Shown: positions 1-40,629 of the stretch, piece by piece
How positions within the stretch are numbered: position 1 is the first letter of the stretch
How the letters are laid out: each line of letters begins with the position of its first letter
Origin: an uncultured Mycoplasmatota bacterium
Lineage (GTDB): Bacteria > Bacillota_I > Bacilli_A > RF39 > UBA660
Assembly: GCA_948466395.1 (NCBI GenBank)
Contig: CAOKAG010000008.1
Span: 1 to 40,629, forward strand
Reading direction: 5' to 3'
Length of the DNA stretch: 40,629 nucleotides
Made by a program: the position numbers and the translations under genes
The notes under the pieces: model-generated
Told to the model about the DNA's origin: nothing
Seen by the model: the letters and a program-made list of their open reading frames with translations, nothing else
The model's database searches: none

Positions 1-1113
1 TTAAATGGAGCGGATCCAAACTTAGGAGATGAGATGGTGCCAATCTTAATTGGAAGTGGTGGAAGTGTCACTTATGCTAATCCCCAAACAGAATGGTACA
101 ATTATGCTAATAAGAATTGGGCGAATGCAGTTATCTTGCTTGATGATGCCAAGAATAAATATAAAGTTGGAGATACCATTAGTGAAGAGGATATTGAAAG
201 TTATTTTGTCTGGATACCTAAGTATGCTTATAAGATCCAAAGTTTAGAAACAAATGAAACTAATAAACCATTTGAGATACGATTTGGAACTACCAATACC
301 ACCAATTCAAGTAGTGAATGTGTCGCTCCAGCAAGTGGAGAAAATGGAAGTTGTGATGTAGGAAAATACATGACTCATCCCGCATTTACAAGTTTTGGAG
401 ACATCAAAGGTTTATGGGTTGGAAAGTTTGAAACAGGTTATAAAGGAAGTACTGATACTGCCAGTGCCGAAAAGAATGAAAATAATCCAACCAAGGTTCA
501 AATCAAACCGAATGTCAATTCATGGAGATATATAACAGCTTCAAATATGTTTAAAACGAGTTATAATTATAAAAGAAATCTAGATAGTCACATGATGAAA
601 AATACCGAATGGGGAGCGGTAGCTTACTTAACCCATTCTATCTATGGAAAATGTAATGGAACCACTTGTGAAGAAGTGTACATCAATAATAATAGTAATT
701 ATCTAACAGGCTGGTCAGGAACTGAATCAACAAGTAGTACTGGAAATGATAGTGGCATCTATGATTTAAATGGGGGTTCGTTTGAATATGTAGCAGGAGT
801 AGGAGGAAGTTTAACATCAGGAAGCGCTGGTTTTACATCAGATGATCTAAATACCTATAATAAGAAGTATTATGATACCTACTCAATTAGTGTAGATAGT
901 TCTAGTATTTATACAACAAGAGTTTTAGGCGATGCCACCGCAGAAACAAAAGGCTGGAACAGTGATTATGCAGTCTTTGTTAGCTCTGATCGTCCATGGT
1001 TTGGTCGTAGTGGCGATTTTAATAGTGGTTCTAATGCAGGGCTCTTCTCCTTTAACATTGGTAGTGGTTCTGGTGGATCGAACAACGGTTTCCGTGTGGT
1101 GCTGGCGTTTTAA
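1..1113 (+). CDS. Surface protein, C-terminal part, with C-type-lectin/FGE-like variable-looking tail (5' end outside window)
   Basis: The frame is open from base 1, so the true start is upstream; 370 codons are visible and an ATG at 34 is only an internal Met. The sequence is rich in Gly, Ser, Asn, Trp and Tyr. It carries family-like blocks such as GLWVGKFETGY, WGAVAYLTHSIYG and a final GFRVVLAF. This layout matches exported Bacillota proteins, often with a prepilin-like N-terminus, whose C-terminal domain adopts the formylglycine-enzyme/C-type-lectin fold. From base 991 (RPWFGRSGDF) to the stop, the sequence resembles variable regions of diversity-generating retroelements: runs of NNT/NNC codons and a conserved GFR ending. 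No reverse transcriptase or template repeat lies in the window. The last 30 codons use more G/C-ending codons (CTC, TTC, TCC, GTG, CTG, GCG) than the surrounding genes. Function is probably ligand binding at the cell surface. Fold assignment is moderately sure; the retroelement link is inference. Confidence 0.7.
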   Translation, partial: LNGADPNLGDEMVPILIGSGGSVTYANPQTEWYNYANKNWANAVILLDDAKNKYKVGDTISEEDIESYFVWIPKYAYKIQSLETNETNKPFEIRFGTTNTTNSSSECVAPASGENGSCDVGKYMTHPAFTSFGDIKGLWVGKFETGYKGSTDTASAEKNENNPTKVQIKPNVNSWRYITASNMFKTSYNYKRNLDSHMMKNTEWGAVAYLTHSIYGKCNGTTCEEVYINNNSNYLTGWSGTESTSSTGNDSGIYDLNGGSFEYVAGVGGSLTSGSAGFTSDDLNTYNKKYYDTYSISVDSSSIYTTRVLGDATAETKGWNSDYAVFVSSDRPWFGRSGDFNSGSNAGLFSFNIGSGSGGSNNGFRVVLAF

Positions 1114-1121
1114 AGACATGA

Positions 1122-1153
1122 AAAAAGTACTAACTATTTTGTTAGTACTTTTT
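1122..1153 (+). terminator. Hairpin terminator after the surface protein
   Basis: A 13-bp perfect stem (1122-1134 with 1141-1153, AAAAAGTACTAAC arm) closes a 6-base loop. The distal arm ends in a T run, with the matching A run on the proximal side, so it could work in both directions. It starts 9 bases after the stop codon. Confidence 0.75.
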
Positions 1154-1167
1154 AAAATTCCACATTT

Positions 1168-1256
1168 GAAGCTGCCCCCTGAAGACAGCTTCTAAAAGAA
1201 TAAAAAGGGGTTGACTAGTGTGATACTAGCACCAATTCGCTTTTAAGTGAATTGGT
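1168..1256. other. Cluster of three further hairpins in the gap before recG
   Basis: Three inverted repeats follow in series: GAAGCTG/CAGCTTC (1168-1174 and 1186-1192), CTAGT/ACTAG (1215-1219 and 1225-1229), and a 12-bp stem with one G-T pair and a 2-base loop (1231-1242 and 1245-1256, ACCAATTCGCTT arm). None is followed by a T run, so they are not simple terminators. No ORF with a ribosome binding site was seen here. They could be part of a small RNA, a recombination site, or the end of the upstream gene unit. Confidence 0.5.
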
Positions 1257-1322
1257 AGTTCATATACTAATTGAAAAGGGTATTTTTGTCAACACTTTTT
1301 TTAAAAAAATTGTATTTTTTTT

Positions 1323-1419
1323 CACTTTTTTTATCAATCAAATAAAAGTGTTACTGAATCAATAAAAAATGGTTGAAGGAAGTGTTTAAATTTTTTATAA
1401 AAAATTGTTTCAGTAACAC
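1323..1419. other. Competing inverted repeats upstream of recG
   Basis: GTGTTACTGAA at 1348-1358 is perfectly complementary to TTCAGTAACAC at 1409-1419 (11 bp, 50-base loop). The base run just before and overlapping the first arm, AAAAGTG (1344-1350), can instead pair with CACTTTT at 1323-1329. The two pairings share bases 1348-1350 and so exclude each other, as in attenuators. The region is very AT-rich, so chance pairing is possible for the shorter stem but unlikely for the 11-bp one. Confidence 0.4.
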
Positions 1420-1456
1420 GTTCGTTATTATATTTATTAAATAAATGAAAGCAACT

Positions 1457-1512
1457 TGTTCGACAAAAGTTTTCAAAAAATATACATTTGTTTGTTATAA
1501 TACAATTAGGAG
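1457..1512 (+). promoter_or_regulatory. Probable promoter and ribosome binding site of recG
   Basis: TATAAT lies at 1496-1501 without a good -35 at 17 bp. A second option is TTGTTC (1457-1462) with TATACA (1481-1486) at 18 bp. AGGAG at 1508-1512 stands 6 bases before the ATG at 1519. If the TATAAT is used, the leader would be only about 10 bases, so the upstream option may be the real one. Confidence 0.35.
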
Positions 1513-1518
1513 AATAAT

Positions 1519-3492
1519 ATGGAATTACAAAGCATAAAAAAAATTGGAGTGAAAACCATTCCACTTTTAAATAAATTAAATATTTATACTATAAAAGATT
1601 TAATTGACTATTATCCTTATCGCTATACTATTTATAAGCCCATTCATTTAAAAGAGGCAATGGAAGATGTAATTGTGACGATTCAAGCTACGATTGAAAG
1701 TACTCCTAAGATTTCTTATATAAGAAGAAATTTTAATGCTTTAACGTTTAAAGCATTGGCTAGTGAACGTATTATTAATGTGTCTATTTATAATCGAAGT
1801 TTTTTATATTCTAAATTAGAAATTGGTAAAAATATTACTTTAATAGGAAAATACGATCAGAAGAAAAATCGTTTTATTGCTAATGATCTTAAACTTTCTT
1901 GGATAAATGATTTAAAAATTGAACCGATTTATCATGTGGTTAAAGGTTTAAAAAATAGTTTTTTTCCTAGTTTTATTACCGAAGCTTTAACGTTAGAAGA
2001 GAGTGTGGATTATATCCCTCAATCGTATCTTGAAATTTATAAATTTATTGATAAAAAGCAAGCCCTTCAATGGATTCATTTTCCTAAAACGATAAATGAA
2101 ATTAAACAAGCGCGATTAAGGCTTATTTATGAAGAATTTTTTGTATTTATGTTAAAAATTAATTATTTAAAATTACAAAGTCAGAAAGTAAAGGGCATTA
2201 AGAAAAATTTTGATGTGAATCAAGTGGAGGCTTTTGTTTCTTCTTTACCTTTTCTTTTAACAACTGATCAAAAAAAAGCGTTAGATGACGTCCTTAAAGA
2301 TTTGAAAAGTGAAAAGAAAATGAATCGTTTGATTCAAGGTGATGTTGGAAGTGGTAAAACGATTGTTGCAACTGTTGCCATTTATGCGACTTATTTAGGA
2401 GGGTTTCAAAGTGCTTTAATGGCTCCGACTGAAATTTTAGCCACACAGCATTATGAAACCATAAAAAAACTTTTAGAACCTTTGAACGTTCAGGTTTCTT
2501 TATTAGTAGGAAGTTTAAAGAAAAAGGATCATCAGGCTATTGTAAAAGATTTAAGTGAAGGAAAAATTGATGTTTTAATTGGAACGCATGCTCTTATTAG
2601 TCAAGATGTCACGTTTAAAAATTTAGGGTTTGTTGTAACGGATGAACAGCATCGTTTTGGTGTCAATCAAAGAAGCAATCTTCAAAATAAAGGCTTATTA
2701 CCTGATGTGATTTATATGAGTGCCACTCCCATTCCTCGAACCTATGCTTTAACACTTTATCAGGATATGGCTATGAGTATTATTAAAACCAAACCTAGTG
2801 GTCGAAAAGAAATTCAAACCTATGTCAAGAAAGAAAGTGAACTAAAAGAAATTTTACAACATGTTTACGAAGAGATAAAAAAAGGACACCAAATTTATGT
2901 TGTAGCGCCTTCTATAGTAGAAAATGAAACCAATAATGATGTGATGAATTTAAAGAAAAACTTTGATGTGGCTTTTAATGGAAAAGTGAAAACCGCTATT
3001 TTGCATGGAAAGTTAAAAAATCAAGAAAAAGAAGAGATTATTCGTTTGTTTCAAGAAAATGAGATTAAAATTCTTATTGCCACTACGGTTATTGAAGTTG
3101 GTGTGGATGTACATAATGCTACTATGATTTTGATTTTTAATGCGGAGTTATTTGGATTAGCGACGTTACACCAATTAAGAGGACGGGTAGGAAGAAACGA
3201 TTTAGACAGTTTTTGTTATTTAATTAGTGATACGGATATAGAGCGATTAAAAGTTTTAGAAGCTTCAAATGATGGTTTTTATATTAGTGAACAGGATTTT
3301 TTAATGCGAAAAGAAGGGGACTTGTTTGGGACAAAACAAAGTGGTGAGTATATTTTTAAAATTGGGGATATTAAAAAAGATTTCAAGATTTTAATGCAAG
3401 CGAAGAAAGATAGTGAAGCTTTTTTAAAAAGTGAAAAAGTAAAAGATGCAAAATATTTAGATCTTTTAAAAGGCATTGAAATTGTTGATTAG
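1519..3492 (+). CDS. recG: ATP-dependent DNA helicase RecG
   Basis: RecG is a superfamily 2 double-stranded DNA translocase that remodels stalled forks and branched recombination intermediates. The 657-residue length is normal for the family. An N-terminal wedge/OB region occupies about residues 1-230. Walker A is GDVGSGKT (274-281), motif II is DEQH (375-378), and motif III is MSATPIPRTYALTLYQDM. The C-terminal helicase lobe has the ATTVIEVGVDV and HQLRGRVGR motifs, and the usual RecG tail with FGTKQSG follows. The ATG at 1519 has AGGAG six bases upstream. The GH25 gene starts 9 bases downstream with its Shine-Dalgarno overlapping the recG stop, so the two are co-transcribed and probably translationally linked. 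Confidence 0.97.
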   Translation: MELQSIKKIGVKTIPLLNKLNIYTIKDLIDYYPYRYTIYKPIHLKEAMEDVIVTIQATIESTPKISYIRRNFNALTFKALASERIINVSIYNRSFLYSKLEIGKNITLIGKYDQKKNRFIANDLKLSWINDLKIEPIYHVVKGLKNSFFPSFITEALTLEESVDYIPQSYLEIYKFIDKKQALQWIHFPKTINEIKQARLRLIYEEFFVFMLKINYLKLQSQKVKGIKKNFDVNQVEAFVSSLPFLLTTDQKKALDDVLKDLKSEKKMNRLIQGDVGSGKTIVATVAIYATYLGGFQSALMAPTEILATQHYETIKKLLEPLNVQVSLLVGSLKKKDHQAIVKDLSEGKIDVLIGTHALISQDVTFKNLGFVVTDEQHRFGVNQRSNLQNKGLLPDVIYMSATPIPRTYALTLYQDMAMSIIKTKPSGRKEIQTYVKKESELKEILQHVYEEIKKGHQIYVVAPSIVENETNNDVMNLKKNFDVAFNGKVKTAILHGKLKNQEKEEIIRLFQENEIKILIATTVIEVGVDVHNATMILIFNAELFGLATLHQLRGRVGRNDLDSFCYLISDTDIERLKVLEASNDGFYISEQDFLMRKEGDLFGTKQSGEYIFKIGDIKKDFKILMQAKKDSEAFLKSEKVKDAKYLDLLKGIEIVD

Positions 3493-3501
3493 GAGGTTTT
3501 T

Positions 3502-4725
3502 ATGAATAAGAAAAGAGTTATATTAATGCTAGTGAGTATTGGTTTTATAGGAATTGTTTTCTTTATTGGCATTCGTATCGTGCATTATTTAAGGGTTAAA
3601 TACGCTAAGATTGAAGTCACTTTGACGCAAGATTTAACCCTTCCTTTTACAGAAAAGAAAAAAGTTTCGGATTTTATTTTGAGTATAAATGGACAAATTC
3701 TTGATGATTATGTGATTGATTCTACTTCTCTTGGAGAAAAAGATGTGCTTTTTAAATTTAAAAACGATGAAGGGATTGTTGTTTCGTATCGCTATCAGGT
3801 TAATGTTGTGGATCGTGTTCCTCCAGTGGTATGGCTTAATAGTAGTTATAGTATTCAAAAAGGAGAGACGGTTCCTTTAACGGATAAGATTTTATGTGGA
3901 GATAATGAGGACGCTCATCCAACGTGTTCGGTCATTGGAAATTACGATGTCCATACGGTAGGAAGTTATCCTTTGGAATTTGTAGCTACGGATCGAAGTG
4001 GAAATACTACAAAACAAAATTTTACCCTTTATGTGACTGAACCCAAGAAACCAGGGACGAATTCAGGTTCTGTTCCCAAAAAAAGAACGCTTTTTAGCGA
4101 GGTGGTGGCGTCTCATAAAAATGAGTTTACTAAAATTGGTCTTGATGTTTCAAAATGGCAAGGAGAAATTGATTTTGAAGCTTTAAAAAACGCGGGAGTC
4201 GAGTTTATTTTTATTCGAGTTGGAGGAACAAGAGGAACAGGAAAAGACTATTTTGTTGATGAGTATTTTAAACGAAATATCGAAGAAGCGAATCGTTATG
4301 GGATAGAAGTTGGCATTTACTTTTATTCGTACGCCAATTCAAATGAGTTAGCTAAACAAGATGCTTTATGGGTCATTGAACAAATAAAAGGGTATAATGT
4401 GTCTCTTCCTATTGCGTTTGATTGGGAGAATTGGAGTTCTTTTAATCAGTATCACTTAAGTTTTTTTGGACTGACGGATATGGCTACTACCTTTTTAAAT
4501 ACGGTTAAGGAACATGGCTATGAAGGGCTTTTGTATAGTAGTAAAAATTATTTAGAAAAGTTATGGCTACCGACTGAGTTTGATACTTGGCTTGCTCATT
4601 ATGTGAGTGATTTTTCAAAGAAATCGAGTTATGAAGGCCATTATACGTTTTGGCAATTGTGTCAAGATGGAAAAGTAGAGGGCATTAAAGGGGATGTAGA
4701 TATCGATATTATGTATTTAAATTGA
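3502..4725 (+). CDS. Membrane-anchored GH25 lysozyme with Ig-like spacer
   Basis: This 407-residue protein should cleave the MurNAc-GlcNAc bond of peptidoglycan outside the cell. Residues about 6-30 form a signal anchor. A bacterial Ig-like (DUF5011-type) domain follows at about 100-178, with VPPVVWL and DRSGNTTK. A short Pro/Lys linker leads to the GH25 domain at about 212-407. Visible catalytic-site signatures are GLDVSKWQG (Asp215) and FDWEN (Asp307, Glu309), plus WLAHYV and FWQLCQDG near the end. Two cysteines lie in the Ig-like domain. Bases TAGGAGG span the recG stop and serve as its ribosome binding site. The stop is TGA, evidence that TGA is not read as Trp. A role in wall remodelling is likely; a link to recG function is not implied. 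Confidence 0.93.
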   Translation: MNKKRVILMLVSIGFIGIVFFIGIRIVHYLRVKYAKIEVTLTQDLTLPFTEKKKVSDFILSINGQILDDYVIDSTSLGEKDVLFKFKNDEGIVVSYRYQVNVVDRVPPVVWLNSSYSIQKGETVPLTDKILCGDNEDAHPTCSVIGNYDVHTVGSYPLEFVATDRSGNTTKQNFTLYVTEPKKPGTNSGSVPKKRTLFSEVVASHKNEFTKIGLDVSKWQGEIDFEALKNAGVEFIFIRVGGTRGTGKDYFVDEYFKRNIEEANRYGIEVGIYFYSYANSNELAKQDALWVIEQIKGYNVSLPIAFDWENWSSFNQYHLSFFGLTDMATTFLNTVKEHGYEGLLYSSKNYLEKLWLPTEFDTWLAHYVSDFSKKSSYEGHYTFWQLCQDGKVEGIKGDVDIDIMYLN

Positions 4726-4798
4726 TATTACCAAAAATTGGATATAAAAAGATTAGTAGAAATAAAATATTTTTTCATACTAAATGTAGGTGGTAAAC

Positions 4799-5140
4799 AT
4801 GAAAAAACTTTTTATTTCTTTTATTTTGGTCATGTGTTTTTCTCTAAATGTTTTTAATGCATCTAGTAAAAATAATTGTTCAGAGGAAATTATTTTAGAA
4901 AACGTGAATTCGAATGATTTACTTAATTATATTTATGATAATCACTTGCTTGATAAGATTTTAAGAGTGTGTTCTAAAGATTTGTGTAGTAGTCTAAATG
5001 CTACTCAAATTGAAAGTGATATTAAAACTTTTGTGAATAAAAACATTCGTTATTTATTTGGGATAGATGAAGAAGAGGGATTAAATGCCCAGTTGAAAGG
5101 TTTTAAAATAGAAAAAATTGTTATCAATTCTTGTGTTTAA
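4799..5140 (+). CDS. Small exported protein, function unknown
   Basis: I do not recognise this family. The chosen ATG at 4799 has AGGTGG five bases upstream and gives a classical signal peptide: MKK, a hydrophobic core to about residue 18, then NASSKNN. An in-frame GTG at 4790 would sit inside the ribosome binding site and is rejected. The mature part is about 90 residues, with five cysteines (Cys at the processed N-terminus, VCSKDLCSS, and INSCV at the end), so disulfides are possible outside the cell. It lies 73 bases after the GH25 gene. Its last 17 bases overlap the 3' end of the convergent radical SAM gene. Confidence 0.65.
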   Translation: MKKLFISFILVMCFSLNVFNASSKNNCSEEIILENVNSNDLLNYIYDNHLLDKILRVCSKDLCSSLNATQIESDIKTFVNKNIRYLFGIDEEEGLNAQLKGFKIEKIVINSCV

Positions 5141-6068
5141 TCTTTTTTCCTTGATACGTGTTTCTTTTTTTCATTTCTTTATCAATATCATTTAAAACGG
5201 TGAATTTTTTGATTAACCATGTTGGCGTTACCAGTTCTTCTATTTTGGGGTCGCCAGTAATACGGTGAATAACAATGTTTGGATTTAAATGTTCTAATTG
5301 CTCTATAACAATATCAATGTATTCTTCTTTTGATAATATAGGAAAGGGTTGGGTTTTATAAAGGGTTTCTAGAGGAGTCTCTTTTAGAATGTGAAGCATG
5401 TGAATTTTTATTCCATCTATGTTTAATTTATTTAGTAGTCGAGCGGTTTTGATCATATCTTCTTTGGTATCGTTTGGAAGACCATTGATGATATGAGCAA
5501 CGACGTTTATATTTCTTTCTTTTAGTCTATGTACACAATCTATAAAATTTTTTACATCGTGTCCTCGATTGATTAATTTTAACGTTTGCTCATTACAACT
5601 TTGAAGACCGAGTTCAACGGTTAAAAATGTTTTTTTATTTAATTCGGTTAAGTAGTCTAAGACTTCATTTGAAATGGCGTCACTTCGAGTTGCTATGGCT
5701 AAACCTACGACGTTTGGTAGGTTTAAGATGCTTTCGTATTTTTCTTTTAAGATTGTTAAAGGAGCATAGGTATTAGTATTTGCTTGGAAATAACCTATGT
5801 AAAGGGCATTGGGCCATTTTTTTTCAGTGATGTTTTTAACTTCATAGAATTGTTCTATTAAAGATTTATTTTGAGTCATGTCGTAATCATTGCTCCCATG
5901 GGCACAAAAGATACAGCCTGAGCCATTTTGAAAATTAGGACAGGAAAAATTGGCATTTAAGCTCACTTTAAAGACTTTTTTATGGAAAAGAGAGCGATAA
6001 TAATAGTTTAAAGTATGGTATCTTTTGTTATCTAAACTATAAGAAAAAGATGGATTAGCGTTTTTCAT
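5124..6068 (-). CDS. TIGR01212-family radical SAM protein (YhcC/YtqA-like)
   Basis: The 314-residue length fits the YhcC/YtqA family. The N-terminus has the family's cluster motif: Cys43, then Cys52 and Cys55 in FSCPNFQNGSGCIFC. The family pattern is C-x8-C-x2-C rather than the classic CxxxCxxC. Further motifs are YFQANTNTYAP, GLAIATRSD, VELGLQS and HIINGLPND, typical of the radical SAM TIM barrel. B. subtilis YtqA of this family has been linked to wobble-uridine (mnm5s2U34) tRNA modification as MnmL. I give this from memory and apply it only as inference. The ATG at 6068 is preceded on the minus strand by a strong GGAGGT. It is divergent from the GH31 gene and converges with the small exported protein, overlapping it by 17 bases. 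Confidence 0.9.
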   Translation of the reverse strand: MKNANPSFSYSLDNKRYHTLNYYYRSLFHKKVFKVSLNANFSCPNFQNGSGCIFCAHGSNDYDMTQNKSLIEQFYEVKNITEKKWPNALYIGYFQANTNTYAPLTILKEKYESILNLPNVVGLAIATRSDAISNEVLDYLTELNKKTFLTVELGLQSCNEQTLKLINRGHDVKNFIDCVHRLKERNINVVAHIINGLPNDTKEDMIKTARLLNKLNIDGIKIHMLHILKETPLETLYKTQPFPILSKEEYIDIVIEQLEHLNPNIVIHRITGDPKIEELVTPTWLIKKFTVLNDIDKEMKKRNTYQGKKIKHKN

Positions 6069-6134
6069 AAGACCTCCTCTGTCTTTTTTATTTTAACAAA
6101 AATTTTATTTTATGGAAAATTTTTATTTGTTAAG

Positions 6135-6163
6135 TTGTTTTGTTTTTTTTAGTATGTTAAAAT
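6135..6163 (+). promoter_or_regulatory. Promoter of the GH31 gene
   Basis: TTGTTT (6135-6140) and TAAAAT (6158-6163) are 17 bp apart. They lie in the intergenic space between divergent genes, 30 bases before the GH31 start. In DNA this AT-rich, a match of this quality is suggestive only. Confidence 0.45.
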
Positions 6164-6193
6164 AAAGGTAAATAATAAAGGGTGATTGTAGCG

Positions 6194-8587
6194 ATGGATG
6201 AACATTTTAAAATCGATTATTCTCATAATAAAGCTAAAGATAATGTTGTTTTTAGAGGAGAAAAATATCGTATTTCTATTTTAACTGAACGTTTGATTCG
6301 TTTTGAATACAGTGAAACTGGTGAGTTTTTTGATGCGTTGACTCAACGGGTTATTAATCGTGATTTCCCCGTTCCAGAATATGAAATAAGAGAAGATAAA
6401 CGTTTTTTAGAGCTTTCTACTAAGTATTTTAAATTAACCTATGCAAAAGAAAAGCCTTTTCAAGCTAGTATTGTTGCTCCAGATGCCAATTTGAAAGTGG
6501 TGCTAAAAAATACCGATAAGATGTGGTATTTTAATCATCCCGAAGCAAGGAATTTTAAAGGAACGGGTGTGAGTTTAGATGAAAACAGTACAAAAGCGAC
6601 TTATAGTAAAGGGCTCTATTCTACAGATGGCTTTGCTTCATTAGATGATTCCGATTCTCTTATTATTAGTGAGAGTGGCGAGTTAATCCAACCGACTAAA
6701 AAACGAGTGGATACTTATCTTTTTATTTATCGAAGAGATTTTGGATTATGTTTGAGAGATTATTTTATGTTAACAGGTAGACCTGCCTTAATTCCTCGTT
6801 ATGCTCTAGGAATTTGGTGGAATAAAGAGGACGTCTATAGTTTTGAAGATACTAAAAAATTGTTAGGTTCTTTTGCACGTAATCAAATTCCTTATTCGGT
6901 CTTACTTTTGGGAAATCATTGGCATACGAAAACGGATTTAATTAAAACGGGTTATACGTTTAGTGAAAGTTTATTTCCAAATCCAGAAGAGTTTGTAAAA
7001 TACATGCATGAACGAGGGGTGCGTATTGGTATAACCTTAGACCCTAGTGAAGGAATTAGTAAACAAGAAAAAAATTATCCATTAATTAAAGAAGAGTTAA
7101 ATCTAACAGAGGATCAAATGATTCCCTTTAATGTTTTTGATGCACGTTTTGTAAAAGCCTATTTTTATCATTTAATTCATCCTTTAAATGATTTGGGTAT
7201 CGATTTTTATTTTTTAGATTATTATAATAAAAAAGATTTGGCTTCACTTAATGCCTTAAATTATTATCATTTTAATGATTATAAAAGGTATGCAAATCAA
7301 CGTGGCCTGCTTTTAAGTCGAAATGGATTGGTCGCGTCTCATCGATTACCTGTTTATTATTCTGGTAAGACTCGGGTAAGTTGGGATACGCTTAAACTTC
7401 TTCCTTTTTATAATTCGACTGCAAGTAACATGGGTCTTTCGTGGTGGAGTCATGATATTGGTGGGCATCAAGATGGTATTGAAGATGGAGAACTTTATTT
7501 ACGTTATGTTCAATTAGGAACTTTTAGTCCCATTTTTCGTTTTAGTGCTAAATTTGGTCATTATTACAAAAGAGAACCTTGGCGATGGGATGTTCAAACG
7601 CTTAATATTGTAAGAGATTATTGTATTTTAAGACATCGTTTGATTCCTTATTTGTATAGTGAGGCTTATAAATATCATACAACAGGGTTGCCTTTAGTCC
7701 AACCTCTTTATTATCAAAAGCCAGAGATATACGATGAACCTGTTTACAAAAATGAATATATCTTTGGAACGGAGTTATTTGTGGCACCCTTAACAACAAA
7801 AAAAGATCGAGTGATGAATCGAGTTATTGAAAAATTGATTTTACCTAATGGGATGTGGTACGATTTTAATACAGGTAAAAAGTTTCCTGGAAATAAAAGA
7901 TATGTGGCTTTTTATAAAGATGAAGATTATCCTGTTTTTGCAAGAGCTGGAGCGATTATTCCCTTAGCCGTTTTGGAAGAAAACATTAATGTGACCAATC
8001 CACCAAAAGCTTTAGAAGTGCATGTTTTTCCTGGAAAGAGCAATCTTTATAAGCTTTATGAAGATGACGGTTATACTTCTTTGTATGAACAAGGGTACTA
8101 CATCATGACGCATATTGATTATAATTACTTACAAAATAACTACACCTTAATTGTTCATCCTGTTGAAGGGAAAACTGGAATCATTCCACCTAGTCGGGAT
8201 TATAAAATTCGTTTTAGAAACACGAGAGAAGCTAATGAAGTTATTGTTTATGTTAATAAGGATATTGTGATTCCAGTGTGTTATGTGGATGAAAATGATT
8301 TTATTGTTGAAGTTAAAAATGTTCCAACCAATGGACAATTGACCATTAATTGTAAAGGGAAGGATATTGAAATTGATGCGGTGCGTATTATTAATGAAGA
8401 AGTGGATTCTATTATTAGTGATTTACAAATTGAAACGCGTTTAAAAGATAAAATTGCTCAAGTTTTCTTTAGTGATTTAGACATCAAGAAAAAAAGAGTT
8501 CGAATCAAAAAGTTAAAAAAAGATGGATTAGAGAATATTTATATAAGAATGTTTTTAAAATTATTGGAATACATTAAAGAATTGTAG
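6194..8587 (+). CDS. GH31 family alpha-glycosidase
   Basis: GH31 enzymes release alpha-linked glucose or xylose by a retaining mechanism. The start at ATG 6194 has AAGGGTG about nine bases upstream; an in-frame GTG at 6182 lies within that site. The order is an N-terminal beta-sandwich (to about residue 190), a TIM barrel (about 195-520; LIPRYALGIWWN opens it), then distal beta domains with a DUF5110-like region (FPGKSNLYKLYEDDGY). The nucleophile is probably Asp342 in FYFLDYY. The acid/base is probably Asp398 in VSWDT, followed by WWSHDIGGHQDG, a strong GH31 signature. The usual W-x-D-M-N-E sequence around the nucleophile is altered, so substrate preference is uncertain. An extra C-terminal segment of about 90 residues is charged and helical. 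There is no signal peptide, so the enzyme is cytoplasmic. Confidence 0.92.
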   Translation: MDEHFKIDYSHNKAKDNVVFRGEKYRISILTERLIRFEYSETGEFFDALTQRVINRDFPVPEYEIREDKRFLELSTKYFKLTYAKEKPFQASIVAPDANLKVVLKNTDKMWYFNHPEARNFKGTGVSLDENSTKATYSKGLYSTDGFASLDDSDSLIISESGELIQPTKKRVDTYLFIYRRDFGLCLRDYFMLTGRPALIPRYALGIWWNKEDVYSFEDTKKLLGSFARNQIPYSVLLLGNHWHTKTDLIKTGYTFSESLFPNPEEFVKYMHERGVRIGITLDPSEGISKQEKNYPLIKEELNLTEDQMIPFNVFDARFVKAYFYHLIHPLNDLGIDFYFLDYYNKKDLASLNALNYYHFNDYKRYANQRGLLLSRNGLVASHRLPVYYSGKTRVSWDTLKLLPFYNSTASNMGLSWWSHDIGGHQDGIEDGELYLRYVQLGTFSPIFRFSAKFGHYYKREPWRWDVQTLNIVRDYCILRHRLIPYLYSEAYKYHTTGLPLVQPLYYQKPEIYDEPVYKNEYIFGTELFVAPLTTKKDRVMNRVIEKLILPNGMWYDFNTGKKFPGNKRYVAFYKDEDYPVFARAGAIIPLAVLEENINVTNPPKALEVHVFPGKSNLYKLYEDDGYTSLYEQGYYIMTHIDYNYLQNNYTLIVHPVEGKTGIIPPSRDYKIRFRNTREANEVIVYVNKDIVIPVCYVDENDFIVEVKNVPTNGQLTINCKGKDIEIDAVRIINEEVDSIISDLQIETRLKDKIAQVFFSDLDIKKKRVRIKKLKKDGLENIYIRMFLKLLEYIKEL

Positions 8588-8619
8588 GGGATTATTTATT
8601 AAATTAGGGAGGCTTTATT

Positions 8620-9060
8620 ATGAAAAAAATGACAGATAAAGGCATTTTGGTGCAAAAAAAAGATATTTTAAAAATTTATTCTATTTATGGAATTGTACCA
8701 GATCGTATACAGGTTAAAGCTTTTCCAAAAGGCTTATCTGAAAATGTGGATGCTGAAGAATTTGTGTTATTTGATGAACAAATTGATATAAAGATAATTA
8801 ATCAATTTGAATGGATTCTTGATTGTGATAAATTGTTTAATTGTTCATTAGAAGAGTTATATGAAAGAGTCAATATTAATAAAGAAAGATTAAAAATGCT
8901 TCGTGATGAATTAGAAAATAAATTAGATAATAATACATTAGAAAATACATTAGAAAAATTAAAATGTGAGATTGAACTTTTAGATTATGAAATTGAAGAA
9001 TTTGAAAAAGCAATTTCTGTAATAGAAAAACAAAAAGGTGAAGAAAGTCTGAAACGATAA
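8620..9060 (+). CDS. Cytoplasmic coiled-coil protein, function unknown
   Basis: I do not recognise this 146-residue protein. It begins 32 bases after the GH31 gene with a strong AGGGAGG site nine bases before the ATG, so it is probably in the same operon. The first 85 residues look globular, with alternating hydrophobic strands and FEWILDCDKLFN. From about residue 90 to 140 there is a long charged heptad-like helix (leucine/isoleucine spaced with Glu and Lys), a probable coiled coil. No membrane segment or signal is visible. The decayed insertion sequence starts 65 bases after its stop. Confidence 0.65.
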   Translation: MKKMTDKGILVQKKDILKIYSIYGIVPDRIQVKAFPKGLSENVDAEEFVLFDEQIDIKIINQFEWILDCDKLFNCSLEELYERVNINKERLKMLRDELENKLDNNTLENTLEKLKCEIELLDYEIEEFEKAISVIEKQKGEESLKR

Positions 9061-9124
9061 ATGTTCTGTTAAACAAAAGTGTAAAAAGAGATAAGATCTA
9101 TGAATAAAAAAATTAGACCTTTAT

Positions 9125-9832
9125 TGAACTGAATCCCAAAAGTTGGACAGTATATATAGTTTCTAATTAGAGGATTGTAACCTATCATTTATAGGAGACA
9201 GTCCTTTTAATTTTTCTTTAATTCTATTATATATGGCTAAAATCAATTCATCTATCGTTTTATATTTATCTTCTTGGTCATAAAACATTTCGGTTTTAAG
9301 AAGGCCGAAGAAATTTTCCATTAGGCCATTATCCATACTATTTCCTTTTCTAGACATAATGCTGATATTGTCAACCTTGATCTGAATGAAAAATTAATCC
9401 TTCTAAATTTTTATTATCAAATGCTTTATTAAGCAGATCATTTATTTGGTCTAAATTAGGTGATTTAGAGGTGTTATAAGAGATTATTGGTGATAAATAT
9501 ATCTTTTCTCCGCGAAGATTAAATTCAGTTATATCCGTATACCATTTTTGGTTCGGTTTATCTGCATTAAAATCTCGTTTAATTAAATGATCTGAAATTT
9601 TACCAACAGTTCTTTTTATTTTTTAATCCAATTTCTTAACATTCCATCACTAAGAGTCTCATGTCCATAGCAACAAATGACGTTAGATACGTAATAACAT
9701 TTTTTCTTATTTTATATTTGAACGATAGACTTCTTATATTCATTCTTAGCTTTTTGTCGTTATATAAATTGTAACTTAACTTTCCCATATAAAAACCTCG
9801 TTTCCTATGTTTAAGAAACGGGGTTTAGTTCA
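9125..9832 (-). mobile_element. Decayed IS3-family (IS150-like) insertion sequence
   Basis: The ends are imperfect inverted repeats: TGAACTGAATCCCAAAAGTT from 9125 on the + strand, and TGAACTAAACCCCGTTTCTT from 9832 on the - strand. About 16 of the first 25 positions match. The CCCAAAAGTTGGACA end is typical of IS150-group elements. The 708-bp length is about half that of an intact element, so both internal deletion and point decay have occurred. No clear target duplication remains. The right end lies 7 bases beyond the murC stop codon. Confidence 0.8.
9163..9788 (-). pseudogene. IS3-family transposase remnant
   Basis: Read on the minus strand, an ATG at 9788 with GAGGTTTTTAT before it opens MGKLSYNLYNDKKLRMNI and soon hits a stop. 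A second segment (about 9620-9370) reads KRDFNADKPNQKWYTDITEF, the catalytic-core region of IS3 OrfB, up to FHSDQG. Then comes a TGA where the family has Trp (GWQYQH). A deletion of a dozen or so codons follows, and the C-terminal piece starts at 9357 with SRKGNSMDNGLMENFFGLLK, which holds the conserved catalytic Glu region. Frameshifts, stops and deletions make it non-functional. Confidence 0.88.
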
Positions 9833-9839
9833 TAATTGT

Positions 9840-11225
9840 CTAATTTTTTTCAATTAAGGCATAGCCTACTTTATTAATGGTTCCTGCCCCAATAGTGATG
9901 ATCGTATCCTCTTTTTTGATGTGCTCTTTTAAATAGTCAATAATTTTATCGTAGCTTTCTAAATAAAGGCAATTAGGGTTTTCCTGTTTGATTAATTCTT
10001 CTAATTGTTTTGAAGAGATGTTATGACTGTTTTCTTCACGAGCCGCATAAATTTCTGCTAAAAGAATATGGTCAAATTGGCTTAAAATGTGAGCAAATTC
10101 TTCTAAGTGTTCTTCGGTTCTAGAGTAGGTATGAGGTTCAAATATTGCCCAAGTTTGATTTTTTTTAATTTCTTCACTACAAAGATAAGTAGCGTTTATT
10201 TCAGTAGGATGATGAGCGTAATCATCGTAGATAGGACAACCATTAACTTCTCCAATTTTTTCAAATCTTCTATTCGCTCCAGTAAAAGATTCAAGGCCTG
10301 ATTTGATCTCTTTTTTAGCAATTTTATAAAGATCACAGGTAGCGATGGTGGCTAAGGCATTTAAAATGTTATGTTGACCGTGTACTTTTAAAGTCAATTC
10401 TTCATAAAATTCATTGTTTTTTAATACTTTAAAATTTAATTGACCCTCATCGTTTTGTTTTATATCTATTGCTCTAAAATTAGCTTCATTTTTAATTCCA
10501 TAAGTAATAATGGAGACGTTTTCTTTGTTTTTTTCAATTAATTCTTTGGTATTTTCGTCGTCTAGATTCGCAATCACTGTTCCTTGTTTGTCTAAACGTT
10601 TTATAAATTGATTAAAAGAGTTTTTGATGTTGTCTATGTTTTTAAAATAATCTAAATGGTCATTATCGATGTTTAAGATGATTTCCGTTTTAGGATAAAA
10701 TTTTAAAAAGGAGTCAACGTATTCGCAAGCTTCTAAAATGAAATAATCACTTTTTCCTGTACGATTGTTTCCATTAATGGATTTTAGATAGGCTCCGACA
10801 GAAATGGTGGGGTCTAGATTAGCTGCTAAAAAAACAGATGAAATCATTGAAGTAGTTGTGGTTTTACCATGCGTCCCACTTATACAGATGCATTCTTTAT
10901 ACTCTTTGGTTAGTTCTCCTAAAAATTCACTTCGTTCCATCATTTTAATCTTCTTTTCTTTGGCATATAGGAATTCGGGATCGTTTTTAGGAATGGCGGC
11001 GGTGTAGACGACTAAGTCGGCTTCGATCATTTTGTCAGGGTGATGCCCAATTTCTACTTGGATGCCTAATTCTTTTAAATGACGTGTGTTATCGCTTTCT
11101 TTGGTATCACTTCCACTTATTTTAAAATCAAAATGAGACAAGTGTTCCGCTAAACCACTCATGCTTACTCCACCTATACCAATCATGTAGATGTTTTTAT
11201 AATTACTTAAAGAATTTAGTGTCAT
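9840..11225 (-). CDS. murC: UDP-N-acetylmuramate--L-alanine ligase MurC
   Basis: MurC adds L-alanine to UDP-MurNAc, the first step of the peptidoglycan stem peptide, in the cytoplasm. The length of 461 residues is normal. The N-terminal Rossmann-like UDP-binding domain begins IYMIGIGGVSMSGLAEHL. The central ATPase domain has SGTHGKTTTT at residues 116-125, including Lys121 and Thr122. LNIDNDHLDYF and GANRRFE follow, and the C-terminal domain carries YDDYAHHPTEI and ends with TIGAGTINKVG. The ATG at 11225 has AGAGGAAA about nine bases upstream on the minus strand. It is monocistronic here: divergent from the glycosyltransferase gene, with IS debris just past its stop and no clear own terminator. 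Confidence 0.97.
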   Translation of the reverse strand: MTLNSLSNYKNIYMIGIGGVSMSGLAEHLSHFDFKISGSDTKESDNTRHLKELGIQVEIGHHPDKMIEADLVVYTAAIPKNDPEFLYAKEKKIKMMERSEFLGELTKEYKECICISGTHGKTTTTSMISSVFLAANLDPTISVGAYLKSINGNNRTGKSDYFILEACEYVDSFLKFYPKTEIILNIDNDHLDYFKNIDNIKNSFNQFIKRLDKQGTVIANLDDENTKELIEKNKENVSIITYGIKNEANFRAIDIKQNDEGQLNFKVLKNNEFYEELTLKVHGQHNILNALATIATCDLYKIAKKEIKSGLESFTGANRRFEKIGEVNGCPIYDDYAHHPTEINATYLCSEEIKKNQTWAIFEPHTYSRTEEHLEEFAHILSQFDHILLAEIYAAREENSHNISSKQLEELIKQENPNCLYLESYDKIIDYLKEHIKKEDTIITIGAGTINKVGYALIEKN

Positions 11226-11250
11226 AAATTGTTTCCTCTTTTCTTTTCTT

Positions 11251-11306
11251 ATTATAACTTATGAAATAAAAAATAGATAGTTAATTTTATTTTAGTATTG
11301 TATAAT
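11251..11306. promoter_or_regulatory. Divergent promoter region between murC and the GT2-GtrA gene
   Basis: On the minus strand TATAAT (complement of 11251-11256) is a good murC -10 about 26 bases before its ATG. On the plus strand TATAAT at 11301-11306 serves the downstream gene, 22 bases before its ATG. Neither has a clear TTGACA at 17 bp. The two start regions are about 45 bp apart, so the promoters could interfere with each other. Confidence 0.5.
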
Positions 11307-11328
11307 AGAGATAAGAGTGTGATGGATT

Positions 11329-12273
11329 ATGCTAGAAAATAAAATCGTTATTTTACCTGTTTTTCCAATTTATGAAGGCAATCAAAAATTTTTAGATTTT
11401 ATTCAAGAACTTTTTTCTAATCAATATAAACTGATTATCATTGATGATGGAAATGGAGAGAATGAAAAAAACTATTTTCATCAAATGGAATCTATGGCTA
11501 AAGTCATGTCCCATAAGAATAATGAAGGAAAAGGGGCTTCGATTAAAGAGGCTTTAAAATATATTCGTGAACATTATAATAAAAATACAGTGATTATGAC
11601 TTTTGGTTGGGAAGATGGTTTTTCGATTGCAGAAATTGCTACCATTTGTAAAATGGCTTTTGCAAAAGCCAATACCTTAGTTATAGGAAAAAAAGTTAAC
11701 GAGAAAAAAATAGGGAAAAGTCCTATTTGGGGATTTCGTTATGAACTTATTGATTTTTTAAATACAGTTTCTGGTAATCGTTCTTCTTATTTTATGAATG
11801 TTCATCTAAAGTGTAAACAAAATCAAATTCCTATTCATTCCATCCTTTTTACTTCTTCGAACTCATCAAGTTCATTTGATGTTGTAGAGAAAAAAATAGA
11901 AAATGGTTTGGAGTCGACTCCATCTTTTCGAGAAAAAGTATCCATTTTTTCCTTTATAATCGATTATTTTTTATTTTTAATTTTGCTTGTTTTTTCAAAT
12001 CATCATTTTATTTTAGCTAATGTGTTTACTCGTTTTATAAGTTCTCTTTTAGATTTTTATAAAAAACGAATTCAATACCATTCTTTTAAAGAAGAAGCTA
12101 AGAGGTATTTTAGTCTTATGGGAACGTTAGTGGTTATGGAACTTATTTTACTTATTGTATTTGTCCATCTTTTTCATTTACCCTTTTTTATTGCAAAGTT
12201 GTTTTCTGAAATTATTTTTGTTCTTTTTTATTATGGAAGCTTGCAATATTTATGGAAAGAAAATAGAAATTAA
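11329..12273 (+). CDS. Glycosyltransferase family 2 / GtrA-family fusion protein
   Basis: The 314-residue protein joins a GT2-like N-terminal domain (about 1-200) to a four-helix GtrA-like membrane domain (about 205-310). Such fusions occur in Bacillota and are thought to transfer sugars to or from undecaprenyl phosphate. Seen motifs are ILPVFPIYEG at the N-terminus, LIIIDDGNGENE, and NEGKGASIKEAL. Where active GT2 enzymes have a DxD-type acidic motif (usually DADGQ), this protein has TFGWEDGFS, so the donor/metal site is changed. The membrane domain contains FTRFISS and a clear set of hydrophobic helices. It is likely involved in modifying wall polymers or membrane lipids. It is the first gene after the murC divergent promoter. 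Confidence 0.8.
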   Translation: MLENKIVILPVFPIYEGNQKFLDFIQELFSNQYKLIIIDDGNGENEKNYFHQMESMAKVMSHKNNEGKGASIKEALKYIREHYNKNTVIMTFGWEDGFSIAEIATICKMAFAKANTLVIGKKVNEKKIGKSPIWGFRYELIDFLNTVSGNRSSYFMNVHLKCKQNQIPIHSILFTSSNSSSSFDVVEKKIENGLESTPSFREKVSIFSFIIDYFLFLILLVFSNHHFILANVFTRFISSLLDFYKKRIQYHSFKEEAKRYFSLMGTLVVMELILLIVFVHLFHLPFFIAKLFSEIIFVLFYYGSLQYLWKENRN

Positions 12274-12314
12274 TTAAAATTTATGTTAAATTATTAGAGA
12301 TAGGAGTTTTGAAC

Positions 12315-12974
12315 ATGAAAAAAATTTTAGTATTATTTATTACATTTATGGTGTTATGCTTTCCTTTTAAAATGGAGGCTATGACTTATAAGACCGAGAA
12401 TTTTGAACAAGTTTTGGCGTCTGAAGATATGGAATATGATTTGAGTAATTATAAAGAGAGTGATGATAAAATTTCCATTTATCTTTTTAGAGGGCATCGA
12501 TGTGCTTATTGTAAAGCCTTTTTAGATTTTTTATATAGTATTCTCCCCGAGTATGGCGACTATTTTAATTTGGTTTCTTATGAAGTTTGGGAAAATCAAG
12601 AAAATGTTGCTTTGTTTCAACAAGTGTCCACGTTTTTAAATAAACCTTCAGATGGTGTCCCTTATATTATTATAGGAAATCAAGTTTTTAAAGGGTATAC
12701 CTCTGATTATGATGAACGAATTAAAAGTGCTATCAAAAGTTTATACGATACAAAAAAAAGCAAACGTTATGATGTTTTTAAAGAAATGAATAAGAAAGAA
12801 CCTTTGCAAATTTCTAATGGAATGCTGTTTTTGTGGATTACTTTATTAAGTGGAGGACTTTTTTATTATCAACGTCGTCAATATAAAATCTTATTCGAAA
12901 AAATTGAAAAAATAAATATACCAGAAGTCAAAAAAGAAGAGAAAAAAGAGAAAAAGAAAAAAAGTCAAAAGTGA
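12315..12974 (+). CDS. Exported, membrane-anchored thioredoxin-like protein
   Basis: The ATG at 12315 has AGGAG eight bases upstream; an in-frame TTG at 12309 is too close. A signal peptide covers about residues 1-23. The thioredoxin-like domain has an active-site motif RCAYC (CxxC) after LFRGH and a cis-proline loop in DGVPYIIIGNQ. A transmembrane helix near residues 173-192 and a Lys/Glu-rich tail at the C-terminus follow. The topology therefore places the redox domain outside, anchored by the C-terminal helix, with the charged tail inside. It probably makes, breaks or reduces disulfides in exported proteins, several of which in this window carry cysteines. The TGA stop lies inside the terminator stem. 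Confidence 0.82.
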   Translation: MKKILVLFITFMVLCFPFKMEAMTYKTENFEQVLASEDMEYDLSNYKESDDKISIYLFRGHRCAYCKAFLDFLYSILPEYGDYFNLVSYEVWENQENVALFQQVSTFLNKPSDGVPYIIIGNQVFKGYTSDYDERIKSAIKSLYDTKKSKRYDVFKEMNKKEPLQISNGMLFLWITLLSGGLFYYQRRQYKILFEKIEKINIPEVKKEEKKEKKKKSQK

Positions 12975-12981
12975 CTTTTTT
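12958..12981 (+). terminator. Rho-independent terminator overlapping the stop codon
   Basis: AAAAAAGTCA (12958-12967) pairs with TGACTTTTTT (12972-12981) around an AAAG loop. The TGA stop of the thioredoxin-like gene forms the first bases of the distal arm. Confidence 0.85.
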
Positions 12982-13009
12982 GTTATTTTTAATGAAATGT
13001 TAAGTTTGG

Positions 13010-13038
13010 TTGCTAAATTTCAAAGCAAAGTTTATAGT
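13010..13038 (+). promoter_or_regulatory. Promoter of the XRE/DUF4097 operon
   Basis: TTGCTA (13010-13015) and TATAGT (13033-13038) are 17 bp apart. An inverted repeat TTGCT/AGCAA (13010-13014 and 13024-13028) overlaps the -35 and spacer. It is a candidate operator for self-control by the regulator downstream. Confidence 0.6.
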
Positions 13039-13086
13039 ATGCACCTACTTTTTATTATAGAGTTTTATTGGTGAAGGAGGAAGTTT

Positions 13087-13689
13087 ATGTTAGGAGAAAG
13101 ATTATATGAACTTAGAAGAAAGAAAAATATGAGTCAAGAAGACATGGCTGAGAAATTGAATGTTTCGCGTCAAACGATTTCGAAATGGGAAACGAATCAA
13201 AGTCAACCTGATTTTGATAAAATCATTCCTATTTGTCAACTTTTTGATATTAGTAGTGAGGAGTTATTAACGGGAAAGAAGACCATTCAAAATCCCGTAA
13301 AACTAGAAGAAAATAAAAGAAAAACCGCTTTGGTTGTGAGTTTAAGTGTTTTTTTGTATTTTATAGCTTTTATATGGGCTATCATTGCTGAGTCTCTTCC
13401 TTTTGTAGGAGAAAATTTATTAGGGAGTATTTTTTTACTGATTTGTTCCATTCCTACTTGTTTTCTTGTTTTTTATTTTGTAAGTGTTTCTAAAGATAAC
13501 AAAGAAGAAAAGAAGGCAAGTGAAGTTTATAAAAAGTATGATGGAGTGATCTCTCTTGGTTTTACTATTCTTTATTTGATTATTAGTTTTGTCACTTATG
13601 CTTGGCATCTTACGTGGATTTTATGGGTTGTGTATGCCTTAATTATTGAAATTATTCATATTTTATTAAAAATGAAGGAGGAAAAATAA
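13087..13689 (+). CDS. XRE-family regulator with membrane domain
   Basis: An N-terminal helix-turn-helix occupies residues 1-62: LYELRRKKNMSQEDMAEKLN, then VSRQTISKWET, then QPDFDKIIPICQLFDIS. It is of the Cro/CI type and should bind DNA. After a short linker, hydrophobic segments at about 80-101, 108-131 and 155-195 give a membrane-bound domain. A DNA-binding protein fixed in the membrane suggests it reports envelope state. AGGAGG lies seven bases before the ATG. The next gene starts at the stop codon (TAATG overlap), so the pair is translationally coupled. The ligand is unknown. Confidence 0.88.
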   Translation: MLGERLYELRRKKNMSQEDMAEKLNVSRQTISKWETNQSQPDFDKIIPICQLFDISSEELLTGKKTIQNPVKLEENKRKTALVVSLSVFLYFIAFIWAIIAESLPFVGENLLGSIFLLICSIPTCFLVFYFVSVSKDNKEEKKASEVYKKYDGVISLGFTILYLIISFVTYAWHLTWILWVVYALIIEIIHILLKMKEEK

Positions 13690-14510
13690 TGGAAAAAACG
13701 TTTAAGTATGTTTTAGTTTGTTTTTTAGCTTTATTGGCGATTTTATTACTTGTTTTTATGCTTCTTGCTCTTATAAAAAAAGATTGGTCTTTTTCATTTT
13801 TTGATGAAAAAAGTCAATTGGTATTAGAAAAGGAATACGAGGTTTCGTCTTTTGATGAGATTAAGATTCTAAGTACTTATTCAGATATTCATGTTTTAAA
13901 TCACGATGACTCTTCTGTCAAAGTTTTAGTTTATAGTGCTAATGATCGGGTGACCAGTGAAATTCATAATCAAATATTAGAAATCAATAAAAGAGATCGA
14001 AAATATGGGTGTTTTGGTTTTTGTAATCGTCATGAAGAGGTATTTGTTTATTTACCTAAAGGCATGACTAAAGAGATGATTATTCAAACGGTTAGTGGGG
14101 ACATTCAGTTAGAAGATCTTTCTTCATCCAAGGTCAATATTAAAACAACTAGTGGTGAGGTATTAGTAAAACAGGTTTTTAAAGCGTCTATCGAAAGTAT
14201 AAGTGGCGATATTAATATTACTTCGGTTTCAGATGGGACTTTAAAAATGGTCAGTGGCGATCTAAACGTTCATTCTATAACTAAACGTATTTTAGCTCAT
14301 ACAACTAGTGGTGATGTTTTGATTGACGATTTAACTTTGGAAGAAAGTGGGTCTATAGAGACTGTGAGTGGCGATGTGGAAATAGGAAACAGTCCTAAGG
14401 TTTATATAGAGGCTAAGAGTACTAGTGGCAGTATAGAGTTGGGTTCTCGAGATTCTTCTTTTGTTCATTTAAGAGTGAAAACCATTAGTGGTGATATTTT
14501 AGCTCGATAG
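13689..14510 (+). CDS. DUF4097-family membrane-anchored beta-strand repeat protein
   Basis: A 273-residue protein with one N-terminal membrane helix (about 8-30). It continues into a region of repeated short beta strands with a recurring (S/T)SGD or SGDV core: VSGDIQLED, TSGEVLVK, SGDINITS, VSGDLNVHS, TSGDVLIDD, VSGDVEIGN, TSGSIELGS, ISGDILAR. This is the DUF4097/LiaG-like right-handed beta-helix signature. The sensing or scaffold role of such domains is not well known. It overlaps the XRE regulator gene by the TAATG junction, a common pairing of DUF4097 proteins with regulators in Bacillota. No terminator is obvious before the next promoter. Confidence 0.85.
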   Translation: MEKTFKYVLVCFLALLAILLLVFMLLALIKKDWSFSFFDEKSQLVLEKEYEVSSFDEIKILSTYSDIHVLNHDDSSVKVLVYSANDRVTSEIHNQILEINKRDRKYGCFGFCNRHEEVFVYLPKGMTKEMIIQTVSGDIQLEDLSSSKVNIKTTSGEVLVKQVFKASIESISGDINITSVSDGTLKMVSGDLNVHSITKRILAHTTSGDVLIDDLTLEESGSIETVSGDVEIGNSPKVYIEAKSTSGSIELGSRDSSFVHLRVKTISGDILAR

Positions 14511-14522
14511 GGTTCATTTCTT

Positions 14523-14551
14523 TTGCTATTTTTTCTTGTTCATAGTATAAT
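14523..14551 (+). promoter_or_regulatory. Promoter of the phosphoketolase gene
   Basis: TTGCTA (14523-14528) and TATAAT (14546-14551) are 17 bp apart, 26 bases before the ATG. It has the same -35 hexamer as the XRE operon promoter. Confidence 0.7.
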
Positions 14552-14577
14552 AAGAAAGTAAGAATAGGGGATTGATT

Positions 14578-16968
14578 ATGCAAGAGAAAACATTATCAAA
14601 TGAGAGTCTTTCTTTAATGGATCGTTATTTTAGGGCAGCTAATTATTTAAGTGTAGCGCAACTTTATTTAAAAGATAATCCATTACTTCAAAGAGAATTA
14701 AATTTTAAAGATATTAAATCGAAGTTAGTTGGGCATTGGGGAACGGTTCCTGGTCAGAATTTTTTATATGTTCATTTAAATCGTGTGATAAAAAAGTACG
14801 ACTTAAATATGATGTATGTTTGTGGTCCGGGACATGGTGGACAAGCGTTGGTTTCTAATACTTATTTAGAAGGAAGCTATAGTGAATTTTACCCTGATGT
14901 TACAGAAGATTTAGAAGGGTTAAAAAAATTGTGTAAACAGTTTAGTTTCCCTGGAGGCATTGGTTCGCATGCTACACCAGAGACGCCGGGGTCGATAAAT
15001 GAAGGTGGCGAGCTGGGTTATAGTCTTCTTCATGCTTTTGGCGCGGTATTTGATAATCCTGATTTGATTGCTGCTTGCATGATTGGCGATGGGGAAGCTG
15101 AAACAGGTCCTTTGGCAACAAGTTGGCATTCTAATAAATTTTTGAATCCTATTACGGATGGAGCCGTTTTACCAGTTTTACATTTGAATGGGTATAAAAT
15201 TTCCAATCCTACCGTTTTATCTCGAATTTCTGATATTGAGCTTGATGCTTTTTTAAGAGGATGTGGTTGGGAACCTTTTTATGTTCAAGGGGACGATCCG
15301 ATGATTCTTCATGAAGATATGGCTACCGTTATGGATACTGTGATTTTAAGAATAAAAGAAATACAAAGAAAAGCTCGAGAAAAAAATGAGGCGTTTCGTC
15401 CGATGTGGCCAATGATTGTGTTAAGAACGCCTAAAGGGTGGACGGGTCCTAAAGAAATCGATGGTAAAAAAATTGAAGGAAGCTTTCGTGCTCATCAAAT
15501 TCCTGTTGAGGTAACTGAAGACCATCCAGAAAGTTTAAAACGCTTAGAAGCGTGGTTATTAAGTTATAAACCAGAGGAATTATTTTTAGAAAATGGGCAA
15601 TTGATGCCCGAGTTGAAAGCTTTGGCTCCAGAAGGCCATCGACGTATGGGATGTAATCCTCATACGAATGGTGGAAATTTATTACGTCCTTTAAAACTTC
15701 CTGATTATAGACAATTTGGTGTTTCTGTTGATTTTCCAGGTCGTGTTATCGCTCAAGATATGCTTGAATTAGGCACTTTTATTAAAGCAATTATTTCTGA
15801 GAATATAGAAAACAATCATTTTAGAATTTTTGGACCCGATGAAGCTTTATCCAATCGTTTAATGAAAGTGTTTGATGTGACCAATCGAAAATGGATGGCT
15901 CCTACTAAAAATAATGATGAATTTTTAGCTACGAATGGTATCGTAATGGATTCTTTTTTATCTGAACATGCGTGCGAAGGTTGGCTTGAAGGGTACTTAT
16001 TAACAGGAAGGCATGGATTTATTCATAGTTATGAAGCCTTTATTCGAGTGATTGATTCGATGGTCAGTCAACATGCAAAGTGGCTTAAGATGGCTGAACA
16101 TATTTCATGGAGAAAGGAAATCGCTTCTTTAAATATTTTATTAACTAGTCATGTTTGGCAACAAGATCACAATGGTTATACGCATCAAGATCCAGGGTTC
16201 TTAAATCATATCATTACTAAGAAGGCTAATATTGTACGTATTTATTTGCCACCAGATGCTAATACTTTAATTTCTTGTTTTAATCACATTATGGCTACTA
16301 AAAATTACATTAATGTTTTAGTGGCTAGTAAACATCCAAAACCTCAATGGTTAACGATGGACGAAGCTTCAAAACATTGTGCTAAAGGAATAGGTATTTG
16401 GGGTTTTGCGAGTAATGATTACGGTTATATTCCCGATTTAGTTCTTGCCACTTGTGGGGATATGGCGACGCTTGAAGGACTTGCAGCTGTGAGTATCTTA
16501 AGAGAATTTATACCAGAAATTAAAATTCGATTTGTTAATGTGGTAGATTTGATGAAATTACAATCCGATACGTTGCATCCACATGGTTTAAGTGATCACG
16601 ATTACGATATGATTTTTACTAAGAATAGACCGATTGTTTTTGCTTTTCATGGTTATGCTAATTTAATACATGAGTTAACGTATCGTCGTCATAATAATCA
16701 TTTACATGTACGTGGTTATAATGAAGAGGGCAGCATTACTACTCCTTTTGACATGAGAGTTCTAAATGAAGTGGATCGTTATCATTTGGTTATGCTGGCT
16801 TTAAACCATTTAACTGATTTTGAAGAGAAAAGTAGCTATCTTTTAGAATATTGTAAAAATATGTTAGTTAAACATCGAGATTATATTAAAGAACATGGTG
16901 TGGATATGCCTGAAGTATCTCAGTGGACTTGGGAAAATTTTGTAAAAACTAATAAAAATGTTTCGTAA
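14578..16968 (+). CDS. xfp: Xylulose-5-phosphate/fructose-6-phosphate phosphoketolase
   Basis: This thiamine-diphosphate enzyme splits xylulose-5-P (or fructose-6-P) with phosphate to acetyl-P and glyceraldehyde-3-P (or erythrose-4-P). It is the key step of heterofermentative or bifid-type sugar use. The 796-residue length is normal. Both family signatures are present: EGGELGY (142-148) and GDGEAETGP (170-178). GPGHGGQALVSN and SHVWQQDHNGYTHQDPGF, a conserved cofactor region, are also seen. The ATG at 14578 has AGGGG about eight bases upstream; an in-frame TTG six bases earlier is poorer. It is a single gene with its own promoter and terminator. Acetyl phosphate made here could feed ATP synthesis through acetate kinase, which is not in the window. 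Confidence 0.97.
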   Translation: MQEKTLSNESLSLMDRYFRAANYLSVAQLYLKDNPLLQRELNFKDIKSKLVGHWGTVPGQNFLYVHLNRVIKKYDLNMMYVCGPGHGGQALVSNTYLEGSYSEFYPDVTEDLEGLKKLCKQFSFPGGIGSHATPETPGSINEGGELGYSLLHAFGAVFDNPDLIAACMIGDGEAETGPLATSWHSNKFLNPITDGAVLPVLHLNGYKISNPTVLSRISDIELDAFLRGCGWEPFYVQGDDPMILHEDMATVMDTVILRIKEIQRKAREKNEAFRPMWPMIVLRTPKGWTGPKEIDGKKIEGSFRAHQIPVEVTEDHPESLKRLEAWLLSYKPEELFLENGQLMPELKALAPEGHRRMGCNPHTNGGNLLRPLKLPDYRQFGVSVDFPGRVIAQDMLELGTFIKAIISENIENNHFRIFGPDEALSNRLMKVFDVTNRKWMAPTKNNDEFLATNGIVMDSFLSEHACEGWLEGYLLTGRHGFIHSYEAFIRVIDSMVSQHAKWLKMAEHISWRKEIASLNILLTSHVWQQDHNGYTHQDPGFLNHIITKKANIVRIYLPPDANTLISCFNHIMATKNYINVLVASKHPKPQWLTMDEASKHCAKGIGIWGFASNDYGYIPDLVLATCGDMATLEGLAAVSILREFIPEIKIRFVNVVDLMKLQSDTLHPHGLSDHDYDMIFTKNRPIVFAFHGYANLIHELTYRRHNNHLHVRGYNEEGSITTPFDMRVLNEVDRYHLVMLALNHLTDFEEKSSYLLEYCKNMLVKHRDYIKEHGVDMPEVSQWTWENFVKTNKNVS

Positions 16969-16984
16969 TGGAAGCATTTTTTTT
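16954..16984 (+). terminator. Terminator of xfp
   Basis: AAAAATGTTTC (16954-16964) pairs with GAAGCATTTTT (16971-16981), one G-T pair, 6-base loop, followed by more T. The stop codon TAA lies in the loop. Confidence 0.8.
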
Positions 16985-16993
16985 GTGATAGGG

Positions 16994-17013
16994 AATCAAT
17001 CAGTGGATTGATT
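16994..17013. other. Perfect 8-bp hairpin between xfp and the cold-shock gene
   Basis: AATCAATC (16994-17001) and GATTGATT (17006-17013) flank a 4-base loop. No T run follows, so it is not a terminator. Its purpose is unknown. Confidence 0.4.
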
Positions 17014-17076
17014 GAAGTTAAAAGGGAATGTTTTTTTATTTTTTCTGTCAATTTATTAGAAAAGGTTGGCAATAAA

Positions 17077-17105
17077 AAAATTACTAAGTTTATTTTAGTA
17101 ATTTT
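17077..17105 (-). terminator. Terminator of the cold-shock gene
   Basis: An 11-bp perfect stem (AAAATTACTAA at 17077-17087 with 17095-17105) stands six bases past the stop of the minus-strand gene. Read on that strand it ends in a T run. Confidence 0.8.
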
Positions 17106-17110
17106 GTTTT

Positions 17111-17320
17111 TTATATATGTTCTATTCTCTTTGTATTTACTGCTTGATAGCCTTTTGAAGTTTCTAATAAGTCAAATTCAACTTCTTCATCTTTTTTAAG
17201 TGTTTTGTAACCATCTTGAACAATTGATGAGTAATGAACAAAAATATCTTCTTCATCGGTATATTTGATGAAACCATAACCTTTTTCATCTTTAAACCAT
17301 TTAACTCTACTACGCAACAC
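17111..17320 (-). CDS. Cold-shock domain protein (CspA/CspB family)
   Basis: A 69-residue single cold-shock domain that binds single-stranded RNA/DNA. RNP1 is KGYGFIKY and RNP2 is IFVHYSSI. The GTG at 17320 is chosen because it gives MLRSRVKWF, aligned residue for residue with the MLEGKVKWF start of CspB. GAGGTG lies four bases upstream. A TTG at 17317 is the alternative, while the longer frame from 17332 would include the ribosome binding site. The Phe/Trp nucleic-acid-binding face is retained (VKWFKDEKGYGFI, FVHYSSI). Compared with typical Csp proteins it is more basic at its ends (KGYQAVNTKRIEHI). Confidence 0.9.
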   Translation of the reverse strand: MLRSRVKWFKDEKGYGFIKYTDEEDIFVHYSSIVQDGYKTLKKDEEVEFDLLETSKGYQAVNTKRIEHI

Positions 17321-17417
17321 ATGACACCTCACTTTCGAACTGTATTAAGATTATCATAAAACTTTTATTAATAAAATTCTTTGATGAGATTCGGTTTGTT
17401 ACTGATGAAATTTGGTT

Positions 17418-18146
17418 TTAAACTAACTCATAAAGATGTTCTTTTTCTATTCGTTCTTTTAATTCTTTTTTCTTATTTCTAGATAATAAATTGGTTTTTA
17501 TCTTTTTAAAATAGATGATGTTTGCTTTAAAATCAATTTTAATAATTTTTTGAAGGTTAACAATACAACTTTGATGGGTTTTAAAAAAGAATGATTTATT
17601 TATCAGTTTTAATTCTATCTTTTTTATACTTTCTTTAATTCGATACGTGGTGTCTGTTGTTACAATAGAAACATAGTTGTTGTTTAAATCTTTTTCAAAA
17701 TATAAAATGTCATCGTATGGAATTTGATAATATTCATTATTATAAAAAAATTTAAAGGATGGATGCTGTTTTAGTATATGAAGGGCTAACTTAATGTCCG
17801 CTATGATTTGTTGTTTATTCATTTCTTTTATATTAATTGTATCTAATGTGAGTAGTTTACGATTTTTTAAATTTTCTGTAGCTTCTTCATTTGTTAAAAG
17901 AATGATTGGACTGTGCCAATCTCCTAAGTCCCTTATTTGTTTAGCCATATTTAAGCCATTTAGTTCTTTATTCAATAAATAAATTTTTTTACCTGAACAT
18001 TGAATCATTTTTTCCATTTCATGGGTAGGATTTGTAAAAGTATGGATTTCATATTTTTCTTTTACATTTGTCATTAAATTTGAAATTATTTTTTTAAAAG
18101 CAACTTCGGTATTTTTTTCTTTTTCATAAATAACAAAAATAATCAT
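17418..18146 (-). CDS. LytTR-type regulator with degenerate receiver domain
   Basis: The C-terminal half (about residues 130-240) is a LytTR DNA-binding domain: IPYDDILYFEKDLNN, FFFKTHQSCIVNLQKI and a basic end. The N-terminal 120 residues have the length and strand-helix pattern of a response-regulator receiver. However, the phosphorylated Asp position is Asn59 (YLLNKELNGL against the usual FLDIEL). The acidic pair after strand 1 is replaced by EKEKN. No histidine kinase is adjacent. The protein is therefore probably a phosphorylation-independent AgrA/ComE-like regulator, perhaps responding to partner binding or expression level. AGGGAG precedes the ATG at 18146 on the minus strand. Confidence 0.85.
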   Translation of the reverse strand: MIIFVIYEKEKNTEVAFKKIISNLMTNVKEKYEIHTFTNPTHEMEKMIQCSGKKIYLLNKELNGLNMAKQIRDLGDWHSPIILLTNEEATENLKNRKLLTLDTINIKEMNKQQIIADIKLALHILKQHPSFKFFYNNEYYQIPYDDILYFEKDLNNNYVSIVTTDTTYRIKESIKKIELKLINKSFFFKTHQSCIVNLQKIIKIDFKANIIYFKKIKTNLLSRNKKKELKERIEKEHLYELV

Positions 18147-18178
18147 TTTTATTGCTCCCTTTTTATTTACACTTTTTT

Positions 18179-18221
18179 ACTATAGCAAATTTTAAAAACG
18201 TTTTTATTTCAGACGTTTATA
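18179..18221 (-). promoter_or_regulatory. Promoter with direct repeats upstream of the LytTR gene
   Basis: On the minus strand TATAGT (complement of 18179-18184) is a -10. At its -35 position and beyond lie two near-direct repeats, AACGTTTTT (18197-18205) and GACGTTTAT (18212-18220). Each fits the general LytTR half-site pattern at 8 of 9 positions, but their 15-bp spacing is shorter than the usual 21-22. They are possible autoregulatory sites. Confidence 0.3.
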
Positions 18222-18340
18222 AATTGATAATTGATGTCTAAAGGAGATGTTTTTCTTCTGTTTTTTTAATTTTTTTTCGTTTAATATAAAAATATATAAT
18301 GGTTTTTAAAGTTTAGGAAATAATAATTTTAGGTGATGGT

Positions 18341-18850
18341 ATGCTATTTTTATGTTTAAAAATATTTTTGGCACGTATTTTAGATGTTTCTATTGGAACG
18401 GTACGAACGATGTTAATGGTTAAGGGTAAAACAATTGTCATGACTATTTTAGCTTTTTTTGAAGTTCTTATTTGGTTTATTATTGCTAGAGAAGCATTAG
18501 TCACAGAGGTTAAAAGTATTATGATTCCCATATCTTATTCTCTTGGTTATGCTACGGGAACATTACTAGGTTCTTATGTTTCTAATCGTTTTATTAAGGG
18601 AATTGTAGGGGTAGAAGTGGTTATTAATAAGGAAAATAAGAAGCTTTTATCTTTGGTAAGAAAGCATGGCTATCGTGTTTCTGTCATAGATTTAAAAGAC
18701 GATTATGAAGGAAATAAAAGATATATGCTTTATTTTCAAATTAATAATAAAAATTTGAATAAATTAATTACTTTAATAAAGAAAAATGATCCTTGTCCAT
18801 TTATTGCTGTTAGAGAAACTAAAACCGTTTTTAATGGATTTGTTAAATGA
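18341..18850 (+). CDS. UPF0316 membrane protein (DUF5698 + DUF2179)
   Basis: A 169-residue protein. Three hydrophobic segments (about 3-22, 30-50 and 57-80) include RILDVSIGTVRTMLMVKGK, the hallmark of UPF0316. A soluble C-terminal DUF2179 domain (about 85-165) follows, resembling the small-molecule/nucleotide-binding tail of YitT-family proteins. AGGTGAT lies about seven bases before the ATG. The biological role of the family is not established. It ends in TGA and is followed by a terminator. Confidence 0.88.
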   Translation: MLFLCLKIFLARILDVSIGTVRTMLMVKGKTIVMTILAFFEVLIWFIIAREALVTEVKSIMIPISYSLGYATGTLLGSYVSNRFIKGIVGVEVVINKENKKLLSLVRKHGYRVSVIDLKDDYEGNKRYMLYFQINNKNLNKLITLIKKNDPCPFIAVRETKTVFNGFVK

Positions 18851-18902
18851 AAAAACTTCAGCTAGGCTTAAGTAGAAGCTTGCTACTTTGATTTTTTATG
18901 TT

Positions 18903-18942
18903 AAACGTTATTGAAAATGGTCATCTCTGTAACGTTTTTTTT
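18903..18942 (+). terminator. Terminator after the UPF0316 gene
   Basis: AAACGTTA (18903-18910) pairs with TAACGTTT (18930-18937) across a 19-base loop, followed by a run of T. A smaller hairpin (AAGTAG/CTACTT, about 18869-18888) precedes it. The rest of the 18851-19153 gap has no ORF with a start site, only the promoter listed next. Confidence 0.6.
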
Positions 18943-19094
18943 ATTGTCAAAAAGGATTTTTGGGGGCATTAATAGATTTAGCACTTATTTTATAGCCTAA
19001 TTTGATATTTCTTAAAATGAATTCTTATTAATAGAAAAAAGAAGAGGTAAGAACCCTGTTTGGTATAAAATGATTACAAAGTACTAATTCAAAT

Positions 19095-19123
19095 TTGACA
19101 AAATAGAATAAACGTGCTAGAAT
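19095..19123 (+). promoter_or_regulatory. Strong sigma-A-type promoter of the tandem paralogue genes
   Basis: TTGACA (19095-19100) and TAGAAT (19118-19123) are exactly 17 bp apart, 30 bases before the ATG. No copy of this promoter exists upstream of the second paralogue, so the two genes probably share it. Confidence 0.8.
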
Positions 19124-19136
19124 ACTTTTCCAAGTT

Positions 19137-20591
19137 AAGGGGGAAGTGTTTTTATGGAAGGATTAAAAAGAACTTTTTTTGAAGAAAATTTGTTTAATTG
19201 TATGTTGAATTCTTCAAATCAAATGCTAGAGATTTTAAGTAGTCTAAATGATTGTTTAGATCCGATCATTAAAAATAATCAATCTATTGCTATGCAGATT
19301 CATTCTATTCCAAAAGAAGAATTAAAAGAAAAAGCAAACAAGTATTATGAACGCTCTATTTTAGAAATACAAACAACAGCACGTTTTTATACTGATTTAT
19401 CGTCAGTGAATCCCTATTGTTTTTTTAACAATAAACTAAAAGATTTAAAGGTCAATCAAATTATTGAAATGGGTATTTCTATAGAAAAAGTGATTGAGTC
19501 TTATAAGAAATTGAGTGAAGGCTCATTAGTCAAGAAAAGCTTAGCTCCTATGATGAGAGATTATTTTAAAGTAAGTCAAGTGTTAGAAAAGCTATTAACA
19601 ATATTAAGACCTGTGCTTTGTAATGATAAAACAATCGAAGAGAGTATCGCTCGTTTAAAAGAAGAACAATTCAAAAAAAATGTATATAAGCTTTGTAATG
19701 ACTATGATGAAGTGATACGAAAAAGTCTAGGATCTTATTCTTATATTGATGCCGATATTTATAAAAGTTTTAAAGAAATAGCAGAAGAAAGAAAAGAAAA
19801 AATAAATTATAATACATTAAATCAATGGAAAGCTACATTGGTTTTCCAACAAGAAGAGATAAAAAGTGAGAAAAATGAATTATTAACAGAAAAGTCTAAT
19901 GTAAAGAAAAGTGTTTTAAGTGATTTAACAGAAATATATTCTGTTTATAATGATTTAGATTCACAAAATCCAAAGAGAATAAAAGAAGACTATATACGAG
20001 AGCTTTCTGTTAAGACTAAGGAAATGTTGAAACGAATGGAAGAAAAATACAAAGATTTAGAGGTTGATTTCTTTAATTCAAAAGATTATGAGTATGTAGT
20101 GACGTGTTTGAAACAAATGAATGATTGTTTGGAAAAAATTTTAAGTTTTCCATTTAAGAAGGGGATTTTTAAAAGCAATAAAAATAGAAATCAAGTGTCA
20201 TTGATACAGAAATTAAAAAGTTTAAGTGCCGAATTTACACTCAATCTTTCTCAAGGCTTAGAGATTAATGAACATAAAACAGAAAAGAAAAAAGTAAGTC
20301 GATTTTCTCAATTTATTCGAAAGTTTATTAAATCTAAACCAGAAGAGAAGAAAGAATCTGTTAATCAAGAGTTAGATTCTAATAAAGAAAGCCAATTAGA
20401 CGAACATATTCATAACTATCGAAAAGAAAATCAAATTGAAGAGCTGGTTAGTTCCTCTTTCACGAAAATAAGAAAGACTTATGTTTGTGACTGTGGAAAG
20501 AGAGTGTGTTTTGATGAGATACAGATGAATGACTCCCTTTTAAAAATTTCAGAAAATCAAAGGATTAATGGTAATGACTTTAGAAATCAGC
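19137..20591 (+). repeat. Tandem duplication, copy 1 (1455 bp)
   Basis: This unit begins at AAGGGGGAAGTG, the ribosome binding site, and runs to the codon before the divergent tail. It recurs at 20698-22152 with a constant offset of 1561. By eye I find one base difference, at codon 11 of the genes (AAT versus AGT). Past 20591 the copies diverge abruptly, with some residual similarity for about 20 bases. Confidence 0.95.
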
Positions 20592-20656
20592 CATTCAATA
20601 TTGTGTCATTGGAACAATTTGTTCCTTATCTTGAAGAAAAGGCGCGAAGACTTTAA
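19154..20656 (+). CDS. Coiled-coil protein with Cys motif, paralogue 1 (short tail), function unknown
   Basis: This is a 500-residue cytoplasmic protein of no family I recognise. It has no signal peptide or membrane helix. Residues about 1-180 look helical and globular (NQMLEILSSLNDCLDPIIK). About 225-330 is highly charged and probably a coiled coil (QQEEIKSEKNELLTEKSN). About 380-420 is Lys-rich (RFSQFIRKFIKSKPEEKK). A motif with HIHNY followed about 30 residues later by YVCDCGKRVC suggests a zinc-binding knuckle. The last 21 residues (PFNIVSLEQFVPYLEEKARR) differ from paralogue 2. AGGGGG is about ten bases before the ATG. It shares up to residue 479 with the next gene. The CxCG motif echoes the many CxxC knuckles of the lipoprotein downstream, so the three could act together. 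Confidence 0.8.
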   Translation: MEGLKRTFFEENLFNCMLNSSNQMLEILSSLNDCLDPIIKNNQSIAMQIHSIPKEELKEKANKYYERSILEIQTTARFYTDLSSVNPYCFFNNKLKDLKVNQIIEMGISIEKVIESYKKLSEGSLVKKSLAPMMRDYFKVSQVLEKLLTILRPVLCNDKTIEESIARLKEEQFKKNVYKLCNDYDEVIRKSLGSYSYIDADIYKSFKEIAEERKEKINYNTLNQWKATLVFQQEEIKSEKNELLTEKSNVKKSVLSDLTEIYSVYNDLDSQNPKRIKEDYIRELSVKTKEMLKRMEEKYKDLEVDFFNSKDYEYVVTCLKQMNDCLEKILSFPFKKGIFKSNKNRNQVSLIQKLKSLSAEFTLNLSQGLEINEHKTEKKKVSRFSQFIRKFIKSKPEEKKESVNQELDSNKESQLDEHIHNYRKENQIEELVSSSFTKIRKTYVCDCGKRVCFDEIQMNDSLLKISENQRINGNDFRNQPFNIVSLEQFVPYLEEKARRL

Positions 20657-20697
20657 ATAAATTTTTAATAGTTTTTATTAAAAAAAATTAGAGTTAG

Positions 20698-22152
20698 AAG
20701 GGGGAAGTGTTTTTATGGAAGGATTAAAAAGAACTTTTTTTGAAGAAAGTTTGTTTAATTGTATGTTGAATTCTTCAAATCAAATGCTAGAGATTTTAAG
20801 TAGTCTAAATGATTGTTTAGATCCGATCATTAAAAATAATCAATCTATTGCTATGCAGATTCATTCTATTCCAAAAGAAGAATTAAAAGAAAAAGCAAAC
20901 AAGTATTATGAACGCTCTATTTTAGAAATACAAACAACAGCACGTTTTTATACTGATTTATCGTCAGTGAATCCCTATTGTTTTTTTAACAATAAACTAA
21001 AAGATTTAAAGGTCAATCAAATTATTGAAATGGGTATTTCTATAGAAAAAGTGATTGAGTCTTATAAGAAATTGAGTGAAGGCTCATTAGTCAAGAAAAG
21101 CTTAGCTCCTATGATGAGAGATTATTTTAAAGTAAGTCAAGTGTTAGAAAAGCTATTAACAATATTAAGACCTGTGCTTTGTAATGATAAAACAATCGAA
21201 GAGAGTATCGCTCGTTTAAAAGAAGAACAATTCAAAAAAAATGTATATAAGCTTTGTAATGACTATGATGAAGTGATACGAAAAAGTCTAGGATCTTATT
21301 CTTATATTGATGCCGATATTTATAAAAGTTTTAAAGAAATAGCAGAAGAAAGAAAAGAAAAAATAAATTATAATACATTAAATCAATGGAAAGCTACATT
21401 GGTTTTCCAACAAGAAGAGATAAAAAGTGAGAAAAATGAATTATTAACAGAAAAGTCTAATGTAAAGAAAAGTGTTTTAAGTGATTTAACAGAAATATAT
21501 TCTGTTTATAATGATTTAGATTCACAAAATCCAAAGAGAATAAAAGAAGACTATATACGAGAGCTTTCTGTTAAGACTAAGGAAATGTTGAAACGAATGG
21601 AAGAAAAATACAAAGATTTAGAGGTTGATTTCTTTAATTCAAAAGATTATGAGTATGTAGTGACGTGTTTGAAACAAATGAATGATTGTTTGGAAAAAAT
21701 TTTAAGTTTTCCATTTAAGAAGGGGATTTTTAAAAGCAATAAAAATAGAAATCAAGTGTCATTGATACAGAAATTAAAAAGTTTAAGTGCCGAATTTACA
21801 CTCAATCTTTCTCAAGGCTTAGAGATTAATGAACATAAAACAGAAAAGAAAAAAGTAAGTCGATTTTCTCAATTTATTCGAAAGTTTATTAAATCTAAAC
21901 CAGAAGAGAAGAAAGAATCTGTTAATCAAGAGTTAGATTCTAATAAAGAAAGCCAATTAGACGAACATATTCATAACTATCGAAAAGAAAATCAAATTGA
22001 AGAGCTGGTTAGTTCCTCTTTCACGAAAATAAGAAAGACTTATGTTTGTGACTGTGGAAAGAGAGTGTGTTTTGATGAGATACAGATGAATGACTCCCTT
22101 TTAAAAATTTCAGAAAATCAAAGGATTAATGGTAATGACTTTAGAAATCAGC
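20698..22152 (+). repeat. Tandem duplication, copy 2 (1455 bp)
   Basis: Second copy of the unit at 19137-20591, including the ribosome binding site but not the promoter. The 106 bases between the copies are unrelated to the region upstream of copy 1. Confidence 0.95.
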
Positions 22153-22538
22153 TATTTAATATTTTGTCAAAAGAACAAAAGCTTAAAAAGGATATTGAAT
22201 GTATTTTATCAGACTTAAGAAAAACACCTAATAAAGAATTATTATATTGGTATGATTGTGACATTGATGAGGATTTGATTTTTGATCATCCTAAATTTAA
22301 GACTTTCATTGCACCAGAGAATTCATTATATGAAGAGGGTTTGGAAAAAATTCTTGATTCAAAAGATGATTCTTTATATGAGAAGTATTTGGAAAAGATT
22401 CCTGATCCAATCGAGTATTCTTTAAATAGTAATGAAAATTGTGAAAACAAAAATTTGTTGCCTTGTTTAGAATGGCACGATGAGGTATCTAACTTAATTT
22501 TTTGGGAAGACGGATATGATTGTGGTCGAAAAAGCTAA
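20715..22538 (+). CDS. Coiled-coil protein with Cys motif, paralogue 2 (long acidic tail), function unknown
   Basis: At 607 residues it matches paralogue 1 over the first 479 residues, except Asn versus Ser at residue 11. It then has its own tail of about 128 residues. That tail is acidic and contains a short internal repeat: SLYEEGLEKILDSKDD followed by SLYEKYLEKIPDPIEY. Aromatic and Cys-containing segments (LLYWYDCDIDED, CLEWHDEVSNLIFWEDGYDC) come after. The tail starts LFNILSKEQ, which still resembles PFNIVSLEQ of paralogue 1, so both tails probably descend from one end that has diverged. The tail of paralogue 1 may be a truncated form. The gap between the genes is 58 bases with no clear promoter or terminator. 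Confidence 0.82.
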   Translation: MEGLKRTFFEESLFNCMLNSSNQMLEILSSLNDCLDPIIKNNQSIAMQIHSIPKEELKEKANKYYERSILEIQTTARFYTDLSSVNPYCFFNNKLKDLKVNQIIEMGISIEKVIESYKKLSEGSLVKKSLAPMMRDYFKVSQVLEKLLTILRPVLCNDKTIEESIARLKEEQFKKNVYKLCNDYDEVIRKSLGSYSYIDADIYKSFKEIAEERKEKINYNTLNQWKATLVFQQEEIKSEKNELLTEKSNVKKSVLSDLTEIYSVYNDLDSQNPKRIKEDYIRELSVKTKEMLKRMEEKYKDLEVDFFNSKDYEYVVTCLKQMNDCLEKILSFPFKKGIFKSNKNRNQVSLIQKLKSLSAEFTLNLSQGLEINEHKTEKKKVSRFSQFIRKFIKSKPEEKKESVNQELDSNKESQLDEHIHNYRKENQIEELVSSSFTKIRKTYVCDCGKRVCFDEIQMNDSLLKISENQRINGNDFRNQLFNILSKEQKLKKDIECILSDLRKTPNKELLYWYDCDIDEDLIFDHPKFKTFIAPENSLYEEGLEKILDSKDDSLYEKYLEKIPDPIEYSLNSNENCENKNLLPCLEWHDEVSNLIFWEDGYDCGRKS

Positions 22539-22541
22539 ATC

Positions 22542-22570
22542 TTGACATTTTTTTCAAAATTGGATAATAT
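22542..22570 (+). promoter_or_regulatory. Promoter P1 upstream of the lipoprotein gene
   Basis: TTGACA (22542-22547) and TAATAT (22565-22570) are 17 bp apart, starting 3 bases after the stop of paralogue 2. Confidence 0.6.
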
Positions 22571-22622
22571 GACAATATTGGTAGTATTTTAATAAGAAAA
22601 AGTTGATAAATGTAAAAAAAAG

Positions 22623-22650
22623 TTGACAAAAAGTAAAAAATGTGTATAAT
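22623..22650 (+). promoter_or_regulatory. Promoter P2 upstream of the lipoprotein gene
   Basis: TTGACA (22623-22628) and TATAAT (22645-22650) are 16 bp apart: two perfect hexamers, 50 bases before the ATG. With P1 this gives tandem promoters for the long gene set running to 35872. Confidence 0.8.
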
Positions 22651-22700
22651 AACTTTCTAAGTTATTGACATTTAATGTTTTTAGAAGGAAGGGTTTTAAT

Positions 22701-25427
22701 ATGGATAATAAAAATAAATTAACAACACAAGCAATACTTGGTGCTGCTGCCTTGACAACATTAGTAGGATGTTCTCCTAAGAATCCTGTTGTTGAAACTT
22801 CAAATGTTGAGACTAAAACAGAAACAACTTATGAAAAAACGAATAAGAATAATGTAAATAAAAATGATATTCAATTAGAGCATTATGATAAAAATAAATC
22901 GGATAAAACGAAAAAGTCAGATCCTAAAATAAATACGAAGAGCCTATTTAAAGCAGGAATGATTTCTTATTATACGGTTTCAAAAGATTGGAAGTTTGAT
23001 GAATCAGAAAAGAATTCAAATTCATATAGTGAAAGTCAACTTTATGATTTTAATTCGATTGATTTATCAGATTATAATGGGGTTTCAATTGATGAAGCAT
23101 TAGTAGCAAAAGGGATTCCATATAATGAGGTTAAAGCCTTTAGAATTGCTGCAGCGACTTATTATGGAATGGATGACTATTGTGTTGACGGTTCGATTAG
23201 TGCTGAAAAAAATATAGAATTGATGAGGATTTTTAAATTACCTGTTAATGAAAGACCTGGTAAACAACAACAAGTAGAAGTAAATTCAAATGAATTTGTA
23301 GTTGAAGAAGGCATGCGTGGTTATGAACGAGTAGAAGTTTGGTTTCCTCTTAATTCTAAGACTCATGTAAAAACTGTTAAATTGTGTAAAATTGGCACTT
23401 TTGAAGAAAAAATACTTTCTAGTGAATTAGAAAATTGTGAGTTTGAATATGTTTTTAATCCACTTATAAATGAAGTGCAACGAAAATGTAAGCATTGTCA
23501 ACAATTTGTTTATGGAACGAAACAAAATAATTCAAATTCTTCAGTGATTAACAATACTTCTCAACCAGATAATCATTCGGATCAAACTGATCAAAAGACT
23601 ACTTCTGAAAAAGTGAAATGCGATCATCATTTAATTCTAACTATTCGTTATAGACCAGGAATAGGTGGGCATTTTGTAGTTAAAACATTTGCATGTTCTA
23701 AGTGTAATTATATCCAAAAAAAATTGGATTATGTAGAATGTGTTGGTGAATGGAAGTACGATCCTTCATCTAATCAAGATTACTGTATTTGTGAGAAGTG
23801 TGGTAGTAAAAATAATAGACCACATGAACATAATGTTATTGATGCGCATGATGACTTTATTTGGACAGAAGGAACCGAAACACACTCTAAGGTTTCAGTA
23901 GGATCTTGTAGTATGTGTGGAAAAGAAGTGGTTCAAATTAAAAAGAAAAATATTCCTTGTTCTAAAAAACCTGAAACTATTGATGGTAATGTGGTTCAAG
24001 TTTGTACAGATTGTCATCATAGATACCCTGAATTAGTTGATAAGTGTGAGCACAATGTCCTAGAAAGTGTTCATGAAAAAGTTGAATGGAATAAAGGTAC
24101 AGATACTCATCAAATTACTGAAGAAGGAACTTGTAAAGAATGTAAAGAGACAGTAACAAAGATAAAAAAACCATCTGAAGCTTGTAAATTGACTTTTCAT
24201 TATAAAAATATAGGTGGTGCAAAAAAAGATGTACCAGTTTGTGACGATTGCAAACATGAATATTTAGATAAAGCAGAAGAACATACAAGACATAATTTAA
24301 TAGGTGAGCCTCATTTTACTTATGAACATGATGATGCAACCGATAAACATAGAATTACAAATGCAACTAAAATATGTGACTATTGTAAACAAGAAATTCC
24401 AGTAGAACTTACTGATGAACAAAAGGAATGGCATGCTTGTTCTTATGGAGAAGAATTAACAGATAGTGATGGAAATAAATATCAAGAATGTAGTGTCTGT
24501 GGTTATAAAAAAAATCTAGAAATTGAATGTAAACATGATGATTTAGAAAATGTTAGTGAAAGCATTGAATGGAATCAAGATACAGATACTCATAAAATTA
24601 TTGAAGAGGGAATTTGTACGGAATGTGGAGAGCCAGTAATAAAGATAAAAAAACCTTCTGAAGCTTGTGATAAAAAATGGAAATTTAAAGATGGTTATGA
24701 TATTTGTGAATGTTTAAGTTGTGGGCATGAGTATGAAAAAAATAAACATAGTCATGATGTAGATCCTGCAAGTATTAAAACTGATACTGATCCAAACAAT
24801 GATGAGTGGTGTGTTAAAACTACTGGAACATGTAAAACTTGTAGTGAGACGTATATTCTTCTTGATCAATCACAAGGTCATGATCCTAAATTTGATGGAT
24901 ACACTACAGTTTATAATCAAGAAACTGGCGAGTTTGAAACTAAAGAAAAGCATGTCTGTGGAAACTGTGGTAGAATTGAATATAAAAATGTAGAAAATAA
25001 AAAAGAATCAGAAGTACCTGAGGAAACTGAAACAGAAGAAATTTCTGAAAAAATAGAATCAGAAATACCTGAGGAAACTGAAACAGAAGCTGTTTCTGAA
25101 GAAAGAGAATCAGAAGTACCTGAGGAACCTGAAACAGAACCTGTTTCTGAAGAAAGAGAATCAGAAATACCTGAGGAAACTGAAACAGAAGCTGTTTCTG
25201 AAGAAATAGAATCAGAAGTACCTGAGAAAACTGAAACAGAAGCTGTTTCTGAAGAAATAGAATCAGAAGTACCTGAGAAAACTGAAACAGAAGCTGTTTC
25301 TGAAGAAAGAGAATCAGAAGTATCTGATAAGTTTGCAGTTAATAGAACGTATTATCAAAATTTATTGAATCAGTTGAGTGGTTTTAGATTTGAAGAAGGT
25401 CCATCTCGAAGAAAAACAATAATATAG
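22701..25427 (+). CDS. Surface lipoprotein with many CxxC knuckles and a repeat stalk
   Basis: The ATG at 22701 has GAAGGAAGGG about seven bases upstream; a frame-open TTG at 22665 lies before the site and is rejected. The 908-residue product starts with a lipoprotein signal ending in the lipobox LVGC (Cys20). After a Lys/Asn/Thr linker and a globular part (about 90-250), residues 260-765 hold about twelve CxxC pairs interleaved with H-x-H or C-x-H units: KCKHCQ, CSKC, CEKCG, CSMCG, CTDCHH, CKECK, CDDCKHEY, CDYCK, CSVCG, CTECG, CLSCGHEY, CKTCS, CGNCG. Two longer repeats begin C-E/K-H and include TDTH and IEEGTC-like segments. Residues about 769-876 are six 17-residue acidic repeats with ESEVPEETETE, and then a short basic end. 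Likely zinc-stabilised repeat domains on a flexible stalk at the cell surface; the ligand is unknown. Confidence 0.82.
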   Translation: MDNKNKLTTQAILGAAALTTLVGCSPKNPVVETSNVETKTETTYEKTNKNNVNKNDIQLEHYDKNKSDKTKKSDPKINTKSLFKAGMISYYTVSKDWKFDESEKNSNSYSESQLYDFNSIDLSDYNGVSIDEALVAKGIPYNEVKAFRIAAATYYGMDDYCVDGSISAEKNIELMRIFKLPVNERPGKQQQVEVNSNEFVVEEGMRGYERVEVWFPLNSKTHVKTVKLCKIGTFEEKILSSELENCEFEYVFNPLINEVQRKCKHCQQFVYGTKQNNSNSSVINNTSQPDNHSDQTDQKTTSEKVKCDHHLILTIRYRPGIGGHFVVKTFACSKCNYIQKKLDYVECVGEWKYDPSSNQDYCICEKCGSKNNRPHEHNVIDAHDDFIWTEGTETHSKVSVGSCSMCGKEVVQIKKKNIPCSKKPETIDGNVVQVCTDCHHRYPELVDKCEHNVLESVHEKVEWNKGTDTHQITEEGTCKECKETVTKIKKPSEACKLTFHYKNIGGAKKDVPVCDDCKHEYLDKAEEHTRHNLIGEPHFTYEHDDATDKHRITNATKICDYCKQEIPVELTDEQKEWHACSYGEELTDSDGNKYQECSVCGYKKNLEIECKHDDLENVSESIEWNQDTDTHKIIEEGICTECGEPVIKIKKPSEACDKKWKFKDGYDICECLSCGHEYEKNKHSHDVDPASIKTDTDPNNDEWCVKTTGTCKTCSETYILLDQSQGHDPKFDGYTTVYNQETGEFETKEKHVCGNCGRIEYKNVENKKESEVPEETETEEISEKIESEIPEETETEAVSEERESEVPEEPETEPVSEERESEIPEETETEAVSEEIESEVPEKTETEAVSEEIESEVPEKTETEAVSEERESEVSDKFAVNRTYYQNLLNQLSGFRFEEGPSRRKTII
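25005..25328 (+). repeat. 51-bp tandem repeat coding for an acidic stalk
   Basis: Six complete units of 51 bp (25005-25310) and a partial seventh each begin GAATCAGAA and encode 17 residues. Units 5 and 6 are almost identical, so copy number is probably variable between strains through slippage or recombination. Confidence 0.92.
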
Positions 25428-25440
25428 GGGGGTGTAAGTT

Positions 25441-26388
25441 ATGAAACATGAGAATAAAAAGAAATGGTATCAACAAGCTAGTAATTGGCTTATTATTGGG
25501 GCTTGTATTATTTTGATTCCAATTATTATCATGAATTTAAGTATTATGTTTCAAGCTAAAGCTAACACAAATAAAGTTCCAAGTGTGTTTGGTATTAAGC
25601 CCTTTATGGTATTATCTGGATCAATGGAAGCTGAAATAAAAAAAGGTGATTTAATTATCACCAAAGAAATTAATCCAGAAGAATTAGAAATAGGAAAAGT
25701 AATCGCTTTTAGAGATGCAGCTGGAACCGTTACCACTCATCGAATCATCGATATTGTTGAAAAAGATGGAGAGTCTTTCTTCATTACTAAGGGTGATAAT
25801 AACTCTACTCAAGATCGTAATTTGGTAAGTTTAAAAGATGTCGAAGGGATTTATTTGTTTAGAATTCCAGGCATTGGTTCTATGATGAAATCTTTATCTC
25901 AAACTACGACGATAATTATTTTGGTTTTAATTATTACGGTTATATTTATTATAGGTTTTATTCTTTCTAATAAAAAATATGTAGAAGAAGAACGAGCTGA
26001 ATTTTTAGAATATAAGCGTAGAAAAGAAATGGAAGCACGAAGACGTGAAAGTATGAGAAGAGCGAATCCAAATTATAATCAAAATCAAAGAGTGGTTCGT
26101 CCTTCTAATCGAAATCCAAATCAGAATCGTGATTTAAATCGACAAAAGTTGAATAATAGTCAAAGTCAATATAGAAATAGAAATGACGTTAGAAGTGATA
26201 GAGGTGTTCGAATGCGTGATGAACAAGTTCGAGTATCCAATAATAATAATAATAATAATAGTAATTACAGAACTTCTAGACCAAATTCATCAAATAATAT
26301 GAATCGAAATTATAGACAAAATAATAAAAATCATTATAATAATAGTTATAGTCCTAAAAATGACTCGGAAAATCGACGAAGCCGTTAA
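25441..26388 (+). CDS. SipW-type signal peptidase I with Asn/Arg-rich tail
   Basis: This is an ER/archaeal-type signal peptidase of the SipW class, which in Bacillus processes TasA-type secreted proteins. The first membrane helix is at about 15-36. The catalytic region has VLSGSMEAEIKKGD (Ser61), THRI (His100) and KGDNN (Asp119), the Ser-His-Asp arrangement of SipW rather than Ser-Lys. A second helix lies at about 155-178. The tail, about 130 residues, is unusual: positively charged and then very rich in Asn, Arg and Gln, with a poly-Asn run. GGGGGGTG is seven bases before the ATG, and the gap from the lipoprotein gene is 13 bases. Its substrate is most likely the TasA-like protein encoded next. 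Confidence 0.9.
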   Translation: MKHENKKKWYQQASNWLIIGACIILIPIIIMNLSIMFQAKANTNKVPSVFGIKPFMVLSGSMEAEIKKGDLIITKEINPEELEIGKVIAFRDAAGTVTTHRIIDIVEKDGESFFITKGDNNSTQDRNLVSLKDVEGIYLFRIPGIGSMMKSLSQTTTIIILVLIITVIFIIGFILSNKKYVEEERAEFLEYKRRKEMEARRRESMRRANPNYNQNQRVVRPSNRNPNQNRDLNRQKLNNSQSQYRNRNDVRSDRGVRMRDEQVRVSNNNNNNNSNYRTSRPNSSNNMNRNYRQNNKNHYNNSYSPKNDSENRRSR

Positions 26389-26402
26389 AAAGAAGTTGAG
26401 AA

Positions 26403-26457
26403 TTCTAAAAATTATTTTAGAAAGATAATCCCTGATAAACCCTTTTTTAAGAGTTTA
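26403..26457 (+). other. Two intercistronic hairpins before the TasA-like gene
   Basis: TTCTAAAA/TTTTAGAA (26403-26410 and 26415-26422) is a perfect 8-bp stem with an ATTA loop. TAAACCCTT/AAGAGTTTA (26436-26444 and 26449-26457) pairs with one mismatch around TTTT. Neither has a T run after it. They may set mRNA ends or stability between the peptidase and the subunit gene. Confidence 0.5.
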
Positions 26458-26491
26458 TATAAAGAATTGATGATAGGGGGAGGTGAAAAAA

Positions 26492-27634
26492 ATGAAAAAG
26501 AAAATGACAGTTTTAGGTGGATTATTACTTGCTGCTTTAGTATCAGCTTATTCAGTATGTGGAACTTATGCTAAATATATTTCAAGTATTGATTTTGCAG
26601 ATGAAGCTAGAGTTGCTAAATGGGAATTTAAAGTAAATGGAGAAGATCCAGCAGCTTTTAATAACTTTGATATTGATTTATTCAAAGATTCTTATGAAAT
26701 AGAGAATATTAATCACCAATTTGTTGTATCAAGTGAACCAGGCGTTAAAGTAGTTGCTCCAGGAACTGAAGGAGAATATGCATTAGCATTAACTGGTACA
26801 GCTGAAACAAACTATACTGTTTTGTTAGATAATGTTGAAGTTGCAAACACTATTAAAACAACAGATAAAGATGGTAAAGAATATAGTCCTATCAAATTTA
26901 GTTTAACTGTTGGAACTGATGAAGTTGTAAGTAATGTAAGTATCGACGATTTAAAAGTTGAATTAGAAAAACTATATAATGGTCAAGCTGTTTATCCTGC
27001 AAATCACACTTTAAATGAAGAATTAGTGATTTCTTGGAAATGGGATTTCGAACAACCTGTACCAGATACTATTACTGATGCTGATGCCATTGCTGCTTAT
27101 AAAGCTGAATATAATGCATTAGATACTTATCTTGCTCAAGAACAAGGAACGGTTAGTGTTAAGTTTGGTGTAACTATTACACAAACTCAAGATGAAGCTA
27201 CTGTTACATCTAATAATACAACTTTAGCTACAACTATTAACACTAAAATTGATTCTGCAGATTTAAAAACATTAAAATCTTGGGGTTATGATGCAGCATT
27301 ATCTAGAAATGTAAAATCTGAAGTTACTGGTAATACATTAGCGTTAACTGGTTCTATTAATTTTACATCTAAAGATGAAGGCTTCAGTAGTAATGTTGCT
27401 GATAGAACAGGATATTATTATCCAGTAACTATTAAAGCAACTCAAGATTCTACAATAACATATAGCCAAAATCCTACTAAAACAGAATCTATCAAAGCTG
27501 GAGAAAGTTTAACTATTCTTTATGCTTTAAATTCAGAATCTAATGCTAAACAATCTACAATTACTATTACAGATAATAATGGTAATACTAACACTTATAC
27601 AGTAGATTATACTGGATTAAATTTTGTAAAATAG
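26492..27634 (+). CDS. TasA/camelysin-like secreted fibre subunit
   Basis: The ATG at 26492 has GGGGGAGGTGA just upstream; the in-frame GTG at 26483 is part of that site. The 380-residue product starts MKKKMTVLGGLLLAALVSAY, followed by GTYAKYISS, the SipW-cognate signal-peptide pattern. After it comes AKWEFKVNGED, a beta-sandwich with VVAPGTEGEYALALTGTAE (compare LKPGDKLTKDF of TasA), and an ISWKWDFEQ block. TasA forms extracellular fibres in Bacillus biofilms by donor-strand exchange. Cys residues are absent from the mature part. Its place just after a SipW gene, the flanking hairpins and its strong ribosome binding site suggest it is the abundant subunit of the locus. Family assignment rests on pattern and context, as identity to TasA is low. 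Confidence 0.85.
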   Translation: MKKKMTVLGGLLLAALVSAYSVCGTYAKYISSIDFADEARVAKWEFKVNGEDPAAFNNFDIDLFKDSYEIENINHQFVVSSEPGVKVVAPGTEGEYALALTGTAETNYTVLLDNVEVANTIKTTDKDGKEYSPIKFSLTVGTDEVVSNVSIDDLKVELEKLYNGQAVYPANHTLNEELVISWKWDFEQPVPDTITDADAIAAYKAEYNALDTYLAQEQGTVSVKFGVTITQTQDEATVTSNNTTLATTINTKIDSADLKTLKSWGYDAALSRNVKSEVTGNTLALTGSINFTSKDEGFSSNVADRTGYYYPVTIKATQDSTITYSQNPTKTESIKAGESLTILYALNSESNAKQSTITITDNNGNTNTYTVDYTGLNFVK

Positions 27635-27650
27635 TAGAAAAATGTTATTA

Positions 27651-27705
27651 GGAAGTTATTTAACTTCCAATTAAATCTATGAATTAGTCGTAGATTTAAT
27701 TGGAA
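27651..27705 (+). other. Overlapping hairpins after the TasA-like gene
   Basis: GGAAGTTA/TAACTTCC (27651-27658 and 27661-27668) is an 8-bp stem. A 15-bp perfect stem (27665-27679 with 27691-27705, TTCCAATTAAATCTA arm) has an 11-base loop. They overlap by four bases, so they cannot both form fully. No T run follows; AAATTAAATTTTG is next. Stems of this strength are typical of partial terminators or mRNA-stabilising structures in operons with one abundant product. Confidence 0.75.
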
Positions 27706-27732
27706 ATTAAATTTTGAAGGGGGATGATGATT

Positions 27733-30700
27733 ATGACCAGAGGTTTTGATTATGAAGAGTATCATAACAATGATGATAAAAATGAAAAAAAATTAAATAA
27801 GCGAAAAGTAATAACCATGATTATTATCATAATCATCATTATTTTATTACTTATAACAAGTTGTAGTTGTACTTCTGGCTTTTTTGGAAGAATTGGTAAT
27901 CCTTTCGGAAACGAAGGAGAACATACTGTTGAACCAGATACTAATGATAAGGAAGTTATTCGAAATAAATATTTAAAATTTGATTCAGATAATGTAGAGA
28001 TGTCTTTAAGTGATTTAAATTATAAACTTTCTTATTCCTATGAATATATTATACCCAAAAGTTTAACTTGTACTACAAGTGATGCAACCATTGCTACTTG
28101 TTATGTAGAAAATGGTTATGTGGTCATTAATCCTAAAAGTGAAGGAACTGTTACCGTTACTTTATCAGGAGAAGCTAATGATAAGAAATACGAAGCGACG
28201 GCTACTGTTACTATTACCAGTCCTAAACGTTATATTCAACTATCCGATGATAAGGGAACCATTGATTTAAGAAAAACTTCTATTAAAAGAATTACTTTTG
28301 ATTTAATTGGATTAGATGGTGAAGTGAAGGTTTCATCAAGTAATGAGAAAGTGGCTCGTGTTCATTTGAGTAAAGAAGGGGTTATTACCATTACTGGTAA
28401 AGCTGTAGGAACGTCTGATATCATTGTTACTTTGGAGTATAATGGCAAAGTGTATGAAGCGATCTATCGATTAACCGTCATAAATGGGTCACAAGGTCCA
28501 AGTGTAAAACCAGGAAATCCAAATCAACCTAATGAGCCAAATGGAGAGATTAAAAGTAGTGATAGTTCATTAAGAGTATTAAAACCGAATCATGGAAGCA
28601 TTGATTTTAATTCTACGACTTATAATTATACCATGGGCTTCTCATGGTGGAGATGGCATTTAGGTTTTACAGCGATACCAAATAGTGATAAGGCAACCGT
28701 TCAATATTTTTATAACGGAAATGTTGTAGAAGATTTAGATCGACTTAAATTAAACGTTGGGGAAAATATTGTACGAATTGTAGTGACCGCCGAAGATGGA
28801 AGTACCTCTATTTATGAGGTTGTCATTAATCGAGCTCAATCTAGTAATAATTATTTAAAGAAATTAGAAACCAGTGTAGGACAGTTAACACCAAGTTTTG
28901 ATAAACAAAAATTACATTATGAATTGTTGGTTGGAAACAGTGTAGAAAAATTAACGTTAAATGCTGTTCCTTATCGAAAAAAATCAACGGTTTATTATAC
29001 TTTTAACGGTCAGAGTGTAGGATCACTTAATGATTTAAAATTAAATGTAGGTGTGAATACAGTTACTATTACAGTGGTTGCTCCAGATGGTAAAAGTGTA
29101 CGAGTTTATGATGTAAAAATTATTCGAGAGAAAGCAAGCAGTGAATTAGATAGTGACAATACTTTAAAAACATTAAATGTTTCTAAAGGTGACCCTCTTC
29201 ATTTCGATCCAATGAATAATGGTCCTTATTATGTTAATGTTGGAGCTGGGGTTAGTGATGTTGCTGTTACAGCGATTCCCAATAGTGATAAAATAAAAGA
29301 TATTACTTATACTTTTAATGGTCAAAAAATTGATTCTTTGGATTCTTTGAATTTAAAGAATGGCGATAATAAGTTAGAAATTACTATTACTGCTGAAGAT
29401 GGAAGTCAAAGAACGTATGTGGTCATTATTAATAAAGCCGCAAAAGATAATTCAAATACTTTAATGATGATTACGACTAATAAGGGAACCCTTACTCCAG
29501 CGTTTGATTCAAATCATAGTCATTATAAAGTTTATGTTAAAGAAAGTGATCAATTTATTACTTTAACTGCTACAACAACTGATAAAAACGCAACTTTATC
29601 TTATATTTATAACAATAATAAGGTAAATAGTTTAACGGATTTAAAATTAGAAGAAGGAACCAATACCGTTCAGATTTTAGTAACAAGTGAATCGGGTGTG
29701 GCTAGAACATACATTGTTGATATTATTAAACCAGTTTCGCCAAAGAGTAATAATAATTATCTTGAAAAAATAGAAACCGAACCAAATTTAAATATTACTT
29801 TTGATAAAGAAACGAAAGATCCTATTCGAGTAAGTGTTAAAAGTGATGTTGATAAAATTAATTTAAAAGGTATTCCAGAGGACAAAGAACATGCTCAGGT
29901 TAAATACATTGTTGGAAATGAAGTTTTTGATGATTTAAATGATTTACCTCTTCATTTAGGAGACAATGAGATTATTATAAGAGTTACGGCTGAGGATGGA
30001 AGCACTCGAGATTATCAAGTCATTATTAATCGTTCTGATTTGTCTTTGGAAAGCTTAAAAGATAGTTATAAAAAGTTAGATGCTTTATTTAATAAAGATC
30101 AATTAACGTATCAAATTGAATTAGATTCTAGTAAAGATAAAATTAGTATTTATCCAGAATTTAAAAAAGATTTAAATGTGACTTTTAAAGTTTGTAAAGT
30201 TATAGATGGGGCAGAAAAGGATTGTCAATCTCGTACAGACTTAAATGATGTTCCACTTGATTATGGTACAAATCGTGTGTTTATCACTTTGGAAAAAGAT
30301 GGCGAATCTAAGAGTTATGTTGTTGCTGTTTATCGTACGCCATTGAGTACAGAAAATCGATTGGATTCGATTGAAGTAAAAGATGATTCATCCCTTACTT
30401 TAAAACCAGAGTTTCATCCTGATTTAAATGATTATACACTTAATGTTCCTTATGATAAAAAAGAGATTACTTTAGAGGTTACGAAAAAAGATCCAAATAG
30501 TAAAGTGACAGTTGAGTACGAATACAACGGTGTTAAATATGATCGTTTGGAAGATTTACCTCTTAAAGAAGGTAAAAATGATATAAAAATTATTGTAACA
30601 AGTGAATCTGGAGAAGAGAATGTTTATACTGTTCATGTTCATCGTCCAACACGAGTAATTGAATTTGAAAGAACGTCGTATGATTTACCTATTGGAAAAA

Positions 30701-32220
30701 ATCATACTCTTCCTTATAAAATATATGAAATTGACTCAGATGGTAATCGTGAAGATGTGACAGAAAAAGTAAGTTATAAAGAAGTAGAAGCTCTTTTTGA
30801 AGATTCGGTTTTAAGTGAAGTCGCTGTTATAGAAAATGGTTGGATTCAAATTAAACCAAATGCTCAAGATTTAAACAAAGAAACTTCTTTAAAGGTTTCT
30901 TATGATGGAAAAGAAGCAACGGTACAGATTCGATTTATTAAAGAAGACTATTATGTTTCTTCTCCAAGTTTAGATTATCAAATGAGTGTATCTAGCTCAG
31001 ATCTTGTTAATAATGTTAAAGAAATTACTCTTAATACAAATTTATTTAGTAAGTTAGTTACAAAAGAAATAAATGGTAATGCTTTAATTCTTAAATCAGA
31101 TCAAGATAAATATATTAAAATTGAAATCGTAAGCGGTTCAGAATTGGTTACTCTGGATTATAAAGAAACGAATGAAATGGGACCTAATTCTTTAGCTCTT
31201 CTAGTTACAGCTTTAAAAGAAGGAACCGTTAAATTTAAAGTGACGATGGGAGCTTATGGAAATGTTTTAACCGAACCTAATCAAAGTCTAGACATTACTT
31301 TAACGATTGTTAAGAAAAAAGTCTTAGTTCTAGATGGAAATGGTGGAATTTACAACTTGCTTACGAATCGATACACTTTCTTAATTGGTGAAAATGAAAG
31401 TGTGGATTTAAGTGAATATGTTGTTCCATATAAGGAAAGTGATGTACCTTGTCAAGTCTACAAGTTCTTGGGATACAGTCAAAATAAAGAAAGCAAGGTT
31501 GCTGATCAAGGGTTAGAAGTACAAGAAATTGACAATCAAAAAGTGGTTTCTTATCTTGTTAAGGATTTAGAAAAAGATTTAACTTTATATGCTATTTATA
31601 GTGAAGAATTAGAAGAGAAGGAACCAGAAAAGAAAGAGTTATGGTTAGTGGATATTCCATTGTTCCATAATGAAGAATATTTTAGTAAATATAATGAAGA
31701 TAAAGTGATTTATCCAGGTGCAAAAGGTTATTATACAGAAAAAATAAAAAATGAAACAGATAAAACTATAACGATTACCAATTTAATCTTAAAGGAAGAT
31801 ACTATTTGTATTCCAAATAAAGGATGTTTAAATATGGGATATGTTATCAGATTTTATCCAAAAGAAGATACAAGAGCGACTTATTTAATTGGAGGAGAAA
31901 ATAAATATGAAGTATTGAATAAGAAAGCTTTTAGTATAAATGATAGTGAAAATTATCGAAATATGAGTACAAATGATGTTTTAGGAACGAGAGGTGCCAG
32001 TCGATTAAATATCAGTAATCAATCTATTGTTTTGAAACCGAATGAAGAAATAGAGTTGTATATTGCATGGGAATGGACCTTTGATACAGGAGAGGTGTCT
32101 GATGATCTTTTAGATACACAGATTGGAGAGTATGCCAGTCGAATTGAAGATACTTTAAATGATCGTTATCGTTTCTATTTAGGTTTTCAGTTTGAAGTAG
32201 AAGACGTTTGTGCTCCATAA
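27733..32220 (+). CDS. Giant membrane-anchored stalk protein: cadherin-like repeats and TasA-like C-terminus
   Basis: ATG 27733 is preferred because GAAGGGGG ends nine bases before it; ATGs at 27724 and 27727 abut the site. Of 1495 residues, 1-28 are charged and cytoplasmic, and 29-43 are a helix (mostly Ile/Leu) ending TSCSC, possibly a lipobox. Two Big_2-like domains follow (about 78-162 and 166-253), then a Pro/Asn linker. Seven cadherin-like beta-sandwich repeats (PF12733-like, about 275-975) have a recurring YxFNGxxVxSLNDLKLNxGxN core and an ITVTAEDGSxRxYxVxINR end. An irregular Ig-like part follows, then a FLGYS...LTLYAIYSE module (about 1190-1295) of the InlB-repeat kind. A final domain (about 1303-1495) has PGAKGYY, TNLILKEDT, IAWEWTFDTGE and LGFQFEVED, which match the TasA-like subunit's ISWKWDFE pattern. 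I infer a tethered stalk presenting a fibre-compatible tip. Confidence 0.85.
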   Translation: MTRGFDYEEYHNNDDKNEKKLNKRKVITMIIIIIIIILLLITSCSCTSGFFGRIGNPFGNEGEHTVEPDTNDKEVIRNKYLKFDSDNVEMSLSDLNYKLSYSYEYIIPKSLTCTTSDATIATCYVENGYVVINPKSEGTVTVTLSGEANDKKYEATATVTITSPKRYIQLSDDKGTIDLRKTSIKRITFDLIGLDGEVKVSSSNEKVARVHLSKEGVITITGKAVGTSDIIVTLEYNGKVYEAIYRLTVINGSQGPSVKPGNPNQPNEPNGEIKSSDSSLRVLKPNHGSIDFNSTTYNYTMGFSWWRWHLGFTAIPNSDKATVQYFYNGNVVEDLDRLKLNVGENIVRIVVTAEDGSTSIYEVVINRAQSSNNYLKKLETSVGQLTPSFDKQKLHYELLVGNSVEKLTLNAVPYRKKSTVYYTFNGQSVGSLNDLKLNVGVNTVTITVVAPDGKSVRVYDVKIIREKASSELDSDNTLKTLNVSKGDPLHFDPMNNGPYYVNVGAGVSDVAVTAIPNSDKIKDITYTFNGQKIDSLDSLNLKNGDNKLEITITAEDGSQRTYVVIINKAAKDNSNTLMMITTNKGTLTPAFDSNHSHYKVYVKESDQFITLTATTTDKNATLSYIYNNNKVNSLTDLKLEEGTNTVQILVTSESGVARTYIVDIIKPVSPKSNNNYLEKIETEPNLNITFDKETKDPIRVSVKSDVDKINLKGIPEDKEHAQVKYIVGNEVFDDLNDLPLHLGDNEIIIRVTAEDGSTRDYQVIINRSDLSLESLKDSYKKLDALFNKDQLTYQIELDSSKDKISIYPEFKKDLNVTFKVCKVIDGAEKDCQSRTDLNDVPLDYGTNRVFITLEKDGESKSYVVAVYRTPLSTENRLDSIEVKDDSSLTLKPEFHPDLNDYTLNVPYDKKEITLEVTKKDPNSKVTVEYEYNGVKYDRLEDLPLKEGKNDIKIIVTSESGEENVYTVHVHRPTRVIEFERTSYDLPIGKNHTLPYKIYEIDSDGNREDVTEKVSYKEVEALFEDSVLSEVAVIENGWIQIKPNAQDLNKETSLKVSYDGKEATVQIRFIKEDYYVSSPSLDYQMSVSSSDLVNNVKEITLNTNLFSKLVTKEINGNALILKSDQDKYIKIEIVSGSELVTLDYKETNEMGPNSLALLVTALKEGTVKFKVTMGAYGNVLTEPNQSLDITLTIVKKKVLVLDGNGGIYNLLTNRYTFLIGENESVDLSEYVVPYKESDVPCQVYKFLGYSQNKESKVADQGLEVQEIDNQKVVSYLVKDLEKDLTLYAIYSEELEEKEPEKKELWLVDIPLFHNEEYFSKYNEDKVIYPGAKGYYTEKIKNETDKTITITNLILKEDTICIPNKGCLNMGYVIRFYPKEDTRATYLIGGENKYEVLNKKAFSINDSENYRNMSTNDVLGTRGASRLNISNQSIVLKPNEEIELYIAWEWTFDTGEVSDDLLDTQIGEYASRIEDTLNDRYRFYLGFQFEVEDVCAP

Positions 32221-32238
32221 GAAAATTAGGGGGGAAAA

Positions 32239-33261
32239 ATGAAAGTAGTAAAAAGGGTTTTAGTAACCTTTATAACCACTTTATTGGTTGTATTGTTAGT
32301 CATTAATGTTTATAGTTTCATTTCTATAAAATTAATGAAAAAAGATTTGGCTACTGTTTTTGGTTATTCCACTTTGGAAGTCGTTAGTGGATCAATGGAA
32401 CCAACGATTCATATTGGAGATTTGATTTTTATTGATACTAAGTCAAAGGATTTTAATGTCAATGATATTGTGACCTTTTATGATCAACAAGGAAATTTTG
32501 TGACTCATCGAATTGTTTCTATTAATAATGGTAGAGTTGTAACAAAAGGAGATAACAATAATTCTATTGATGAGAGTTTTTCAGTAGATAAAATTGTGGG
32601 GAAATGTATTTTTGTTGTTAATAATGGTGGCAAGATTATAAGTGCATTTAGAAGTCCTTTAGCCATTGGCATGATTTTTGTGACAGGAGTACTAGCTTGT
32701 ATTTATTTAAGCTTAGATAAGAATGGTAAGCCAATACTTACTAAGGAAGAGAGGGAATTGGAAATGTTTAAGAAAAACAAAAAATTTGTTGGTTTTGAAG
32801 AAAACGATGCGTATAATGAATTTGATGAAGAACTTGATTTACAACTTGATGAAGATTATGATGAATTGAATGGTACTGAGGAAGATTCATTTGATTATTA
32901 CAATGAACAGGGTATGGATGAGTGTTATTACGAAGAAGAGGAAGAATTACAATTAGAAGAAGTGGTTAAGGAAATTGAAGATAATAAGGAGAGCAATAGT
33001 ATGAGTAATATTACTACTTTAGAAGAATTCAGAAAATACAAAGAAGAAAAGGAACTTGAAGAATTTAGAAAATACAAAGAAGAAAAAGAACTTGAAGAAT
33101 TTAGAAAATATAAAGAAGAAAAAGAACTTCAAGAATTTAAACAATATGAAGCTTCTATGAAAAAGAATAATTATCGTCCATCAGAAAACAGAAAAAACAA
33201 TTATCATAAAAACTCTAATGGATATAAAAAATATCATAATGATTATAAAAAGAAAAATTAG
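32239..33261 (+). CDS. Second SipW-type signal peptidase I, acidic repeat tail
   Basis: A 340-residue ER-type signal peptidase distinct from the one at 25441. Helix 1 is at about 7-30, and the catalytic sequence is VVSGSMEPTIHIGD (Ser52), THRI (His90) and KGDNNNS (Asp105). Helix 2 lies at about 138-158. The tail (about 175-340) is acidic up to about 255 (DEELDLQLDEDYDELNGTEE), followed by EEFRKYKEEKEL repeated three times and a Lys/Asn/Tyr-rich end. GGGGGGAAAA stands just before the ATG, 18 bases after the giant gene. Opposite tail charge from the first peptidase (acidic versus basic) could let the two enzymes interact or select different substrates. The genes after it encode its probable substrates. 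Confidence 0.9.
   Translation: MKVVKRVLVTFITTLLVVLLVINVYSFISIKLMKKDLATVFGYSTLEVVSGSMEPTIHIGDLIFIDTKSKDFNVNDIVTFYDQQGNFVTHRIVSINNGRVVTKGDNNNSIDESFSVDKIVGKCIFVVNNGGKIISAFRSPLAIGMIFVTGVLACIYLSLDKNGKPILTKEERELEMFKKNKKFVGFEENDAYNEFDEELDLQLDEDYDELNGTEEDSFDYYNEQGMDECYYEEEEELQLEEVVKEIEDNKESNSMSNITTLEEFRKYKEEKELEEFRKYKEEKELEEFRKYKEEKELQEFKQYEASMKKNNYRPSENRKNNYHKNSNGYKKYHNDYKKKN
33022..33147 (+). repeat. 36-bp tandem repeat in the tail of the second SipW
   Basis: Three full units (33022-33057, 33058-33093, 33094-33129) of GAAGAATTYAGAAAATA-type sequence are followed by a degenerate fourth (33130-33147). Each unit encodes EEFRKYKEEKEL. Confidence 0.9.
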
Positions 33262-33271
33262 GTGAAGAAAA

Positions 33272-33904
33272 ATGAAAGGGTTACTACATAGTAAAAGATT
33301 TAAAAGTAATTTAGGAAAATGGTTATGTATGTATGTTGGAGTATTACTTCTTCTTACAACTGTAGTAACCTATTCTAAATTTATAACAGACATGCAAGGG
33401 GATGATGAGGAAAGTAAACCAGCTAAGTTTAATGTAGATGTTATTGGCTATGGCACAAAGTTAGAAGAAACACCTGAAGGAACAACTATTTATGATGCTG
33501 GATTACAAAGACCCAATGCTCCGTTGACCTATTATTTAAAAATTAATACAGAATTTGAAGTTGCCACTATTTTAACACTTAATGCAACCATTCAGTCTGA
33601 ATTTAATTTAATCAGTGTTACTGAACTAAAAAATGATAAAGAACGATTGTTATGTGATAGTAGTGATAAAGATGATACAAATGATTGTGATGTTATTATT
33701 ACAGAAGATAATAATAAATATTATGTTTTAAATCAATCTAAGATTTATCCTCAAAAAGATCGTCCTTTGAAATCTGAAATCATTTATAAAATTGTGGTTA
33801 AATATGATAATAAAGATGATAAGGATTATAAAAAATTTGAAGCTTATGAACAAAGTAAAAGTATTATCGATATTAATTATCGCGCAGAACAAATTATTAA
33901 ATAG
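33272..33904 (+). CDS. SipW-dependent TasA-like minor subunit
   Basis: AGGTGAAGAAA precedes the ATG, 10 bases after the second SipW gene. The 210-residue product has a long basic N-region (MKGLLHSKRFKSNLGK), a hydrophobic core LCMYVGVLLLLTTVV, then TYSKFITD, a SipW-cognate signal pattern. The mature part starts PAKFNVDVIGYG, a beta-rich domain of TasA/camelysin type (LTYYLKINTEFEVATILTLN), and ends with DINYRAEQIIK. A Cys pair (LLCDSSDKDDTNDCDV) frames an acidic loop, possibly a disulfide. It is probably a minor or accessory fibre subunit processed by the peptidase encoded upstream. Confidence 0.75.
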   Translation: MKGLLHSKRFKSNLGKWLCMYVGVLLLLTTVVTYSKFITDMQGDDEESKPAKFNVDVIGYGTKLEETPEGTTIYDAGLQRPNAPLTYYLKINTEFEVATILTLNATIQSEFNLISVTELKNDKERLLCDSSDKDDTNDCDVIITEDNNKYYVLNQSKIYPQKDRPLKSEIIYKIVVKYDNKDDKDYKKFEAYEQSKSIIDINYRAEQIIK

Positions 33905-33919
33905 TTGGAGGTGATTTGG

Positions 33920-35872
33920 ATGAAAAAGAGAGAAAAATTATTGAATAAGAAAACCGTTAAAGTTATGATTAATACATTTTTAGTGTTAGGTGTTTTGGAA
34001 TTTACGATTTATCCCGATACTAATTCTAAGTATTTGGATAGTCCTGAACATGCTGCCTTTTCTTATCAAGCGAATTTGTATAGTTTGTACAAAGGATTGA
34101 TCTCTAATAAAAATGTTATTAATAATAATGAGCAAATTTCTCTTGGAACGTCTACTTATAAAATGATGTCTTTAAATTTATCTTTTACTCGTAATGAGAA
34201 TATAATAAAAGATGCATCCATTGATAAAGATACTTTTTCATTAGAATTACCCAAAAGTTGCACTTTTGATCAATTAAAGCTTGATGCCAAAAAAATATCT
34301 ACTGTTTTAATTGAAAAAGAAGAAGACATTCAAAAGATTACGTTTTCTTTAGATAATACTAAAAATAAAGATAAAGTTGAACAAGTTGTGACTGCGAATA
34401 TAAGATGTCCTGTAGAAGTTCTTTCTGAAAAAGATGATTATCATTTATCTTTTCCAATTGAAGAGTTTGTTAATGATGAAAAAAATGAAAAGTTTACAAG
34501 TTGGGACGTTTCATTTGAAGTAAGTAAAGATTATTATCATCATCTTTTTCCTATTCCTCAAATAGAAATTGATTTATCGAAAAGACAATTAATTATTCCT
34601 AATGATTTTGAAGGCGATAAGTTATTAGAATTTCAGAATTTTATTAAGGAATATGTCGAATATTATCATAAAAATACTGGTGAAGATGTTTTAACGTTTA
34701 GTCAAGTCATTACGTCTTATGCTTATAATGAATATGTTGACTTTATAACCAATAATGGCGGTACGTCAAAGAAAAAAGATATTTATGGTATGACCGCTCT
34801 TTGTGATGAAAAAGAATGTGTTTATACGATAGAAGATAACTTTATTGGGTACGCTAAGACAGAAATGACTAAAAATAATGCTTCTAATGTTGTCTATTTT
34901 TCAGATGTTTCTTCTTTAGGAAGTGTTGATTCTACCAAACTAAATGAAATTTTACACTATTATTTATACACTTATGTCTATAAAGATGAATCATTAACAC
35001 CTGATGGAAAAAATATAAAAGCTGATAAAGTTTATGACTATTTGTTGGAATCTTGTGAGCATGATTTAAGAAAAATATTTGATAATAGTATTAAAACTCC
35101 AAATGGTATTACTTATCTTCAAAATACAAATTCTTTGATTTTTATAGATGCTGATAAATTTGCAGAAATTTCAAAACAAGAAAAGATTAAAGTGGATCGT
35201 GTTTATAAAGATGATAATACTATAGATTGGATTACAATGATGATGAATTTTCAAGATCAATTTCATACACTTTATCCTAGTAATAAATTAAACTTTGGAG
35301 AACTCGATTATGCTAATTTCATTAAGGATAATATGATGAATAACCTTGATTTTAGAAAAGTATTCGTTAATGAGTCAGGAAATGAAGTAGCTACCATTTT
35401 TAATATTAAAGATGATACTTATTCGAAGCCAACAAGATATTTTCAACTTATTGTTGAGCCAGCTCTTGACTCAAGTTCAGTTACTTTTTTAGAAACCGAT
35501 GAGTCTGGAACACCTTTAGTAACTGTTAAGGATGAAGAAAATGAAAAACCAATTTTGCCTGATGATTCAACAACTAGTAGTGGGGGACCAGATGATGGTT
35601 CAGATTTAGTTATTAAAGATAATCCTAATAAAATTGAGGATTTAGAAGTACCAGAAACAGTTTTAGATGGTGTTACTAATCTTACAATAAATGAAGAACA
35701 AGAAGGATTAAAAGTTGTTATTGATGCTAAAAATAGTGAAAATATTGTATCTATTGTTGAATCTTTGGATGAACATTTTTCAATTACTGAGCCCACAACT
35801 TTACCAGCCAATACTTTTATTCCAAAAGAAGATGGCAGTTTTGAAGCGGTTTATACTATAAAAACAAAATAA
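33920..35872 (+). CDS. Exported protein of the fibre locus, function unknown
   Basis: ATG 33920 has GGAGGTGA six bases upstream; an in-frame TTG at 33905 lies before the site. The 650 residues begin with a charged N-region and a hydrophobic core (INTFLVLGVLEFTIYP), then TNSKYLD, again like the substrates of SipW. The next region has mixed alpha/beta character (SLNLSFTRNE, CTFDQLKLDAKK). A middle part has YVEYYHKNTGEDVL, and Cys residues include ALCDEKECVYT and ESCEHDLRKI, which could be disulfide-linked. About 535-570 is a Pro/Ser/Gly/Asp linker (SSGGPDDGSD), and the last 80 residues form a small beta domain. No family is recognised. It is the last gene before the terminator, so it may be a large accessory subunit, cap or adaptor. 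Confidence 0.75.
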   Translation: MKKREKLLNKKTVKVMINTFLVLGVLEFTIYPDTNSKYLDSPEHAAFSYQANLYSLYKGLISNKNVINNNEQISLGTSTYKMMSLNLSFTRNENIIKDASIDKDTFSLELPKSCTFDQLKLDAKKISTVLIEKEEDIQKITFSLDNTKNKDKVEQVVTANIRCPVEVLSEKDDYHLSFPIEEFVNDEKNEKFTSWDVSFEVSKDYYHHLFPIPQIEIDLSKRQLIIPNDFEGDKLLEFQNFIKEYVEYYHKNTGEDVLTFSQVITSYAYNEYVDFITNNGGTSKKKDIYGMTALCDEKECVYTIEDNFIGYAKTEMTKNNASNVVYFSDVSSLGSVDSTKLNEILHYYLYTYVYKDESLTPDGKNIKADKVYDYLLESCEHDLRKIFDNSIKTPNGITYLQNTNSLIFIDADKFAEISKQEKIKVDRVYKDDNTIDWITMMMNFQDQFHTLYPSNKLNFGELDYANFIKDNMMNNLDFRKVFVNESGNEVATIFNIKDDTYSKPTRYFQLIVEPALDSSSVTFLETDESGTPLVTVKDEENEKPILPDDSTTSSGGPDDGSDLVIKDNPNKIEDLEVPETVLDGVTNLTINEEQEGLKVVIDAKNSENIVSIVESLDEHFSITEPTTLPANTFIPKEDGSFEAVYTIKTK

Positions 35873-35898
35873 AGGACTTGAAAAAGTTCTTTTTTTTT
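35872..35898 (+). terminator. Terminator of the fibre locus
   Basis: AAGGACTT (35872-35879) pairs with AAGTTCTT (35884-35891), one G-T pair, around a GAAA tetraloop followed by a run of T. It starts at the last base of the TAA stop. It is the first convincing terminator after the promoters at 22542-22650. Confidence 0.9.
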
Positions 35899-35919
35899 GA
35901 TTTAATAAAAGTATGTTTT

Positions 35920-36006
35920 GCTTGTATGGTGGAATTGGTAGACACGATGGACTCAAAATCCATTGGTAGCGATACTGTGTCGGTTCGAGTCCGACTACAA
36001 GCACCA
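35920..36006 (+). tRNA. tRNA-Leu(CAA)
   Basis: The acceptor stem is GCTTGTA with TACAAGC, the anticodon arm is ATGGA-CTCAAAA-TCCAT (anticodon CAA, reading UUG), and the T arm is GTCGG-TTCGAGT-CCGAC. A long variable arm makes it class II, as expected for Leu. CCA is encoded (36004-36006). No strong promoter is visible in the short space after the preceding terminator, so expression may depend on read-through or a weak local start. Confidence 0.93.
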
Positions 36007-36047
36007 TTGAGGTTAAAAGTCGCACTTAAGCGATTTTACATATATAA

Positions 36048-36079
36048 AGTTCATAGTATTTGATATTATGGGCTTTTTT
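36048..36079 (+). terminator. Terminator after the tRNA
   Basis: AGTTCATAGTA (36048-36058) pairs with TATTATGGGCT (36064-36074), three G-T pairs, 5-base loop, then TTTTT. A smaller hairpin around 36015-36036 (AAGTCGC/GCGATTT) lies between it and the tRNA. Confidence 0.7.
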
Positions 36080-36108
36080 CATTGTTGTAAAGGAGTTGAT
36101 GAATTTTT

Positions 36109-36402
36109 ATGAAAACGACCATAGAAACATTAGAATTTCCTTGTGAAATTAAGAAAAAACTAAAAATGAAAGTTAGTATGGGAAACTTAGAAGTTGAATT
36201 TATAGATGGACATTTGATTAAATTTGATAAAACGAATTTAAGTGTACAAGAGCCATATAAGATTATAGTTAATAATAAGCATCATACTTTAATTGCTCTA
36301 CTTTATAATGATGAAGATAAAATATATATTCCTAGTGATAATGCTATTATATCTATAACCAAATATATCAGTATATTAAATACAATGAATAAAATGTATT
36401 GA
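36109..36402 (+). CDS. Small protein, function unknown
   Basis: A 97-residue ORF I do not recognise. AAAGGAG is 13 bases before the ATG, slightly distant. The product is a compact alpha/beta-looking protein with ETLEFPCEIKKKLKMKV, LEVEFIDGHLIKFDK, and a hydrophobic segment HHTLIALLYND. It has no signal peptide or membrane helix. It lies between the tRNA terminator and the TTGC array, close to the likely edge of the mobile element, so whether it belongs to the element is unclear. Confidence 0.6.
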   Translation: MKTTIETLEFPCEIKKKLKMKVSMGNLEVEFIDGHLIKFDKTNLSVQEPYKIIVNNKHHTLIALLYNDEDKIYIPSDNAIISITKYISILNTMNKMY

Positions 36403-36411
36403 TATAGGGAT

Positions 36412-36488
36412 TTGCAACTTTTTTGCATACTTTTTGCAACAATCTTGCACGAAATTTGCCACTTTTTTGCCTAGACTTTGCGTTGTGG
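36412..36488. repeat. Seven 11-bp-spaced TTGC iteron-like repeats
   Basis: TTGC occurs at 36412, 36423, 36434, 36445, 36456, 36467 and 36478: seven copies with exactly 11 bp between starts. The first copies share more context (TTGCAACTTTT, TTGCATACTTT, TTGCAACAATC) and the later ones degenerate outside the core. The spacing is about one helical turn, putting all copies on nearly one face of DNA. It lies in the non-coding gap (36403-36630) before the serine recombinase gene. Confidence 0.85.
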
Positions 36489-36503
36489 TAGTGCTAAACT
36501 TGG

Positions 36504-36528
36504 TATGATAGATGAAAAATCTATCATA
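36504..36528. other. 10-bp perfect hairpin next to the TTGC array
   Basis: TATGATAGAT (36504-36513) and ATCTATCATA (36519-36528) flank a GAAAA loop. It could be an operator, part of the recombination site, or an RNA structure. No T run follows. Confidence 0.55.
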
Positions 36529-36546
36529 TATGAACTTAAGAACTAA

Positions 36547-38370
<1,824 letters not shown>

Positions 38371-38408
38371 AAATATATCTCTTTTTAATTTATGAGGGGG
38401 TTGATACA

Positions 38409-38555
38409 GTGAATTATTTTTTTAAATTTTTAATACCACAACTAATGGAATATTTTCATAATGATAAGGAAAAAATATTAGAGTTTATTCCAAAAGTTAT
38501 AGAAGAAAAATATGAAAATGAGATAAATAATTTAGTTGAAATGAAAAACGATTAA
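38409..38555 (+). CDS. Small ORF after the recombinase, 48 residues, function unknown
   Basis: GTG 38409 has GAGGGGGTTGAT upstream, a strong ribosome binding site. The product reads MNYFFKFLIPQLMEYF and continues with charged, helical sequence ending VEMKND. It starts 38 bases after the recombinase stop, so it is likely co-transcribed. Possible roles include assisting recombination, but nothing in the sequence shows it. Confidence 0.6.
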   Translation: MNYFFKFLIPQLMEYFHNDKEKILEFIPKVIEEKYENEINNLVEMKND

Positions 38556-38588
38556 ATTGACTAAAATTATAGATAGGTTCAAAAAGGG

Positions 38589-38742
38589 TTCTTCAAAAAT
38601 CCTTATAAGTAAAGGGAAAAATAAGGTTTCTTGAAGAATTTCCACTACAAAAAGGTCAAAAAAGGTGATTTTCGCAAGTGCGAAAAGTGTTGTTGGTGCA
38701 ACAAAGGAACTGATAAAGCCTGTATTTTAAAGGGTTTATTAG
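38589..38742. other. Block of four hairpins between the recombinase operon and the RHH gene
   Basis: The first is an 18-position stem with 16 pairs (38589-38606 with 38621-38638, outer TTCTTCAA/TTGAAGAA, inner CCTTAT/ATAAGG). Next are TTTTCGCA/TGCGAAAA (38669-38676 and 38679-38686), TTGTTG/CAACAA (38690-38695 and 38699-38704), and a 12-position stem with one mismatch (38710-38721 with 38731-38742). The gap 38556-38815 has no convincing ORF. Such dense structure resembles origins of transfer or single-strand origins, or a structured RNA. The region lies directly upstream of an RHH-type DNA-binding gene. Confidence 0.6.
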
Positions 38743-38815
38743 TTTCGTGGTGCATTCCCATATCCTGTTGTTATAAAAATTTTAACTATTTTTAAAGAAA
38801 GGAGGAATTTTAAAT

Positions 38816-39136
38816 ATGAAATTTAGTGTATTATTAAATGAGGATGAAAGTATATTACTCAAAAATTATATGAAAGAAAATAAGATTAAAAGTAAAGCAG
38901 AAGCAATAAGAAAATGTTTGAAAACTGCTGTAAATATGGAATCAAAATATGATATGTTAAAAGACATGGATAGCAAATTAAATAAAATCATTTATAGAGA
39001 AAACATTCAAAAAAAATTATTAGAACAATTTTTTGCGAATATGGTTTTTAGAAAAAATTATGATGTAAAAACAGATGAAAGCTTGAATAAATTTTATCAA
39101 GATAATAATTCTTATAGTAATAAAATTATGTATTAA
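38816..39136 (+). CDS. Ribbon-helix-helix-like accessory protein (MobC/CopG-like)
   Basis: The ATG has AGGAGG 12 bases upstream. The first 45 residues read KFSVLLNEDESILLKNYMKE and then KSKAEAIRKCLKTA, matching the strand followed by two helices of RHH proteins. These bind DNA as dimers, as do MobC accessory mobilization proteins and ParR-type partition proteins. Residues 50-106 are helical and charged. It follows the hairpin block and may bind it or the 11-bp array. No relaxase is in the window. The call rests on pattern, not on a family hit. Confidence 0.55.
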   Translation: MKFSVLLNEDESILLKNYMKENKIKSKAEAIRKCLKTAVNMESKYDMLKDMDSKLNKIIYRENIQKKLLEQFFANMVFRKNYDVKTDESLNKFYQDNNSYSNKIMY

Positions 39137-39284
39137 TTTTAAATCCAAAATATAAAAAATTATTTTATAAATCATGATAAAATATATTTAATACAATGGT
39201 GAGCAGATTAGAAATAATTTACTTTTTCTAATTTTTTTGGAACTTTTTTTCAAAATATTCAACTATAATAGTGAGGTGAACAAA

Positions 39285-39827
39285 ATGATCGATCAAGAAA
39301 CCTTAAATAAATTTGATAAATTATATAATGGATCTTATTCAAATGTTTTAAAATATGTTATTTGTAATTGTTCTAATGCAGAAGATATTAAAGATATTGT
39401 TCAAAGTGTCTATTTAGAACTATTAAAGATTTTACAAAAAGATAAATCTTTTAATAAAGGTAATGCTTATATTCTAGGAATTACTAAAAATAAAGTTAGT
39501 GAGTATTATCGATTTAATTATAAAGCCAAAATAGTATCTTTATTTTCTAAAAAAGATGATTTTCTTTTGTTAGATTCTATTCCTGATAATGTTGATTTAG
39601 AAGAAGAATTTATAAAAAAGGAAGATTTAAAATTTATATGGAATTATCTCAAAAGGAAAAAGGTTATTATCTTTAAAATCTTTTATCTTTATTATTATAC
39701 AGATATGAATATTAAGGATATTGGGATAGAATTAAATATAAGTGAGTCAAATGTGAAACACTATTTGTATAGAACATTAAAAGAACTCAAATTTATTATG
39801 AAGAATGGAGATGAGAAAAATGTCTAA
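39285..39827 (+). CDS. RNA polymerase sigma-70 family factor, ECF-like
   Basis: ATG 39285 has GAGGTGA about six bases upstream; an in-frame TTG at 39237 is not supported. The 180-residue product has a region-2-like segment (YVICNCSNAEDIKDIVQSVY and ITKNKVSEYYRF) and a C-terminal region-4 helix-turn-helix: MNIKDIGIELNISESNVKHYLYRTLKEL. It is small, as in ECF-type factors. The anti-sigma-like gene overlaps its 3' end by eight bases. TATAAT lies at 39264-39269, and GGAACTTTT at about 39239 could be part of an ECF-type -35. Targets are unknown. Confidence 0.8.
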   Translation: MIDQETLNKFDKLYNGSYSNVLKYVICNCSNAEDIKDIVQSVYLELLKILQKDKSFNKGNAYILGITKNKVSEYYRFNYKAKIVSLFSKKDDFLLLDSIPDNVDLEEEFIKKEDLKFIWNYLKRKKVIIFKIFYLYYYTDMNIKDIGIELNISESNVKHYLYRTLKELKFIMKNGDEKNV

Positions 39828-40422
39828 CAAAAAAATGATGAAAAAGGTATTTGAAGAAGAATTTAGTAGTGAAAAAATGAAACAACAAATACTTTTACAA
39901 TATGAAAGGAAAGAAAAAAATAAAATGAGTAAAATAATAAAATATGCTATTGTTCCAGTATGTCTTGTACTTGCACTCTTTATAAGAGCTTCATTAAATG
40001 AAGGAAACAATATTTTGGAAGATAATGTTATAGGTGCCATGAAAGTATATGCCTATACTATGTCAGAAGATGAAAAAGTAGAAAAAACAGAATTAAAAGA
40101 TAACATTAAATTAGGTCTTGCTAGTTATAATTTGGCAATGTCAAGTGTACCAGGTTATCCAATTGTGTTTGAACTAGAAAATGTAGATTATCTAAAGATC
40201 GAAGTTAATAATGGAAATATTTTAGATTGGAATGGTGATACAGGCAAAGTAACTAGTTTAGGCACTACATATCAATTATCTAATAATGGTACTTTATATT
40301 TTAATGTAAATATAAACACAAATATAAAAATAACAGGAATTAGAAATAAAAATGAAGTGTTTGAAAAGAATATAACCATTTTAAGTGATGATGATTTTAA
40401 TTACTATGTGATATTAAAATAG
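39820..40422 (+). CDS. Membrane protein, probable anti-sigma partner
   Basis: ATG 39820 has GGAG nine bases upstream; it overlaps the sigma gene by eight bases, so the two are coupled. The 200-residue product has a cytoplasmic N-terminal helical part (1-43), one membrane helix (YAIVPVCLVLALFI, about 43-60), and an external domain of about 140 residues that is beta-rich (FELENVDYLKIEVNNG, GTLYFNVNINTN). This is the layout of membrane anti-sigma factors that sequester ECF sigma and respond to envelope signals. No zinc-binding ZAS motif (HxxxCxxC) is visible. The assignment rests on position and topology. Confidence 0.7.
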   Translation: MSNKKMMKKVFEEEFSSEKMKQQILLQYERKEKNKMSKIIKYAIVPVCLVLALFIRASLNEGNNILEDNVIGAMKVYAYTMSEDEKVEKTELKDNIKLGLASYNLAMSSVPGYPIVFELENVDYLKIEVNNGNILDWNGDTGKVTSLGTTYQLSNNGTLYFNVNINTNIKITGIRNKNEVFEKNITILSDDDFNYYVILK

Positions 40423-40468
40423 TTATATTCAAAATAATTATTAAGATGATTTAGAATTATAAATATTT

Positions 40469-40509
40469 ATAGGCTATGGAAACATTAAAATTTCCATAGC
40501 CTATTTTTT
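40469..40509 (+). terminator. Strong terminator after the sigma/anti-sigma pair
   Basis: A 14-bp perfect stem (ATAGGCTATGGAAA at 40469-40482 with 40491-40504) has an 8-base loop, followed by TTTTTT. It is the most stable terminator in the window. Confidence 0.95.
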
Positions 40510-40545
40510 GTGTTTCAACTACTATTAAAATGTCTTAAAAAGATG

Positions 40546-40551
40546 TATAAT
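40546..40551 (+). promoter_or_regulatory. -10 box before the last gene
   Basis: TATAAT, 48 bases before the next ATG. No clear -35 is seen at 17 bp. Confidence 0.4.
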
Positions 40552-40599
40552 TAAATTATCAAAGTGATGCACAAATAGTAATTTGTCGAGGAGGTAAAA

Positions 40600-40629
40600 A
40601 TGATTTTTAGAATTTTTGCATTATTGATA
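40600..40629 (+). CDS. Start of a gene cut off by the window edge
   Basis: An ATG preceded by GAGGAGGTAAAA opens a frame of ten codons, MIFRIFALLI, to the window end. The hydrophobic start suggests a membrane protein or signal peptide. Nothing more can be said. Confidence 0.6.
   Translation, partial: MIFRIFALLI

Follow-up and report, generated by a model that had tools for sequence, protein, structure and literature searches.

How TasA-type fibres are attached to the cell is unsettled, and the locus described here, from an uncultured Mycoplasmatota bacterium, points to a direct answer, namely a membrane stalk that carries a domain of the fibre-subunit kind. The window analysed, one contig of 40,629 nucleotides from a genome of 1.36 Mb, encodes a putative TasA-like fibre subunit and, downstream of it, a protein of 1498 residues (referred to below as the giant), the end of which an initial annotation had likened to that subunit. 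Whether this likeness is real, and what such a domain may do at the end of an anchored protein, are the questions raised by the locus. The last ~196 residues of the giant were found to be a divergent TasA-type domain. The reading favoured here, with moderate confidence, is that the giant forms a stalk fixed in the membrane and that its distal domain would act as the terminal acceptor of a TasA-type donor-strand fibre, tying the fibre to the cell.

Gene cluster and relatives

The features of the cluster are collected in Table 1. Of 193 genomes sampled within the family, 14 had genuine relatives, and the species-level genome set contributed 24 loci. The weak matches found in G105 and G138 were dropped as probably spurious, that in G138 sitting in a 279-aa ORF which resembles a nucleoside hydrolase. 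Three alignments were used, namely the last two domains of the giant (A3, 24 sequences), the TasA-like subunits (A4, 23 sequences) and the small subunits (A5, 24 sequences).

Table 1. Features of the fibre gene cluster on the window, with the residues compared with TasA.
Feature	Coordinates	Strand	Basis or remark
Putative lipoprotein, 920 aa, heads the cluster	22665..25427	+	LVGC lipobox, Cys/His-rich repeats, acidic repeat tail
SipW-type signal peptidase I (SipW-A)	25441..26388	+	TIGR02228 6.7e-29; NF046067 1.8e-28 (under that model's own cut-off)
TasA-like fibre subunit, 383 aa	26483..27634	+	SipW-type signal GTYA↓KY; predicted, from sequence and model
Subunit, predicted donor strand KYISSIDFADEARVA	26573..26617	+	Y opposite TasA F29, 23/23; mostly pLDDT < 50
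Subunit, P opposite TasA P62	26759..26761	+	Invariant 23/23
Subunit, W opposite TasA F200	27041-27043	+	Invariant 23/23
Subunit, Q opposite TasA Q232	27182-27184	+	Invariant 23/23
Giant protein, 1498 aa	27724..32220	+	ORF and domain matches
Giant, N-terminal Ile-rich hydrophobic segment	27808..27864	+	Ends in lipobox-like ITSC
Giant, stalk of seven PF12733 cadherin-like repeats	28552..30648 (outer limits approximate)	+	
Giant, penultimate domain, Listeria-Bacteroides repeat (Flg_new)-like	31312..31599	+	Profile/domain match
Giant, 11-residue linker, site where a donor strand is expected	31600..31632	+	Variable, polar in 24 relatives
Giant, C-terminal TasA-type domain	31630..32217	+	Profile homology, model
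Giant, Pro of IYPG opposite TasA P62	31714..31716	+	Invariant 24/24
Giant, Trp opposite TasA F200	32074-32076	+	Invariant 24/24
Giant, Val opposite TasA Q232	32197..32199	+	V/T/K/S/E/N in relatives; Q 0/24
Second SipW-type signal peptidase (SipW-B)	32239..33261	+	Adjoins the giant directly 3'
Small SipW-dependent protein, 210 aa	33272..33904	+	Related to the TasA-like subunit
Protein of 655 aa	33905..35872	+	SipW-like signal region

The genes for the TasA-like subunit, the giant, both SipW peptidases and the small subunit with its donor motif form a conserved operon. In all 21 loci that have sequence ahead of the giant, the subunit gene is found there at a distance of 57-138 bases, a count from which L081, whose split giant runs to the contig start, was set aside. 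Near-identical tandem copies of the subunit gene were noted in two loci (L071:1096-2592 and L074:1578-3117), and a second TasA-like gene of one genome (L066:708-1352, G000:C16) adjoins a signal-peptidase-like gene without a giant. The 920-aa Cys/His-rich protein at the head of the cluster is variable in relatives and no family was found for it. The 655-aa protein keeps its position without any recognisable domain; a third TasA-type domain was considered there and rejected, none being detectable, and the protein is possibly a further fibre component.

Homology of the terminal domain

The pairwise BLASTP comparison of the two window proteins was marginal, with a best match of 11 residues at E 0.025, so that likeness seen by eye proves nothing. 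Comparison of profiles gave two separate matching segments, WxW...DTxIG (P 1.1e-8) and DLF...YPGxxGxY (P 1.3e-8). When the trimmed domains were compared by hhalign (24 against 23 sequences), the probability was 96.9 in local mode (P 1.7e-10) and 97.3 in global mode (P 5.2e-11), the latter over 160 columns from end to end, whereas the best of 200 column-shuffled profiles reached 2.4% and a reversed profile 0.3%. The penultimate domain of the giant likewise gave 0.3% with the subunit profile, that is, no match. The claim that the giant ends in a subunit-like domain is thus upheld on these figures. The giant's last domain and the subunits share the motif order (D)LF, PGxxGxY, WxW, D-T-x-(I/L)-G and a last strand. 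All four motifs quoted in the initial annotation occur in ORF 27724-32220, and in the full alignment PGAKGYY, IAWEWTFD and the last strand face the partners named for them, the second pair (TNLILKED) matching only roughly. The domain is C-terminal as had been proposed, with a start somewhat earlier (about 31630) than the 31639 given for a domain of 190 residues.

The family databases were silent on both proteins: PHROGs, Pfam and NCBIfam hold no family for the giant's last domain or for the subunit, and the Pfam/NCBIfam TasA/camelysin models matched none of the 23 subunit members, although these models may not reach so far. Neither the giant-domain profile nor the subunit profile found a relative among PDB sequences, and direct comparison of profile with the single TasA sequence gave no match. 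TasA (a sequence identical to 8aur_A) was therefore added to the alignments with MAFFT, where its placement was stable on the subunit alignment in three modes and unstable on the giant alignment. TasA itself was not found in 395 genomes of the class by a search run without a positive control.

Structure models

AlphaFold modelled the C-terminal region of the giant with a pLDDT of 76.7 and a pTM of 0.63, and the subunit with 73.3 and 0.55, respectively. Nearly all of residues 1-39 in the subunit model fall below a pLDDT of 50, as is expected for a signal followed by a free donor strand. From the PG motif onwards both models have six strands, the sixth being WxW, then a helix at DTxIG and a further strand. 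Residues 106-299 of the modelled giant region aligned to residues 47-235 of TasA (5of2) with Z 5.9 over 140 residues (rmsd 4.8), a match found among VIA-align results in which unrelated jelly-roll proteins reach Z 7.5; subunit residues 48-232 aligned to 43-234 of the same structure with Z 5.4, a value below 8, over 129 residues (rmsd 3.6). In Foldseek the TasA fibre 8aur was the most probable of the matches listed for the subunit (probability 0.99), and for the giant TasA lay outside the best 50 matches, which have very high rmsd. Both regions show the same order of strands and helix and both align to TasA, at a modest Z of 5.4-5.9; lying within the jelly-roll background, these values support the profile result without proving a TasA fold. 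The predicted TasA-type fold takes up the N-terminal ~235 aa of the subunit and is followed by an additional C-terminal Ig-like domain. This extra domain (27205-27631) was seen in this genome, in L054 and in L061 and is absent in most relatives.

Residues of the proline box

TasA fibres are built by placing the N-terminal strand of one subunit (n) in a groove of the next (n+1) (PMC9674648). The most conserved contact is the proline box, made up of F29 (n), Q232 (n+1) and F200 with P62 (n+2) (PMC10151520). The subunits surveyed here retain all four positions, each of Y, P, W and Q being present in 23 of 23 sequences in three MAFFT modes, with Y replacing F29 and W replacing F200. A SipW-dependent signal, (G/N)TYA↓(K/R)Y, is also found in all 23, alongside the two SipW-type peptidases of the operon.

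The giant, judged from its aligned residues, appears to retain only the receiving half of the box, namely P and W, without donor strand or Q. Its position opposite Q232 (V296 of the region) was placed by two indirect alignments, one from hhalign and the other from where the structural alignment begins and stops. No conserved donor strand or F29 equivalent was found ahead of the last domain in the 24 relatives. Because the donor strand and the Q232 equivalent are both missing, the domain is plausibly an acceptor only. Retention of P and W with loss of Q and donor is the signature to be expected of a terminal acceptor, an expectation of this study rather than a published rule, and it makes docking more likely than nucleation of the donating kind. 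The earlier proposal that the giant nucleates or docks the fibre by donor-strand exchange accordingly fares unevenly: for a domain with neither donor strand nor Q, docking, or terminating, is a better fit than nucleation by donation.

Anchor and stalk

A membrane anchor at the other end of the giant had also been proposed, and the relatives bear this out. All complete N-termini run from a charged, cytoplasmic-type start through an Ile-rich hydrophobic segment to one or two cysteines at the segment end, and the lipobox pattern is present in 21 of 22 (23 N-termini were listed, the split gene L081 being left out of the count). The giant may thus carry a lipid anchor or simply span the membrane; signal peptidase II is encoded in the genome, and the SipW-type motif is absent from the segment 27808..27864. 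Anchoring by LPXTG and sortase was rejected, since the C-terminus lacks LPXTG with a hydrophobic stretch and charged tail, the protein ending instead in the TasA-type domain with the residues ...VEDVCAP; four sortase-family matches occur in the genome nonetheless. Five transpeptidase-domain matches indicate a peptidoglycan wall, in agreement with the wall predicted for most RF39 (PMC10868615).

The giant carries, in order after the membrane anchor, Ig-like domains, seven cadherin-like repeats, further Ig-like domains, the Listeria-Bacteroides repeat-like domain and the TasA-type domain. The initial annotation had placed the fibre 7-10 domains from the membrane, which does not hold as a general feature: the giant of this genome has about 12 domains, seven of them cadherin-like, and relatives have no cadherin-like repeat (L071, L074, L076), one (L069), three, five or seven. 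In some relatives Big_2 domains replace these repeats, and the complete genes encode proteins of 629 to 1619 aa. The two ends of the giant are therefore conserved and the spacing between them is variable.

Occurrence outside the family

The last domain of the giant was found in 29 of the 288 genomes of the order, all of one family (one of them, G184, counted by a weak partial match only), and in a single genome in the wider class sample outside that family. The outside match is a protein of 282 aa with one membrane segment and a TasA-type domain close behind it, encoded beside a TasA-like subunit gene, and a second genome has an equivalent short anchored protein. These short proteins look like a stalk-less version of the giant. 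The C-terminus of both reads YQ(T/A)K, which suggests that they may retain a Q and that its loss may not be general. The two genes (L117:6389-7237 and L118:8130-8963, in a second family of the class) encode no stalk and lie directly upstream of the subunit gene. Next in these loci come genes for another membrane protein and for proteins of the SipW type.

Proposed docking and its alternatives

From the homology, the anchor, the gene linkage and the partial interface, an arrangement of fibre, inserted strand and bound end may be inferred as follows. The subunits would polymerise in the manner of TasA, with the N-terminal strand KYxSxxxxxDxARVAKW of each inserted into the next. The free donor strand at one end of the fibre, belonging to either the major or the small subunit, would slot into the last domain of the giant, filling its groove, and growth of the chain would stop there because this domain cannot donate. 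The stalk would take the fibre through or past the cell wall. Before a donor arrives, the segment ahead of the YPG motif, LWLVDIPLFHNEEYF..., may occupy the groove, a place taken in monomeric TasA by residues 48-61.

It is also conceivable that the small subunit (33272-33904) donates to the giant's acceptor domain, as an adaptor or TapA-like starter, and that the major subunit never contacts the giant. Small subunits conserve the TYSKY donor motif; of the 24 sequences, 21 have P, 23 an aromatic residue and all 24 Q at the matching positions. In every one of 23 loci their gene is the second one 3' of the giant. When distance matrices from 16 loci were compared, taking the two SipW proteins as background, distances of the giant's last domain followed those of the small subunit (partial r 0.39, p 0.003) more closely than those of the major subunit (partial r 0.23, p 0.03, weak). 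The higher value makes the small subunit a serious candidate for direct partner of the domain, although operon-linked genes correlate in any case, the number of loci is small, and the small-subunit profile shows no direct likeness to the giant's last domain. An adaptor that wholly replaces the major subunit at the giant is considered rather unlikely, without being far-fetched.

A role for the giant as nucleator, its domain templating or donating to the first subunit, could draw on the accessory protein TapA, which starts fibres in B. subtilis, and on F-Anchor, which has been proposed as the starting point of F-ENA fibres (PMC11952670). TapA, however, starts fibres with a donor strand, and in the giant no such strand precedes the domain, the linker there being variable and polar; as an acceptor, the domain would face the donor end. 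Nucleation by the giant is therefore held to be improbable. A place at the opposite end of the fibre is no more probable. Here the TasA-type domain would cap the distal end, with the repeats acting as an adhesin on a protein released from the membrane. Cadherin-like and Ig-like repeats are common in adhesins, and in FimH the subunit domain is likewise fused behind another domain and acts as acceptor only. The conserved N-terminus of the giant is nevertheless a membrane segment with a lipobox and not a head domain, and the anchored protein of the other family has no repeats at all. Jelly-roll domains being widespread, as the background of the structure search illustrates, the TasA-type fold may have been reused as an ordinary surface domain that makes no contact with the fibre, a reading made the least probable of all by the invariant P and W of the interface, the strict linkage to the subunit gene and the same pairing in a second lineage.

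Known systems

From the alignments and models, the giant's last domain has its elements in the same order as TasA of Bacillus subtilis (5of2, 8aur) and the camelysins, has equivalents of P62 and F200 and probably has their fold. The neighbouring subunit resembles them further in its donor residue, in keeping Q232 and in its SipW-dependent signal. The giant's domain differs from TasA in ending a membrane-anchored protein of 1498 residues, in lacking donor strand and Q232, in having three invariant cysteines and in a sequence beyond the reach of the Pfam and NCBIfam models.

Accessory proteins of the tasA operon, TapA in B. subtilis and CapP in B. cereus, have likewise been assigned a role in joining the fibre to the cell or starting it there. 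TapA has been reported as fibre starter and perhaps anchor and is not conserved even within Bacillus (PMC10151520). The strand that begins the chain is donated by TapA, the Ig fold of which is itself closed, whereas the giant has no TapA-like N-terminus copying the TasA donor strand, its N-terminus being the membrane segment. CapP differs in being self-assembling and chaperone-like (PMC13082335). A membrane stalk bearing a TasA acceptor domain has been reported for neither, and no anchored TasA-domain protein was found in the open-licence papers searched.

The plan of anchor, variable stalk and subunit-like domain is already known, with another fold, from F-Anchor of the F-ENA spore fibres of Bacillus thuringiensis, which has an anchoring N-terminus, a variable stalk and a subunit-like C-terminal domain into which the N-terminal hook of the subunit is predicted to dock, and whose gene adjoins the subunit gene (PMC11952670). 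The giant shares the anchoring N-terminus, the variable stalk, the subunit-like C-terminal domain and the adjoining gene. F-Anchor differs in its DUF4183 trimer fold, its collagen or DUF11 stalk and its anchoring to the exosporium rather than the membrane; neither DUF4183 nor an exosporium leader was found in the giant, whose recognised domains are cadherin-like, Ig-like and List_Bact_rpt-like. The parallel would make a stalk-borne, subunit-like acceptor a recurring solution to fibre attachment. FimH and the other terminal pilins of chaperone-usher pili also carry a subunit domain behind another domain and hence serve only as acceptors. They differ from the giant in being unrelated proteins at the distal end of the pilus, assembled with an usher and a periplasmic chaperone.

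A wider model may be offered tentatively, as a possibility rather than an expectation: a donor-strand fibre of Gram-positive-type bacteria in which each end has its own protein, at one a small starter that bears the donor and at the other an anchored, acceptor-only terminator on a stalk of variable length. Such a terminator would perhaps be locked by the invariant cysteine near the C-terminus of the giant. Under this model no anchored terminator would have been described before for TasA-type fibres, and a second lineage would have one too, though stalk-less.

Four cysteines are invariant in the 24 giants, one in the penultimate domain (31450-31452) and three in the last (31807-31809, 31825-31827 and 32209-32211), the final one standing 1-9 residues from the C-terminus across all 24. 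Through them the domain could be locked or joined to a partner. The giant of L081 (227-4678) is split into two ORFs of 788 and 689 aa, either because its reading frame is broken or because the assembly is wrong at that point.
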